From a virus: 31,755 nucleotides of DNA. The DNA lies in IMG/VR virus record IMGVR_UViG_3300019927_000140, positions 1-31,755 of that record; one strand, 5' to 3'. Below the pieces are notes generated by a model. That model was not told where the DNA came from, ran no database searches, and saw only the letters and a list, made by a program, of their open reading frames with translations. Both the position numbers and the translations under genes were made by a program. Below, in pieces: positions 1 to 31,755 of this stretch. Each line of letters opens with the position of its first letter. The stretch's first letter is position 1.

Positions 1-582
1 GATGACGTCGTTGGTGTCACCCGTGTCCGTCGAGGAGACCGTCAGCGTCGCGTCGCCGCTCGGCTGGTGGATGATGTGGGTCCGGGCGCGTTCGGCCTCG
101 TAGGTTAGCTCCTGCGGGATCGGCCCGGTACTCGAGGGGTCGCCGTCGAAGGACGCGCCGACGGGGCGTGCGCCCGAGAGAACAGCGAACTCGCGAAAGC
201 CAGCACCCGTCGCGCCGCCGGAGACGACCTCGCGGCGCTCGACGACCGTGTGGCTCGGATAGTCCTCGCTCGGGTCGGCGACGATCGGATACGCGATCGG
301 GTCCTGAACAGTGCCGTCGCTCGCGACCGGGAATTTCGCCTGCCGGTAGGAGATCGTCGCCGACGCCGACTCGGCAGCGCGGTCGTAGGCGGCAGGGTCG
401 ACTTGGCCGAGCGTCTCACGACCCTCCTTGTTTCCGTCCGTGCTATACGTGAATTCCGAGATTTCCGGCGCAAACGCGCCCCACGCGGGGTCGGTCGGAA
501 ACTCGCCGGGGGTCGTCTCGGCGACCCACTCGGTGCGGATGTCTTGGAGCCCGCTCTCAACGGGCGCTTGATCAGTACTCAT
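1..582 (-). CDS. Putative major tail (tube) protein, partial
   Basis: The reading frame starts at an ATG at 582 (MSTDQAPVESGLQD...) and stays open to base 1, giving about 194 residues with the C-terminus outside the window. Codon use and acidic composition match the neighbouring head genes. I do not recognise a diagnostic motif. The call rests on position: it follows the connector and terminator-like genes, where head-tail viruses place the tube or sheath gene, and on a beta-rich, Thr/Ser/Gly-rich sequence in the visible part. A tail sheath protein or another tail structural protein is possible. The frame is easily missed because it has no stop inside the window; several shorter frames on both strands overlap it and look like shadows. 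Confidence 0.55.
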   Translation of the reverse strand, partial: MSTDQAPVESGLQDIRTEWVAETTPGEFPTDPAWGAFAPEISEFTYSTDGNKEGRETLGQVDPAAYDRAAESASATISYRQAKFPVASDGTVQDPIAYPIVADPSEDYPSHTVVERREVVSGGATGAGFREFAVLSGARPVGASFDGDPSSTGPIPQELTYEAERARTHIIHQPSGDATLTVSSTDTGDTNDVI

Positions 583-620
583 GGTGATTTGGAACGGTTA
601 CTCAGCAAGCAGTACGACGG

Positions 621-1151
621 TCAGGGCCGACGGAGCCACGAATAATCGATCTGCGTGTTCGCGATGCGGACCGGCGGCGACACGTCGGTATCGTCCGGCG
701 CTTCGGGGCCGCGTTGAGAGCCGATGCTTTTGAACGCTGAACTCCCACCGGTAGCGTTGTCTTGACACACATTCTCGACGGCTTCGATAAGTTTCACAGC
801 GACGTCCTCGGCTGGTTCGCCGGCGTAGGAGCCGCTGTCGCCGGTATAGCCGCCGGCCTCTGCTTCGGCGCGAGCGATCGCTAGAAGCGTCCCTTGGCGG
901 TTCTGGCCAGGACCGTCCGGCGTGAGGTAGTCGTACGTCGACTCGCCACCGGTCGTCTCGTTGCTGTATTGGACGACGAGCGATGGATAGCCCGCACCGA
1001 CGTTGTCGAGGGTCGTTGCCACCGGAAGGAACGCCTCCTCGCCGGGCGCGGCGCTCGGGTCGTAGCCGACGGCCTCCGAGACGTCCCACGACGGGAGGAG
1101 GACCTTATCGATGAAGTGCTTGGCCGGTCGGTCGGGGAGCGTGAGTGTCAT
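621..1151 (-). CDS. Putative tail terminator / tail completion protein
   Basis: This 176-residue acidic protein starts MTLTLPDRPAKHFIDKV. Its start overlaps the end of the upstream gp10-like gene by 4 bases (ATGA), which indicates translational coupling. The next gene, the putative tail protein, begins 38 bases downstream. No catalytic motif is visible. The size, the place between the neck proteins and the first tail protein, and the N-terminal helix followed by mixed strands fit the tail terminator position of siphovirus and myovirus heads, where such proteins cap the tail tube and join it to the neck. This is inferred from gene order, not from a recognised domain. It could instead be a second neck protein. 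Confidence 0.5.
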   Translation of the reverse strand: MTLTLPDRPAKHFIDKVLLPSWDVSEAVGYDPSAAPGEEAFLPVATTLDNVGAGYPSLVVQYSNETTGGESTYDYLTPDGPGQNRQGTLLAIARAEAEAGGYTGDSGSYAGEPAEDVAVKLIEAVENVCQDNATGGSSAFKSIGSQRGPEAPDDTDVSPPVRIANTQIDYSWLRRP

Positions 1152-1633
1152 AACTCGACCGTCTCCTCGATCAGTCCGCGGCCCGCCGTCGCCGGGGCCG
1201 GATTGTCGCTATCGAAGCCCGAAAAGTCACCCGCGGTCGGCAGCACCGACGGGTCGCCGCCCCGGACAGCGAGAACGGACGCCCGGAGCGTGCCGGTATC
1301 GATCAACCCTTTGTCGGTAATGATCTCCTTCACGCGGCGCTCCAGCGCTAGCGCGAGGACTTTGATGACGGCGGCAACATCCGGGAGTGCGTCGACCGAC
1401 GTCTTTGTGTTGTGGGCGATGAACCCGTCGACGCCCTGGACGCGGACCTCGTTGATCGCCGGTTTGAAAAACGGTTTAGCGTCCATCTGTGAGGTCCCGA
1501 ACTCGAGGTATACGCTGTACTCAACGCCCGTCCCAAGGGTGTACGTCGTCACCGTCTGGACGTCGTCGGCCAAGTCTTCCAGTTCTTCAATGCGGGCCTC
1601 AAGCCCCTCTAGCGCGACGCCAAAGTCGCTCAT
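1148..1633 (-). CDS. HK97 gp10-like neck/tail completion protein
   Basis: This is a 161-residue protein. A leading acidic coiled-coil-like helix (residues about 5-25) is followed by a clear gp10-type block near residues 37-60 with the core YLEFGTSQMDAKPFFKPAI. Nearer the C-terminus is a DTGTLRASV segment, also typical of this family. Family members sit at the neck and are needed to complete the head-tail joint. The order of the two motifs is the reverse of the more common gp10 arrangement, in which the DTG-LR-S segment comes first. Start and stop both overlap neighbouring genes by 4 bases (stop of the upstream gene at 1630; start of the downstream gene at 1151), so it belongs to the coupled connector block. 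Confidence 0.72.
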   Translation of the reverse strand: MSDFGVALEGLEARIEELEDLADDVQTVTTYTLGTGVEYSVYLEFGTSQMDAKPFFKPAINEVRVQGVDGFIAHNTKTSVDALPDVAAVIKVLALALERRVKEIITDKGLIDTGTLRASVLAVRGGDPSVLPTAGDFSGFDSDNPAPATAGRGLIEETVEL

Positions 1634-2016
1634 ACTTCGACGACCTCCAACTCAACGAGACCGTTGTGGGCGTCGATCACCGTCTCGACCTCATACCGAG
1701 TTCCGTCGGCGGTATCGACGATGTGCGTTGGCGCTTCACTTTCAGCTGTGTAGTCCGCCCACGCTCGCCCGGTGTCGTCGCGGACGGTCACGACGGCGTC
1801 GATCTCCGCCGTAGTACCGCCGCGGTCGCGGTCGGATCGCGCCGACGGCGAAGTGACCCGCACATTGTACTCGGTGTCTGGCGTGTCGGGATATGAAACG
1901 CTGAATCCCTCGCCGGCCTCGTAAGTCTCAGTCGGCTCGTAGACCTCAATCGTCGTGTTGGCGAGCCTCGTCGAGTGAACGCGGCGGAGAGCGTTCTCGA
2001 CACGGTCTCGGGCCAT
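1630..2016 (-). CDS. Putative head closure (stopper) protein
   Basis: This 128-residue protein starts MARDRVENALRRVHSTRL and continues as a mostly beta, acidic sequence. It overlaps the upstream adaptor gene by an ATGA junction at 2016 and the downstream gp10-like gene by 4 bases. Proteins at this place, between the head-tail adaptor and the gp10-like protein, are usually head closure proteins of the SPP1 gp16 type. These are small beta-barrels with a long loop that seal the portal channel. The C-terminal half (VETVIDAHNGLVELEVVEV) has the strand pattern expected of such a barrel. No sequence signature was recognised directly, so the role is inferred from order, size and composition. Confidence 0.55.
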   Translation of the reverse strand: MARDRVENALRRVHSTRLANTTIEVYEPTETYEAGEGFSVSYPDTPDTEYNVRVTSPSARSDRDRGGTTAEIDAVVTVRDDTGRAWADYTAESEAPTHIVDTADGTRYEVETVIDAHNGLVELEVVEV

Positions 2017-2393
2017 CAGTCACGAGTCCCCTTTGCGTCGGGCGCACTGACCGACGGCGCTGGCTTGTCGCTACCGGCGAGATTGCCGGTCGGATCCAGC
2101 GTTATCGCTACCTGACCGTGCGTCGTTCCAGAGAGCCCTTGGCCGGTCTCGCCCTCGAAGGAGATGTTGCCGCCCCCCTCGCCGGCGGACGAGATCTGGC
2201 GCTCTGGACCGGTCGCAACCAGATGTGCCGCCAAGTGTGTCACGACGTCGTCGCGGACGTCGATATCGACATCCTCGGCCTCAGTTCGCCGGTCGTAGAG
2301 CCGCCCAGCAGCGTTGATGAGTGGATCTAACTGAGGATCAGAGAGCTCTGTCGACCCGAGCACATCGACGACGTCGTCAGGCTCGACAGTCAT
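2016..2393 (-). CDS. Head-tail adaptor protein, DUF4054-like
   Basis: The protein has 125 residues. The N-terminal half is helical (LSDPQLDPLINAAGRLYDRR, then a helix ending in VVTHLAAHLVATGP). It is followed by a Gly/Ser-rich segment and a TTHGQVAITLDPTGN segment. A helical bundle with an A-AHL core followed by the serine-glycine stretch and a terminal G-x-x-x-x-L-D piece resembles the DUF4054/gp6-gp15 head-tail connector proteins that bind the portal from below. The sequence is placed directly after the capsid genes, as expected. Its ATG at 2393 follows the upstream stop by 8 bases, and its TGA overlaps the next ATG. The assignment is moderately supported by pattern, not by a strict motif. 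Confidence 0.6.
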   Translation of the reverse strand: MTVEPDDVVDVLGSTELSDPQLDPLINAAGRLYDRRTEAEDVDIDVRDDVVTHLAAHLVATGPERQISSAGEGGGNISFEGETGQGLSGTTHGQVAITLDPTGNLAGSDKPAPSVSAPDAKGTRD

Positions 2394-2401
2394 GATCGGG
2401 G

Positions 2402-2755
2402 TTACTCCTCGAGTTCGTCGCGACGCTCTTCGACGGCGTCTTCGACGGTGGAACTCGTCTCGACCTCGGCGATCTCCTTGAGGTGATCGTCGACGCGGCC
2501 TGCTTCGACGTCCTCAGCTCGCTGCTCGTAGTCGAGCTCAAGCCAGTCGTCTTCGTTCCAGTCTTCCCACTCGTCGACGTCCGGCGCGTCGTCGGTTTCG
2601 TCTGCCCCACCGTCGTCGATCGCTTCGACTTGGTGCGGATGCGCCGACGCAACTCGCTCGCCGATCTCCTCAGGAAGCTCTTCGCCAGGATCGATGACGC
2701 GATCGTTGGCATGATCTCGGTAGGCGTGCGTGCCTACCCAACGGTACGACGGCAT
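2402..2755 (-). CDS. Small very acidic protein after the capsid gene, function unknown
   Basis: The preferred start is the ATG at 2755 (MPSYRWVGTHAYRDHANDR), two bases beyond the capsid stop codon, which gives 117 residues. The frame is open further upstream but would there overlap the capsid gene out of frame with a basic sequence, so the longer form is rejected. The first 45 residues have a compact beta look with an IDPGEELP turn typical of small capsid-associated proteins that carry short SH3-like domains. The rest is dominated by Asp and Glu (for example DEWEDWNEDDWLELDYE) and is probably helical or disordered. A head-joining or capsid accessory role is likely from position only. Confidence 0.6.
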   Translation of the reverse strand: MPSYRWVGTHAYRDHANDRVIDPGEELPEEIGERVASAHPHQVEAIDDGGADETDDAPDVDEWEDWNEDDWLELDYEQRAEDVEAGRVDDHLKEIAEVETSSTVEDAVEERRDELEE

Positions 2756-2757
2756 CG

Positions 2758-3903
2758 TTAGACCCCGTCGTAGTTGACGACACCGAGGATGTCGTCGTAG
2801 GTGCTCCGGAAGAACGGCACGCGGCTCGAGAGCGCCTTGTAGCGCGTCGCCATCGGGCCGGGCTCCCACGAGAGGTTGGTCGGGCTCTGGGCGTTGACGA
2901 CCGACATGACGCGGCTGTCGCGGACGACCATGACGACCTCGTCCTCGGGGATGAACGGCGTCTCCCGAAGCGAGACGTACGAGTGGTCCTGCAGGAGCCG
3001 CTGCCGGATCGACCGATTCCCGTCGCCACGCGGGTCGGCCTTGTCCAGCGTGCTGTTGTGGACCTGATTGTAGTAGACGTAGACCCCTCGCGACCGCGGC
3101 ATCAGGTTCCGATCGTTGTTTGCGCCGAGGTTCTCGAGATCAGACACCATCTGCTCAATGGTGTTCTGGACAGCTTCGAGATTCGACGTTGAGCCGTCAC
3201 CCCACGTGTCAGGTGCGTTGCCGGTGATCCGGGCGTCGGTCGTGAGGTAGCCGTCGACGGTGAAGGTGCCACCGTTCGGGCCAGGGACATCGAGCCCCCA
3301 GCCGTTGAGCATGAGGTCGTCTTCCTTTTCGCGGATGAGACGCCCGGCTTCGGCGGCCTTTCGAGCCTCTTTGTCCGAGCCCATGTTCTCGGACTGTGCT
3401 TGGTCGCGAGCGCCGATCGAGTAGTCGACGTGGATGATTGGCTGGGCGACGCCGACCGGCACGGTCGCCGAGTCGTCTTCGTCGGCCTTCGCCTGGCCGT
3501 CCATCGAGATGCTGGCCTCGCTCTGCATCTGACTCTCGGCCTGCTCGGTGTAGACCGTAAACGACAGGTCCGAAGAGACAGTGTCGATGCCCAGTGCATC
3601 GTCGAGAAGCGTCAGCTCGAGCTCGACCTCGTCGATGATCTCGTCAGAGCGATTGACCCACTCGTCGTAGTCAAACAGTTGCGCGTTTGCTCGGACGGAC
3701 GTGTCGTCGTCCGGTCGAGGGTTGAGGTACCCCTTCATGAACGCGCCGTCCAACTTGTTCCAGAAGGTCGGCCCCTTCTCAGAGTTGGCCCGGATCTGCT
3801 TGCGGGCCTGTTGGCGGGCCTCGGGCGACGGCCCAAAAAGCGCTTGGCGGTGCAGTTGCGTCGGCGGTTCCAGATCGTTCGGCGTTCCAGTGTTAGTCTG
3901 CAT
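2758..3903 (-). CDS. Major capsid protein, HK97 fold
   Basis: The protein has 381 residues and starts MQTNTGTPNDLEPPTQ. The central block around residues 160-215 runs from PIIHVDYSIGARDQ through repeated Ala/Glu/Arg helical sequence to EKEDDLMLNGWG. This is the long spine-helix region followed by the E-D-x-x-x-x-NG turn found in HK97-fold capsid proteins of the encapsulin-like type. The C-terminal half carries the RETPFIPEDEVVMVV strand region and a final RVPFFRSTYDDILGV segment. There is no long N-terminal delta domain; scaffolding is probably provided by the separate protease/scaffold gene upstream. The gene lies between the decoration protein and the connector genes, as usual. The exact subfamily is not decided. 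Confidence 0.9.
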   Translation of the reverse strand: MQTNTGTPNDLEPPTQLHRQALFGPSPEARQQARKQIRANSEKGPTFWNKLDGAFMKGYLNPRPDDDTSVRANAQLFDYDEWVNRSDEIIDEVELELTLLDDALGIDTVSSDLSFTVYTEQAESQMQSEASISMDGQAKADEDDSATVPVGVAQPIIHVDYSIGARDQAQSENMGSDKEARKAAEAGRLIREKEDDLMLNGWGLDVPGPNGGTFTVDGYLTTDARITGNAPDTWGDGSTSNLEAVQNTIEQMVSDLENLGANNDRNLMPRSRGVYVYYNQVHNSTLDKADPRGDGNRSIRQRLLQDHSYVSLRETPFIPEDEVVMVVRDSRVMSVVNAQSPTNLSWEPGPMATRYKALSSRVPFFRSTYDDILGVVNYDGV

Positions 3904-3905
3904 AT

Positions 3906-4412
3906 TCAGAGCACCTCCACGTAGAGACGGGCCCGGTCACCCGCCGCTGCGCCGGAGTTGTCGTTTGCTTCTCGCGCGACGGCGATGCCTGCGCCAGCAG
4001 TCGTCGTTACCTTCAGACTGCCGTCATCGCTCGTACCGAGCGTGTCACCAGGCGACACGTTCGCGTCGCTTCCGGATGCGAGGTCGGTCCCAGCTGCCAG
4101 CAGAGCGTTCTGGATCGTCTCGCCGCTCGTGAAGACACGAACCTCGACGATCGTCCCAGACTCGATCGTCTGGTCGATCGGGTCGGTGTCAGTCTCGTCA
4201 CGGATCGGCGGCGTCGACGGTACCATCGCGAACTGCGCCTGCGGATCGACTTTGTCGACGGTCGACACCGCATCGTAGATGGGTTCGCCGTCGGCGTTCG
4301 TGCCCGTCTGAACGAGGACCTCGCCAGGCGTGAGGTCGCTGCCGGCTTCGCCCTCCTTGTAGCGGGCCTCGTCGTACGTCCGCCCGGCGATGTCAGTGAT
4401 GCTCTTCGACAT
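3906..4412 (-). CDS. Putative capsid decoration / stabilising protein
   Basis: This 168-residue protein lies between the protease/scaffold gene and the capsid gene. It starts MSKSITDIAGRTYDEARYKEGEAGSDLTPGEVLVQTG. The N-terminal part resembles small head-decoration proteins that combine a short extended N-arm with a beta barrel: after LTPGEVL come alternating strands, and the C-terminal part has a GAGIAVAREANDNSGAAAGD segment followed by a strand ending RLYVEVL. A barrel in which parameters such as gain, offset and GAGIAVA turns repeat is common in decoration proteins of the gpD or DUF2190 type. Start overlaps the upstream stop (ATGA at 4412). It probably trimerises on the capsid surface. The identification relies on position and fold-like pattern. 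Confidence 0.62.
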   Translation of the reverse strand: MSKSITDIAGRTYDEARYKEGEAGSDLTPGEVLVQTGTNADGEPIYDAVSTVDKVDPQAQFAMVPSTPPIRDETDTDPIDQTIESGTIVEVRVFTSGETIQNALLAAGTDLASGSDANVSPGDTLGTSDDGSLKVTTTAGAGIAVAREANDNSGAAAGDRARLYVEVL

Positions 4413-6205
4413 CAGAGATCACCCCCGACCGTCCCGTCGCTGTACTCGTCGAGATCGTCACCACCAGCCGCATTCGCAGTGGCACGGTCAGCTGCCCCAG
4501 CCGCACCGGGCAGCGTCGCGTTGCTCGAGAGCCCGTCCTCGATGTCCTCGAGAACCGGCTCGGGCGTGTCCATCAGATCGCCTTTGTCGTCGGAGTCGTA
4601 CTCCGCCGAGTTGGCGATGATCCGCTCGACACGCTGCTCCTTCTCGGTCTGTTCTTGGGCGTTCGCGACGACGTCTTCGATCTGGTCCTCGGTTACCATC
4701 TGATTCTCGATGGAGTCGAGGCGATCCGTGATCGCGTCCTCGGTCTCGCCGCTACTGCCACCGTCGCCGGTAGTCTCTGTGCCACCGTCGCCGGACTCGT
4801 TTCCGACGACGTGTTCGTGCGTCGACTGGAGACACTGATCGCCCATGCCCTCCAGGGACTCACGCTCGATCTCGCTGTTGCTCGTGATCTCTTTGATCAG
4901 ATCTTCTCGTTGCATAGTTTCTTCCGGATCGTCCGCGTCAGAATCGCTGGTTGCCGGGTCGCTTCCGGCATCCACAGGGGAGTCCGACTCGTTGCCGGTT
5001 GCCGCCCCCATCGTTTTGTTCGCTCTACCAGCCGGCCAGAGTGCCGAGACAACCCGGCGACCCAGTTCGGCCAGCGTGTTGGAGCTCATCTCACCGTCTT
5101 CTCTAGCACCGAACAGGTCGTCCGGGGCGGCCTCAAGCATCTCATCGGTCCACTCGACGACGTCTGCTCGAGTGTTGTCTCCGAGCCCCTCGACACCGCC
5201 GCGGCCCCCAGAGAGCGCCGCCGCGATCGCGACGAGCGCCCGCGTGTTTACCGGCGCGTCCGGGGCCGTCCGGAACGGCAGCTTCCAGTTGCTCTTCGCG
5301 TCGCGGTTGCTCTCGTCCGTCGGATGCACCGCGTGTGTTGCGTCAAGCGTCGCCGCCGCATCGTCGTCTTCCGACGGGTTCGGCAGGCCGGCGATCGCGT
5401 CGCTGCCGTCCCACTCCGAATCCGTCCATTCGTCGACGTCCTCTGCACTGAGATCCGCAAGCCGATAGTCGACGGCGTTGCCAGTTGTGCCATCACTGCC
5501 GGAAGGCCTCGCTCCGGTGGGGTCATCGGTCGTTTCAGCGTTCGCGACCGGCGCTCGAACGATGTCCGAGTTCGCCGTCGCCTGCGGCGGCTGGAAGCCA
5601 CACCCGTCCTCAAGGCTACAGACGCCGTCTTTTCCTGGGAGCAACGCGATGCTGTCGGCGTTCGCGATCGCCTCTACCTCGTCTCGGTGCTCCCCGTCGT
5701 ACTCGCCCGGCGGGAGCGGCTGCGGGAAGTACTGCGAGGAGACGTTGAACGGCTCGCCGTTCTCGAGCCGGTCTAAGAGTTCCGATGCCGCGCGGGCATC
5801 CTCTTTCGCGACCGCCTCACCGTTGGCGATCAACTCGAGGCGGTCGGCGTTGACCGCGAGGTCGGCAGCGACCGAGCCGTCCGCGTTGCGACTCGGGCCC
5901 TGGGCCTGCCCGACGACTTTCCGGCGGCGGACTTCGTTGTCCCGGTTCGCCGAGACGTAGAAGCCGTTGTGATCGGGATCGTACCAGGGCCGGTCGGGTA
6001 GATTCTTCGGGTGGTTGATCGTCAGTGGCTGGCGGTCCCACGACGGCGCGGAGTTCGCGACCGACTGCTCGGGCACGTACCCGCCAGCCAGCTGCATCGG
6101 GCGAATAAACGTGACGTCCTTCGCGACCAGATGTCGGTCACCATCGATTTGCCGCTCCTCTACCTGATCAGCCGTGACGCTGTTTGCGATGAGTGTGTAC
6201 TGCAT
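4412..6205 (-). CDS. Prohead protease fused to scaffold-like C-terminal region
   Basis: The protein has 597 residues. Residues 1-210 resemble the DUF2213-type prohead protease: LTINHPKN places a histidine at residue 65, and FNVSSQYF places candidate catalytic serines at 156-157. An invariant-looking Ala-Asn pattern recurs nearby. Residues 210-420 are low complexity, acidic and Gly/Asp/Ser rich. Residues 430-560 form long charged helices (ERESLEGMGDQCLQSTHEH, DRLDSIENQMVTEDQIED, EQTEKEQRVERIIANSAEY), a typical scaffold coiled coil. A protease fused to a scaffold would form the internal core and then be removed by self-cleavage during capsid maturation. Repeated short AN-containing sites may be cleavage sites, which is a guess. 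Its end overlaps the decoration gene. Confidence 0.8.
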   Translation of the reverse strand: MQYTLIANSVTADQVEERQIDGDRHLVAKDVTFIRPMQLAGGYVPEQSVANSAPSWDRQPLTINHPKNLPDRPWYDPDHNGFYVSANRDNEVRRRKVVGQAQGPSRNADGSVAADLAVNADRLELIANGEAVAKEDARAASELLDRLENGEPFNVSSQYFPQPLPPGEYDGEHRDEVEAIANADSIALLPGKDGVCSLEDGCGFQPPQATANSDIVRAPVANAETTDDPTGARPSGSDGTTGNAVDYRLADLSAEDVDEWTDSEWDGSDAIAGLPNPSEDDDAAATLDATHAVHPTDESNRDAKSNWKLPFRTAPDAPVNTRALVAIAAALSGGRGGVEGLGDNTRADVVEWTDEMLEAAPDDLFGAREDGEMSSNTLAELGRRVVSALWPAGRANKTMGAATGNESDSPVDAGSDPATSDSDADDPEETMQREDLIKEITSNSEIERESLEGMGDQCLQSTHEHVVGNESGDGGTETTGDGGSSGETEDAITDRLDSIENQMVTEDQIEDVVANAQEQTEKEQRVERIIANSAEYDSDDKGDLMDTPEPVLEDIEDGLSSNATLPGAAGAADRATANAAGGDDLDEYSDGTVGGDL

Positions 6206-6209
6206 AGTG

Positions 6210-7145
6210 TTACGCTCCTGAGAGAACCGTTCCAGGCACCCGTTCCGAAAGCGACGACGTCGGCGGACTGCCGCCGATCGTCGGCAGGATGACGCACTTC
6301 CCGTTCGGGTGCGCCGGCGGCTTCAGCCGGTAGACCTTCCCACGCCACTCGACAGCGCCGGTCGCCATCTCGTCGATAGTCAGCTCAGTTCCGGCGAGGC
6401 GTTTGCAGAAGTCGCAGATGTTGGCTCCGCCGATCGCCCACTCACCGTGCGAGACGGTGTTGACGCCAGCCCGTTCGTAGTTTCGAAGAGTGGCATCCGA
6501 GTGGGCCTCGATCGTCTCCGTTCGGGCGAGCGTCTCCGCTCGCGTCCGCTGGATAGTCCGGACCTCGCTCGTCAGTTCGCGAGCCATCTTCTTCGGGTTC
6601 CAGCCCTGCGCGAAGCCCTCGGTGACTATCTCACGGACCTGTGGAGCCGCCTCTTCAGTGACCGACTCGAGATCTTCGTAGACCCGCGTGTAGAGATCTT
6701 GTAGCGTTCGGGTGAAGATCGGTCGGCGGACGATCTCCTCGTTCGGGATGTTCTCGACGCTGGCCCCCTCTTGGAAGAGCAGGCCCGTCGACTGGTTGAC
6801 GCCACGGACGACTGCTGACCGGATGTACGCCGCCGTCCAGTGTTCGCCCTCAGGAACAGCATCTCGGTCGATCGGCTCAAGGACCTCGTCGCGAAGGACC
6901 TGGCGAAGCCAGCGGGCGAACTGCTCGAGTTTGCCGCGGTCGGTTGGGAAGTCAAAGGCCTCCCGCTCGTCGGCGTTGGCCCGCAGCCCAAACGCGTCGT
7001 TCTCGTAGCCAACCGTCCTGCGGACGAGGCCGCGGACTCGCCGGAAGCGTCGCCGGATCTCTTTCAGGAACTGCTCCTCAACAGCCGTCGACGTTACAGC
7101 CGCCTGTCGGTTGGCCGTCAGCGAATGGGCATGCGTCGAACTCAT
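6210..7145 (-). CDS. Mu F-like minor head protein
   Basis: The protein has 311 residues. The C-terminal half carries the phage Mu gpF-like domain: RAETLARTETIEAHSDA (about residues 202-218) and then a zinc-binding pattern with C244, C247, H279 and C284, the last two in PPAHPNGKC. The N-terminal half is helical, with an arginine-rich segment at residues 31-43. Proteins of this family attach inside the procapsid next to the portal and are ejected or retained as minor head proteins in different viruses. The gene follows the portal with a one-base overlap (shared base 7145) and precedes the protease/scaffold gene by 4 bases, the standard order. All four putative zinc ligands are present, so the domain looks intact. 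Confidence 0.88.
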   Translation of the reverse strand: MSSTHAHSLTANRQAAVTSTAVEEQFLKEIRRRFRRVRGLVRRTVGYENDAFGLRANADEREAFDFPTDRGKLEQFARWLRQVLRDEVLEPIDRDAVPEGEHWTAAYIRSAVVRGVNQSTGLLFQEGASVENIPNEEIVRRPIFTRTLQDLYTRVYEDLESVTEEAAPQVREIVTEGFAQGWNPKKMARELTSEVRTIQRTRAETLARTETIEAHSDATLRNYERAGVNTVSHGEWAIGGANICDFCKRLAGTELTIDEMATGAVEWRGKVYRLKPPAHPNGKCVILPTIGGSPPTSSLSERVPGTVLSGA

Positions 7146-9154
7146 CAGTCAGCCCAGCCTCCCCTCCAGTCGGTCGTCCCAAGCGCTTCGTCCTTCATCG
7201 CCCCGCAGAGGCGTTCGCTTTTCAGCTCGCCCATGCAGCAAGCGCCGCCGCAGTCGAACTGTGCGCCCATCGAGGACCAAGCGTCAAGGAGGATCACGCG
7301 TGAGGGCGTGTCGGATTGCCTCCAGGATCGCGGCATCGACCAGTCGTTCGCCGTGACGTCGCCGGAGAGGATATTCAGCCACGCCTTCAGGGTCCCCTCC
7401 GTGGTGTTCGCCTCAACGACGTCATCAGTTGGATCCTCAAGACCCACCTCTGGCCCCTCCGTTGCCTCGAGATCGCCAGCGCGGTAGAACTGGACGGTCG
7501 CCTCATCAACCATCGTCACCACGTACACCGGCGAGTCGCCGCTCGCTTCCATCCCGTCGACGCTGCCTTCCTGGACGGCATCGTCGACCAGACCTTTTCC
7601 GTCAGGTGTCTGAACCCAGTCGCCAGGCTCGTAGCGGGTTGCGTTACCCGTCTGCAGCGAGCTTGCTAGCTCGTGCAGCTGATCCTCACGGCTGTCGGGA
7701 TCGATCGTGTCGTTGCCGACGATCCCGTCAAACGTTTCTTGGACTCGAGGGTCGTCCTCGTCGACGGCCTCGTTGCCTTCGGGCCCATCCTCTCGTTCTG
7801 GGAACTCGCCGCTCTCGACGAACGCCTCTGCCCGCTCGCCGTTGAGGCCCGGGACTGCCGTCTGCAGGTTCGTCACAACCTCGGACCGCGTCGACATGAC
7901 GTCGGCTTGCTCCTGTTCGGAGAGTTCCGAGAGGTCCGGCCAGATCAGGTCGTACCACTCGCCGGCAGGATCGGGTAGGACGCCGTCATCGATGTGATGG
8001 TTGAGGATTGCCCGGGCGATGTAGGGGCCGGCGTACTGCTGTTGGCGCTCCGAGATGAGGCTGTGGTACTGCCGTTCGTCCTTCTCAGCGCTCGCGAGTT
8101 CGCCGAGAGAGGCACCCTCAAGGACGCGCTGCGGGATCCCGGTCTGCGTGGCGATCGCGCGGACGTTGTTGTCGACGATCCCCGTTGGATCCTTCACCTC
8201 GCCACCAAGGCGGTTGACCTCAGCACCCGTGGTGCGAAGGAACGGCTGCAGGCCGTGATACCAGTCCTGCAGGTCCTGTTGCATCGTGTCCATCGCGTCG
8301 CTGCCGGTGTCGACCTTCTCAGGATCGAGGTTGACGTTGATGCCGTAGTCGGCAGCCCGGTAGGACAGCTCCGCCGTCGATCCGAGCGCCTTCTCGATGT
8401 CGAGGATGTTGTTGAGCACCGGCTCCTGTCGCGGTCGCGCCCGTGTTTCGTCATCATCGAGGACTCGAGCCGGGACGTCGACGACGCGGGAGTGATGGAC
8501 GCGCAGCGTCGTGTCTTCCTCGTCGTTGGTGCCGGCGTCGGCATCGTCCCCCAAGTCGATCTGGTACTCGAGGGGTTGACCCCAGCGGTCACTTCCCGGG
8601 TCACCCCACTCGATATCCTCGATCATCGGCTCCGGATACACCCGATAGCCGTTGATCAAGTCGAGCCCGCTGACGCCCTCAGCGCCGGTGAACTCGTCCT
8701 GGAAGTCCTCCGGTTGGTTGGTGTCGGCGTAGTCGATCACGAGCAGGCCGTGCCGTCCGACACCGGCCATCCGATCAACGCGGTGACAGTAGTGCCAGAG
8801 GTCGTGGGCCCGATCGAGTTTCGTGATCGCTTCCTCGAAGTCGGTGTCTTCGTCTTGGACGTCCTCATCGCGTTCGATCCGATCGCGAACGTCGGGCTCG
8901 TGCTTCCAGGTCGTCTTCGGTTTCTGCGCGACGACGGCGTAGGCGTAGGCGTTCCGCAGGTACAGCGCGTAGTAGTTGTTAGCATCCCAGTCCGCGTTGT
9001 TCCCGCGATTGGGCCAGCCGAACGTGTCGTAATAATCGCGGTGGTCTCCAAAACCAGAATCTCCAAGCTCTTGGGCCAGAGACCACCTGAGACCGTCAAT
9101 TACTGCATTAGCTCTGAGGGCGACATCTCCGGCGCTGACTTCGCTGTCAGACAC
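7145..9154 (-). CDS. Portal protein
   Basis: The protein has 669 residues. The chosen start is the GTG at 9154 (MSDSEVSAGDVALRANAV). Residues 20-430 have the layout of a DUF1073-type portal: an N-terminal helix, then TWKHEPDVRDRIE, DKLVIDY-like strands (HGLLVIDYADTN), a stem region and the long helix before IPQRVLEGASLGELASAEKDERQYHSLI, a strongly portal-like segment (AG.. followed by QxxY). Residues 500-560 contain a small SH3-like unit (YEPGDWVQTPDGKGLV). The last 70 residues are Cys-rich (FDCGGACCMGEL). The first 40 codons use AT-ending codons unlike the rest of the gene and duplicate the truncated copy upstream at 10056-10202, which suggests the 5' end came with the endonuclease insertion. 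Confidence 0.85.
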   Translation of the reverse strand: MSDSEVSAGDVALRANAVIDGLRWSLAQELGDSGFGDHRDYYDTFGWPNRGNNADWDANNYYALYLRNAYAYAVVAQKPKTTWKHEPDVRDRIERDEDVQDEDTDFEEAITKLDRAHDLWHYCHRVDRMAGVGRHGLLVIDYADTNQPEDFQDEFTGAEGVSGLDLINGYRVYPEPMIEDIEWGDPGSDRWGQPLEYQIDLGDDADAGTNDEEDTTLRVHHSRVVDVPARVLDDDETRARPRQEPVLNNILDIEKALGSTAELSYRAADYGINVNLDPEKVDTGSDAMDTMQQDLQDWYHGLQPFLRTTGAEVNRLGGEVKDPTGIVDNNVRAIATQTGIPQRVLEGASLGELASAEKDERQYHSLISERQQQYAGPYIARAILNHHIDDGVLPDPAGEWYDLIWPDLSELSEQEQADVMSTRSEVVTNLQTAVPGLNGERAEAFVESGEFPEREDGPEGNEAVDEDDPRVQETFDGIVGNDTIDPDSREDQLHELASSLQTGNATRYEPGDWVQTPDGKGLVDDAVQEGSVDGMEASGDSPVYVVTMVDEATVQFYRAGDLEATEGPEVGLEDPTDDVVEANTTEGTLKAWLNILSGDVTANDWSMPRSWRQSDTPSRVILLDAWSSMGAQFDCGGACCMGELKSERLCGAMKDEALGTTDWRGGWAD
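9086..9112 (-). repeat. Recoded portal 5' segment, right partner of the insertion-flanking repeat
   Basis: Read on the minus strand this stretch encodes ANAVIDGLR of the functional portal and also contains the stop codon of the endonuclease gene (TAA at 9102-9100). It aligns without gaps to 10014-10040 with 20 of 27 identical bases. The two copies lie on either side of the endonuclease gene in the same orientation. Confidence 0.6.
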
Positions 9155-9999
9155 GGTTCATCACCCCAGAGAAGTCGCGGGAACAGGTCGGTGGCCATGG
9201 CTTCGGCCTTCCCGTGGCAGGACGGGCAGAGCGCCCACAGGTTCCAGTCGGCGTGCGTCCCGCCACTCCGGAGCGGGATGAGGTGGTGGGCCTGTAGCCC
9301 CGACTGCCCGTGCGTCGGCGTTTCCTCGCCGCACATCTCACACCGACCGTCGGCGTCCTCGCGGACGCGGTGGGCGATTTCCTCCCAGTGGGTCCCGTCA
9401 GCCGTGAGGATGCGCCGGACACGTTCGACGCCCTTGCCACCGTAGCCGTGGTCGTAGAAGCACCCCGGCGAGCAGAACCGGTAGTCGTGGTGCTTCGCTT
9501 CCTCCTCGGTGACGGTGAACTCGGTGTCGCACTGCGAGCAGTCCTTGGTGACGGTCGGCACGAGTGACTCCCCGTGAACGGTTTGGTGGTGAATCCGCAT
9601 CCCGCGTCGGTCCTCGAAGCCCTGCCCACACGTCGGGCACTGTGAGTCCTCGGTCGCCCGACCATCGAAGTGCTCCCGCTCGAAGTGGTCGGCGAGCGCA
9701 GACGCCGTCCGGAAGCGGTCGTCGCACTCGGCGCACACGTTCGACCCGTCGGGGTCGTCGGCCCGCCGGTCGCGGCCCTGACACTCCTGCGAGCAGTAGT
9801 GATTCTCGGCGTCACTGACGTTGCTCGGGAGTTTGTGGAACGTGTCGCCGCAGTGAGCGCAGGTGAGGGCGACCTTGTTTTCGTTGGCGTCGGAGTTGCA
9901 GTACGCCTTGTAGCAGTCGTACGAGCAGAACCGCCCCGAGGAGTTGGACGGGTAGTAGGTGAAGTCGTCCCCACAGTTCTCACACGTCGCTTCGACCAT
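9100..9999 (-). CDS. HNH endonuclease with N-terminal zinc-finger array (homing type)
   Basis: The frame is open from a GTG at 10017, but the ATG at 9999 (MVEATCENCGDDF) is preferred because the first zinc finger begins there, giving 299 residues. In order there are two CxxC...CxxxC fingers (C6/C9/C25/C29 and C47/C50/C69/C73), two C2H2-type fingers (C89/C92/H104/H110 and C121/C124/H137/H142), a third CxxC finger (C154/C157/C176/C180) and an HNH nuclease domain: C220/C223, catalytic HH at 238-239, N253, and C258/C261/H262. The fingers presumably read the DNA target and HNH nicks or cuts it. The gene is inserted between terminase and portal, interrupts a first portal start, and overlaps the 5' end of the second by 55 bases. 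A free-standing homing endonuclease is the best explanation. Confidence 0.9.
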   Translation of the reverse strand: MVEATCENCGDDFTYYPSNSSGRFCSYDCYKAYCNSDANENKVALTCAHCGDTFHKLPSNVSDAENHYCSQECQGRDRRADDPDGSNVCAECDDRFRTASALADHFEREHFDGRATEDSQCPTCGQGFEDRRGMRIHHQTVHGESLVPTVTKDCSQCDTEFTVTEEEAKHHDYRFCSPGCFYDHGYGGKGVERVRRILTADGTHWEEIAHRVREDADGRCEMCGEETPTHGQSGLQAHHLIPLRSGGTHADWNLWALCPSCHGKAEAMATDLFPRLLWGDEPCLTAKSAPEMSPSELMQ

Positions 10000-10013
10000 A
10001 CCATGTATAGAAT

Positions 10014-10040
10014 CCACAGTCCCTTAATTCCTGCGTTAGC
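10014..10040 (-). repeat. Degenerate portal 5' segment at the upstream edge of the endonuclease gene
   Basis: Minus-strand translation in the frame of the upstream portal fragment gives ANAGIKGLW, which matches ANAVIDGLRW of the portal. The base match to 9086-9112 is 20 of 27. It also contains GGAATTAAGG about 27 bases before the endonuclease ATG, which could act as a TATA-like box. Confidence 0.5.
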
Positions 10041-10202
10041 AGTCTCAGACGTGCGGTTATCGGCGTACCAGTCGCGAGCGTCGTGCCCAGAGTCGCCCAG
10101 CTCGTTGGCGAGCGACCACCGAAGCCCGTCGATCACGGCGTTTGCCCGCACGGCGATCTCGCCGGCGTCTGGTTGCTCGCCTCGCTGTGTGTTCGTACTC
10201 AT
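10041..10202 (-). pseudogene. Truncated 5' end of a portal gene, interrupted by the endonuclease insertion
   Basis: An ATG at 10202, 10 bases after the terminase stop codon, starts MSTNTQRGEQPDAGEIAV and continues with RANAVIDGLRWSLANELGDSG. It aligns with the N-terminus of the functional portal (AGEIAVRANAVIDGLRWSLA against AGDVALRANAVIDGLRWSLA). Similarity ends around residues 46-49 (WYADN), where portal sequence stops and the insertion begins. The frame stays open through the endonuclease region to 9147 but the translation there is a meaningless shadow of the endonuclease gene. The codons are GC-rich like the rest of the genome, so this looks like the original portal start. A short peptide may still be translated from it. 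Confidence 0.8.
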
Positions 10203-10212
10203 AGTGTGTCAG

Positions 10213-11832
10213 TTACCAAACAGGGGACGGCTTCTCGGCCTCGAAGTCGACGCGGTCGATCCACAGCGCCATCAGCGCAGCATCGAGGTAGTCCGGCGAG
10301 TGGCCGAGCTCCTCCTTGACTGCGTCCTTCGACGTCGCCTGGTAGACCTCGGCACCGTTCTTGCCACGACTGTCGAGGGTCCGCCCTTCGTACTGGATGA
10401 CGCGGGCAGCGGCCAGCGCTTCCTTCCGGAGTTGCTGGCTCGCGATGCTCCCGCCGGCCTCGAGGAACTCGCCGAGGTGATGCAGCGCCTCGGCCCACTT
10501 GTCCTTCCACCGCGTCGTCGCGACCGGCATCGTCCCGTTCTGAAACCCGACGACGTTCGGGACGCGGTCGTTGACGTAGTCGTGAAAGCCCGGGGCATAG
10601 CCCTTGTCCACCGCGACGTCCGGCGCTGGCCACTCGCTCAGCCCCGGCGTCGACGCCGTCCCATCGACGACCTCCGGCTTCTGTTGCTCGTGGTTGTCCC
10701 CCTGCTCGCCGTAGTGGACGCGGAGCTCAAGGTCGTGGACGCCGACCATCACCGTCTTGTCGGTCGTCCGAGCAACGTCGATCCCGACCGCCTGCGGCGT
10801 CTGTCGAACCTGCCCCGGCTGGCGGTCGTACGCCGACCGGACGTCGGCTGGCTCGATGGGGCGAAGCACCGACGCCCCACCCGGCGGGACGATCCCGCAA
10901 CGGCGACGATACCACAGCGAGTGCAGATCTTCACGGAACTCGTCGTTCGGAAGCTGGCTGCGAGCTTCCGGGAGAACCGCACTGCGCTCTTCCGGTGACG
11001 CGCCGAGCCACGGGTCCGACCACCGGATCGCCTGTTCGAGCCCGGGCCACGGCTCGTCGTGGTACTCCTTCCAGTCCTGTTTGAGCTTGTACGACGTCGC
11101 GAGCCCGCCGATCTCCTCGCGCTCCTCGAGGCCGCGCTCAAGGCGGACGTTGTGGCAGTCCCAGGTCGGGAACTGGAGGTGGTGCCACTCGTCGTTCTCG
11201 ATGAGCTGGTGGACGACGTTGCCCGAGTCATCCGGCGGGTTTGAGATGACGAGGATGCGGTCATTTCGATCAGAGACTGTCGAACGGACTGAGTCGATGT
11301 GCTCAGCCGTGACCCCTGGTTTGTCGGCCTCCTCGACGATGTATATCAGGTGATCGTTGTGCGGTCCCTCAAGATCGTCCGGGTACCGCGGACTGACGCA
11401 CTCGAAGAACCACTCGTCGTCGAGGCCGGTCCGGATCTCGCGGTCGCCGTCCATCGTCCGCCCGCCGAACATCGCCGGGAGTGGACTCCCACGGTACAGG
11501 CTCCGGGCGGGCTTCCAGATGTTCGTCTTCAGCGTGCCCGACGTCCCAGCGGTGACGTTGACGATCGTGTCCGGGTTACAGTGCAGTGCCGCGACGCCGC
11601 CCGCCGCTGCGATGTATGACTTCCCGACGCCGTTCGCGGCGGAGACGACCACCTGTTCGTGCTTGTGGAGGGCGGCGAGGATGTGATCCTGAACGTAGGT
11701 GCGCTCGAGGCCCAGGATATCATCGATGAAACGAGCGTACCGATCCGGACCCGTCGATGGCGCATACTGCGCCATGACGTCGGTGATCGTGTCGACGTCG
11801 ACGCCGGCGTCGGAGCTCGTAGTCGTGCTCAT
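10213..11832 (-). CDS. terL: Terminase large subunit
   Basis: The protein has 539 residues and is the ATP-driven DNA packaging motor and headful or site-specific nuclease. The ATPase has Walker A SAANGVGKS at residues 64-72, Walker B HLIYIVEEAD at 161-170 with catalytic glutamate at 167 or 168, and the coupling segment ILVISNPP at 193-200. The nuclease domain has an RNase H-like set of acids: D352 (VGIDVAR), D409 (VAVDKG) and D514/D517 (HSPDYLDAAL). All expected elements are present, so the enzyme looks functional. The gene follows the small terminase gene by 2 bases and precedes the original portal start by 10 bases. The domain order and length are normal for the family. Confidence 0.95.
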   Translation of the reverse strand: MSTTTSSDAGVDVDTITDVMAQYAPSTGPDRYARFIDDILGLERTYVQDHILAALHKHEQVVVSAANGVGKSYIAAAGGVAALHCNPDTIVNVTAGTSGTLKTNIWKPARSLYRGSPLPAMFGGRTMDGDREIRTGLDDEWFFECVSPRYPDDLEGPHNDHLIYIVEEADKPGVTAEHIDSVRSTVSDRNDRILVISNPPDDSGNVVHQLIENDEWHHLQFPTWDCHNVRLERGLEEREEIGGLATSYKLKQDWKEYHDEPWPGLEQAIRWSDPWLGASPEERSAVLPEARSQLPNDEFREDLHSLWYRRRCGIVPPGGASVLRPIEPADVRSAYDRQPGQVRQTPQAVGIDVARTTDKTVMVGVHDLELRVHYGEQGDNHEQQKPEVVDGTASTPGLSEWPAPDVAVDKGYAPGFHDYVNDRVPNVVGFQNGTMPVATTRWKDKWAEALHHLGEFLEAGGSIASQQLRKEALAAARVIQYEGRTLDSRGKNGAEVYQATSKDAVKEELGHSPDYLDAALMALWIDRVDFEAEKPSPVW

Positions 11833-11834
11833 AC

Positions 11835-12434
11835 TTATTGCAACACCTCACGAAGAGCGTCGGCGACATCAGCCTGGGCGGCTGCCTGTTCGGAGTCTGG
11901 ATCCTCGAGTAGGCCGAGATCCTTCAGCCACATCCGGCGGTCGCTCGAGAGTTTCTTCTGAGCAGCGAGGACGACCGACTCGCGGTAGCGTCGCTGTGTC
12001 TCCGTCGCCCCATCGCCGATCGGGACGATCTCCGTTTCCTCGTCGACGAGCGGGTGGCCGCTCTCGAGCCCTTCTGGCTTCTCGTCAGCCCACCGATCGA
12101 GACCGATGTCCTTCGCGTGCGTGACCGCGATCCGGAAGAGCTCCGATTCGATCCCGAGCGCCGGGTCGCCGTGCAGCTCGCGATAGCGCTCAAGATAGTC
12201 CTCGAAGACGTCGTCGACGAACTGCCGGAGCGCATCGTCGAGGACGTTCTGGTAGTACGAGTTGTGCTCAGCGTACGCACCATGTGTGACGGCGTTCGTG
12301 TTGTCCTCTGGAGCTCCGTCTGAAGCGCCACCGTGGAACTTACACGGTCCAGAGTCGTTATCGGTCCCCCAACCAGCAGGGTGGCCGCACGGCTCTCCAT
12401 CACGGTTTGTCCCAGGGCAGCTCTCGTCGTCCAT
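11835..12434 (-). CDS. terS: Putative terminase small subunit, zinc-binding
   Basis: The preferred start is the ATG at 12434 (MDDESCPGTNRDGEPCGHPAGWG), giving 199 residues; the frame is open further upstream, but those residues are basic and would overlap the HAD gene. The N-terminus has a cysteine/histidine cluster (C6, C16, C31, H34 in GPCKFHGG) followed by NTNAVTHGAYA, a pattern common in haloarchaeal small terminases and related DNA-binding proteins. The middle is helical and acidic, and the C-terminal 60 residues form a helix with LSSDRRMWLKDLGLLEDP. It is adjacent to the large terminase, which supports a role in recognising viral DNA for packaging. The role is inferred from context and this motif. 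Confidence 0.78.
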   Translation of the reverse strand: MDDESCPGTNRDGEPCGHPAGWGTDNDSGPCKFHGGASDGAPEDNTNAVTHGAYAEHNSYYQNVLDDALRQFVDDVFEDYLERYRELHGDPALGIESELFRIAVTHAKDIGLDRWADEKPEGLESGHPLVDEETEIVPIGDGATETQRRYRESVVLAAQKKLSSDRRMWLKDLGLLEDPDSEQAAAQADVADALREVLQ

Positions 12435-12444
12435 GGGGTTGTTT

Positions 12445-12771
12445 CTAGAACTCGCTCGGATGCAGCGCTTTATCGTCGACGTAGGTATCGCCCGAGCCCT
12501 TCTCCGCTCGAATGCCATGAAACGGGATCTGCCACTCCGTCAGGTGCGCGGCGATCCGGTGAGCCTCGCTCCAGGGGCGAGCCGTCCAGACGACGACCGT
12601 CCCGCCGGCGTAGTAGTGCGACCGGACGCGTTCGGCGACAATCGGGTCGACTTCCGGGCGCTCGCCATTCCAGTACTCGACATCGTCCTTCGTGATCGTG
12701 TTGTCGAAGTCGACGAACAGCCGTTGCTCGCCGTCGACGAGCTGCGGCTCGGGGGTAGCGTCGTCAGGCAT
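12445..12771 (-). CDS. HAD-superfamily phosphatase-like protein
   Basis: This 108-residue protein shows all four HAD motifs: motif I LFVDFDNTIT with nucleophile D21 and D23, motif II VVVWTARPW with T63, motif III lysine K91 in RAEKGSGD, and motif IV YVDDKAL with D99/D100. It lacks a large cap, so it belongs to the small capless group that often acts on phosphorylated nucleic acid ends, nucleotides or proteins. The substrate cannot be read from the sequence. It lies directly upstream of the small terminase, with the stop at 12445 and the next start at 12434, so it is probably co-transcribed with the packaging genes. A nucleic-acid 3'-phosphatase role at packaging is one possibility, not established. 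Confidence 0.85.
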   Translation of the reverse strand: MPDDATPEPQLVDGEQRLFVDFDNTITKDDVEYWNGERPEVDPIVAERVRSHYYAGGTVVVWTARPWSEAHRIAAHLTEWQIPFHGIRAEKGSGDTYVDDKALHPSEF

Positions 12772-12791
12772 GAATGAATCCTGTGTTCAGC

Positions 12792-13010
12792 TTACCGTCG
12801 GGCGGTTTCGAGTTCCTCAAGCGTTTGTCGGGCCGCCGCGTTGGCGATGTCGTCGATGTGTGCCTCTGTGAGTGTGTTCGGTCTGTGTTCACTGTCACGT
12901 CCGTCGGATAGCCGGGCAAGCAGGTCACTCCAAGACTCGCCGTCTCGTTTCAACTTTTCTAGGTCGGCATGGACGTCGGCGTCGATGGTGATCGTCTTGC
13001 GGTCAGTCAT
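12792..13010 (-). CDS. Small antitoxin-like DNA-binding protein (VapB/DUF7557-like)
   Basis: The preferred start is the ATG at 13010 (MTDRKTITIDADVHADLEKLKRDGESWSDLLARL shown here only in part: MTDRKTITIDADVHADLEKL), giving 72 residues. The upstream part of the open frame looks unlike haloarchaeal protein. The beta strand KTITIDADV followed by two helices is the ribbon-helix-helix layout of small haloarchaeal VapB-type proteins. No partner toxin is obvious next to it: the flanking genes are a HAD phosphatase and a membrane protein. It may act as a repressor of the late genes or as an orphan antitoxin. The stop is 20 bases before the HAD start. Confidence 0.7.
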   Translation of the reverse strand: MTDRKTITIDADVHADLEKLKRDGESWSDLLARLSDGRDSEHRPNTLTEAHIDDIANAAARQTLEELETARR

Positions 13011-13026
13011 TCTTAGGCCGCATACG

Positions 13027-13299
13027 TCAGCTGTTCGAGGACCCGCCACCGTGTTCGTTGATCATGTACTCAAGCCCCTCAGGCCCGGTCACGATGAACG
13101 CGATCAGTGCGAACGCCAAGATCGGGTCCGCGCCGAGGTACATCGCGTACGTCCCACTCGCAGCGCCGACCAGTTGCGTCAGCGACTTGATGATCTTGAA
13201 CGTCTGTAGTGACATGTGCCAGCGACTCCTCAAACAACCGTCCAGGTGTTCGTTGTACGATGCCAGTTCGTCGCGCAGCGATTTCGATTGCGTTGACAT
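13027..13299 (-). CDS. Small membrane protein with two predicted helices
   Basis: This 90-residue protein has a charged N-terminal third (MSTQSKSLRDELASYNEHLD) and then two hydrophobic stretches, roughly residues 35-54 (IIKSLTQLVGAASGTYAMYL) and 58-74 (PILAFALIAFIVTGPEG), followed by a short polar tail. The hairpin layout and size are like holins or other small viral membrane proteins. An ATG at 13215 (MSLQTFKII) is an alternative start that would leave only the membrane part. The gene lies among late genes between a zinc protein and an antitoxin-like gene. A lysis or envelope role is a guess from topology only. Confidence 0.65.
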   Translation of the reverse strand: MSTQSKSLRDELASYNEHLDGCLRSRWHMSLQTFKIIKSLTQLVGAASGTYAMYLGADPILAFALIAFIVTGPEGLEYMINEHGGGSSNS

Positions 13300-13313
13300 A
13301 CTTTATCCATCAG

Positions 13314-13979
13314 TTACGACGACTCCCCGGACCCGGCTCCGGCATCGATTGCTCGGCCAACGGCGAGTGCCCAGTTCGGCTCCTCGCTCGCTTGGACCGT
13401 CTCCAACAGCGTCGGGGCGTGGATCGTCGCGTCGTGTTGGCCCTCGTGCCCCAGCATCTCGAGGACATCACACAACCGGCGAGCCGCGGTCTCGGTCGCG
13501 ACGAGTTCTGAGTCCCGGACGTACGTGTCACGGGTGTCAGTCGTGCCACACTCGCAGACGACGCCGGCCATCGTCCGCTGATCAGCCGGCGCGACCGGTC
13601 CCGAGCCATCGCCGGCGTCGACGTGCATCTGGGCTCCCGTTCGCGTCCGCGTCCGCTGCCCGAGTTCGCCGTGTTCGGTGACGTACTCGTAGCCGACGAG
13701 GCAGTTCTTCCAGGTGTCCGCGGGGACGTCGTGAGCGACCGGTCCGATGTTCACGCGCATCTCGACCGGCGGGCGCTCGATCTCCTTCAGTTGGTGGTAG
13801 CAGCCGGCGCAGAACCGGTGATCGTGCTCGATGAGGTTGAGCAGCTTCCGACCACGTTCAAGTTGGTAGCAGCGCCGCGAGCAGTACGAGCCCTCAACGC
13901 TCGTCACTTCGTCGCAGGTGTTCTCGCACTCGTCTCGAGCGCACTCGTACGTCTTCGGGACTCTGGTGGACACGGACAT
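13314..13979 (-). CDS. Zinc-finger protein common in haloarchaeal viruses, function unknown
   Basis: The preferred start is the ATG at 13979 (MSVSTRVPKTYECARDECEN), giving 221 residues. The N-terminus has an array of zinc ligands: C13-x4-C18 and C22 (ARDECENTC), then YCSRRCYQLERGRKLL, and HRFCAGCYHQLKEIERP. A second CxC pair lies in VVCECGTTDTRD. Cys-rich proteins with a CSRRCYQLERG segment occur next to replication or packaging genes in haloarchaeal viruses; their activity is not known to me. The frame lies downstream of a likely late promoter at 14084-14094 and is the first gene of the late block, which makes a regulator of the following genes plausible. Confidence 0.72.
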   Translation of the reverse strand: MSVSTRVPKTYECARDECENTCDEVTSVEGSYCSRRCYQLERGRKLLNLIEHDHRFCAGCYHQLKEIERPPVEMRVNIGPVAHDVPADTWKNCLVGYEYVTEHGELGQRTRTRTGAQMHVDAGDGSGPVAPADQRTMAGVVCECGTTDTRDTYVRDSELVATETAARRLCDVLEMLGHEGQHDATIHAPTLLETVQASEEPNWALAVGRAIDAGAGSGESS

Positions 13980-14061
13980 GTGGACTGGAGAAAGCAACGG
14001 CTGTGGAAGAGCAGCCCCTATCAAGGACCACCCAACGATGCGACTGGTAGGCTGGGGTCGT

Positions 14062-14094
14062 TATCTGATAGATGTGACTCCGGAAGTATTATCC
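14062..14094 (-). promoter_or_regulatory. Candidate late-operon promoter
   Basis: On the minus strand GGATAATACTT (14084-14094) resembles a haloarchaeal TATA box. A start point about 27 bases downstream would fall at a small palindrome TATCTGATA (14062-14070), leaving a leader of about 85 bases before the ATG at 13979. The intergenic stretch 13980-14135 holds no other gene. Strength and timing are unknown. Confidence 0.4.
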
Positions 14095-14135
14095 TGCAGG
14101 TAACGGCACATCTTTGGTCTTCTTCTGTGAGCCGC

Positions 14136-14378
14136 CTATTCCGCGGTCGTATAGAGCTTCTGCCGGAGGTCGGTCAAATTCGGCTCCGTGTCGATGAGGT
14201 TGGACTCGTCAAGGCGCTGGAGGGCAAACCGCATCGTCCGCTCGCTCAGACTCGTGTGCGTTCGCAGCTCTTGTTGCGTCGCCGGTTCGATCTGCTCCAA
14301 GACGAGATACACGAGTTTCGAACTCGGCGGCTGCTCGTCGAGCGCCTGCGGGCCGTCCTGGAGGGAGACGTCACTCAT
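14136..14378 (-). CDS. Winged-helix DNA-binding protein
   Basis: This 80-residue protein has an acidic arm (MSDVSLQDGPQALDEQPPSS) followed by a compact winged helix: KLVYLVLEQIEP, the helix-turn-helix TQQELRTHTSLSERTMRFAL and the wing DESNLIDTEPNLTDLRQKLY. It resembles the MarR- or GntR-like one-domain regulators abundant in haloarchaea and their viruses. Its ATG at 14378 directly follows the MCM stop codon (14379), so the two are co-transcribed. It might regulate replication genes or the late promoter that lies just downstream of its own stop. It also resembles the C-terminal winged helix of MCM proteins in size, so an origin of this gene from an MCM end is worth comparing. Confidence 0.8.
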   Translation of the reverse strand: MSDVSLQDGPQALDEQPPSSKLVYLVLEQIEPATQQELRTHTSLSERTMRFALQRLDESNLIDTEPNLTDLRQKLYTTAE

Positions 14379-16520
14379 CTATGCTTTGCCGATGTAACGC
14401 AGCCAGTCCGTCTGTGGTTCGTACACCTCGCCCTGATCACGCAGTTTCTGGATCTGCTGCAGCGCCGTATCCTCGGGCATGTCTTTCGCTTCCTTCAGCG
14501 TATCGAGCACGTCATCGATCTGCGCGCCTTCGCGGTCGTGCTCTGACTGGACCTCCTTGAGCACCTCTTTGACAGCGTCCAGTTTCTCTTTCTGACTCAT
14601 GCTCATCCCCGTCTCCTGGATATCGGCATCGAGATTGCCGTCCTCGTCGACGCCGAAGTCCTGCATCGACTCTCCGACCGCCTTCGTCGCGATCTTCGCA
14701 TGCCGCGGCTCGATCGTCTCGGAGAACTCGAACTTCGCGGCGGCCTCGGCGATCCGCACCGTCGCCGGGAGTTTGCGGAAGGTCACCGGCACCGGCTCGT
14801 CATCGTCGTAGTCGTGAATCCCGCGCAGCGCCGTGAACTGCTCTTTCAGCGCCTCCCGGACGTCGTCACTCGCGAACACCGGATCCGGCTGCTGCTTGGC
14901 GAGCGCGATCCACTTCCGAAGCAGATCGCCGCCGATCGGCCCCTCGATCGTGTCGGCATCCTCCTCGAGCTGGTCGCCCGCAGCCGCGCGTTTCTTGGCG
15001 TCCCTCGACCGGAGGATCCGATTGGCGATCTTCGAGTCACGCTCCTCGTTGGGACGGTCGTGAAACGTGAAGATCAGATCGAAGCGACTCAACAGGTTCG
15101 CCGCGAAATCGAACTGCTGGACGATCGGCTGGTACATGTCGAAGCGCCCGTGCTTGGGGTTGCCCGCGGCGAGGACCGCCGTCTCCGTCGACAGTCGCGC
15201 GTTAATCCCCCACTTGTTGACGTGGATCCGCTGTTTGCTCATCGGACCCAACATCGCGGCCCGGACGTCCGCCGGCATGTCGTCAAGCTCGTCGATACAG
15301 CAGACCCCGCCGTTGGCTTTCACGAGCGCCCCCGCCTTCAGGGTCGCCGCGTTCCCGTCGCCGAAGTCGTCCTGGACAGCCGAGGCAGTGACGCCCGCCT
15401 CCGTTGCGCCTTTCCCGCTAACCCCGACCGAGCGCGGCGCGATCTCCTCGACGCGATCGAGTAGTTCCGACTTCGCCGTGCCAGGATCGCCGAGACAGAG
15501 GACGTGGAAGTCCCCACGGAGGTCGCCCGGCCCCGCGCCGCCGACCATCGCGAGCACGAGCATCTGCTTGACCGTTTCATGCCCGTATATCTCGGGTTTG
15601 AGTGACTCGCCGGCGACTTCTAACGGCTCACCTTCTTCGCCGGTCGCGAGTGTATGAATTCGTTCCCGTTCTTCGGGAGAGATGTCGATCTCGGTGTGGT
15701 CGGACTCCTCGAGAGCGATGTGACGACCGTCGACGTACGGCTCGAACTTCGGCGTCTTCGTCCCGCCGCTCGAGAGCTGCTCGAGGTGGACTGTGCCGGT
15801 GATCGTGACGCGATCCCCGACCGATGCCGTATCGACGAGTTCCTCGCCCTCGAGGTAGACGTCGATCTCCTGGCCCGCTCCTTGCGCCACCTCGGGTGGC
15901 GTCTGCAGGCGGAGCATCTGCGCGTCGATCAGCTCGCTCTCGTCGAGGTTGACGTCGAAGGGGCCCTGGCGTTCACAGCCCTGACACTCGTGGGGTTCGT
16001 GAAAGTCGGAGTCGGTCTGGGGAATCTTCGAGAGCGTCCCGCAGCGCTGGCACTCGAATGCTGCTACTTCCAAGCGCGCGTACACGTCCGTCGCACGCGA
16101 GATCTCGCCCGTCACGCTGCGGTAGTTGCCCGCTTCGTCCTTGGGCGAGAAGTCCCCAGGGTAGAACGTGTGCCACTCCGGGAGATCGGTCACCTGGACG
16201 GTCGCGCCAGTGAGGTCCGCCTTGACCGGCATGTCGACGTGATCCAGCGCGTCGACGAGATGATTGTCGAACGCGTCGGGATTGTTCACGTAGTGCTCGG
16301 CGAAGCTGTCCAGCGTCCCCGGGACGTCGATGGACACCCCGCGCTCGAGGTCGTCAAACGCGATCGGGAACTGCGTCGTGTCGTCAGGGAACTGCTGCAG
16401 GAACTCGCCGATCTCGTCCCGGTAGTAGTCCCGGAAGAACGCGATCAGCTCGTCGAACTCCTCTTTCGTCAGCTCGGCGTGGGGCGATTCAGTCGGGCCG
16501 TGGGATGTCGTGGTTGCCAT
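14379..16520 (-). CDS. mcm: MCM replicative helicase
   Basis: The protein has 713 residues and is the hexameric 3'-5' replicative helicase of archaea. The N-terminal domain contains a zinc ribbon (C157, C160, C179, C182). The AAA+ domain has Walker A GDPGTAKS at 344-351, Walker B CCIDELDDM at 407-415, sensor 1 AAGNP at 451-455 and the arginine-finger region SRFDLIF at 478-484. The last 75 residues form a winged helix (TLKEAKDMPEDTALQQIQKL). All helicase motifs are present and the length equals that of cellular proteins. Together with the Orc1/Cdc6-like gene this gives a virus its own initiator and helicase. Upstream is a non-coding region with an inverted repeat that may be the origin or an MCM operator. 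Confidence 0.95.
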   Translation of the reverse strand: MATTTSHGPTESPHAELTKEEFDELIAFFRDYYRDEIGEFLQQFPDDTTQFPIAFDDLERGVSIDVPGTLDSFAEHYVNNPDAFDNHLVDALDHVDMPVKADLTGATVQVTDLPEWHTFYPGDFSPKDEAGNYRSVTGEISRATDVYARLEVAAFECQRCGTLSKIPQTDSDFHEPHECQGCERQGPFDVNLDESELIDAQMLRLQTPPEVAQGAGQEIDVYLEGEELVDTASVGDRVTITGTVHLEQLSSGGTKTPKFEPYVDGRHIALEESDHTEIDISPEERERIHTLATGEEGEPLEVAGESLKPEIYGHETVKQMLVLAMVGGAGPGDLRGDFHVLCLGDPGTAKSELLDRVEEIAPRSVGVSGKGATEAGVTASAVQDDFGDGNAATLKAGALVKANGGVCCIDELDDMPADVRAAMLGPMSKQRIHVNKWGINARLSTETAVLAAGNPKHGRFDMYQPIVQQFDFAANLLSRFDLIFTFHDRPNEERDSKIANRILRSRDAKKRAAAGDQLEEDADTIEGPIGGDLLRKWIALAKQQPDPVFASDDVREALKEQFTALRGIHDYDDDEPVPVTFRKLPATVRIAEAAAKFEFSETIEPRHAKIATKAVGESMQDFGVDEDGNLDADIQETGMSMSQKEKLDAVKEVLKEVQSEHDREGAQIDDVLDTLKEAKDMPEDTALQQIQKLRDQGEVYEPQTDWLRYIGKA

Positions 16521-16545
16521 CTCGTGGGATCGTCAGTGCCGAACT

Positions 16546-16566
16546 GTTTTTCCAGGGAAACAAAAC
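16546..16566 (+). repeat. Inverted repeat arm A (ORB-like), 20 of 21 bases shared with 16732-16752
   Basis: The plus strand reads GTTTTTCCAGGG followed by AAACAAAAC. The reverse complement of 16732-16752 is identical except for one base (GGG against GGA). The core TTCCAG..GAAAC resembles in outline the TTCCA-GGAAAC dyad of archaeal origin recognition boxes. It lies in non-coding DNA. Confidence 0.7.
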
Positions 16567-16623
16567 GCGATTTCACGTTTCCGCTGGGCAAACAAGGCGT
16601 CCGGCGGCGTCTCGTTCGGCGTA

Positions 16624-16647
16624 CCGTACACTAACCGTACACACTAA
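16624..16647 (+). repeat. Short tandem repeat CCGTACAC(AC)TAA
   Basis: Two adjacent units, CCGTACACTAA (16624-16634) and CCGTACACACTAA (16635-16647), differ by a two-base insertion. They lie inside the inverted-repeat interval and may be iteron-like or operator sites. Confidence 0.5.
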
Positions 16648-16677
16648 CACAACTGCACTTGTCTAGAGTACAACCGG

Positions 16678-16693
16678 CGGTGGCTTCCCACCG
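16678..16693 (-). terminator. Hairpin downstream of the coiled-coil gene
   Basis: CGGTGG-CTTC-CCACCG forms a 6-bp stem with a 4-base loop just beyond the stop of the gene at 16707. No clear T-run follows on the minus strand, so a terminator role is weak. Confidence 0.25.
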
Positions 16694-16706
16694 GTCAAAT
16701 GGTGGC

Positions 16707-17204
16707 TCATCGACCCCGTGCCTCCTCTCCGGTTTTGTTTTCCTGGAAAAACGCCGCGTTCCGTTTTGCCGCCGTGGCGTCGACGCGCAGGTGCTTTGAC
16801 TCACCGTCCGGGTCGCAGTACTCGAATCCGTCGAGGCCCTCAGCGGCGAGGCGCATCAGCTTGTAGCAGTGCTTCGTGCTGGGGTCCTTATCGAAGACCT
16901 CCCACCTGACGCCGTTGTAGTCGACCTTCGCGTAGCCGTTGGTCGCGGTCGCTTTCTTGTAGGCGTGTTCTCGCACCATCCCGATCTTCTCGTCGAGCGA
17001 CAGTGAGCTGTACTCGCGATCTTGGTCACGGCCAGACTGTCGCAGTCTGAGCTCGGTCACTTCCTCCTCAAGCTCGTCGTGATCGCTTCGAAGCTCTTCT
17101 AGATCTCTTTCGAGATCGTTCACCTTCGCGAGCGCTCGCTGGGCGATCTGGACCGCGTCCCGCGGCGTGACTTCTGGGAGCTCGTCGTCGTCGCCATCAG
17201 ACAT
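16707..17204 (-). CDS. Coiled-coil protein with predicted winged-helix-like C-terminus, function unknown
   Basis: The chosen start is the ATG at 17204 (MSDGDDDELPEVTPRDAVQI), 5 bases after a strong GGAGGTGA ribosome-binding site; an ATG at 17210 is less well spaced. The protein has 165 residues: an acidic tip, a charged coiled coil (about residues 20-60, LERDLEELRSDHDELEEEV), and a basic globular part (DEKIGMVREHAYKKATATNG, YNGVRWEVFDKDPS, HCYKLMRLAAE) that looks like a winged helix. Similar coiled-coil plus DNA-binding proteins occur on haloarchaeal plasmids and viruses. Its last codons (FFQENKT) form arm B of the inverted repeat discussed upstream of MCM. The overlap with the upstream gene indicates coupling. 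Confidence 0.78.
   Translation of the reverse strand: MSDGDDDELPEVTPRDAVQIAQRALAKVNDLERDLEELRSDHDELEEEVTELRLRQSGRDQDREYSSLSLDEKIGMVREHAYKKATATNGYAKVDYNGVRWEVFDKDPSTKHCYKLMRLAAEGLDGFEYCDPDGESKHLRVDATAAKRNAAFFQENKTGEEARGR
16732..16752 (-). repeat. Inverted repeat arm B, within the 3' end of the coiled-coil gene
   Basis: The reverse complement reads GTTTTTCCAGGA then AAACAAAAC and matches arm A (16546-16566) at 20 of 21 positions. It encodes FFQENK of the coiled-coil gene. The two arms are 165 bases apart in opposite orientation. Confidence 0.7.
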
Positions 17205-17514
17205 CGACATCACCTCCGAAAGCAGTCTCCTCTGGGTGTGTGAACCGCTCCGGGATCCATGAGTGATACCGGCTTTTCGCCTCGATTTGATCGACGAACT
17301 CGCGGAAGTTCTCGCACCGATCGAAGAGCGTGTACGGTTCCGTCTCGACGTACCCGATAATCTCTCGGGTGTAACTGTCGCCACCCGAGATGCTCTTCTG
17401 TGGGTACTCCACGTCGTAGACCAGCTTCTTTTCCTCTCCGGAACGTGAGGGCTCGGTGAAGACGCTCCGAACAGCGACCTTTGGGAGGATGCGCTCCTCC
17501 TTCGTTTCAAGCAT
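17197..17514 (-). CDS. Small conserved-looking protein of the replication operon, function unknown
   Basis: The chosen start is the ATG at 17514 (MLETKEERILPKVAVRSVFT) because a GGAGGGTGA ribosome-binding site precedes it by 5 bases; an ATG at 17520 is an alternative. The protein has 105 residues. It is mixed alpha/beta with several strands (KKLVYDVEYPQKS, YTREIIGYVETEPYTLF) and then a C-terminal helix (ENFREFVDQIEAKS) that carries aromatic residues. I do not recognise a family. It overlaps the gene on each side, so it is translated together with the coiled-coil protein and the small Cys-rich protein. Confidence 0.72.
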   Translation of the reverse strand: MLETKEERILPKVAVRSVFTEPSRSGEEKKLVYDVEYPQKSISGGDSYTREIIGYVETEPYTLFDRCENFREFVDQIEAKSRYHSWIPERFTHPEETAFGGDVDV

Positions 17515-17653
17515 CGACATCACCCTCCGCGAGCGCTTCGAGGTGATCCGCACAGACGGCCCGCTGGCCTTTCTCGGGGATCGTGATCTCCTCGACCTTC
17601 GGCTTCGAGCAGCCGGTGAGCCCGCAGACGGGGTCGAAGTCGTAGGAGCTCAT
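17507..17653 (-). CDS. Small Cys-containing protein, function unknown
   Basis: The frame starts at the ATG at 17653 (MSSYDFDPVCGLTGCSKPKV) and codes for 48 residues. It has C10, C15 and a later C38 (RAVCADHLEAL), which together with H41 could bind a zinc ion, a treble-clef-like arrangement. The longer open frame upstream is basic and lacks halophilic character, so it is rejected. Upstream lies GTGGGAGC, a usable ribosome-binding site. It overlaps the next gene at the ATG-containing stop region, so the three genes 17653-16707 form one coupled unit. Confidence 0.68.
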   Translation of the reverse strand: MSSYDFDPVCGLTGCSKPKVEEITIPEKGQRAVCADHLEALAEGDVDA

Positions 17654-17854
17654 GCTCCCACCCCGTGGTGTGAATGGACTGCGCGTCGGTACCTGTCGGC
17701 ATCGTGTTCGTGTTGCGTGCATGTGTGTCGTGGACTGGTCAGTGGCGTCGAGCGGCTGGACCAGCGACAGCCGCCGCTTGTTCGATCCTCCGCAGCCGTG
17801 CGAGGCGCACACCTGCGGCTCCTGAGCGAAGCACTTATGATACACCGAGAAGAA

Positions 17855-17909
17855 GCAGGTACCACGAAGGTGGCCGTGGTTTTTGGGGGCTGCCAGCCCC
17901 CAACCTGCT
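17855..17909 (-). ncRNA. Predicted three-way-junction structure
   Basis: Perfect pairings: outer stem AGCAGGT (17855-17861) with ACCTGCT (17903-17909); second stem ACCACG (17862-17867) with CGTGGT (17876-17881) around an 8-base loop; third stem TGGGGGCT (17884-17891) with AGCCCCCA (17895-17902) around GCC. The three stems account for 42 of 55 bases. On the minus strand the structure is followed by TCTTCT. It may be an RNA element in the leader or a DNA-level structure. Confidence 0.5.
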
Positions 17910-17975
17910 GCAACATCGGTGAGCGGCGCGTGTGGGTTTTTCCTACCTTCTTACGCCGTGAATTGTTTCGGTCCC

Positions 17976-17984
17976 GTATATACC
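17976..17984 (-). promoter_or_regulatory. TATA box upstream of the structured leader
   Basis: On the minus strand GGTATATAC is preceded by a purine-rich GGGGGAAG that could serve as a BRE. It lies 320 bases before the ATG at 17653. Confidence 0.5.
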
Positions 17985-18074
17985 TTCCCCCATCCCTACT
18001 TACAGGAAGGGAGGGTTCTGACTGGTGTCTGACGCCCTTTCGCTCATCCGCGCAGCAGCGCTTCGAGCGTGCGT

Positions 18075-18224
18075 TCATGCGTTCCCTCCGTCCTGAGCGC
18101 CGCTGCCGACGCCGTCGCCGGCGTTGAACGGGCGGGGCTTCCCGCAGTGCTCGCACTTCCACGGGCATGTCACCGCCTCGCCACAGACGGGGCAGACGAC
18201 GTCGACGGCTTCATCATCGGGCAT
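18075..18224 (-). CDS. Zinc-ribbon microprotein, 49 residues
   Basis: The frame starts at the ATG at 18224, overlapping the upstream stop as TGATG, and reads MPDDEAVDVVCPVCGEAVTC followed by PWKCEHCGKPRP. Two pairs, C11/C14 and C24/C27, form a short zinc ribbon. The tail is Gly-rich and ends at the TGA at 18075. It is too short for most gene finders. Such tiny zinc ribbons are common in haloarchaea and probably bind DNA, RNA or protein; no specific role can be assigned. Confidence 0.78.
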   Translation of the reverse strand: MPDDEAVDVVCPVCGEAVTCPWKCEHCGKPRPFNAGDGVGSGAQDGGNA

Positions 18225-19231
18225 CAGACATCACCCCGCCCGTAGCCGTTCCCGCCAGCGGCGTCGTGAAGCTCGCTGTAGCGCTCGAGCTGCCGGGCGA
18301 CACCGCGCACCTTCGTGGTCGCGAGGCCGGTCTCGGCGGCGATCTCGTGGACGTCCGTCAGACCGGTCTCGATCGCGGTCTCGACGAGACGTACCGGGTC
18401 GTCCTCGTCCTCGTCGCGCTGGATCTCGCGCCCGTCGTCGACGTCGAGCCGCCAGCGCGACTTTCGGTCGCTGTCCTCGTCGTCGAGGTACCTGATCGTG
18501 AACGGGTAGTCGCGATCGTCATCGCGCAGATAGCGCAGGTTCTGCGCGAGCGACTGCGCCGAACAGCCCACTCCGAGCGCGTCGACGAGATCGCCGGCTC
18601 CCCCGACGATCTCCGCCGTCGTGTCGAGCGCCTCATCGATGTGTCGCGCGATCCGCTGGCGGCCCTCGCGGTCGATCTGGGAGATCGCCGAGTCGCCGTC
18701 CGCGTCGGTCGCTGTTTCTTCCGACTCGCTCTCGGAGGGCGGCTCTGTCTCGGCGCTGGCTTCCGCTCCCGACCCGGCGTCCGCATCACCCTCTTCGTCG
18801 GCCTCGTCGGCCTCTGTCGAGGAGGTCTCGCCCGACAGGCGCTCTATGAGCGGGCTGATGTCGATCCCGATGATCTCGTCGAACTCGCGGGCCGTCGCGG
18901 CGAAGCTCTCCTCGATGTCGTCGGCGTCGATGCCGAACTCGGTCAGCGCCAGCCGCCCGGCGACCTTCCCGCCGTGATTGTAACTGCGCGTCACGGAGAG
19001 CGACGCGTCGTCGTCCGTCGACGTGGGCTCGAGCCCGAGCCAGCCGCCGTCCGGGTCGACGTGCAGGTAAGCGTGCTCCGCGTGCTCGAGCAGCTGTCGG
19101 TCGGTCTCGGAATTGATGTACAGATCGCCGTTCTGCATCACGACGATCTCCGGCGTGGTCCGGCTCGTGCCGTTGCGCCGCCCGTCGACTCGGATCCAAC
19201 TCGGCGCGTCGGAGGGCTCGTCAGTGCTCAT
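18224..19231 (-). CDS. Acidic two-part protein with C-terminal winged helix, function unknown
   Basis: The protein has 335 residues. Residues 1-130 form a beta-rich part (PEIVVMQNGDLYINSETDRQ, YLHVDPDGGWLGLEP) with an Ile-rich helix. Residues 135-185 are a linker of almost only Glu, Ala, Ser and Asp. Residues 190-335 contain a helical part and a winged-helix-like segment near the end (ETGLTDVHEIAAETGLATTK). The layout (sensor or binding part, acidic linker, DNA-binding part) suggests a regulator or replication accessory factor, but no family was recognised. A GWLGLEP-type piece recalls the upstream gene at 19959-20702 (AGWVGID). Its ATG overlaps the preceding gene by 4 bases. Confidence 0.8.
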   Translation of the reverse strand: MSTDEPSDAPSWIRVDGRRNGTSRTTPEIVVMQNGDLYINSETDRQLLEHAEHAYLHVDPDGGWLGLEPTSTDDDASLSVTRSYNHGGKVAGRLALTEFGIDADDIEESFAATAREFDEIIGIDISPLIERLSGETSSTEADEADEEGDADAGSGAEASAETEPPSESESEETATDADGDSAISQIDREGRQRIARHIDEALDTTAEIVGGAGDLVDALGVGCSAQSLAQNLRYLRDDDRDYPFTIRYLDDEDSDRKSRWRLDVDDGREIQRDEDEDDPVRLVETAIETGLTDVHEIAAETGLATTKVRGVARQLERYSELHDAAGGNGYGRGDV

Positions 19232-19665
19232 CGAGCATCCCCCGTCGTGATCGCCGGCGGTCGAACGGGCTCGGTCCCGGTCGGCGTGTCATCGAACAGG
19301 TCGGCCACGTCGCAGTACAGCCGAAGGTCGCAGCCGTGCTTGTCGATCAGCGCCGAGACGATGGCGGTTGTGATCTCGTCGAACTCGCCGTTCCCGTCCG
19401 GATCGGCGGCGTCCTCGGTCGCGAGCTCGAAGGTGAGGCTATCGGTCTCCGCGAGCCGGACGGCCTCTCGATAGTCGGTCTGCAACTCGATCGCGACCGC
19501 GCCATCGGTGACGGCGACGGCGGCGACGTAGTCGTTCGGAGCCGGATATGCGGGGTCGCCGTTCGCCTCTCGGATCGCCCGCTGCAGGATCGTCTTGCGC
19601 TCCGCCGTGTCGACGGCGGCCTCGAGCGCGTTGGCGACCGACTCGTAGCCGTCACCGTCACTCAT
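19228..19665 (-). CDS. Hypothetical acidic protein
   Basis: The protein has 145 residues and starts MSDGDGYESVANALEAAVDT. The N-terminal helix is followed by strands (DYVAAVAVTDGAVAIELQTD) and a helix (DEITTAIVSALIDKHG), then an acidic tail ending in PPAITTGDAR. I recognise no family. It has the alpha/beta look of a small binding domain. The start ATG lies within the end of the preceding 53-residue gene (ATGAGTGA), and the stop overlaps the following gene, so expression is coupled to both. Confidence 0.72.
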   Translation of the reverse strand: MSDGDGYESVANALEAAVDTAERKTILQRAIREANGDPAYPAPNDYVAAVAVTDGAVAIELQTDYREAVRLAETDSLTFELATEDAADPDGNGEFDEITTAIVSALIDKHGCDLRLYCDVADLFDDTPTGTEPVRPPAITTGDAR

Positions 19666-19819
19666 CGACGTCGCCCTCCTGGAAGAAACACCTCGAGCAC
19701 GGCAGCGCGTCGTCAGTGTGCGGGCACCCGCCGTCGGACTGCTCGCCGACGCCGCGTTCCTGCTGGACGCTCTCGACGTCGAGTCGCTGTCGTCGAGCGC
19801 CTCGCGACGGTCGCCGCAT
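19658..19819 (-). CDS. Cys/His-containing microprotein, 53 residues
   Basis: The frame runs from an ATG at 19819 to a TGA at 19658. It reads MRRPSRGARRQRLDVESVQQ and ends with a putative zinc site CPHTDDALPCSRCFFQEGDV (C34, H36, C43, C46). The basic N-terminus is unusual for this genome, so the true start may be internal. The stop codon overlaps the next ATG (ATGAGTGA), and its own ATG overlaps the previous stop (TGATG). This arrangement supports translation. Function unknown. Confidence 0.6.
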   Translation of the reverse strand: MRRPSRGARRQRLDVESVQQERGVGEQSDGGCPHTDDALPCSRCFFQEGDVDE

Positions 19820-19962
19820 CAGTCCTCACCTCGCATCGTGCGCAGGTGATCGAGTTTCTCCTGGGCCTCCTCGAGCATGCGCTCGGCCTCGTCGATCGCG
19901 ACCTCGCCGACCGCCGCGAGGTTGACGACGTCCTGGATCTTCTCTTCGACTTCGTCGCTCAT
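19819..19962 (-). CDS. Helical microprotein, 47 residues
   Basis: The frame begins at the ATG at 19962 and reads MSDEVEEKIQDVVNLAAVGE followed by VAIDEAERMLEEAQEKLDHL, ending at the TGA at 19819. It is one long amphipathic helix or helical hairpin with heptad-like spacing of Val, Leu and Ile. It is below common gene-finder limits but has the right codon use, and both ends overlap neighbours. It may be a small oligomerising partner of another protein in the operon. Confidence 0.65.
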   Translation of the reverse strand: MSDEVEEKIQDVVNLAAVGEVAIDEAERMLEEAQEKLDHLRTMRGED

Positions 19963-20702
19963 CGACGCCCCTCCGCAGTCGCGGACTCGGTTGTGTCATC
20001 CGTGCTCGTGAAGCGCGACTGCGTGGTGGCGCTGAGTTGGTCGGCGTTGTAGGCGGCGTAGGGCAGCACGTGATCGGCGAGCCAGCGCCCGTAGAACTCG
20101 GCGGTCGTATCTTCGAACAGCGCGACGTAGCCGCTCTCGAAGATCGATCCCTTGATCCAGTGGTCGGCCCACTGGTATCGGAAGCCGACGCCGCTGATGT
20201 GCTCGGCGTCTCGTTTGACGCCCGACAGACTCGCGTCCTGGTGGAAGCCGGATCCGGCGCGGATGGGGGCATCGTCCTCGCCCTCGGAGTAGTTGACGCC
20301 CCAGACGCCCGCGCCGTCGAACTGACTGAAGTCCTCGATCCAGACGTCGAGGGCGAGCTCGAGCTCTTCGGCGACGACGCTCTGTTGCCGCTCGACGAGC
20401 TCAAGGAAGAACTCGCCGTCGGCGCTGTCGATACCGACCCAGCCGGCGTCGAGATCGAGATAGTACTCAGTCTGGGCGCGCTTGGTGACGTCGTCGGTAA
20501 CCGTCGCGATCTTGTGATCTCTGACGACCGGAACGCGCCGGTCCTCGTCGATCCGGGCGGCGGCGGTGCCGTGCTGGAGCGTCTGCCCGTCGAGGTAGTG
20601 CACGGTTTCGGCGTCGATCGCGGGGAAGCCGTCGCCGAGCTGGGACTCGATCTGGCCGCCGGCGGGATCGCCGGTCAGCTGGTACAGCAGGGAGGCGTGC
20701 AT
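19959..20702 (-). CDS. Hypothetical protein of the early operon
   Basis: The protein has 247 residues and starts MHASLLYQLTGDPAGGQIES. It is rich in aromatic residues and strands: YYLDLDAGWVGIDSADGEFF, VWIEDFSQFDGAGVWGVNYS, HISGVGFRYQWADHWIKGS, FESGYVALFEDTTAEFYG. The last 40 residues are a Thr/Ser-rich tail. No recognised catalytic motif is present. A substrate- or nucleic-acid-binding beta fold is likely. It is the first sizeable gene after a TATA-like box and a leader of about 200 bases; a 24-residue frame immediately upstream overlaps its ATG. Similar GWVGID/GWLGLEP pieces in this protein and in the protein at 18224-19231 may reflect a shared ancestry. Confidence 0.75.
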   Translation of the reverse strand: MHASLLYQLTGDPAGGQIESQLGDGFPAIDAETVHYLDGQTLQHGTAAARIDEDRRVPVVRDHKIATVTDDVTKRAQTEYYLDLDAGWVGIDSADGEFFLELVERQQSVVAEELELALDVWIEDFSQFDGAGVWGVNYSEGEDDAPIRAGSGFHQDASLSGVKRDAEHISGVGFRYQWADHWIKGSIFESGYVALFEDTTAEFYGRWLADHVLPYAAYNADQLSATTQSRFTSTDDTTESATAEGRR

Positions 20703-20776
20703 CAGGCATCGCCTCCGAGATTGGTGGTATCGGTAGCGTTATCAGGCTTGCAAATCGGATTGTGTTGTGTCTGCAT
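20702..20776 (-). CDS. Possible 24-residue leader peptide
   Basis: From an ATG at 20776 the frame reads MQTQHNPICKPDNATDTTNL and ends GGDA before a TGA overlapping the next ATG (TGATG). A GGAGG-like sequence within it can serve the next gene. One copy of a 16-base direct repeat lies within the frame. It could be a coupling or leader peptide, or only a chance frame. Confidence 0.35.
   Translation of the reverse strand: MQTQHNPICKPDNATDTTNLGGDA
20732..20747. repeat. Direct repeat GGTAGCGTTATCAGGC, copy 1
   Basis: This 16-base sequence is identical to 20781-20796; the copies are 49 bases apart (33 bases between them) in the leader upstream of the gene at 19959-20702. Confidence 0.75.
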
Positions 20777-20780
20777 CGTT

Positions 20781-20796
20781 GGTAGCGTTATCAGGC
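20781..20796. repeat. Direct repeat GGTAGCGTTATCAGGC, copy 2
   Basis: This is the second perfect copy, upstream of the 24-residue frame. Paired direct repeats in a leader may be binding sites or the trace of a small duplication. Confidence 0.75.
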
Positions 20797-20944
20797 GATT
20801 TACGGGCGGTGCAGGCCGCACGATAGAGGGCCGCTGCTTCTTTGGTAGGTTGGGGCGGCCCCGGCACGTGCGGGAGGCGGCTTCCTGCCGTCGAGCGAAG
20901 GGATGTAAGCACCTTCCAGCACCCTCTGCCGATGGCTGGAGGGA

Positions 20945-20966
20945 CTATTAAACATCGTCTGATGTT
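20945..20966 (-). promoter_or_regulatory. Promoter with operator-like palindrome for the early operon
   Basis: On the minus strand the TATA-like TTTAATAG (20945-20952) is directly preceded by the palindrome AACATCGTCTGATGTT (20951-20966, 6-base arms, 4-base spacer). Transcription would start near 20920 and leave a leader of about 145-220 bases before the first genes at 20776 and 20702. The stretch 20797-20944 shows only GC-rich hairpin potential and no gene. Confidence 0.5.
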
Positions 20967-20977
20967 GGAAAGTTCTG

Positions 20978-21145
20978 TCAGTCATCTGCTGAGGGCTCGT
21001 ACCTATTTTCTTCTCCAAGGCGCTCTTCGGCGGCTTGGCGGATCCACTCAGACATCGACATATCTGCTTTTGCCGCCTCGACGCGGATTTTGTGCCGCAT
21101 CTCCGACGGGACTTTTGCAGTAATCGTTTCCTTCGACTCGCTCAT
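20978..21145 (-). CDS. Ribbon-helix-helix regulator, minus-strand member of a divergent pair
   Basis: The frame starts at the ATG at 21145 and encodes 55 residues, beginning MSESKETITAKVPSEMRHKI and continuing with RVEAAKADMSMSEWIRQAAE. A short beta strand (ETITAKVP) is followed by two helices with the SMSEW turn, the ribbon-helix-helix layout of small haloarchaeal DNA-binding proteins. It shares 20 of 36 core residues with the protein encoded divergently at 21256-21444. TTTTAG lies about 28 bases before the ATG, so the transcript is probably leaderless. It is below usual length limits and easily missed. It likely binds the palindromes between the two genes. Confidence 0.85.
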   Translation of the reverse strand: MSESKETITAKVPSEMRHKIRVEAAKADMSMSEWIRQAAEERLGEENRYEPSADD

Positions 21146-21255
21146 GTTAGTGTCTTATAATCAGACGGTACTAAAAGATTACTGTCTTACTCTATTACTA
21201 AAGTAATATCCTATTGTCCTAAGAACTTATTAAGTATGAGTGTAAATACGGGCGT
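21146..21255. promoter_or_regulatory. Divergent promoter/operator region between two RHH regulators
   Basis: This 110-base AT-rich stretch has TATA boxes for both directions at leaderless spacing: TTTTAG (21171-21176) for the minus-strand gene and TTATTAAG (21228-21235) for the plus-strand gene. Between them lies the perfect palindrome ATTACTAAAGTAAT (21194-21207) and a further half-site ATTACT at 21178-21183. These are probable operators for one or both RHH proteins. Confidence 0.65.
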
Positions 21256-21444
21256 ATGACCGAGGAGTATGAAGAAAGCATCACGGTTAAGATCAGTCCG
21301 GACACGAAGACTGAGATACGTGTTTCAGCGGCGAAAGAAGACCTCTCGATGAGTGAGTGGCTTCGACAAGCGATTGGTGAAAAGCTTGAGCGAGACGGTG
21401 AATCGGAAAACCGGAACCCAGCTGACCCTGTCGTGGCAGACTGA
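21256..21444 (+). CDS. Ribbon-helix-helix regulator, plus-strand member of a divergent pair
   Basis: This 62-residue protein starts MTEEYEESITVKISPDTKTE and continues with IRVSAAKEDLSMSEWLRQAI. It has the same strand plus SMSEW helix arrangement as the divergently encoded 55-residue protein. A TATA-like TTATTAAG lies about 25 bases before the ATG, so the message is leaderless. The C-terminal 17 residues are acidic and probably flexible. It is monocistronic and its stop lies 44 bases from the stop of the convergently transcribed Orc1/Cdc6-like gene. As part of a two-repressor switch it could decide between two transcription programs. Confidence 0.85.
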   Translation: MTEEYEESITVKISPDTKTEIRVSAAKEDLSMSEWLRQAIGEKLERDGESENRNPADPVVAD

Positions 21445-21488
21445 TCTGCTGGGTTCCATCATTGATGTGCAGCGCCTGCGTTTATGAC

Positions 21489-22571
21489 TTACTGGAGTAA
21501 CTGACGTTCAGATCTACACAACGGCGACCGGTCTGGTACTGTGAGATCTGAATCTCGGGCAAAATACGTTCGTCCTCGTTTCTTACCGTAGTGTCCAACG
21601 AGTTCGTAGTTTTCTAGCTTCTCGATATAACGCAACCGGGTCTGTTTGCAAACGGGCGTGGCGTCTGTGTCCTCGCCGAGTGCTTTCGACGCGATCTCGT
21701 CGTATCGCGCGTGGAAGTCTTCGGCAGAGACCTCGCCCGCCTGTTGGATCACGTGATAGACCAGCTGATGCCCAACTGGCAGCGATCGTAGATTCCCAGA
21801 TCGAACGGCGGCCTTTGCTCGAGCATGCGCCGCTGGCAACACGTCGGACGTGATCTTCTCGTTTTGCTTGTCCTCGGTTAATTTGGCAGCCTCGAACAGC
21901 GTCTGTATAGCTTGCCGGGCAATACCGTTTGATAACTCCGCGATTTCAAAAAGCACGCTCTCGTCGACGACGTCTGAATGCAGACCTTGCGCGGCGCGTG
22001 CTTGAAGAATATCCACCAGGTTCTCGTACTCGTAGCTTCTGAATGTCACGAGCGTGTTGACGTGCTTTCCTTCAGATGCAGACATCTCCGAGATCCACTG
22101 CTGGGCGTTGTGGCAGATAATCAACCCACTCACACCTTCGACCTCGGTCAAGTACTCAATTAAACGACTGTTGTACAGGTCATCCCCCTCGTCAAAAACG
22201 ACGATATACGGGCGCTCTGTGATCTCTTCAAGCGTGCTCAAGACATCGTCGGCAGGTGTGTTGTGTTGTACGAGTCCCGACTCACCCCGAGGATGTTCTT
22301 CAATTGCCGTTCGAAGACACTGCGCAGCGGTATGTCCGAGGCAGTGAATGTGTGAAGTCACCACATCAGCGTTGTAACGGAGTTCACGCATCACTTTCTT
22401 CGCAGCTACCGTCTTTCCGACGCCTGACCGGCCTGAAACAAGCGCGTGCGCTGGTGCATTCCCGTCCGCCGCTGGTGCGAGTCCCCGCTGTAGCTCCCGG
22501 AGTTCCTGATCACGGTGAAGGATCGTCTGTGGGATGTAGGACTCACGAAAAATGTCCCGGCTCGTGATCAT
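21489..22571 (-). CDS. Orc1/Cdc6-like replication initiator ATPase
   Basis: The protein has 360 residues. It starts MITSRDIFRESYIPQTILHR, the N-terminal segment seen in archaeal Orc1/Cdc6 proteins before the AAA+ domain. Walker A is SGRSGVGKT at residues 46-54, and Walker B is VVFDEGDDL at 124-132. LSNGIARQAI in the lid is the sensor 2 region. A winged helix follows at about residues 265-345 (KQTRLRYIEKLENYELVGHY). Archaeal members bind origin boxes and load MCM. The gene is less GC-rich than its neighbours and uses more AT-ending codons, a sign of separate acquisition. A leaderless promoter (TTTATATAG, 22594-22602) precedes it. Confidence 0.9.
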   Translation of the reverse strand: MITSRDIFRESYIPQTILHRDQELRELQRGLAPAADGNAPAHALVSGRSGVGKTVAAKKVMRELRYNADVVTSHIHCLGHTAAQCLRTAIEEHPRGESGLVQHNTPADDVLSTLEEITERPYIVVFDEGDDLYNSRLIEYLTEVEGVSGLIICHNAQQWISEMSASEGKHVNTLVTFRSYEYENLVDILQARAAQGLHSDVVDESVLFEIAELSNGIARQAIQTLFEAAKLTEDKQNEKITSDVLPAAHARAKAAVRSGNLRSLPVGHQLVYHVIQQAGEVSAEDFHARYDEIASKALGEDTDATPVCKQTRLRYIEKLENYELVGHYGKKRGRTYFARDSDLTVPDRSPLCRSERQLLQ

Positions 22572-22593
22572 AGATGCGTCTGTCGAGGAGGCT

Positions 22594-22602
22594 CTATATA
22601 AA
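22594..22602 (-). promoter_or_regulatory. Leaderless promoter of the Orc1/Cdc6-like gene
   Basis: On the minus strand TTTATATAG centres 27 bases before the ATG at 22571. This is the strongest TATA box in the window and supports that start codon. Confidence 0.65.
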
Positions 22603-22633
22603 CTCCCGTTAGGTGTTGGAAAAGAGACGTTGC

Positions 22634-22906
22634 TTACTCGACCTGGATGATCGTGTGCGGGCCCTGGGGCGGCTGTGGGATCAGCGAGAGCTCGCAGTCG
22701 GCGATCGCCTCGAGGACCACCGGCCCGACACCGTCAGCCTCGGCGGCGAGCACGACCTCGCTCGTGAACGTGGGTTGCGAGGTCGCAGTCCGCGGCCCCT
22801 CGCAGCGCGTCTGGACATCGACGACCTCGTCGGCAGCTGCGAGCTGGTTCTGGAGTTCTCGATGCTGCTCGGCAATCTTCACCGGCGTCCCCGACTCGGC
22901 GCTCAT
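22634..22906 (-). CDS. Hypothetical protein
   Basis: The protein has 90 residues and starts MSAESGTPVKIAEQHRELQN. The first half is a helix; the second has strands with an evenly hydrophobic pattern (FTSEVVLAAEADGVGPVVLE, CELSLIPQPPQGPHTIIQVE). No family was recognised. It is the last gene of the four-gene unit starting at 24069. Its start overlaps the upstream stop by 4 bases, so its expression is coupled to the gene before it. Confidence 0.7.
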   Translation of the reverse strand: MSAESGTPVKIAEQHRELQNQLAAADEVVDVQTRCEGPRTATSQPTFTSEVVLAAEADGVGPVVLEAIADCELSLIPQPPQGPHTIIQVE

Positions 22907-23310
22907 CCGTCGGTCACCCCCAGCGCCGTGTGGACTCTCGGGACGTCGCCTTCTGACGCGAGCGGACGCGTCACATCGTAATGGAGGCCGACATCGTCAC
23001 AGAAAGCCGCGGCAGCCTCCTCGGCGGTCGAGAGCGCCGTCAGTAGGCGCGACATATCGAACGAGGACGCCTTCTCAAAGGCGTCGCCGATCGACCTCCA
23101 TGAAACCGCTTCCTCCTCGTGGTCGACACCGAACGTGGCCGCGAAAGTCGTCGAGTCGCGATCGCCGGTCGTGTCTGCGATGCGGATCTCGATCTTCAGC
23201 GACGACAGATGTACCTCGGCCCCACTGTCGACGTCTCGCCCGGCGTCCCGGTCGAGCGTGTGCCGGTACTTCGGCTCAACTGACCGAATGTCGATATCGT
23301 AGTCGCTCAT
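22903..23310 (-). CDS. Hypothetical protein
   Basis: The protein has 135 residues and starts MSDYDIDIRSVEPKYRHTLD. It is mixed alpha/beta: strands in the first half (SSLKIEIRIADTTGDRDST, then TTFAATFGVD) and helices in the second (FDMSRLLTALSTAEEAAAAF). One Cys (CDDVGLHYDV) and no zinc pattern. Function unknown. It lies between the SWIM protein gene and the gene at 22634-22906, with 4-base overlaps on both sides. Confidence 0.7.
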   Translation of the reverse strand: MSDYDIDIRSVEPKYRHTLDRDAGRDVDSGAEVHLSSLKIEIRIADTTGDRDSTTFAATFGVDHEEEAVSWRSIGDAFEKASSFDMSRLLTALSTAEEAAAAFCDDVGLHYDVTRPLASEGDVPRVHTALGVTDG

Positions 23311-23648
23311 CGGTCACCAGCCTCCTGGACGTCATCGACGTGGATGCCCAGCTGGGCGTCGACGCGCGAGCGGTCGACCCAGTCCGGGATCTCGCGCCGC
23401 CCGGTCGCGAACTCACATCGGCGAACGTGCTTGCAGCCGCCGTCTGGGTCGCGGTAGAACGCATCGTCGCACTCACACGCGCCGGTCTCGATGTCGACGA
23501 GGTACTCGCGCCCGCTCTGGGAGACGACGACGTAGAGGCCATCCGCGCCGCGGGCCTGTCCGACGTCCTCGAGGACGGTGAAGTACTGCGTCAGCGCGTC
23601 GACGTCGCGATCGTCAAGATCGACCATTGGGTTGCTCGTGGCCGCCAT
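23307..23648 (-). CDS. SWIM zinc-finger protein
   Basis: The protein has 113 residues. YLVDIETGACECDDAFYRD followed by GCKHVRRCEFATG gives the SWIM pattern C58-x-C60 ... C72-x-H74. A preceding strand pair (GLYVVVSQSGREYLV) and a helix after the finger are also typical. SWIM domains bind DNA or protein and often occur in plasmid- and virus-borne haloarchaeal proteins. The start at 23648 (MAATSNPMVDLDDRD) follows the previous stop by one base; an internal ATG at 23627 is possible. The biological role here is not evident. Confidence 0.82.
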   Translation of the reverse strand: MAATSNPMVDLDDRDVDALTQYFTVLEDVGQARGADGLYVVVSQSGREYLVDIETGACECDDAFYRDPDGGCKHVRRCEFATGRREIPDWVDRSRVDAQLGIHVDDVQEAGDR

Positions 23649-23649
23649 G

Positions 23650-24069
23650 TTAGAGCCCTCCGAGGGCGGCTCCGAGCCAGTTCTCGTCGTAGCTGAGGTG
23701 GTCCCAGCCGCAGACCTCGTCGGCGTTCTCGAGGTAGGAGTGGAACTCTGCGCCGGGCGAGACGTCGATCCGCTCGAGGCGCGTGCTGAGGTCGGCGCTC
23801 AGCTCGACGACGAGCATCTCCTCGCCGGCACGGTGCCAGTAGTGGATGCGACCCTCTTCGTCGATGCCGATGCGCGTCGCACCGGCGGGGAGTCGGTCGC
23901 CAACTGTCGATTCGTCCGTCGTGTCGGAACCATTTTGATCGATGGATCCTGAGTTTGATTCGCTCTTGCTCATAGTTCGGGCGGAGCACTCTGGTCCGGT
24001 GCTACTACACCGGGCCGCACTCTGACCTTCATCAGCATCGTCTGCCTCGGGCCGCGGACTCGTGCTCAT
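23650..24069 (-). CDS. Hypothetical protein, first gene of a leaderless four-gene unit
   Basis: The preferred start is the ATG at 24069 (MSTSPRPEADDADEGQSAAR), because ATATAAGG (24093-24100) lies about 28 bases before it, the spacing of a leaderless message; it gives 139 residues. An internal ATG at 23973 (MSKSESNSGSIDQNGSDT) would remove the basic or polar N-terminal part and is possible. The core has strands and a helix (RIGIDEEGRIHYWHRAGEEM, LVVELSADLSTRLERIDVS). No known family. It is controlled from the divergent region shared with the winged-helix gene at 24174. Confidence 0.68.
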   Translation of the reverse strand: MSTSPRPEADDADEGQSAARCSSTGPECSARTMSKSESNSGSIDQNGSDTTDESTVGDRLPAGATRIGIDEEGRIHYWHRAGEEMLVVELSADLSTRLERIDVSPGAEFHSYLENADEVCGWDHLSYDENWLGAALGGL

Positions 24070-24173
24070 ATATGCATAGTGTACCCCATACCCCTTATAT
24101 CTTTGCATTACAAAGTGGTATTGCTATTGTAGCGCAAAGTATATTACACATCAGCATCTACAATAGGCCGTCG
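24070..24173. promoter_or_regulatory. Divergent promoter region with inverted-repeat operators (phiH1-like)
   Basis: The 104-base region has a TATA box for each direction: ATATAAGG (minus strand) and AGTATATTA (plus strand, centre about 24143). Both are preceded by GCAAAG, a matching BRE-like element. A perfect inverted repeat CTATTGTAG (24124-24132) and CTACAATAG (24158-24166) flanks the plus-strand TATA box. CTTTG (24101-24105) with CAAAG (24111-24115) forms a smaller inverted repeat at the minus-strand promoter. These are probable binding sites of the adjacent winged-helix regulator. Confidence 0.65.
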
Positions 24174-24425
24174 ATGAGTGTGCAAAGTAAGCCGATGGTC
24201 AACGAAGACTACGAGCCCACCGTGAATGATGAGCAGGTGCTCGAGGTGCTGAAAGACGGTCGCGGCGACGGTGATCCGTGGGGTCGTGCCAACCCCCGAT
24301 ACATCATCGACAACTGCGATCTCGAGAAAGGCAACGTTGAATTCAGCCTGCGAAGCCTACGCGACGCTGGCTGGGTAAAACGTATTGCGCGAGGGTTATA
24401 CGAATTCAACGAAGATCCGCGGTAG
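24174..24425 (+). CDS. Winged-helix regulator, phiH1-repressor-like
   Basis: The preferred start is the ATG at 24174 (MSVQSKPMVNEDYEPTVNDE), with a TATA box about 30 bases before it; the frame is open further upstream but passes through the promoter. The protein has 83 residues. The C-terminal winged helix reads GRANPRYIIDNCDLEKGNVE, then FSLRSLRDAGWVKRIARGLY and ends EFNEDPR. This pattern (GRANP-YI ... KGNV ... LR-L-AGWV-R--RGLYEF--DPR) is that of the repressor-like proteins of halovirus phiH1 and its relatives. It is likely a repressor that binds the inverted repeats beside its own promoter and controls the divergent unit and itself. Confidence 0.85.
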   Translation: MSVQSKPMVNEDYEPTVNDEQVLEVLKDGRGDGDPWGRANPRYIIDNCDLEKGNVEFSLRSLRDAGWVKRIARGLYEFNEDPR

Positions 24426-24480
24426 CAGCTGGTTGTACCGTACGGAGCAGTGCCGAATCAACAAAAGCCAACCTACCACA

Positions 24481-25434
24481 ATGCAAGCAACAACGCGGCC
24501 CGACAGCGGGCCTCGAGACCCGAGTACCGACGAGCAATCAGAGCCGGCCTGGCAAGACCCGGAGACGCTGCGAACGCTGTACCTTGAGGAGGACCTCACA
24601 CGCGCCGAGGTAGCCGAGCGACTGGGCTGCTCGAAAGGCGCGATCGACGACCAACTGACCGCCCACGGCATCAGAAAAACCGGATCGCAGCCGTGGCACG
24701 ATGCCGACCGGTTGCGGACGCTCTACCACGACGAGGACATGACGCTGCAGGCGATCGCGGACCACTTCGACACGTCGCGACCGACGATCCATCACTGGAT
24801 GCAGCGCCACGACATTGAGACCGACGCTGCGACGGGGCAGACCTACGACGACGCAGAGCTCCTCGAGCATCTGCAGGCTGTCAACGACGACGTCGAGTAT
24901 CGCGTCACGAAGGCCGCCGTCGACGAGCGCGACGGCCCGGCGAGTTCGACGCTATCGACCCGCTTCGGGTCGTGGATCGAGGCGCTCAAGGCCGCCGATA
25001 TCGACCCGGACGCGCCGACGCGGGAGCCCAGCGACGCGCGAGAGACGCTCGTCGGGCGGCAGGGGGCGATCCTGTCGCGCTCCCCCGGCCCGGCGCACGA
25101 CCTCGTGGAGATCGACGACCCGTTCCTGTTTTCGGACCTGGATTGGGATCGCGGGACGTTCAGCCGGCTCCGGGAGGCGGGGATCATCACGCGGGCGAGC
25201 GAGGAGCGCGTCGATAACGCGCACGAGGGCTCGTGTGGTGTGTGCTGGGAGTGGCAGGTCGCGGACGGCGTCCGCGGCTGGATCGAGGCGAATGTCGACG
25301 TGACAGGGGAGTGCCCGAACCCGGACTGTCGCTCGAGTGGCGTGCGGAACCTCGGCGACGGGGCGTTCACCTGCACCAACCCGGAGTGCGACGTGGAGTT
25401 TGATGAGGCGACGGCCCGGGAGGTGTTGCGGTAA
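24481..25434 (+). CDS. Protein with two helix-turn-helix units, a homing-endonuclease-associated repeat and a zinc ribbon
   Basis: The preferred start is the ATG at 24481 (MQATTRPDSGPRDPSTDEQS), giving 317 residues; the extension to 24385 is basic and less halophilic. Two helix-turn-helix repeats lie at about residues 35-65 (YLEEDLTRAEVAERLGCSKG) and 75-105 (HDEDMTLQAIADHFDTSRPT). Residues 125-180 match the homing-endonuclease-associated repeat (SSTLSTRFGSWIEALKAADI). Residues 215-260 form another winged-helix-like part. The C-terminus holds a zinc ribbon with four CxxC-type cysteines (C277, C281, C295, C300 region: GECPNPDCRS and FTCTNPECDV). No nuclease motif was seen, so this is probably a DNA-binding regulator related to homing proteins. 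Confidence 0.8.
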   Translation: MQATTRPDSGPRDPSTDEQSEPAWQDPETLRTLYLEEDLTRAEVAERLGCSKGAIDDQLTAHGIRKTGSQPWHDADRLRTLYHDEDMTLQAIADHFDTSRPTIHHWMQRHDIETDAATGQTYDDAELLEHLQAVNDDVEYRVTKAAVDERDGPASSTLSTRFGSWIEALKAADIDPDAPTREPSDARETLVGRQGAILSRSPGPAHDLVEIDDPFLFSDLDWDRGTFSRLREAGIITRASEERVDNAHEGSCGVCWEWQVADGVRGWIEANVDVTGECPNPDCRSSGVRNLGDGAFTCTNPECDVEFDEATAREVLR

Positions 25435-25866
25435 ATGGCGGACGATGGCGACGCCACCCCGTTCGATCGACTGTTCGCCGAAGAGGTGGACGAGCGACCT
25501 GACGAGATCGTCGTCGACGAGCTGACGACGATGGACGCCGAGGAGTTTACCGATTGCCTCGAAGCAATTGCCGACGCCAGCGAGGCGATCACGACGCTCG
25601 CCGAGGACCTCGAACGGCTCCGACAGACTGGCCTCGACGAGTCCGATGCAAGGGACTTGATCTACGGTCGGAACCACGACCTCGGGAAGCGTGATGTCGA
25701 GACACTTTTTGAGGCGATCGACGCGATCGCGAACGGGAAGGCAGATCGGCCACTGATCCGGTTACTGTCGGATGTCTCCGGGAAGAACATGACCGAGACC
25801 GAGGCGCTGCTGGACGAGCTTGAGCGACTCCACCGGAAGTACGGAGGCAACGATGGCGACGTTTGA
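25435..25866 (+). CDS. Hypothetical helical protein
   Basis: The protein has 143 residues. Its ATG directly follows the TAA of the upstream gene, so both are translated from one message. It is acidic and almost entirely helical: DELTTMDAEEFTDCLEAIAD, SEAITTLAEDLERLRQTGL, DARDLIYGRNHDLGKRDVET and a C-terminal helix ending with ETEALLDELERLHRKYGG. No family recognised. The pattern of four helices could be a small alpha bundle that binds the upstream regulator or another protein. It is convergent with a small minus-strand gene 11 bases downstream. Confidence 0.72.
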   Translation: MADDGDATPFDRLFAEEVDERPDEIVVDELTTMDAEEFTDCLEAIADASEAITTLAEDLERLRQTGLDESDARDLIYGRNHDLGKRDVETLFEAIDAIANGKADRPLIRLLSDVSGKNMTETEALLDELERLHRKYGGNDGDV

Positions 25867-25877
25867 ACGCCCCGGCG

Positions 25878-26000
25878 CTATACGGTCTTCCTCTCGCCGC
25901 AGTCGCGACACCAGAGCCTGTCGTGGGGGTCCTCTTCCAAGACGGTTCCACACTCAGGGCAGCTCTCATCGACCTGCGTCAGGTTTCGTTCGAGGGGCAT
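25878..26000 (-). CDS. Zinc-ribbon microprotein, 40 residues, leaderless minus-strand gene
   Basis: The frame begins at the ATG at 26000 and reads MPLERNLTQVDESCPECGTV followed by LEEDPHDRLWCRDCGERKTV. The four ligands C14/C17 and C31/C34 make a complete zinc ribbon. A TATA-like TTATACC (26024-26030) lies 27 bases before the ATG. It is the only minus-strand gene in the right arm and faces the helical gene end-on. The longer open frame upstream has no sensible sequence. Zinc ribbons of this size occur widely in haloarchaea; a regulatory role is probable but unknown. Confidence 0.75.
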   Translation of the reverse strand: MPLERNLTQVDESCPECGTVLEEDPHDRLWCRDCGERKTV

Positions 26001-26023
26001 CGGCTCATAGTCCGATACTGAAC

Positions 26024-26030
26024 GGTATAA
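26024..26030. promoter_or_regulatory. Bidirectional TATA box
   Basis: CGGTATAAGCT can be read as a TATA box on both strands. It lies 27 bases before the minus-strand ATG at 26000 and about 30 bases before the plus-strand GTG at 26058. It may drive both genes. Confidence 0.5.
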
Positions 26031-26057
26031 GCTACCGCCCTTGTTGGGGTGGTTTCG

Positions 26058-26177
26058 GTGTCTGAGACCTCTTCCGCGGTTGAGCACGTCTTTCCGACTG
26101 AGTGCGTCCTCTGCGATAACAGCGCGGAGACATTCGAAGCCCACGAGCGGCACATGCAGGAGGTGCACGACCGATGA
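26058..26177 (+). CDS. C2H2-type zinc-finger microprotein, 39 residues
   Basis: From the GTG at 26058 the frame reads MSETSSAVEHVFPTECVLCD and then NSAETFEAHERHMQEVHDR. C16/C19 and H31 with H37 give a single C2H2 finger (CxxC...H...H). Its TGA overlaps the ATG of the next gene (ATGA at 26174-26177). It is too short for most gene finders. The start is a GTG about 30 bases after a bidirectional TATA box. It probably binds DNA or RNA, or regulates the operon that follows. Confidence 0.65.
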   Translation: MSETSSAVEHVFPTECVLCDNSAETFEAHERHMQEVHDR

Positions 26178-26737
26178 GCGCTGCGACACGGTTTGCGCTC
26201 GTCGGCTGCGGAAAGCAGAAACAGTCGGTCGACGGCAACCCCCAGCACGCGAACAACCAGTACCGGGCGGCGAACCTCTACACGAGCACCTATTTCGCGT
26301 TGAAACGCGAGTACGCCGAGCGGATGTGCGAGTACTGGTACATCCTGTCGGCGAAACACGGGCTGTATCACCCGTTCTGCATCATGAAACCGTACGACAT
26401 CCAACTGACGCGATCCGGCTTCGGCGGAGACGATCCGTCACGGTTTGCGACGGTCGAGGCGTGGGGCAATCGCGTCCTCCAGCAGCTTGAGGAGAGACTC
26501 GAGTACCTCGCGAACTCCGACGGGAACGACGCCGTCGACGAGATCGTCGTCCTCGCCGGGCAGGCCTACGTGGAACCGCTGCGGGACGGCCTCGAGGCGC
26601 TGGATGTCGCGGTCCGGTACCCGTTCGACAGCACTTCTGGGATCGGCGAGCAGATGGGCTGGCTGAACGAAGCGACTGACGAAACTAAACCCGTGAGTCC
26701 GCGGTACGAGGCGGTCGTTAGGGGTGAGTCGGCGTGA
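26174..26737 (+). CDS. YaaA/DUF6884-like protein
   Basis: The protein has 187 residues. FALVGCGKQKQS at residues 8-19 and NLYTSTYFALKREYAERMCE followed by YWYILSAKHGLYHP are the hallmark segments of the DUF6884 group, a branch of the YaaA superfamily found in many archaeal and phage genomes. The chemistry of this group is not clear; some members occur near modified-base or DNA-modification genes. Strands VDEIVVLAGQAYVEPLRDGL and a loop GIGEQMGWLNEA complete the alpha/beta fold. It overlaps both neighbours (ATGA at the start; GTGA at the end), so it is the second gene of a tightly coupled operon. Confidence 0.82.
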   Translation: MSAATRFALVGCGKQKQSVDGNPQHANNQYRAANLYTSTYFALKREYAERMCEYWYILSAKHGLYHPFCIMKPYDIQLTRSGFGGDDPSRFATVEAWGNRVLQQLEERLEYLANSDGNDAVDEIVVLAGQAYVEPLRDGLEALDVAVRYPFDSTSGIGEQMGWLNEATDETKPVSPRYEAVVRGESA

Positions 26738-27402
26738 CGGCCCCCGTCAAGAACCCGTCCTGGATCGCGAGTATGCTCGAGGACGTCCCGGTCGTCGAGT
26801 GGGACCGCTTCGTCGTCGAGGACCACAACGGCACGCAGTGCGTCAAGGTGTACGGCTGGATCGACCGCGACGAGGACGACTACAAAGACTTCGTCCTCGC
26901 ATCGTTCTGGCCCGAGAACGCCGATGTCGGCTTCACGACGTCGTCCGACCAGTGGTCGGAGTACCTGCATCACGAGTGGATCGGTGGCGAGCCGGGCGAA
27001 CACAACCCGTGTCGGCGCGTCGAGGACGCGTTCGACGTTTCGAACTGCGTCGAACTGCACGAAGACACAGCGCTCGACGAGTTCGCAACCGATGGCGGCC
27101 AAGCCGAGCGACCGGATCCAGAGGACGACCCGTTCGCGTGCTCGCTCTGCGGTGAGTACTTGTGTTCAGCCAAGCGCGTCAGTGCCGAGGAGTACTGCGA
27201 CAGCTGTCAGCGCGAGCTCGGCGCGACGTCACCGCTTCGACGCTGTCTGAACTGTGGCCGCGAAGCCGCCGAGAAGTACATGAACACGATCGACATCTCG
27301 CCCGAAGACGAGTACTATCCCGAGATTCGGCACTTGTGCCGCGACTGCTCGAGCGATGACAGCGAGACCAACACATCGATAGAGGGGTGTGACGATGAGT
27401 GA
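26734..27402 (+). CDS. Zinc-binding hypothetical protein
   Basis: The protein has 222 residues and starts at the GTG at 26734, which overlaps the upstream TGA. Residues 1-120 form a compact alpha/beta part (KVYGWIDRDEDDYKDFVLAS, FWPENADVGFTTSSDQWSEY). The C-terminal part has three CxxC pairs in ACSLCGEYLCSAKRV, YCDSCQREL and RCLNCGREAAEKYMN, and a further HLCRDCSSDD, forming two zinc ribbons. The function is not recognised. Such a domain pair suggests a nucleic-acid- or protein-binding adaptor. Its stop overlaps the next ATG in an ATGAGTGA junction. Confidence 0.76.
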   Translation: MTAPVKNPSWIASMLEDVPVVEWDRFVVEDHNGTQCVKVYGWIDRDEDDYKDFVLASFWPENADVGFTTSSDQWSEYLHHEWIGGEPGEHNPCRRVEDAFDVSNCVELHEDTALDEFATDGGQAERPDPEDDPFACSLCGEYLCSAKRVSAEEYCDSCQRELGATSPLRRCLNCGREAAEKYMNTIDISPEDEYYPEIRHLCRDCSSDDSETNTSIEGCDDE

Positions 27403-27610
27403 GGAAGACAGCAAGCGTCCGCAGAGTGCGAAGTCGCGTCCGGATACTGATGTCGGTCGGAAGGTGTGGGCCGAGGTCTACCCCGGCGGAGACATGATGA
27501 TCGAGGTGGGCGGCGTCGAACAGAACGCCGAGCTGTATCTCTGCGCTGGCGAGCCGGAAGCACTCAAAGACGTCCTGGAGAAACTTCTGGACGGTGATCT
27601 CGATGAGTGA
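27395..27610 (+). CDS. Hypothetical small protein
   Basis: The preferred start is the ATG at 27395 (MSEEDSKRPQSAKSRPDTDV), within the ATGAGTGA junction with the upstream gene, giving 71 residues. After a basic-acidic arm come strands (GRKVWAEVYPGGDMMIEVGG) and a C-terminal helix (EPEALKDVLEKLLDGDLDE). The arrangement of strands plus helix resembles the following gene (27603-27884), suggesting an old duplication. No known family. Its stop overlaps the next start in another ATGAGTGA. Confidence 0.7.
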   Translation: MSEEDSKRPQSAKSRPDTDVGRKVWAEVYPGGDMMIEVGGVEQNAELYLCAGEPEALKDVLEKLLDGDLDE

Positions 27611-27884
27611 GGGGTCTGAGGGGATCGAACGCTTTGTCGAACTCCCGACGCCCGACCGGTTCTTCCAGAAGATCGGCGACGCTGAACTCGAGATGCGGGT
27701 CATGGATGCCGACGACGCGACCGTTCGGACACAGTTCGTTCCGGGTGGGGCGTTCGGCTTCGAGATCTCCTGTGAGTACTCCTATGCGGGGTACGACTGT
27801 AACCAGCACATCTCGCTTGATCGGGAGGCTGCGGAAGCGCTGTACGAACGCCTCGATCGTGTTTTGGAGAGTGATCGTCGATGA
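27603..27884 (+). CDS. Hypothetical small protein, related in layout to the preceding gene
   Basis: The chosen start is the ATG at 27603 (MSEGSEGIERFVELPTPDRF) in the ATGAGTGA overlap, giving 93 residues. Strands (AELEMRVMDADDATVRTQFV, GAFGFEISCEYSYAGYDCNQ) precede a C-terminal helix (DREAAEALYERLDRVLE). The helix is similar in position to the helix of the gene at 27395-27610. Two cysteines are 9 residues apart and do not form a clear zinc site. Function unknown. It overlaps the following gene by 4 bases. Confidence 0.7.
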   Translation: MSEGSEGIERFVELPTPDRFFQKIGDAELEMRVMDADDATVRTQFVPGGAFGFEISCEYSYAGYDCNQHISLDREAAEALYERLDRVLESDRR

Positions 27885-28198
27885 GCCAGAGTTACCTCGG
27901 CGACTGGGGGGCCAACGACATTCACAGCCCAGCCGGCGACGCCCTGATCGACCGTCGCGAGGCCGCCGACGAGGCGGCGAGTGGCGAGTGGGAGTACCTT
28001 GCCCACACTGAGAACCGAATCGCCTGGCACGTTCCGGAGACGAACGCTGGCCTGCAGCTGAAGCGGACGAACTCTGGTTGGGAGTTGATCCGGGCGACCA
28101 CCCAACAGGGCCCGCGACATAACACCCTCGGCGATGCCCTCGAGGCGGCGCATGAATACATGAACACACACCCAGACGGCGGAGGTCGATATCGATGA
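27881..28198 (+). CDS. Hypothetical protein
   Basis: The protein has 105 residues and starts MSQSYLGDWGANDIHSPAGD. It contains a helix (DRREAADEAASGEWEYLAHT) and several aromatic strands (NRIAWHVPETNAGLQLKRTN, SGWELIRATTQQG), ending in a helix (LGDALEAAHEYMNTHPDGG). The last helix resembles an amphipathic end helix common in small viral proteins. No family recognised. Start and stop overlap the neighbours by 4 bases each, so it belongs to the same coupled operon as the surrounding small genes. Confidence 0.7.
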   Translation: MSQSYLGDWGANDIHSPAGDALIDRREAADEAASGEWEYLAHTENRIAWHVPETNAGLQLKRTNSGWELIRATTQQGPRHNTLGDALEAAHEYMNTHPDGGGRYR

Positions 28199-28650
28199 CG
28201 GGAACCAGTCGGGAAACGAGCGATACTGAGCGATGCGGCTACTGCGATAGCGCCGACCTCGTGTATGAGTTGAAGCCCGGTCGCGGAGGCACCGTGCATC
28301 GGTGTATCGAGTGTCTCGCCATCGAACAAGGGCAACAGAAGTTCAGCCTGCCGTTCGAGGCGTGGATGGATAGGGACGACGTCGAGCCGATGGACCACGA
28401 CGAGGCCCCTGAGTTCGAGCCGTTTGACCCGCGGGAGCACGACTACCAAGCGGCACAAGCATGGTTTAGAGTTCTTGCGAGAATCAAGGACGACGACCCG
28501 ATAGTCAAACGTGACCCTGACGCGATTGGGACAATCTTCGAAGACACGAGAGAGTTCCTTACCAACGTCATGGGGTCCGATGCTCACAAACGCCCGTCTG
28601 AACTGTCGAGTGCTGATACCGACCGATCTGAGGACGGTGATCGTCGATGA
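28195..28650 (+). CDS. Zinc-ribbon protein with acidic helical tail
   Basis: The protein has 151 residues and starts MTGTSRETSDTERCGYCDSA. C14/C17 and C37/C40 (HRCIECLAIEQGQQKF) form a zinc ribbon in the first 45 residues. The remainder is helical and acidic (HDYQAAQAWFRVLARIKDDD, IGTIFEDTREFLTNVMGS). The zinc ribbon is of the type common in small haloarchaeal proteins; the tail may bind a partner. It overlaps both neighbours by 4 bases. The function is unknown. Confidence 0.75.
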   Translation: MTGTSRETSDTERCGYCDSADLVYELKPGRGGTVHRCIECLAIEQGQQKFSLPFEAWMDRDDVEPMDHDEAPEFEPFDPREHDYQAAQAWFRVLARIKDDDPIVKRDPDAIGTIFEDTREFLTNVMGSDAHKRPSELSSADTDRSEDGDRR

Positions 28651-28886
28651 GCGACAGTACCTCAACGCGCCCGCAGAGCTACCGTGATGTAGACATCCCC
28701 GACGCATGGGATGACTGGCCCGACGACGCCAAAGTGAACTATCTCTCGACCGCGATGGATCGCGACCAACTGCTTGAAACGGTTGGAGAGTTGGCTGGGA
28801 TCCCGGATGGCGAGATCGGAGAACAGTCACTCTGGAAGTCGGCGTTGGCGCAGCTAGTCGTTGTCCTGGAGCGTGATCGTCAATGA
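28647..28886 (+). CDS. Hypothetical small protein
   Basis: The protein has 79 residues and starts MSDSTSTRPQSYRDVDIPDA. A tryptophan-rich turn (DAWDDWPDDAKVNYLSTAMD) is followed by helices (RDQLLETVGELAGIPDG, SLWKSALAQLVVVLERDRQ). The DxWDDWPDDAKVNYL segment is reminiscent of short conserved haloarchaeal viral proteins, but I cannot name the family. Overlaps by 4 bases at both ends show coupling with the flanking genes. Confidence 0.7.
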   Translation: MSDSTSTRPQSYRDVDIPDAWDDWPDDAKVNYLSTAMDRDQLLETVGELAGIPDGEIGEQSLWKSALAQLVVVLERDRQ

Positions 28887-29245
28887 CGGCTCGCTCAGAG
28901 ACGAAGTACGGCGACCAGCTCGAAGATCACGACTGGTCGGACCCGGAACCGGAGGCCGACGACACGCCGGCGGCGGTCCGGGTCTCGCGGCACACGATCA
29001 AGATCGACGATCGTCGCGACGCCCACGGTTACGAGCACGGCCTCGACTGGATATTCCAGGTTGAGGACGGCGTGATCACGGGCTACTACCGCGGGCACTG
29101 GCTCGAGGGGCGGACGCAGTCCGATCCGATGACGTCACCGGCGTGGCCTGACGTCCCGCTGTGGATCAAGCGCCGACTGCGCCAAGAGCTGAACGTCGAC
29201 GAACTCGAGACTGACCTGCCAGAGCACTACGGGGAGGACCGCTGA
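28883..29245 (+). CDS. Hypothetical protein preceding the methyltransferase
   Basis: The protein has 120 residues. It has strands (RVSRHTIKIDDRRDAHGYEH, LDWIFQVEDGVITGYYRGHW) and a helical C-terminus (PLWIKRRLRQELNVDELE). No family recognised. The TGA at 29243-29245 lies one base before the methyltransferase ATG, so it is probably translated from the same message. A methyltransferase partner role, for example target recognition, cannot be excluded but has no sequence support. Confidence 0.72.
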   Translation: MTARSETKYGDQLEDHDWSDPEPEADDTPAAVRVSRHTIKIDDRRDAHGYEHGLDWIFQVEDGVITGYYRGHWLEGRTQSDPMTSPAWPDVPLWIKRRLRQELNVDELETDLPEHYGEDR

Positions 29246-29246
29246 G

Positions 29247-30113
29247 ATGGCTGGCTCGAACCACTTCGGTATGCATTCGATGCTGGACGACAGCGCGTTC
29301 CTCGGCACGCACGACGGGCCCGAGAGTCTGGAAGCACGCATCGGGTACACGGACCCACCGTCGCACATCAGCCTCTTCAGCGGGGCCGGGGGCTTCGACC
29401 TCGGCTTCGCACAGGCCGGCTTCGAGAGCCTCGTGATGGTCGAAGAGGACGATGCGGCCTGCGAGACGCTTCGACTCAACTTTAAGAGCAACGACTACCA
29501 AGAGCACAACCCGACGATCCTGCAGCGGGACATTCGGAAGATCTCGACGTGGGAGATCCTTGAGGCAGCCGACATCGGCGTCGGTGGCGTCACGGCGATC
29601 TCCGGCGGCCCGCCCTGCCAGGGCTTCAGCCACATCGGCAGTCGCGAGGACGATGACCCACGCAACGAGCTGTATCTCGAGATGGTCCGGATCGTCCACC
29701 AAGCGAAGCCTGTGTTCTTCGTGATGGAGAACGTCCCGGGCCTGGCGACGATGCACGACGGCGAGGCGATCACCGAAGTCTGTGAGAACTTCGCCGCTGG
29801 CGGGTATCAGGTGACGTGGGACAAACTCGACGCTGCTGACTACGGCGTCCCGCAGCATCGCGAGCGGGTGTTCATCATCGGAAAGCGCGTCGACGTGATG
29901 GGCTTTCCCGAAGAGGGCAACCCGCAATTCCACATGGGGGCCAAGCCCGGCCCGATATCGCATCCGGAGTTCTTCCGCGACCGCCACGACCTGAACGACC
30001 CTGACCAGGCGACGCTAGATGCGTTCAGTGACGGCCCAGACGATCTCGATGAGGCGCTCGAACAGCTGATCCAGGATGGCGATATCCCAGAGTGGGGTGA
30101 TTTCGATGACTGA
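29247..30113 (+). CDS. Cytosine-5 DNA methyltransferase, lacking the usual C-terminal part
   Basis: The protein has 288 residues. The catalytic motifs are ISLFSGAGGFDLGFAQAGF at 41-59 (motif I), GGPPCQGFSHIG at 120-131 with catalytic C124 (motif IV), VMENVPGL at 159-166 (motif VI) and PQHRERVFIIG at 202-212 (motif VIII). After motif VIII there are only about 75 residues, which are acidic and show no target recognition domain, motif IX or motif X (the family usually has 330-450 residues with an IGNAVP-like end). The stop is a clean overlap with the next gene, with no sign of a frameshift. It may be a natural two-subunit enzyme, a decayed gene, or use another target-recognition protein. It would normally protect viral DNA against restriction. 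Confidence 0.9.
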   Translation: MAGSNHFGMHSMLDDSAFLGTHDGPESLEARIGYTDPPSHISLFSGAGGFDLGFAQAGFESLVMVEEDDAACETLRLNFKSNDYQEHNPTILQRDIRKISTWEILEAADIGVGGVTAISGGPPCQGFSHIGSREDDDPRNELYLEMVRIVHQAKPVFFVMENVPGLATMHDGEAITEVCENFAAGGYQVTWDKLDAADYGVPQHRERVFIIGKRVDVMGFPEEGNPQFHMGAKPGPISHPEFFRDRHDLNDPDQATLDAFSDGPDDLDEALEQLIQDGDIPEWGDFDD

Positions 30114-30234
30114 CACGTGTCCGAACTGCGGCTCGTCGCCGGCATCTGTCTCGTGGCAGACCGCGCCGGGGCAGCTCGTCTGCGGGAACAACGATTGCCC
30201 GGTGAACTCCTGGGATGGTGAGCAGGATGGTTGA
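30106..30234 (+). CDS. Zinc-ribbon microprotein, 42 residues
   Basis: The frame begins at the ATG at 30106, inside the end of the methyltransferase gene. It reads MTDTCPNCGSSPASVSWQTA and ends PGQLVCGNNDCPVNSWDGEQ DG before the TGA at 30232. C5/C8 and C26/C31 are the zinc ligands. It is the first of three consecutive overlapping zinc-ribbon microgenes and is co-transcribed with the methyltransferase. Role unknown. Confidence 0.72.
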   Translation: MTDTCPNCGSSPASVSWQTAPGQLVCGNNDCPVNSWDGEQDG

Positions 30235-30352
30235 TATGTGCCCCAACTGCAACCAGCCAAGCACGTTCAGAGGCGACGACGAAACGGGACGTCTACGCTG
30301 GTGTACGAACACTAACTGTTCAGTTTATCTCTGGGAGGTGGAGAATGCCTGA
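30227..30352 (+). CDS. Zinc-ribbon microprotein, 41 residues
   Basis: The ATG at 30227 (MVDMCPNCNQPSTFRGDDET) overlaps the preceding stop; an ATG at 30236 is possible. The frame continues with GRLRWCTNTNCSVYLWEVEN A and ends at 30352. C5/C8 and C26/C31 form a zinc ribbon like that of the gene before it, with the same spacing, so the two probably arose by duplication. It overlaps the next gene by 8 bases. Confidence 0.72.
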   Translation: MVDMCPNCNQPSTFRGDDETGRLRWCTNTNCSVYLWEVENA

Positions 30353-30515
30353 GTGCGACCGTTGCGGGCGATCGGGCGAGACACTCGTCCTCGAGCGCCG
30401 CCTCAACGAGATGATGGTCTGTGATCGCTGCCAGGACACGCTTCGCGATCAAGCCGACAGTCGCGAGCAGAGCCAGCACGACCTCGGTGACTTCGGCGGT
30501 GGTCCCGATGTCTGA
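30345..30515 (+). CDS. Zinc-ribbon microprotein, 56 residues
   Basis: The ATG at 30345 starts MPECDRCGRSGETLVLERRL, followed by NEMMVCDRCQDTLRDQADSR and an acidic/Gly-rich tail. C4/C7 and C26/C29 form the zinc ribbon. The frame is open farther upstream, but this start is preferred because the upstream part covers the previous gene. It overlaps the following gene by 8 bases (ATGTCTGA). Part of a tandem set of zinc ribbons. Confidence 0.74.
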   Translation: MPECDRCGRSGETLVLERRLNEMMVCDRCQDTLRDQADSREQSQHDLGDFGGGPDV

Positions 30516-31179
30516 AAGTCAGTACAGCCTCTCACGCTTCACCGCCGAGTGCGGGACGACAGACGACGCTCGCGAGACAGTCCACGTTGGTGATCCCGAT
30601 GACGGCCATCGACACCACGTCAACGAGATCGATCCGTACTGGAGCGGGCAGCGAGAGCTTGAGAAGGGTGGCACGTGGGCGTGCTACTCGCTTGTTCCAG
30701 CTGGACGCTTCACGGTCGTCCTCGAAACGGATGCGGATGTCGTCACACAGTGCTGGACTGGTGACGGAGACGGTCTCGAGCGCGGTGTCTATCTCCCGGC
30801 GAAAGAGAACTACGGAAACCGCCCGCCGAAGCCCGTCGCTGTCAGTGACGCGCACCTCAAGTTCGGTGCCGAGGCGGCTATCCGAGCCGCTGACGCGATC
30901 TGTCCAGATGACGATATCGTCGCGATCTCAAAATCGTCGTGGGCGGCGACGCTGCTGATTGGCGTCCGAAACGGCTCCAAAGACATCGAGACAGTGTTCA
31001 ACGGTGGCGACGGAGTCCACGTCGGCGCATTCCCGTCTGAACAGCCAGAGCTATTCAAGGGCTTCCATCACATCCGCAAGAAGGACGCCTCACCGTTCGA
31101 GGTCTACAGCAAGGCCGAAGCCCCTCGGCTCCGACTCGTAGATCTCGACTGGACGATCGGCCAAGCAGGTGGTCGCTGA
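30508..31179 (+). CDS. Hypothetical protein
   Basis: The preferred start is the ATG at 30508 (MSESQYSLSRFTAECGTTDD), inside the end of the preceding gene, giving 223 residues. The first half is beta-rich with aromatic residues (HHVNEIDPYWSGQRELEKGG, WACYSLVPAGRFTVVLETD), the middle helical (LKFGAEAAIRAADAICPDDD) and the end has strands with a His/Lys-rich piece (FKGFHHIRKKDASPFEVYS). No recognised family. A nucleic-acid-binding or capsid-independent accessory role is possible. It overlaps the next start as TGATG. Confidence 0.72.
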   Translation: MSESQYSLSRFTAECGTTDDARETVHVGDPDDGHRHHVNEIDPYWSGQRELEKGGTWACYSLVPAGRFTVVLETDADVVTQCWTGDGDGLERGVYLPAKENYGNRPPKPVAVSDAHLKFGAEAAIRAADAICPDDDIVAISKSSWAATLLIGVRNGSKDIETVFNGGDGVHVGAFPSEQPELFKGFHHIRKKDASPFEVYSKAEAPRLRLVDLDWTIGQAGGR

Positions 31180-31523
31180 TGGCGGGGGCGACACAGCACA
31201 AAGCGCCGTGCCCGCACATCGCCGATCGCCGGAGCGGCGTCTGTTTCCACAGCGAGGTCTCGGCGGCGAACGTCGGCAAGTGGGAATCGATCCGCCTGCC
31301 CGACGACGTCGACAGCGGCGATCTTCGGACGCTGTTGGATGTCGTCGACGATGACGCGACCGTCGCGATCTGCAACAGCTGCCGGCGGATCAACAAGCTC
31401 CTCTCCGGCGACGTCGAGGTGCTGCACAGCGGTGATCCGCACTTCGATGACCGCGTTGGCTCGTGGCAGATCGACCTTGAGGACGCAAGCACCAGCACGC
31501 CCGGCCTTCGAGGGCAGTCATGA
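31179..31523 (+). CDS. Zinc-binding hypothetical protein
   Basis: The protein has 114 residues and starts MAGATQHKAPCPHIADRRSG. C11-x-H13 with C22/H24 and the later CNSCRRINKLLSGD pair provide possible zinc ligands. The middle has an acidic helix (DDVDSGDLRTLLDVVDDDAT). No family recognised. Start overlaps the preceding stop (TGATG) and the stop overlaps the next ATG (ATGA). Confidence 0.7.
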   Translation: MAGATQHKAPCPHIADRRSGVCFHSEVSAANVGKWESIRLPDDVDSGDLRTLLDVVDDDATVAICNSCRRINKLLSGDVEVLHSGDPHFDDRVGSWQIDLEDASTSTPGLRGQS

Positions 31524-31755
31524 TGCACGAGGAGTACCAGCGGGAGTGTCCCGAGTGCTCGACAACGCTGCCACGATCCGCTCGGTACTGCTCCCGGTGT
31601 GGCGTCCGTGTGCGCCGACTGGAGGCGTTCGAGACGCCGGACGACTACGTGCCCATCGAGGAACTCCATCCGGCGTGCGTCCGGCTGCCGTGTCGCTACG
31701 ACGGCTGTCCGAACGAGGAGTGGGTCTGCGGCTCGGGGTCGACAGAGGACTTCAC
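31520..31755 (+). CDS. Zinc-ribbon protein, partial at the right edge
   Basis: The frame starts at the ATG at 31520 (MMHEEYQRECPECSTTLPRS), then ARYCSRCGVRVRRLEAFETP, and is open to base 31755. C10/C13 and C24/C27 form a zinc ribbon, and further cysteines (ELHPACVRLPCRYDGCPNEE) may form a second. The start overlaps the previous stop, so it is co-transcribed. The C-terminus is outside the window. Function unknown. Confidence 0.68.
   Translation, partial: MMHEEYQRECPECSTTLPRSARYCSRCGVRVRRLEAFETPDDYVPIEELHPACVRLPCRYDGCPNEEWVCGSGSTEDF

Follow-up and report, generated by a model that had tools for sequence, protein, structure and literature searches.

Organization of the portal locus

The locus described here raises the question of why the portal gene of a haloarchaeal virus should have two starts with an HNH endonuclease gene lodged between them. 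The analysed stretch of DNA (the window) is a metagenome-derived IMG/VR virus record of 31,755 bases, taken at its full length. The genes of interest follow each other on the minus strand: a terminase large subunit gene, a cut-off portal start, the HNH gene and a portal gene running from a GTG codon at 9154 to 7145. The features are listed below (L numbers denote relatives introduced in the next section).

10213..11832, minus strand: terminase large subunit gene, left neighbour of the insert and probable left homology arm of the element (phrog_2, E 7e-17; 89% amino acid identity with terL of L002 and L003)
10065..10202, minus strand: orphaned original portal 5′ end, codons 1-46, with an ATG start and the ending ...RDWY (identity to the portal starts of L002, L003 and L026)
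10000..10064, minus strand: insert leader, from the portal break to the HNH start codon (absent from the continuous portal genes of all insertion-free relatives)
9100..9999, minus strand: HNH endonuclease gene, 299 aa, intact (matches to PF01844, zf-FCS and phrog_1271)
9160..9165, minus strand: GGTGAT, a Shine-Dalgarno-like match, 5 nt upstream of the new portal's GTG codon (sequence reading)
9029..9154, minus strand: replacement portal 5′ end, codons 1-42, diverged, with AT-ending codons and a protein of the L030 type (codon differences, nucleotide identity, GC3)
7145..9028, minus strand: native portal body, in frame with the replacement start (PF06381 Phage_portal_3, E 2e-25; 87-90% nucleotide identity right after the junction)

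The insert comprises 1,036 bases (9029-10064) and severs the first 46 codons of the portal gene from its body. The gene is broken after codon 46 (...RDWY) and is picked up at codon 43 of a new frame (DTFGW), as the second portal start, situated inside the insert, reads in frame into the portal body. Alignment of the peptides encoded upstream and downstream gave a match score of 124, while codon-shuffled flanks gave at most 48; the similarity of the two starts is far beyond chance. A preliminary description of this DNA had reported two portal starts with an HNH gene between them, and both starts, the gene and the reading frames were confirmed. The upstream start, placed there at 10041-10202, had to be shortened: homology holds over 10065-10202 (46 codons) only, and positions 10000-10064 belong to the insert leader. 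Comparison of the codons showed the earlier count, 15 of 19 variable codons changed between the two starts, to be exact.

The HNH ORF (ATG at 9999, stop at 9100) and the new portal start have 55 nt in common (9100-9154). The stop codon of the HNH ORF arises inside the recoded portal codons, where GCA GTA ATT read out of frame yields TAA. The hexamer GGTGAT ahead of the GTG codon, which we take to be a match to the anti-SD consensus, is consistent with translation of the new start. The earlier proposal that the carried start repairs the interrupted gene is thus well supported by the frame, by protein conservation and by the Shine-Dalgarno-like match.

Judged by its sequence, the product of the gene at 9100-9999 belongs to the HNH endonuclease family: the ORF is intact and the catalytic His and Asn as well as the zinc-binding Cys residues are present. 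The protein matched Pfam families PF01844 (E 4e-9; 36.8 bits, above the cut-off of 21.4) and zf-FCS (E 5e-9), and phrog_1271 among PHROGs (E 3e-30). In an alignment with six halovirus HNH proteins the H, H, N and H of the HNH domain (∼9205-9342) are invariant. The N-terminal part (∼9457-9990) is zinc-finger-like, and residues 88-145 are matched by zinc-finger proteins of solved structure.

Insertion-free relatives and age of the insertion

Six relatives are free of the insertion, each having one continuous portal start: L002 (the same virus as genome locus L080), L003, L030 and L027, which are virus contigs; L026, a provirus in Natrinema ejinorense; and the more distant L082. The insertion sits in a gene that is uninterrupted in these relatives. 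The preliminary description would have been contradicted by insertion-free viruses with the recoded start as their sole portal 5′ end; none of the six carries it, and GC3 of the first 46 portal codons is 0.78-0.93 in the five relatives measured. The terminase relatives L019 and L021 have a portal of another type or none comparable. In L027 a small ORF (∼57 aa, with CxxC motifs) lies on the reverse strand between the terminase and the whole portal start. The C-terminal parts of the portal (7145-8000 in the window) differ in kind among close relatives, the window and L002 having one kind and L003 and L030 another, which suggests module exchange at the 3′ end of the gene as well.

The two portal starts of the window have different histories. 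The orphaned copy is 83-86% identical at the nucleotide level, and in 40-43 of 46 residues, to the portal starts of the three closest relatives (L002, L003 and L026); the rest of the genome is similarly close (portal body 82%, terminase 83-84% nucleotide identity). Its conservation matches that of the genome at large, and it contains neither a stop codon nor a frameshift; we conclude from this that the insertion is recent. The replacement start (codons 1-42), in contrast, has only 58-64% nucleotide and 66-80% amino acid identity to the relatives. Nucleotide identity jumps to 87-90% in codons 43-84, the step falling at the insertion point. Codons at identical residues differ in a fraction of 0.71-0.84 of cases in codons 1-42 and of 0.33-0.40 in codons 43-440 (Fisher p from 1.3e-3 to 3.9e-7, five relatives). 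Most comparisons among the five relatives themselves show no such 5′ excess; two involving L030 reach only p 0.04-0.05.

Given 58-64% nucleotide identity for the replacement as opposed to 83-86% for the orphaned copy, we infer that the replacement had already diverged on arrival; drift since so recent an insertion could not have produced the divergence. An orphaned end close to the relatives, together with a carried fragment diverged in DNA, conserved in protein and placed in frame, is the pattern that, as far as sequence can tell, marks the WHO elements and mitochondrial mORFs discussed below.

Import or recoding of the replacement start

The preliminary description had set recoding of the portal start against import of a diverged 5′ end with the endonuclease from another virus. 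Our results point to a mixture of the two. The SGFGDxRDYY type, to which the new N-terminus belongs, is found also in insertion-free L030 (32 of 42 residues identical), and the orphaned copy is of the SGHxxRDWY type. Because the downstream protein type occurs in L030 and the resident type differs, the replacement start was probably imported and not made from the resident copy.

The codons, on the other hand, are unlike those of L030. Where the replacement and L030 share a residue, 26 of 31 codons differ, the most in all comparisons. Synonymous resampling with the virus's own codon usage produced such a difference from L030 at P = 0.0003, and resampling with uniform usage at P = 0.06; under uniform usage the codon differences as a whole are not unusual (P = 0.06-0.80). 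Set against the resident upstream copy only, the codon difference falls short of extreme with native usage (P = 0.15). The preference of the downstream copy for AT-ending codons, noted earlier, is borne out by GC3 values of 0.41 (codons 9-42) and 0.30 (codons 14-36), compared with a mean of 0.79 for 13 ORFs; this level is reached by 0.5% of windows. The codons of the replacement stretch are rarer than those in any of 2727 windows from 12 ORFs.

A single AT-rich donor is disfavoured as a simple explanation of the replacement start, because the HNH gene should then be marked too, and its GC3 is 0.875, without AT bias. The codon pattern favours selection on the codons of the portal fragment; neutral saturation in an AT-richer, unsampled lineage is a possible source of the codon difference.

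Distribution of the element

Searches of viral_contigs, the phage collection and sampled haloarchaeal genomes, made with the HNH protein, with DNA and with portal patterns, did not reveal a second occupied allele. No relative emerged when viral_contigs was scanned with the single HNH protein, a search of phages with the insert DNA gave no match, and alignment-based searches returned distant HNH proteins only. Portal starts in 20 further viral contigs lack an upstream duplicate. No virus searched by portal patterns, nor any of the further viral contigs, has the AT-ending start as its native allele. The same element was not found in several genomes in these searches; its mobility is therefore deduced from its structure.

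No comparable duplication of a gene end was seen at ∼78 distant HNH loci (12 viral, 33 from haloarchaeal genomes, in which the ORF was picked by motif and may be wrong in some cases, and 33 further genome loci), with one exception of a different kind. In this haloarchaeal genome locus (L134) an HNH gene (485-1771, minus strand) is flanked by 66-nt direct repeats (389-454 and 2165-2230, 88% identical) comprising the 3′ end of an adjacent ORF; this may be a further gene-end duplication around an HNH element. In HVTV-1 (L009:415-3121) HNH genes occupy both sides of the terminase gene, and in HCTV-16 (L012:2489-4575) one side; the terminase neighbourhood may be a repeated target of HNH genes.

Proposed mechanism and alternative explanations

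We propose, with a probability of roughly 0.6, that the insert is an intron-less homing element of the portal gene, with a portal fragment that restores the interrupted gene and has lost the enzyme's target. Portal codons 1-42, in diverged form, would make up the unit of the element together with the HNH endonuclease and its zinc-finger-like DNA-binding modules. Most likely the enzyme recognises the original portal start, and it would cut insertion-free alleles near codon 46 during co-infection. The element-bearing genome would then serve as the repair template; homology on the left would be supplied by the terminase gene together with the orphaned portal start, and on the right by the portal body. 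Translation from the GTG that the element brings along would keep up production of the essential portal protein, so that the virus survives. Since the protein is almost unchanged but the DNA differs, the carried start should be without the enzyme's target and hence immune to cleavage. The low DNA identity between the two copies would make recombinational loss of the element harder as well: with a longest common exact word of 7 nt, the copies share too little DNA for ready looping out. The stronger version, a home-and-rescue drive in which the portal start is the target of a zinc-finger HNH nuclease that spreads together with the rescue copy, and selection on synonymous codons of that copy has destroyed the target and blocked recombinational loss, is put forward tentatively and seems to us slightly less probable than its converse.

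The main competitor of the homing reading is ordinary recombination, in which the HNH gene was acquired together with an adjoining diverged portal start from another virus, through an illegitimate left and a homologous right junction; the enzyme would not specifically recognise the portal start, nor would the codons have been under selection. We regard this as unlikely, though more probable than the other alternatives. It agrees with the downstream protein being an existing allele type, that of L030, with the frequent location of HNH genes beside the terminase and portal genes of haloviruses (HVTV-1 and HCTV-16 are examples) and with the single occupied allele in the collections searched. It agrees less well with the failure to find a virus having the AT-ending start as its native allele, and one AT-rich donor does not account for both the replacement and an HNH gene of such different GC3. 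Moreover, a break within a gene, made good by a replacement that fits to the codon, is what known homing elements show.

Two further explanations have little probability. As the record is metagenome-derived, two strain variants might have been joined into an assembly chimera; however, exact words common to the two starts are at most 7 nt long, and thus a k-mer assembler cannot be misled by them, both flanks fit one genome and the reading frame is intact. Equally improbable is a different cause of selection on these codons, for instance evasion of CRISPR spacers in the host or a benefit to translation initiation within the end of the HNH gene. The new start does lie within the HNH coding end, but recoding reaches as far as codon 42, and neither a translation ramp nor mRNA structure was supported as the reason for recoding: folding of the mRNA is no weaker at the new start than at the original one (−32.7 versus −27.7 kcal/mol). 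The weakest candidate is a spliced intron holding the HNH gene, with the upstream start joined to the portal body in RNA: joining the flanks does give ...RDWY-DTFGW, as at empty sites, but exons of an intron meet without duplicated coding sequence, and here the supposed intron would contain a second portal start that is complete, conserved, in frame and equipped with a GTG and a Shine-Dalgarno-like site, which this model leaves unexplained.

Comparison with known systems

Free-standing homing endonucleases of phages are usually protected by the insertion itself or by divergence of flanking sequence, and not by a carried in-frame replacement of a broken gene. With such genes (T4 Seg/Mob, HEG islands of ICP1) the portal element shares a virus-borne HNH gene beside essential structural genes (PMC10448857, PMC2988022). 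No virus case of a homing element with a resistant replacement gene end was found in the literature searched, the scope of which did not extend to subscription journals and preprints.

Closer parallels come from fungi. In the WHO elements of the yeasts Torulaspora and Lachancea (Coughlan et al. 2020) the unit consists of an endonuclease gene and an FBA1 3′ end conferring resistance; allele-specific cleavage and resistance were proven experimentally (PMC7282813). Like the WHO elements (PMC7282813), the portal element combines a free, zinc-finger-bearing endonuclease with a substitute end for an essential gene and retains a piece of the old end as a second homology region; its carried end is expected to resist the enzyme. 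The WHO enzyme, however, is of the LAGLIDADG, intein-derived kind, the carried end is a 3′ end of a yeast nuclear gene and cleavage is proven, whereas the portal element has an HNH enzyme and a 5′ end, resides in an archaeal tailed virus and is known from sequence.

Fungal mitochondrial mORFs in atp6, atp9, cox2 and nad3 (Allomyces, Glomus) have inserted ends with 64-81% nucleotide and 94-100% amino acid identity to the relative, compared with 91-98% nucleotide identity for the native end (PMC3630166). As in the portal gene, the native gene end is orphaned beyond the endonuclease ORF and the carried end is diverged in DNA (PMC3630166); the mORFs differ in having C-terminal ends, LAGLIDADG or GIY-YIG enzymes and a mitochondrial location. 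N-terminal duplications, associated with introns, were described in Tremella mitochondria (PMC7315562). There, too, an intruding element comes with a duplicated fragment of the host gene, and foreign exchange of gene parts was proposed (PMC7315562); yet these are annotated mitochondrial introns, most not acting as spliced introns, and not elements of an archaeal virus.

Because a second occupied allele was not found, we class the portal element as one that works like WHO elements and mORFs, not as a proven member of either group. By this analogy, it would follow their logic in mirror image, at a 5′ end, with an HNH enzyme and in an archaeal tailed virus. Homing elements with resistant replacements are known from yeast nuclei and fungal mitochondria; a virus example with clean empty sites would permit direct tests of a home-and-rescue origin and of selection on synonymous recoding. 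Such an element would also provide one route to sub-gene mosaicism in the structural genes of viruses.
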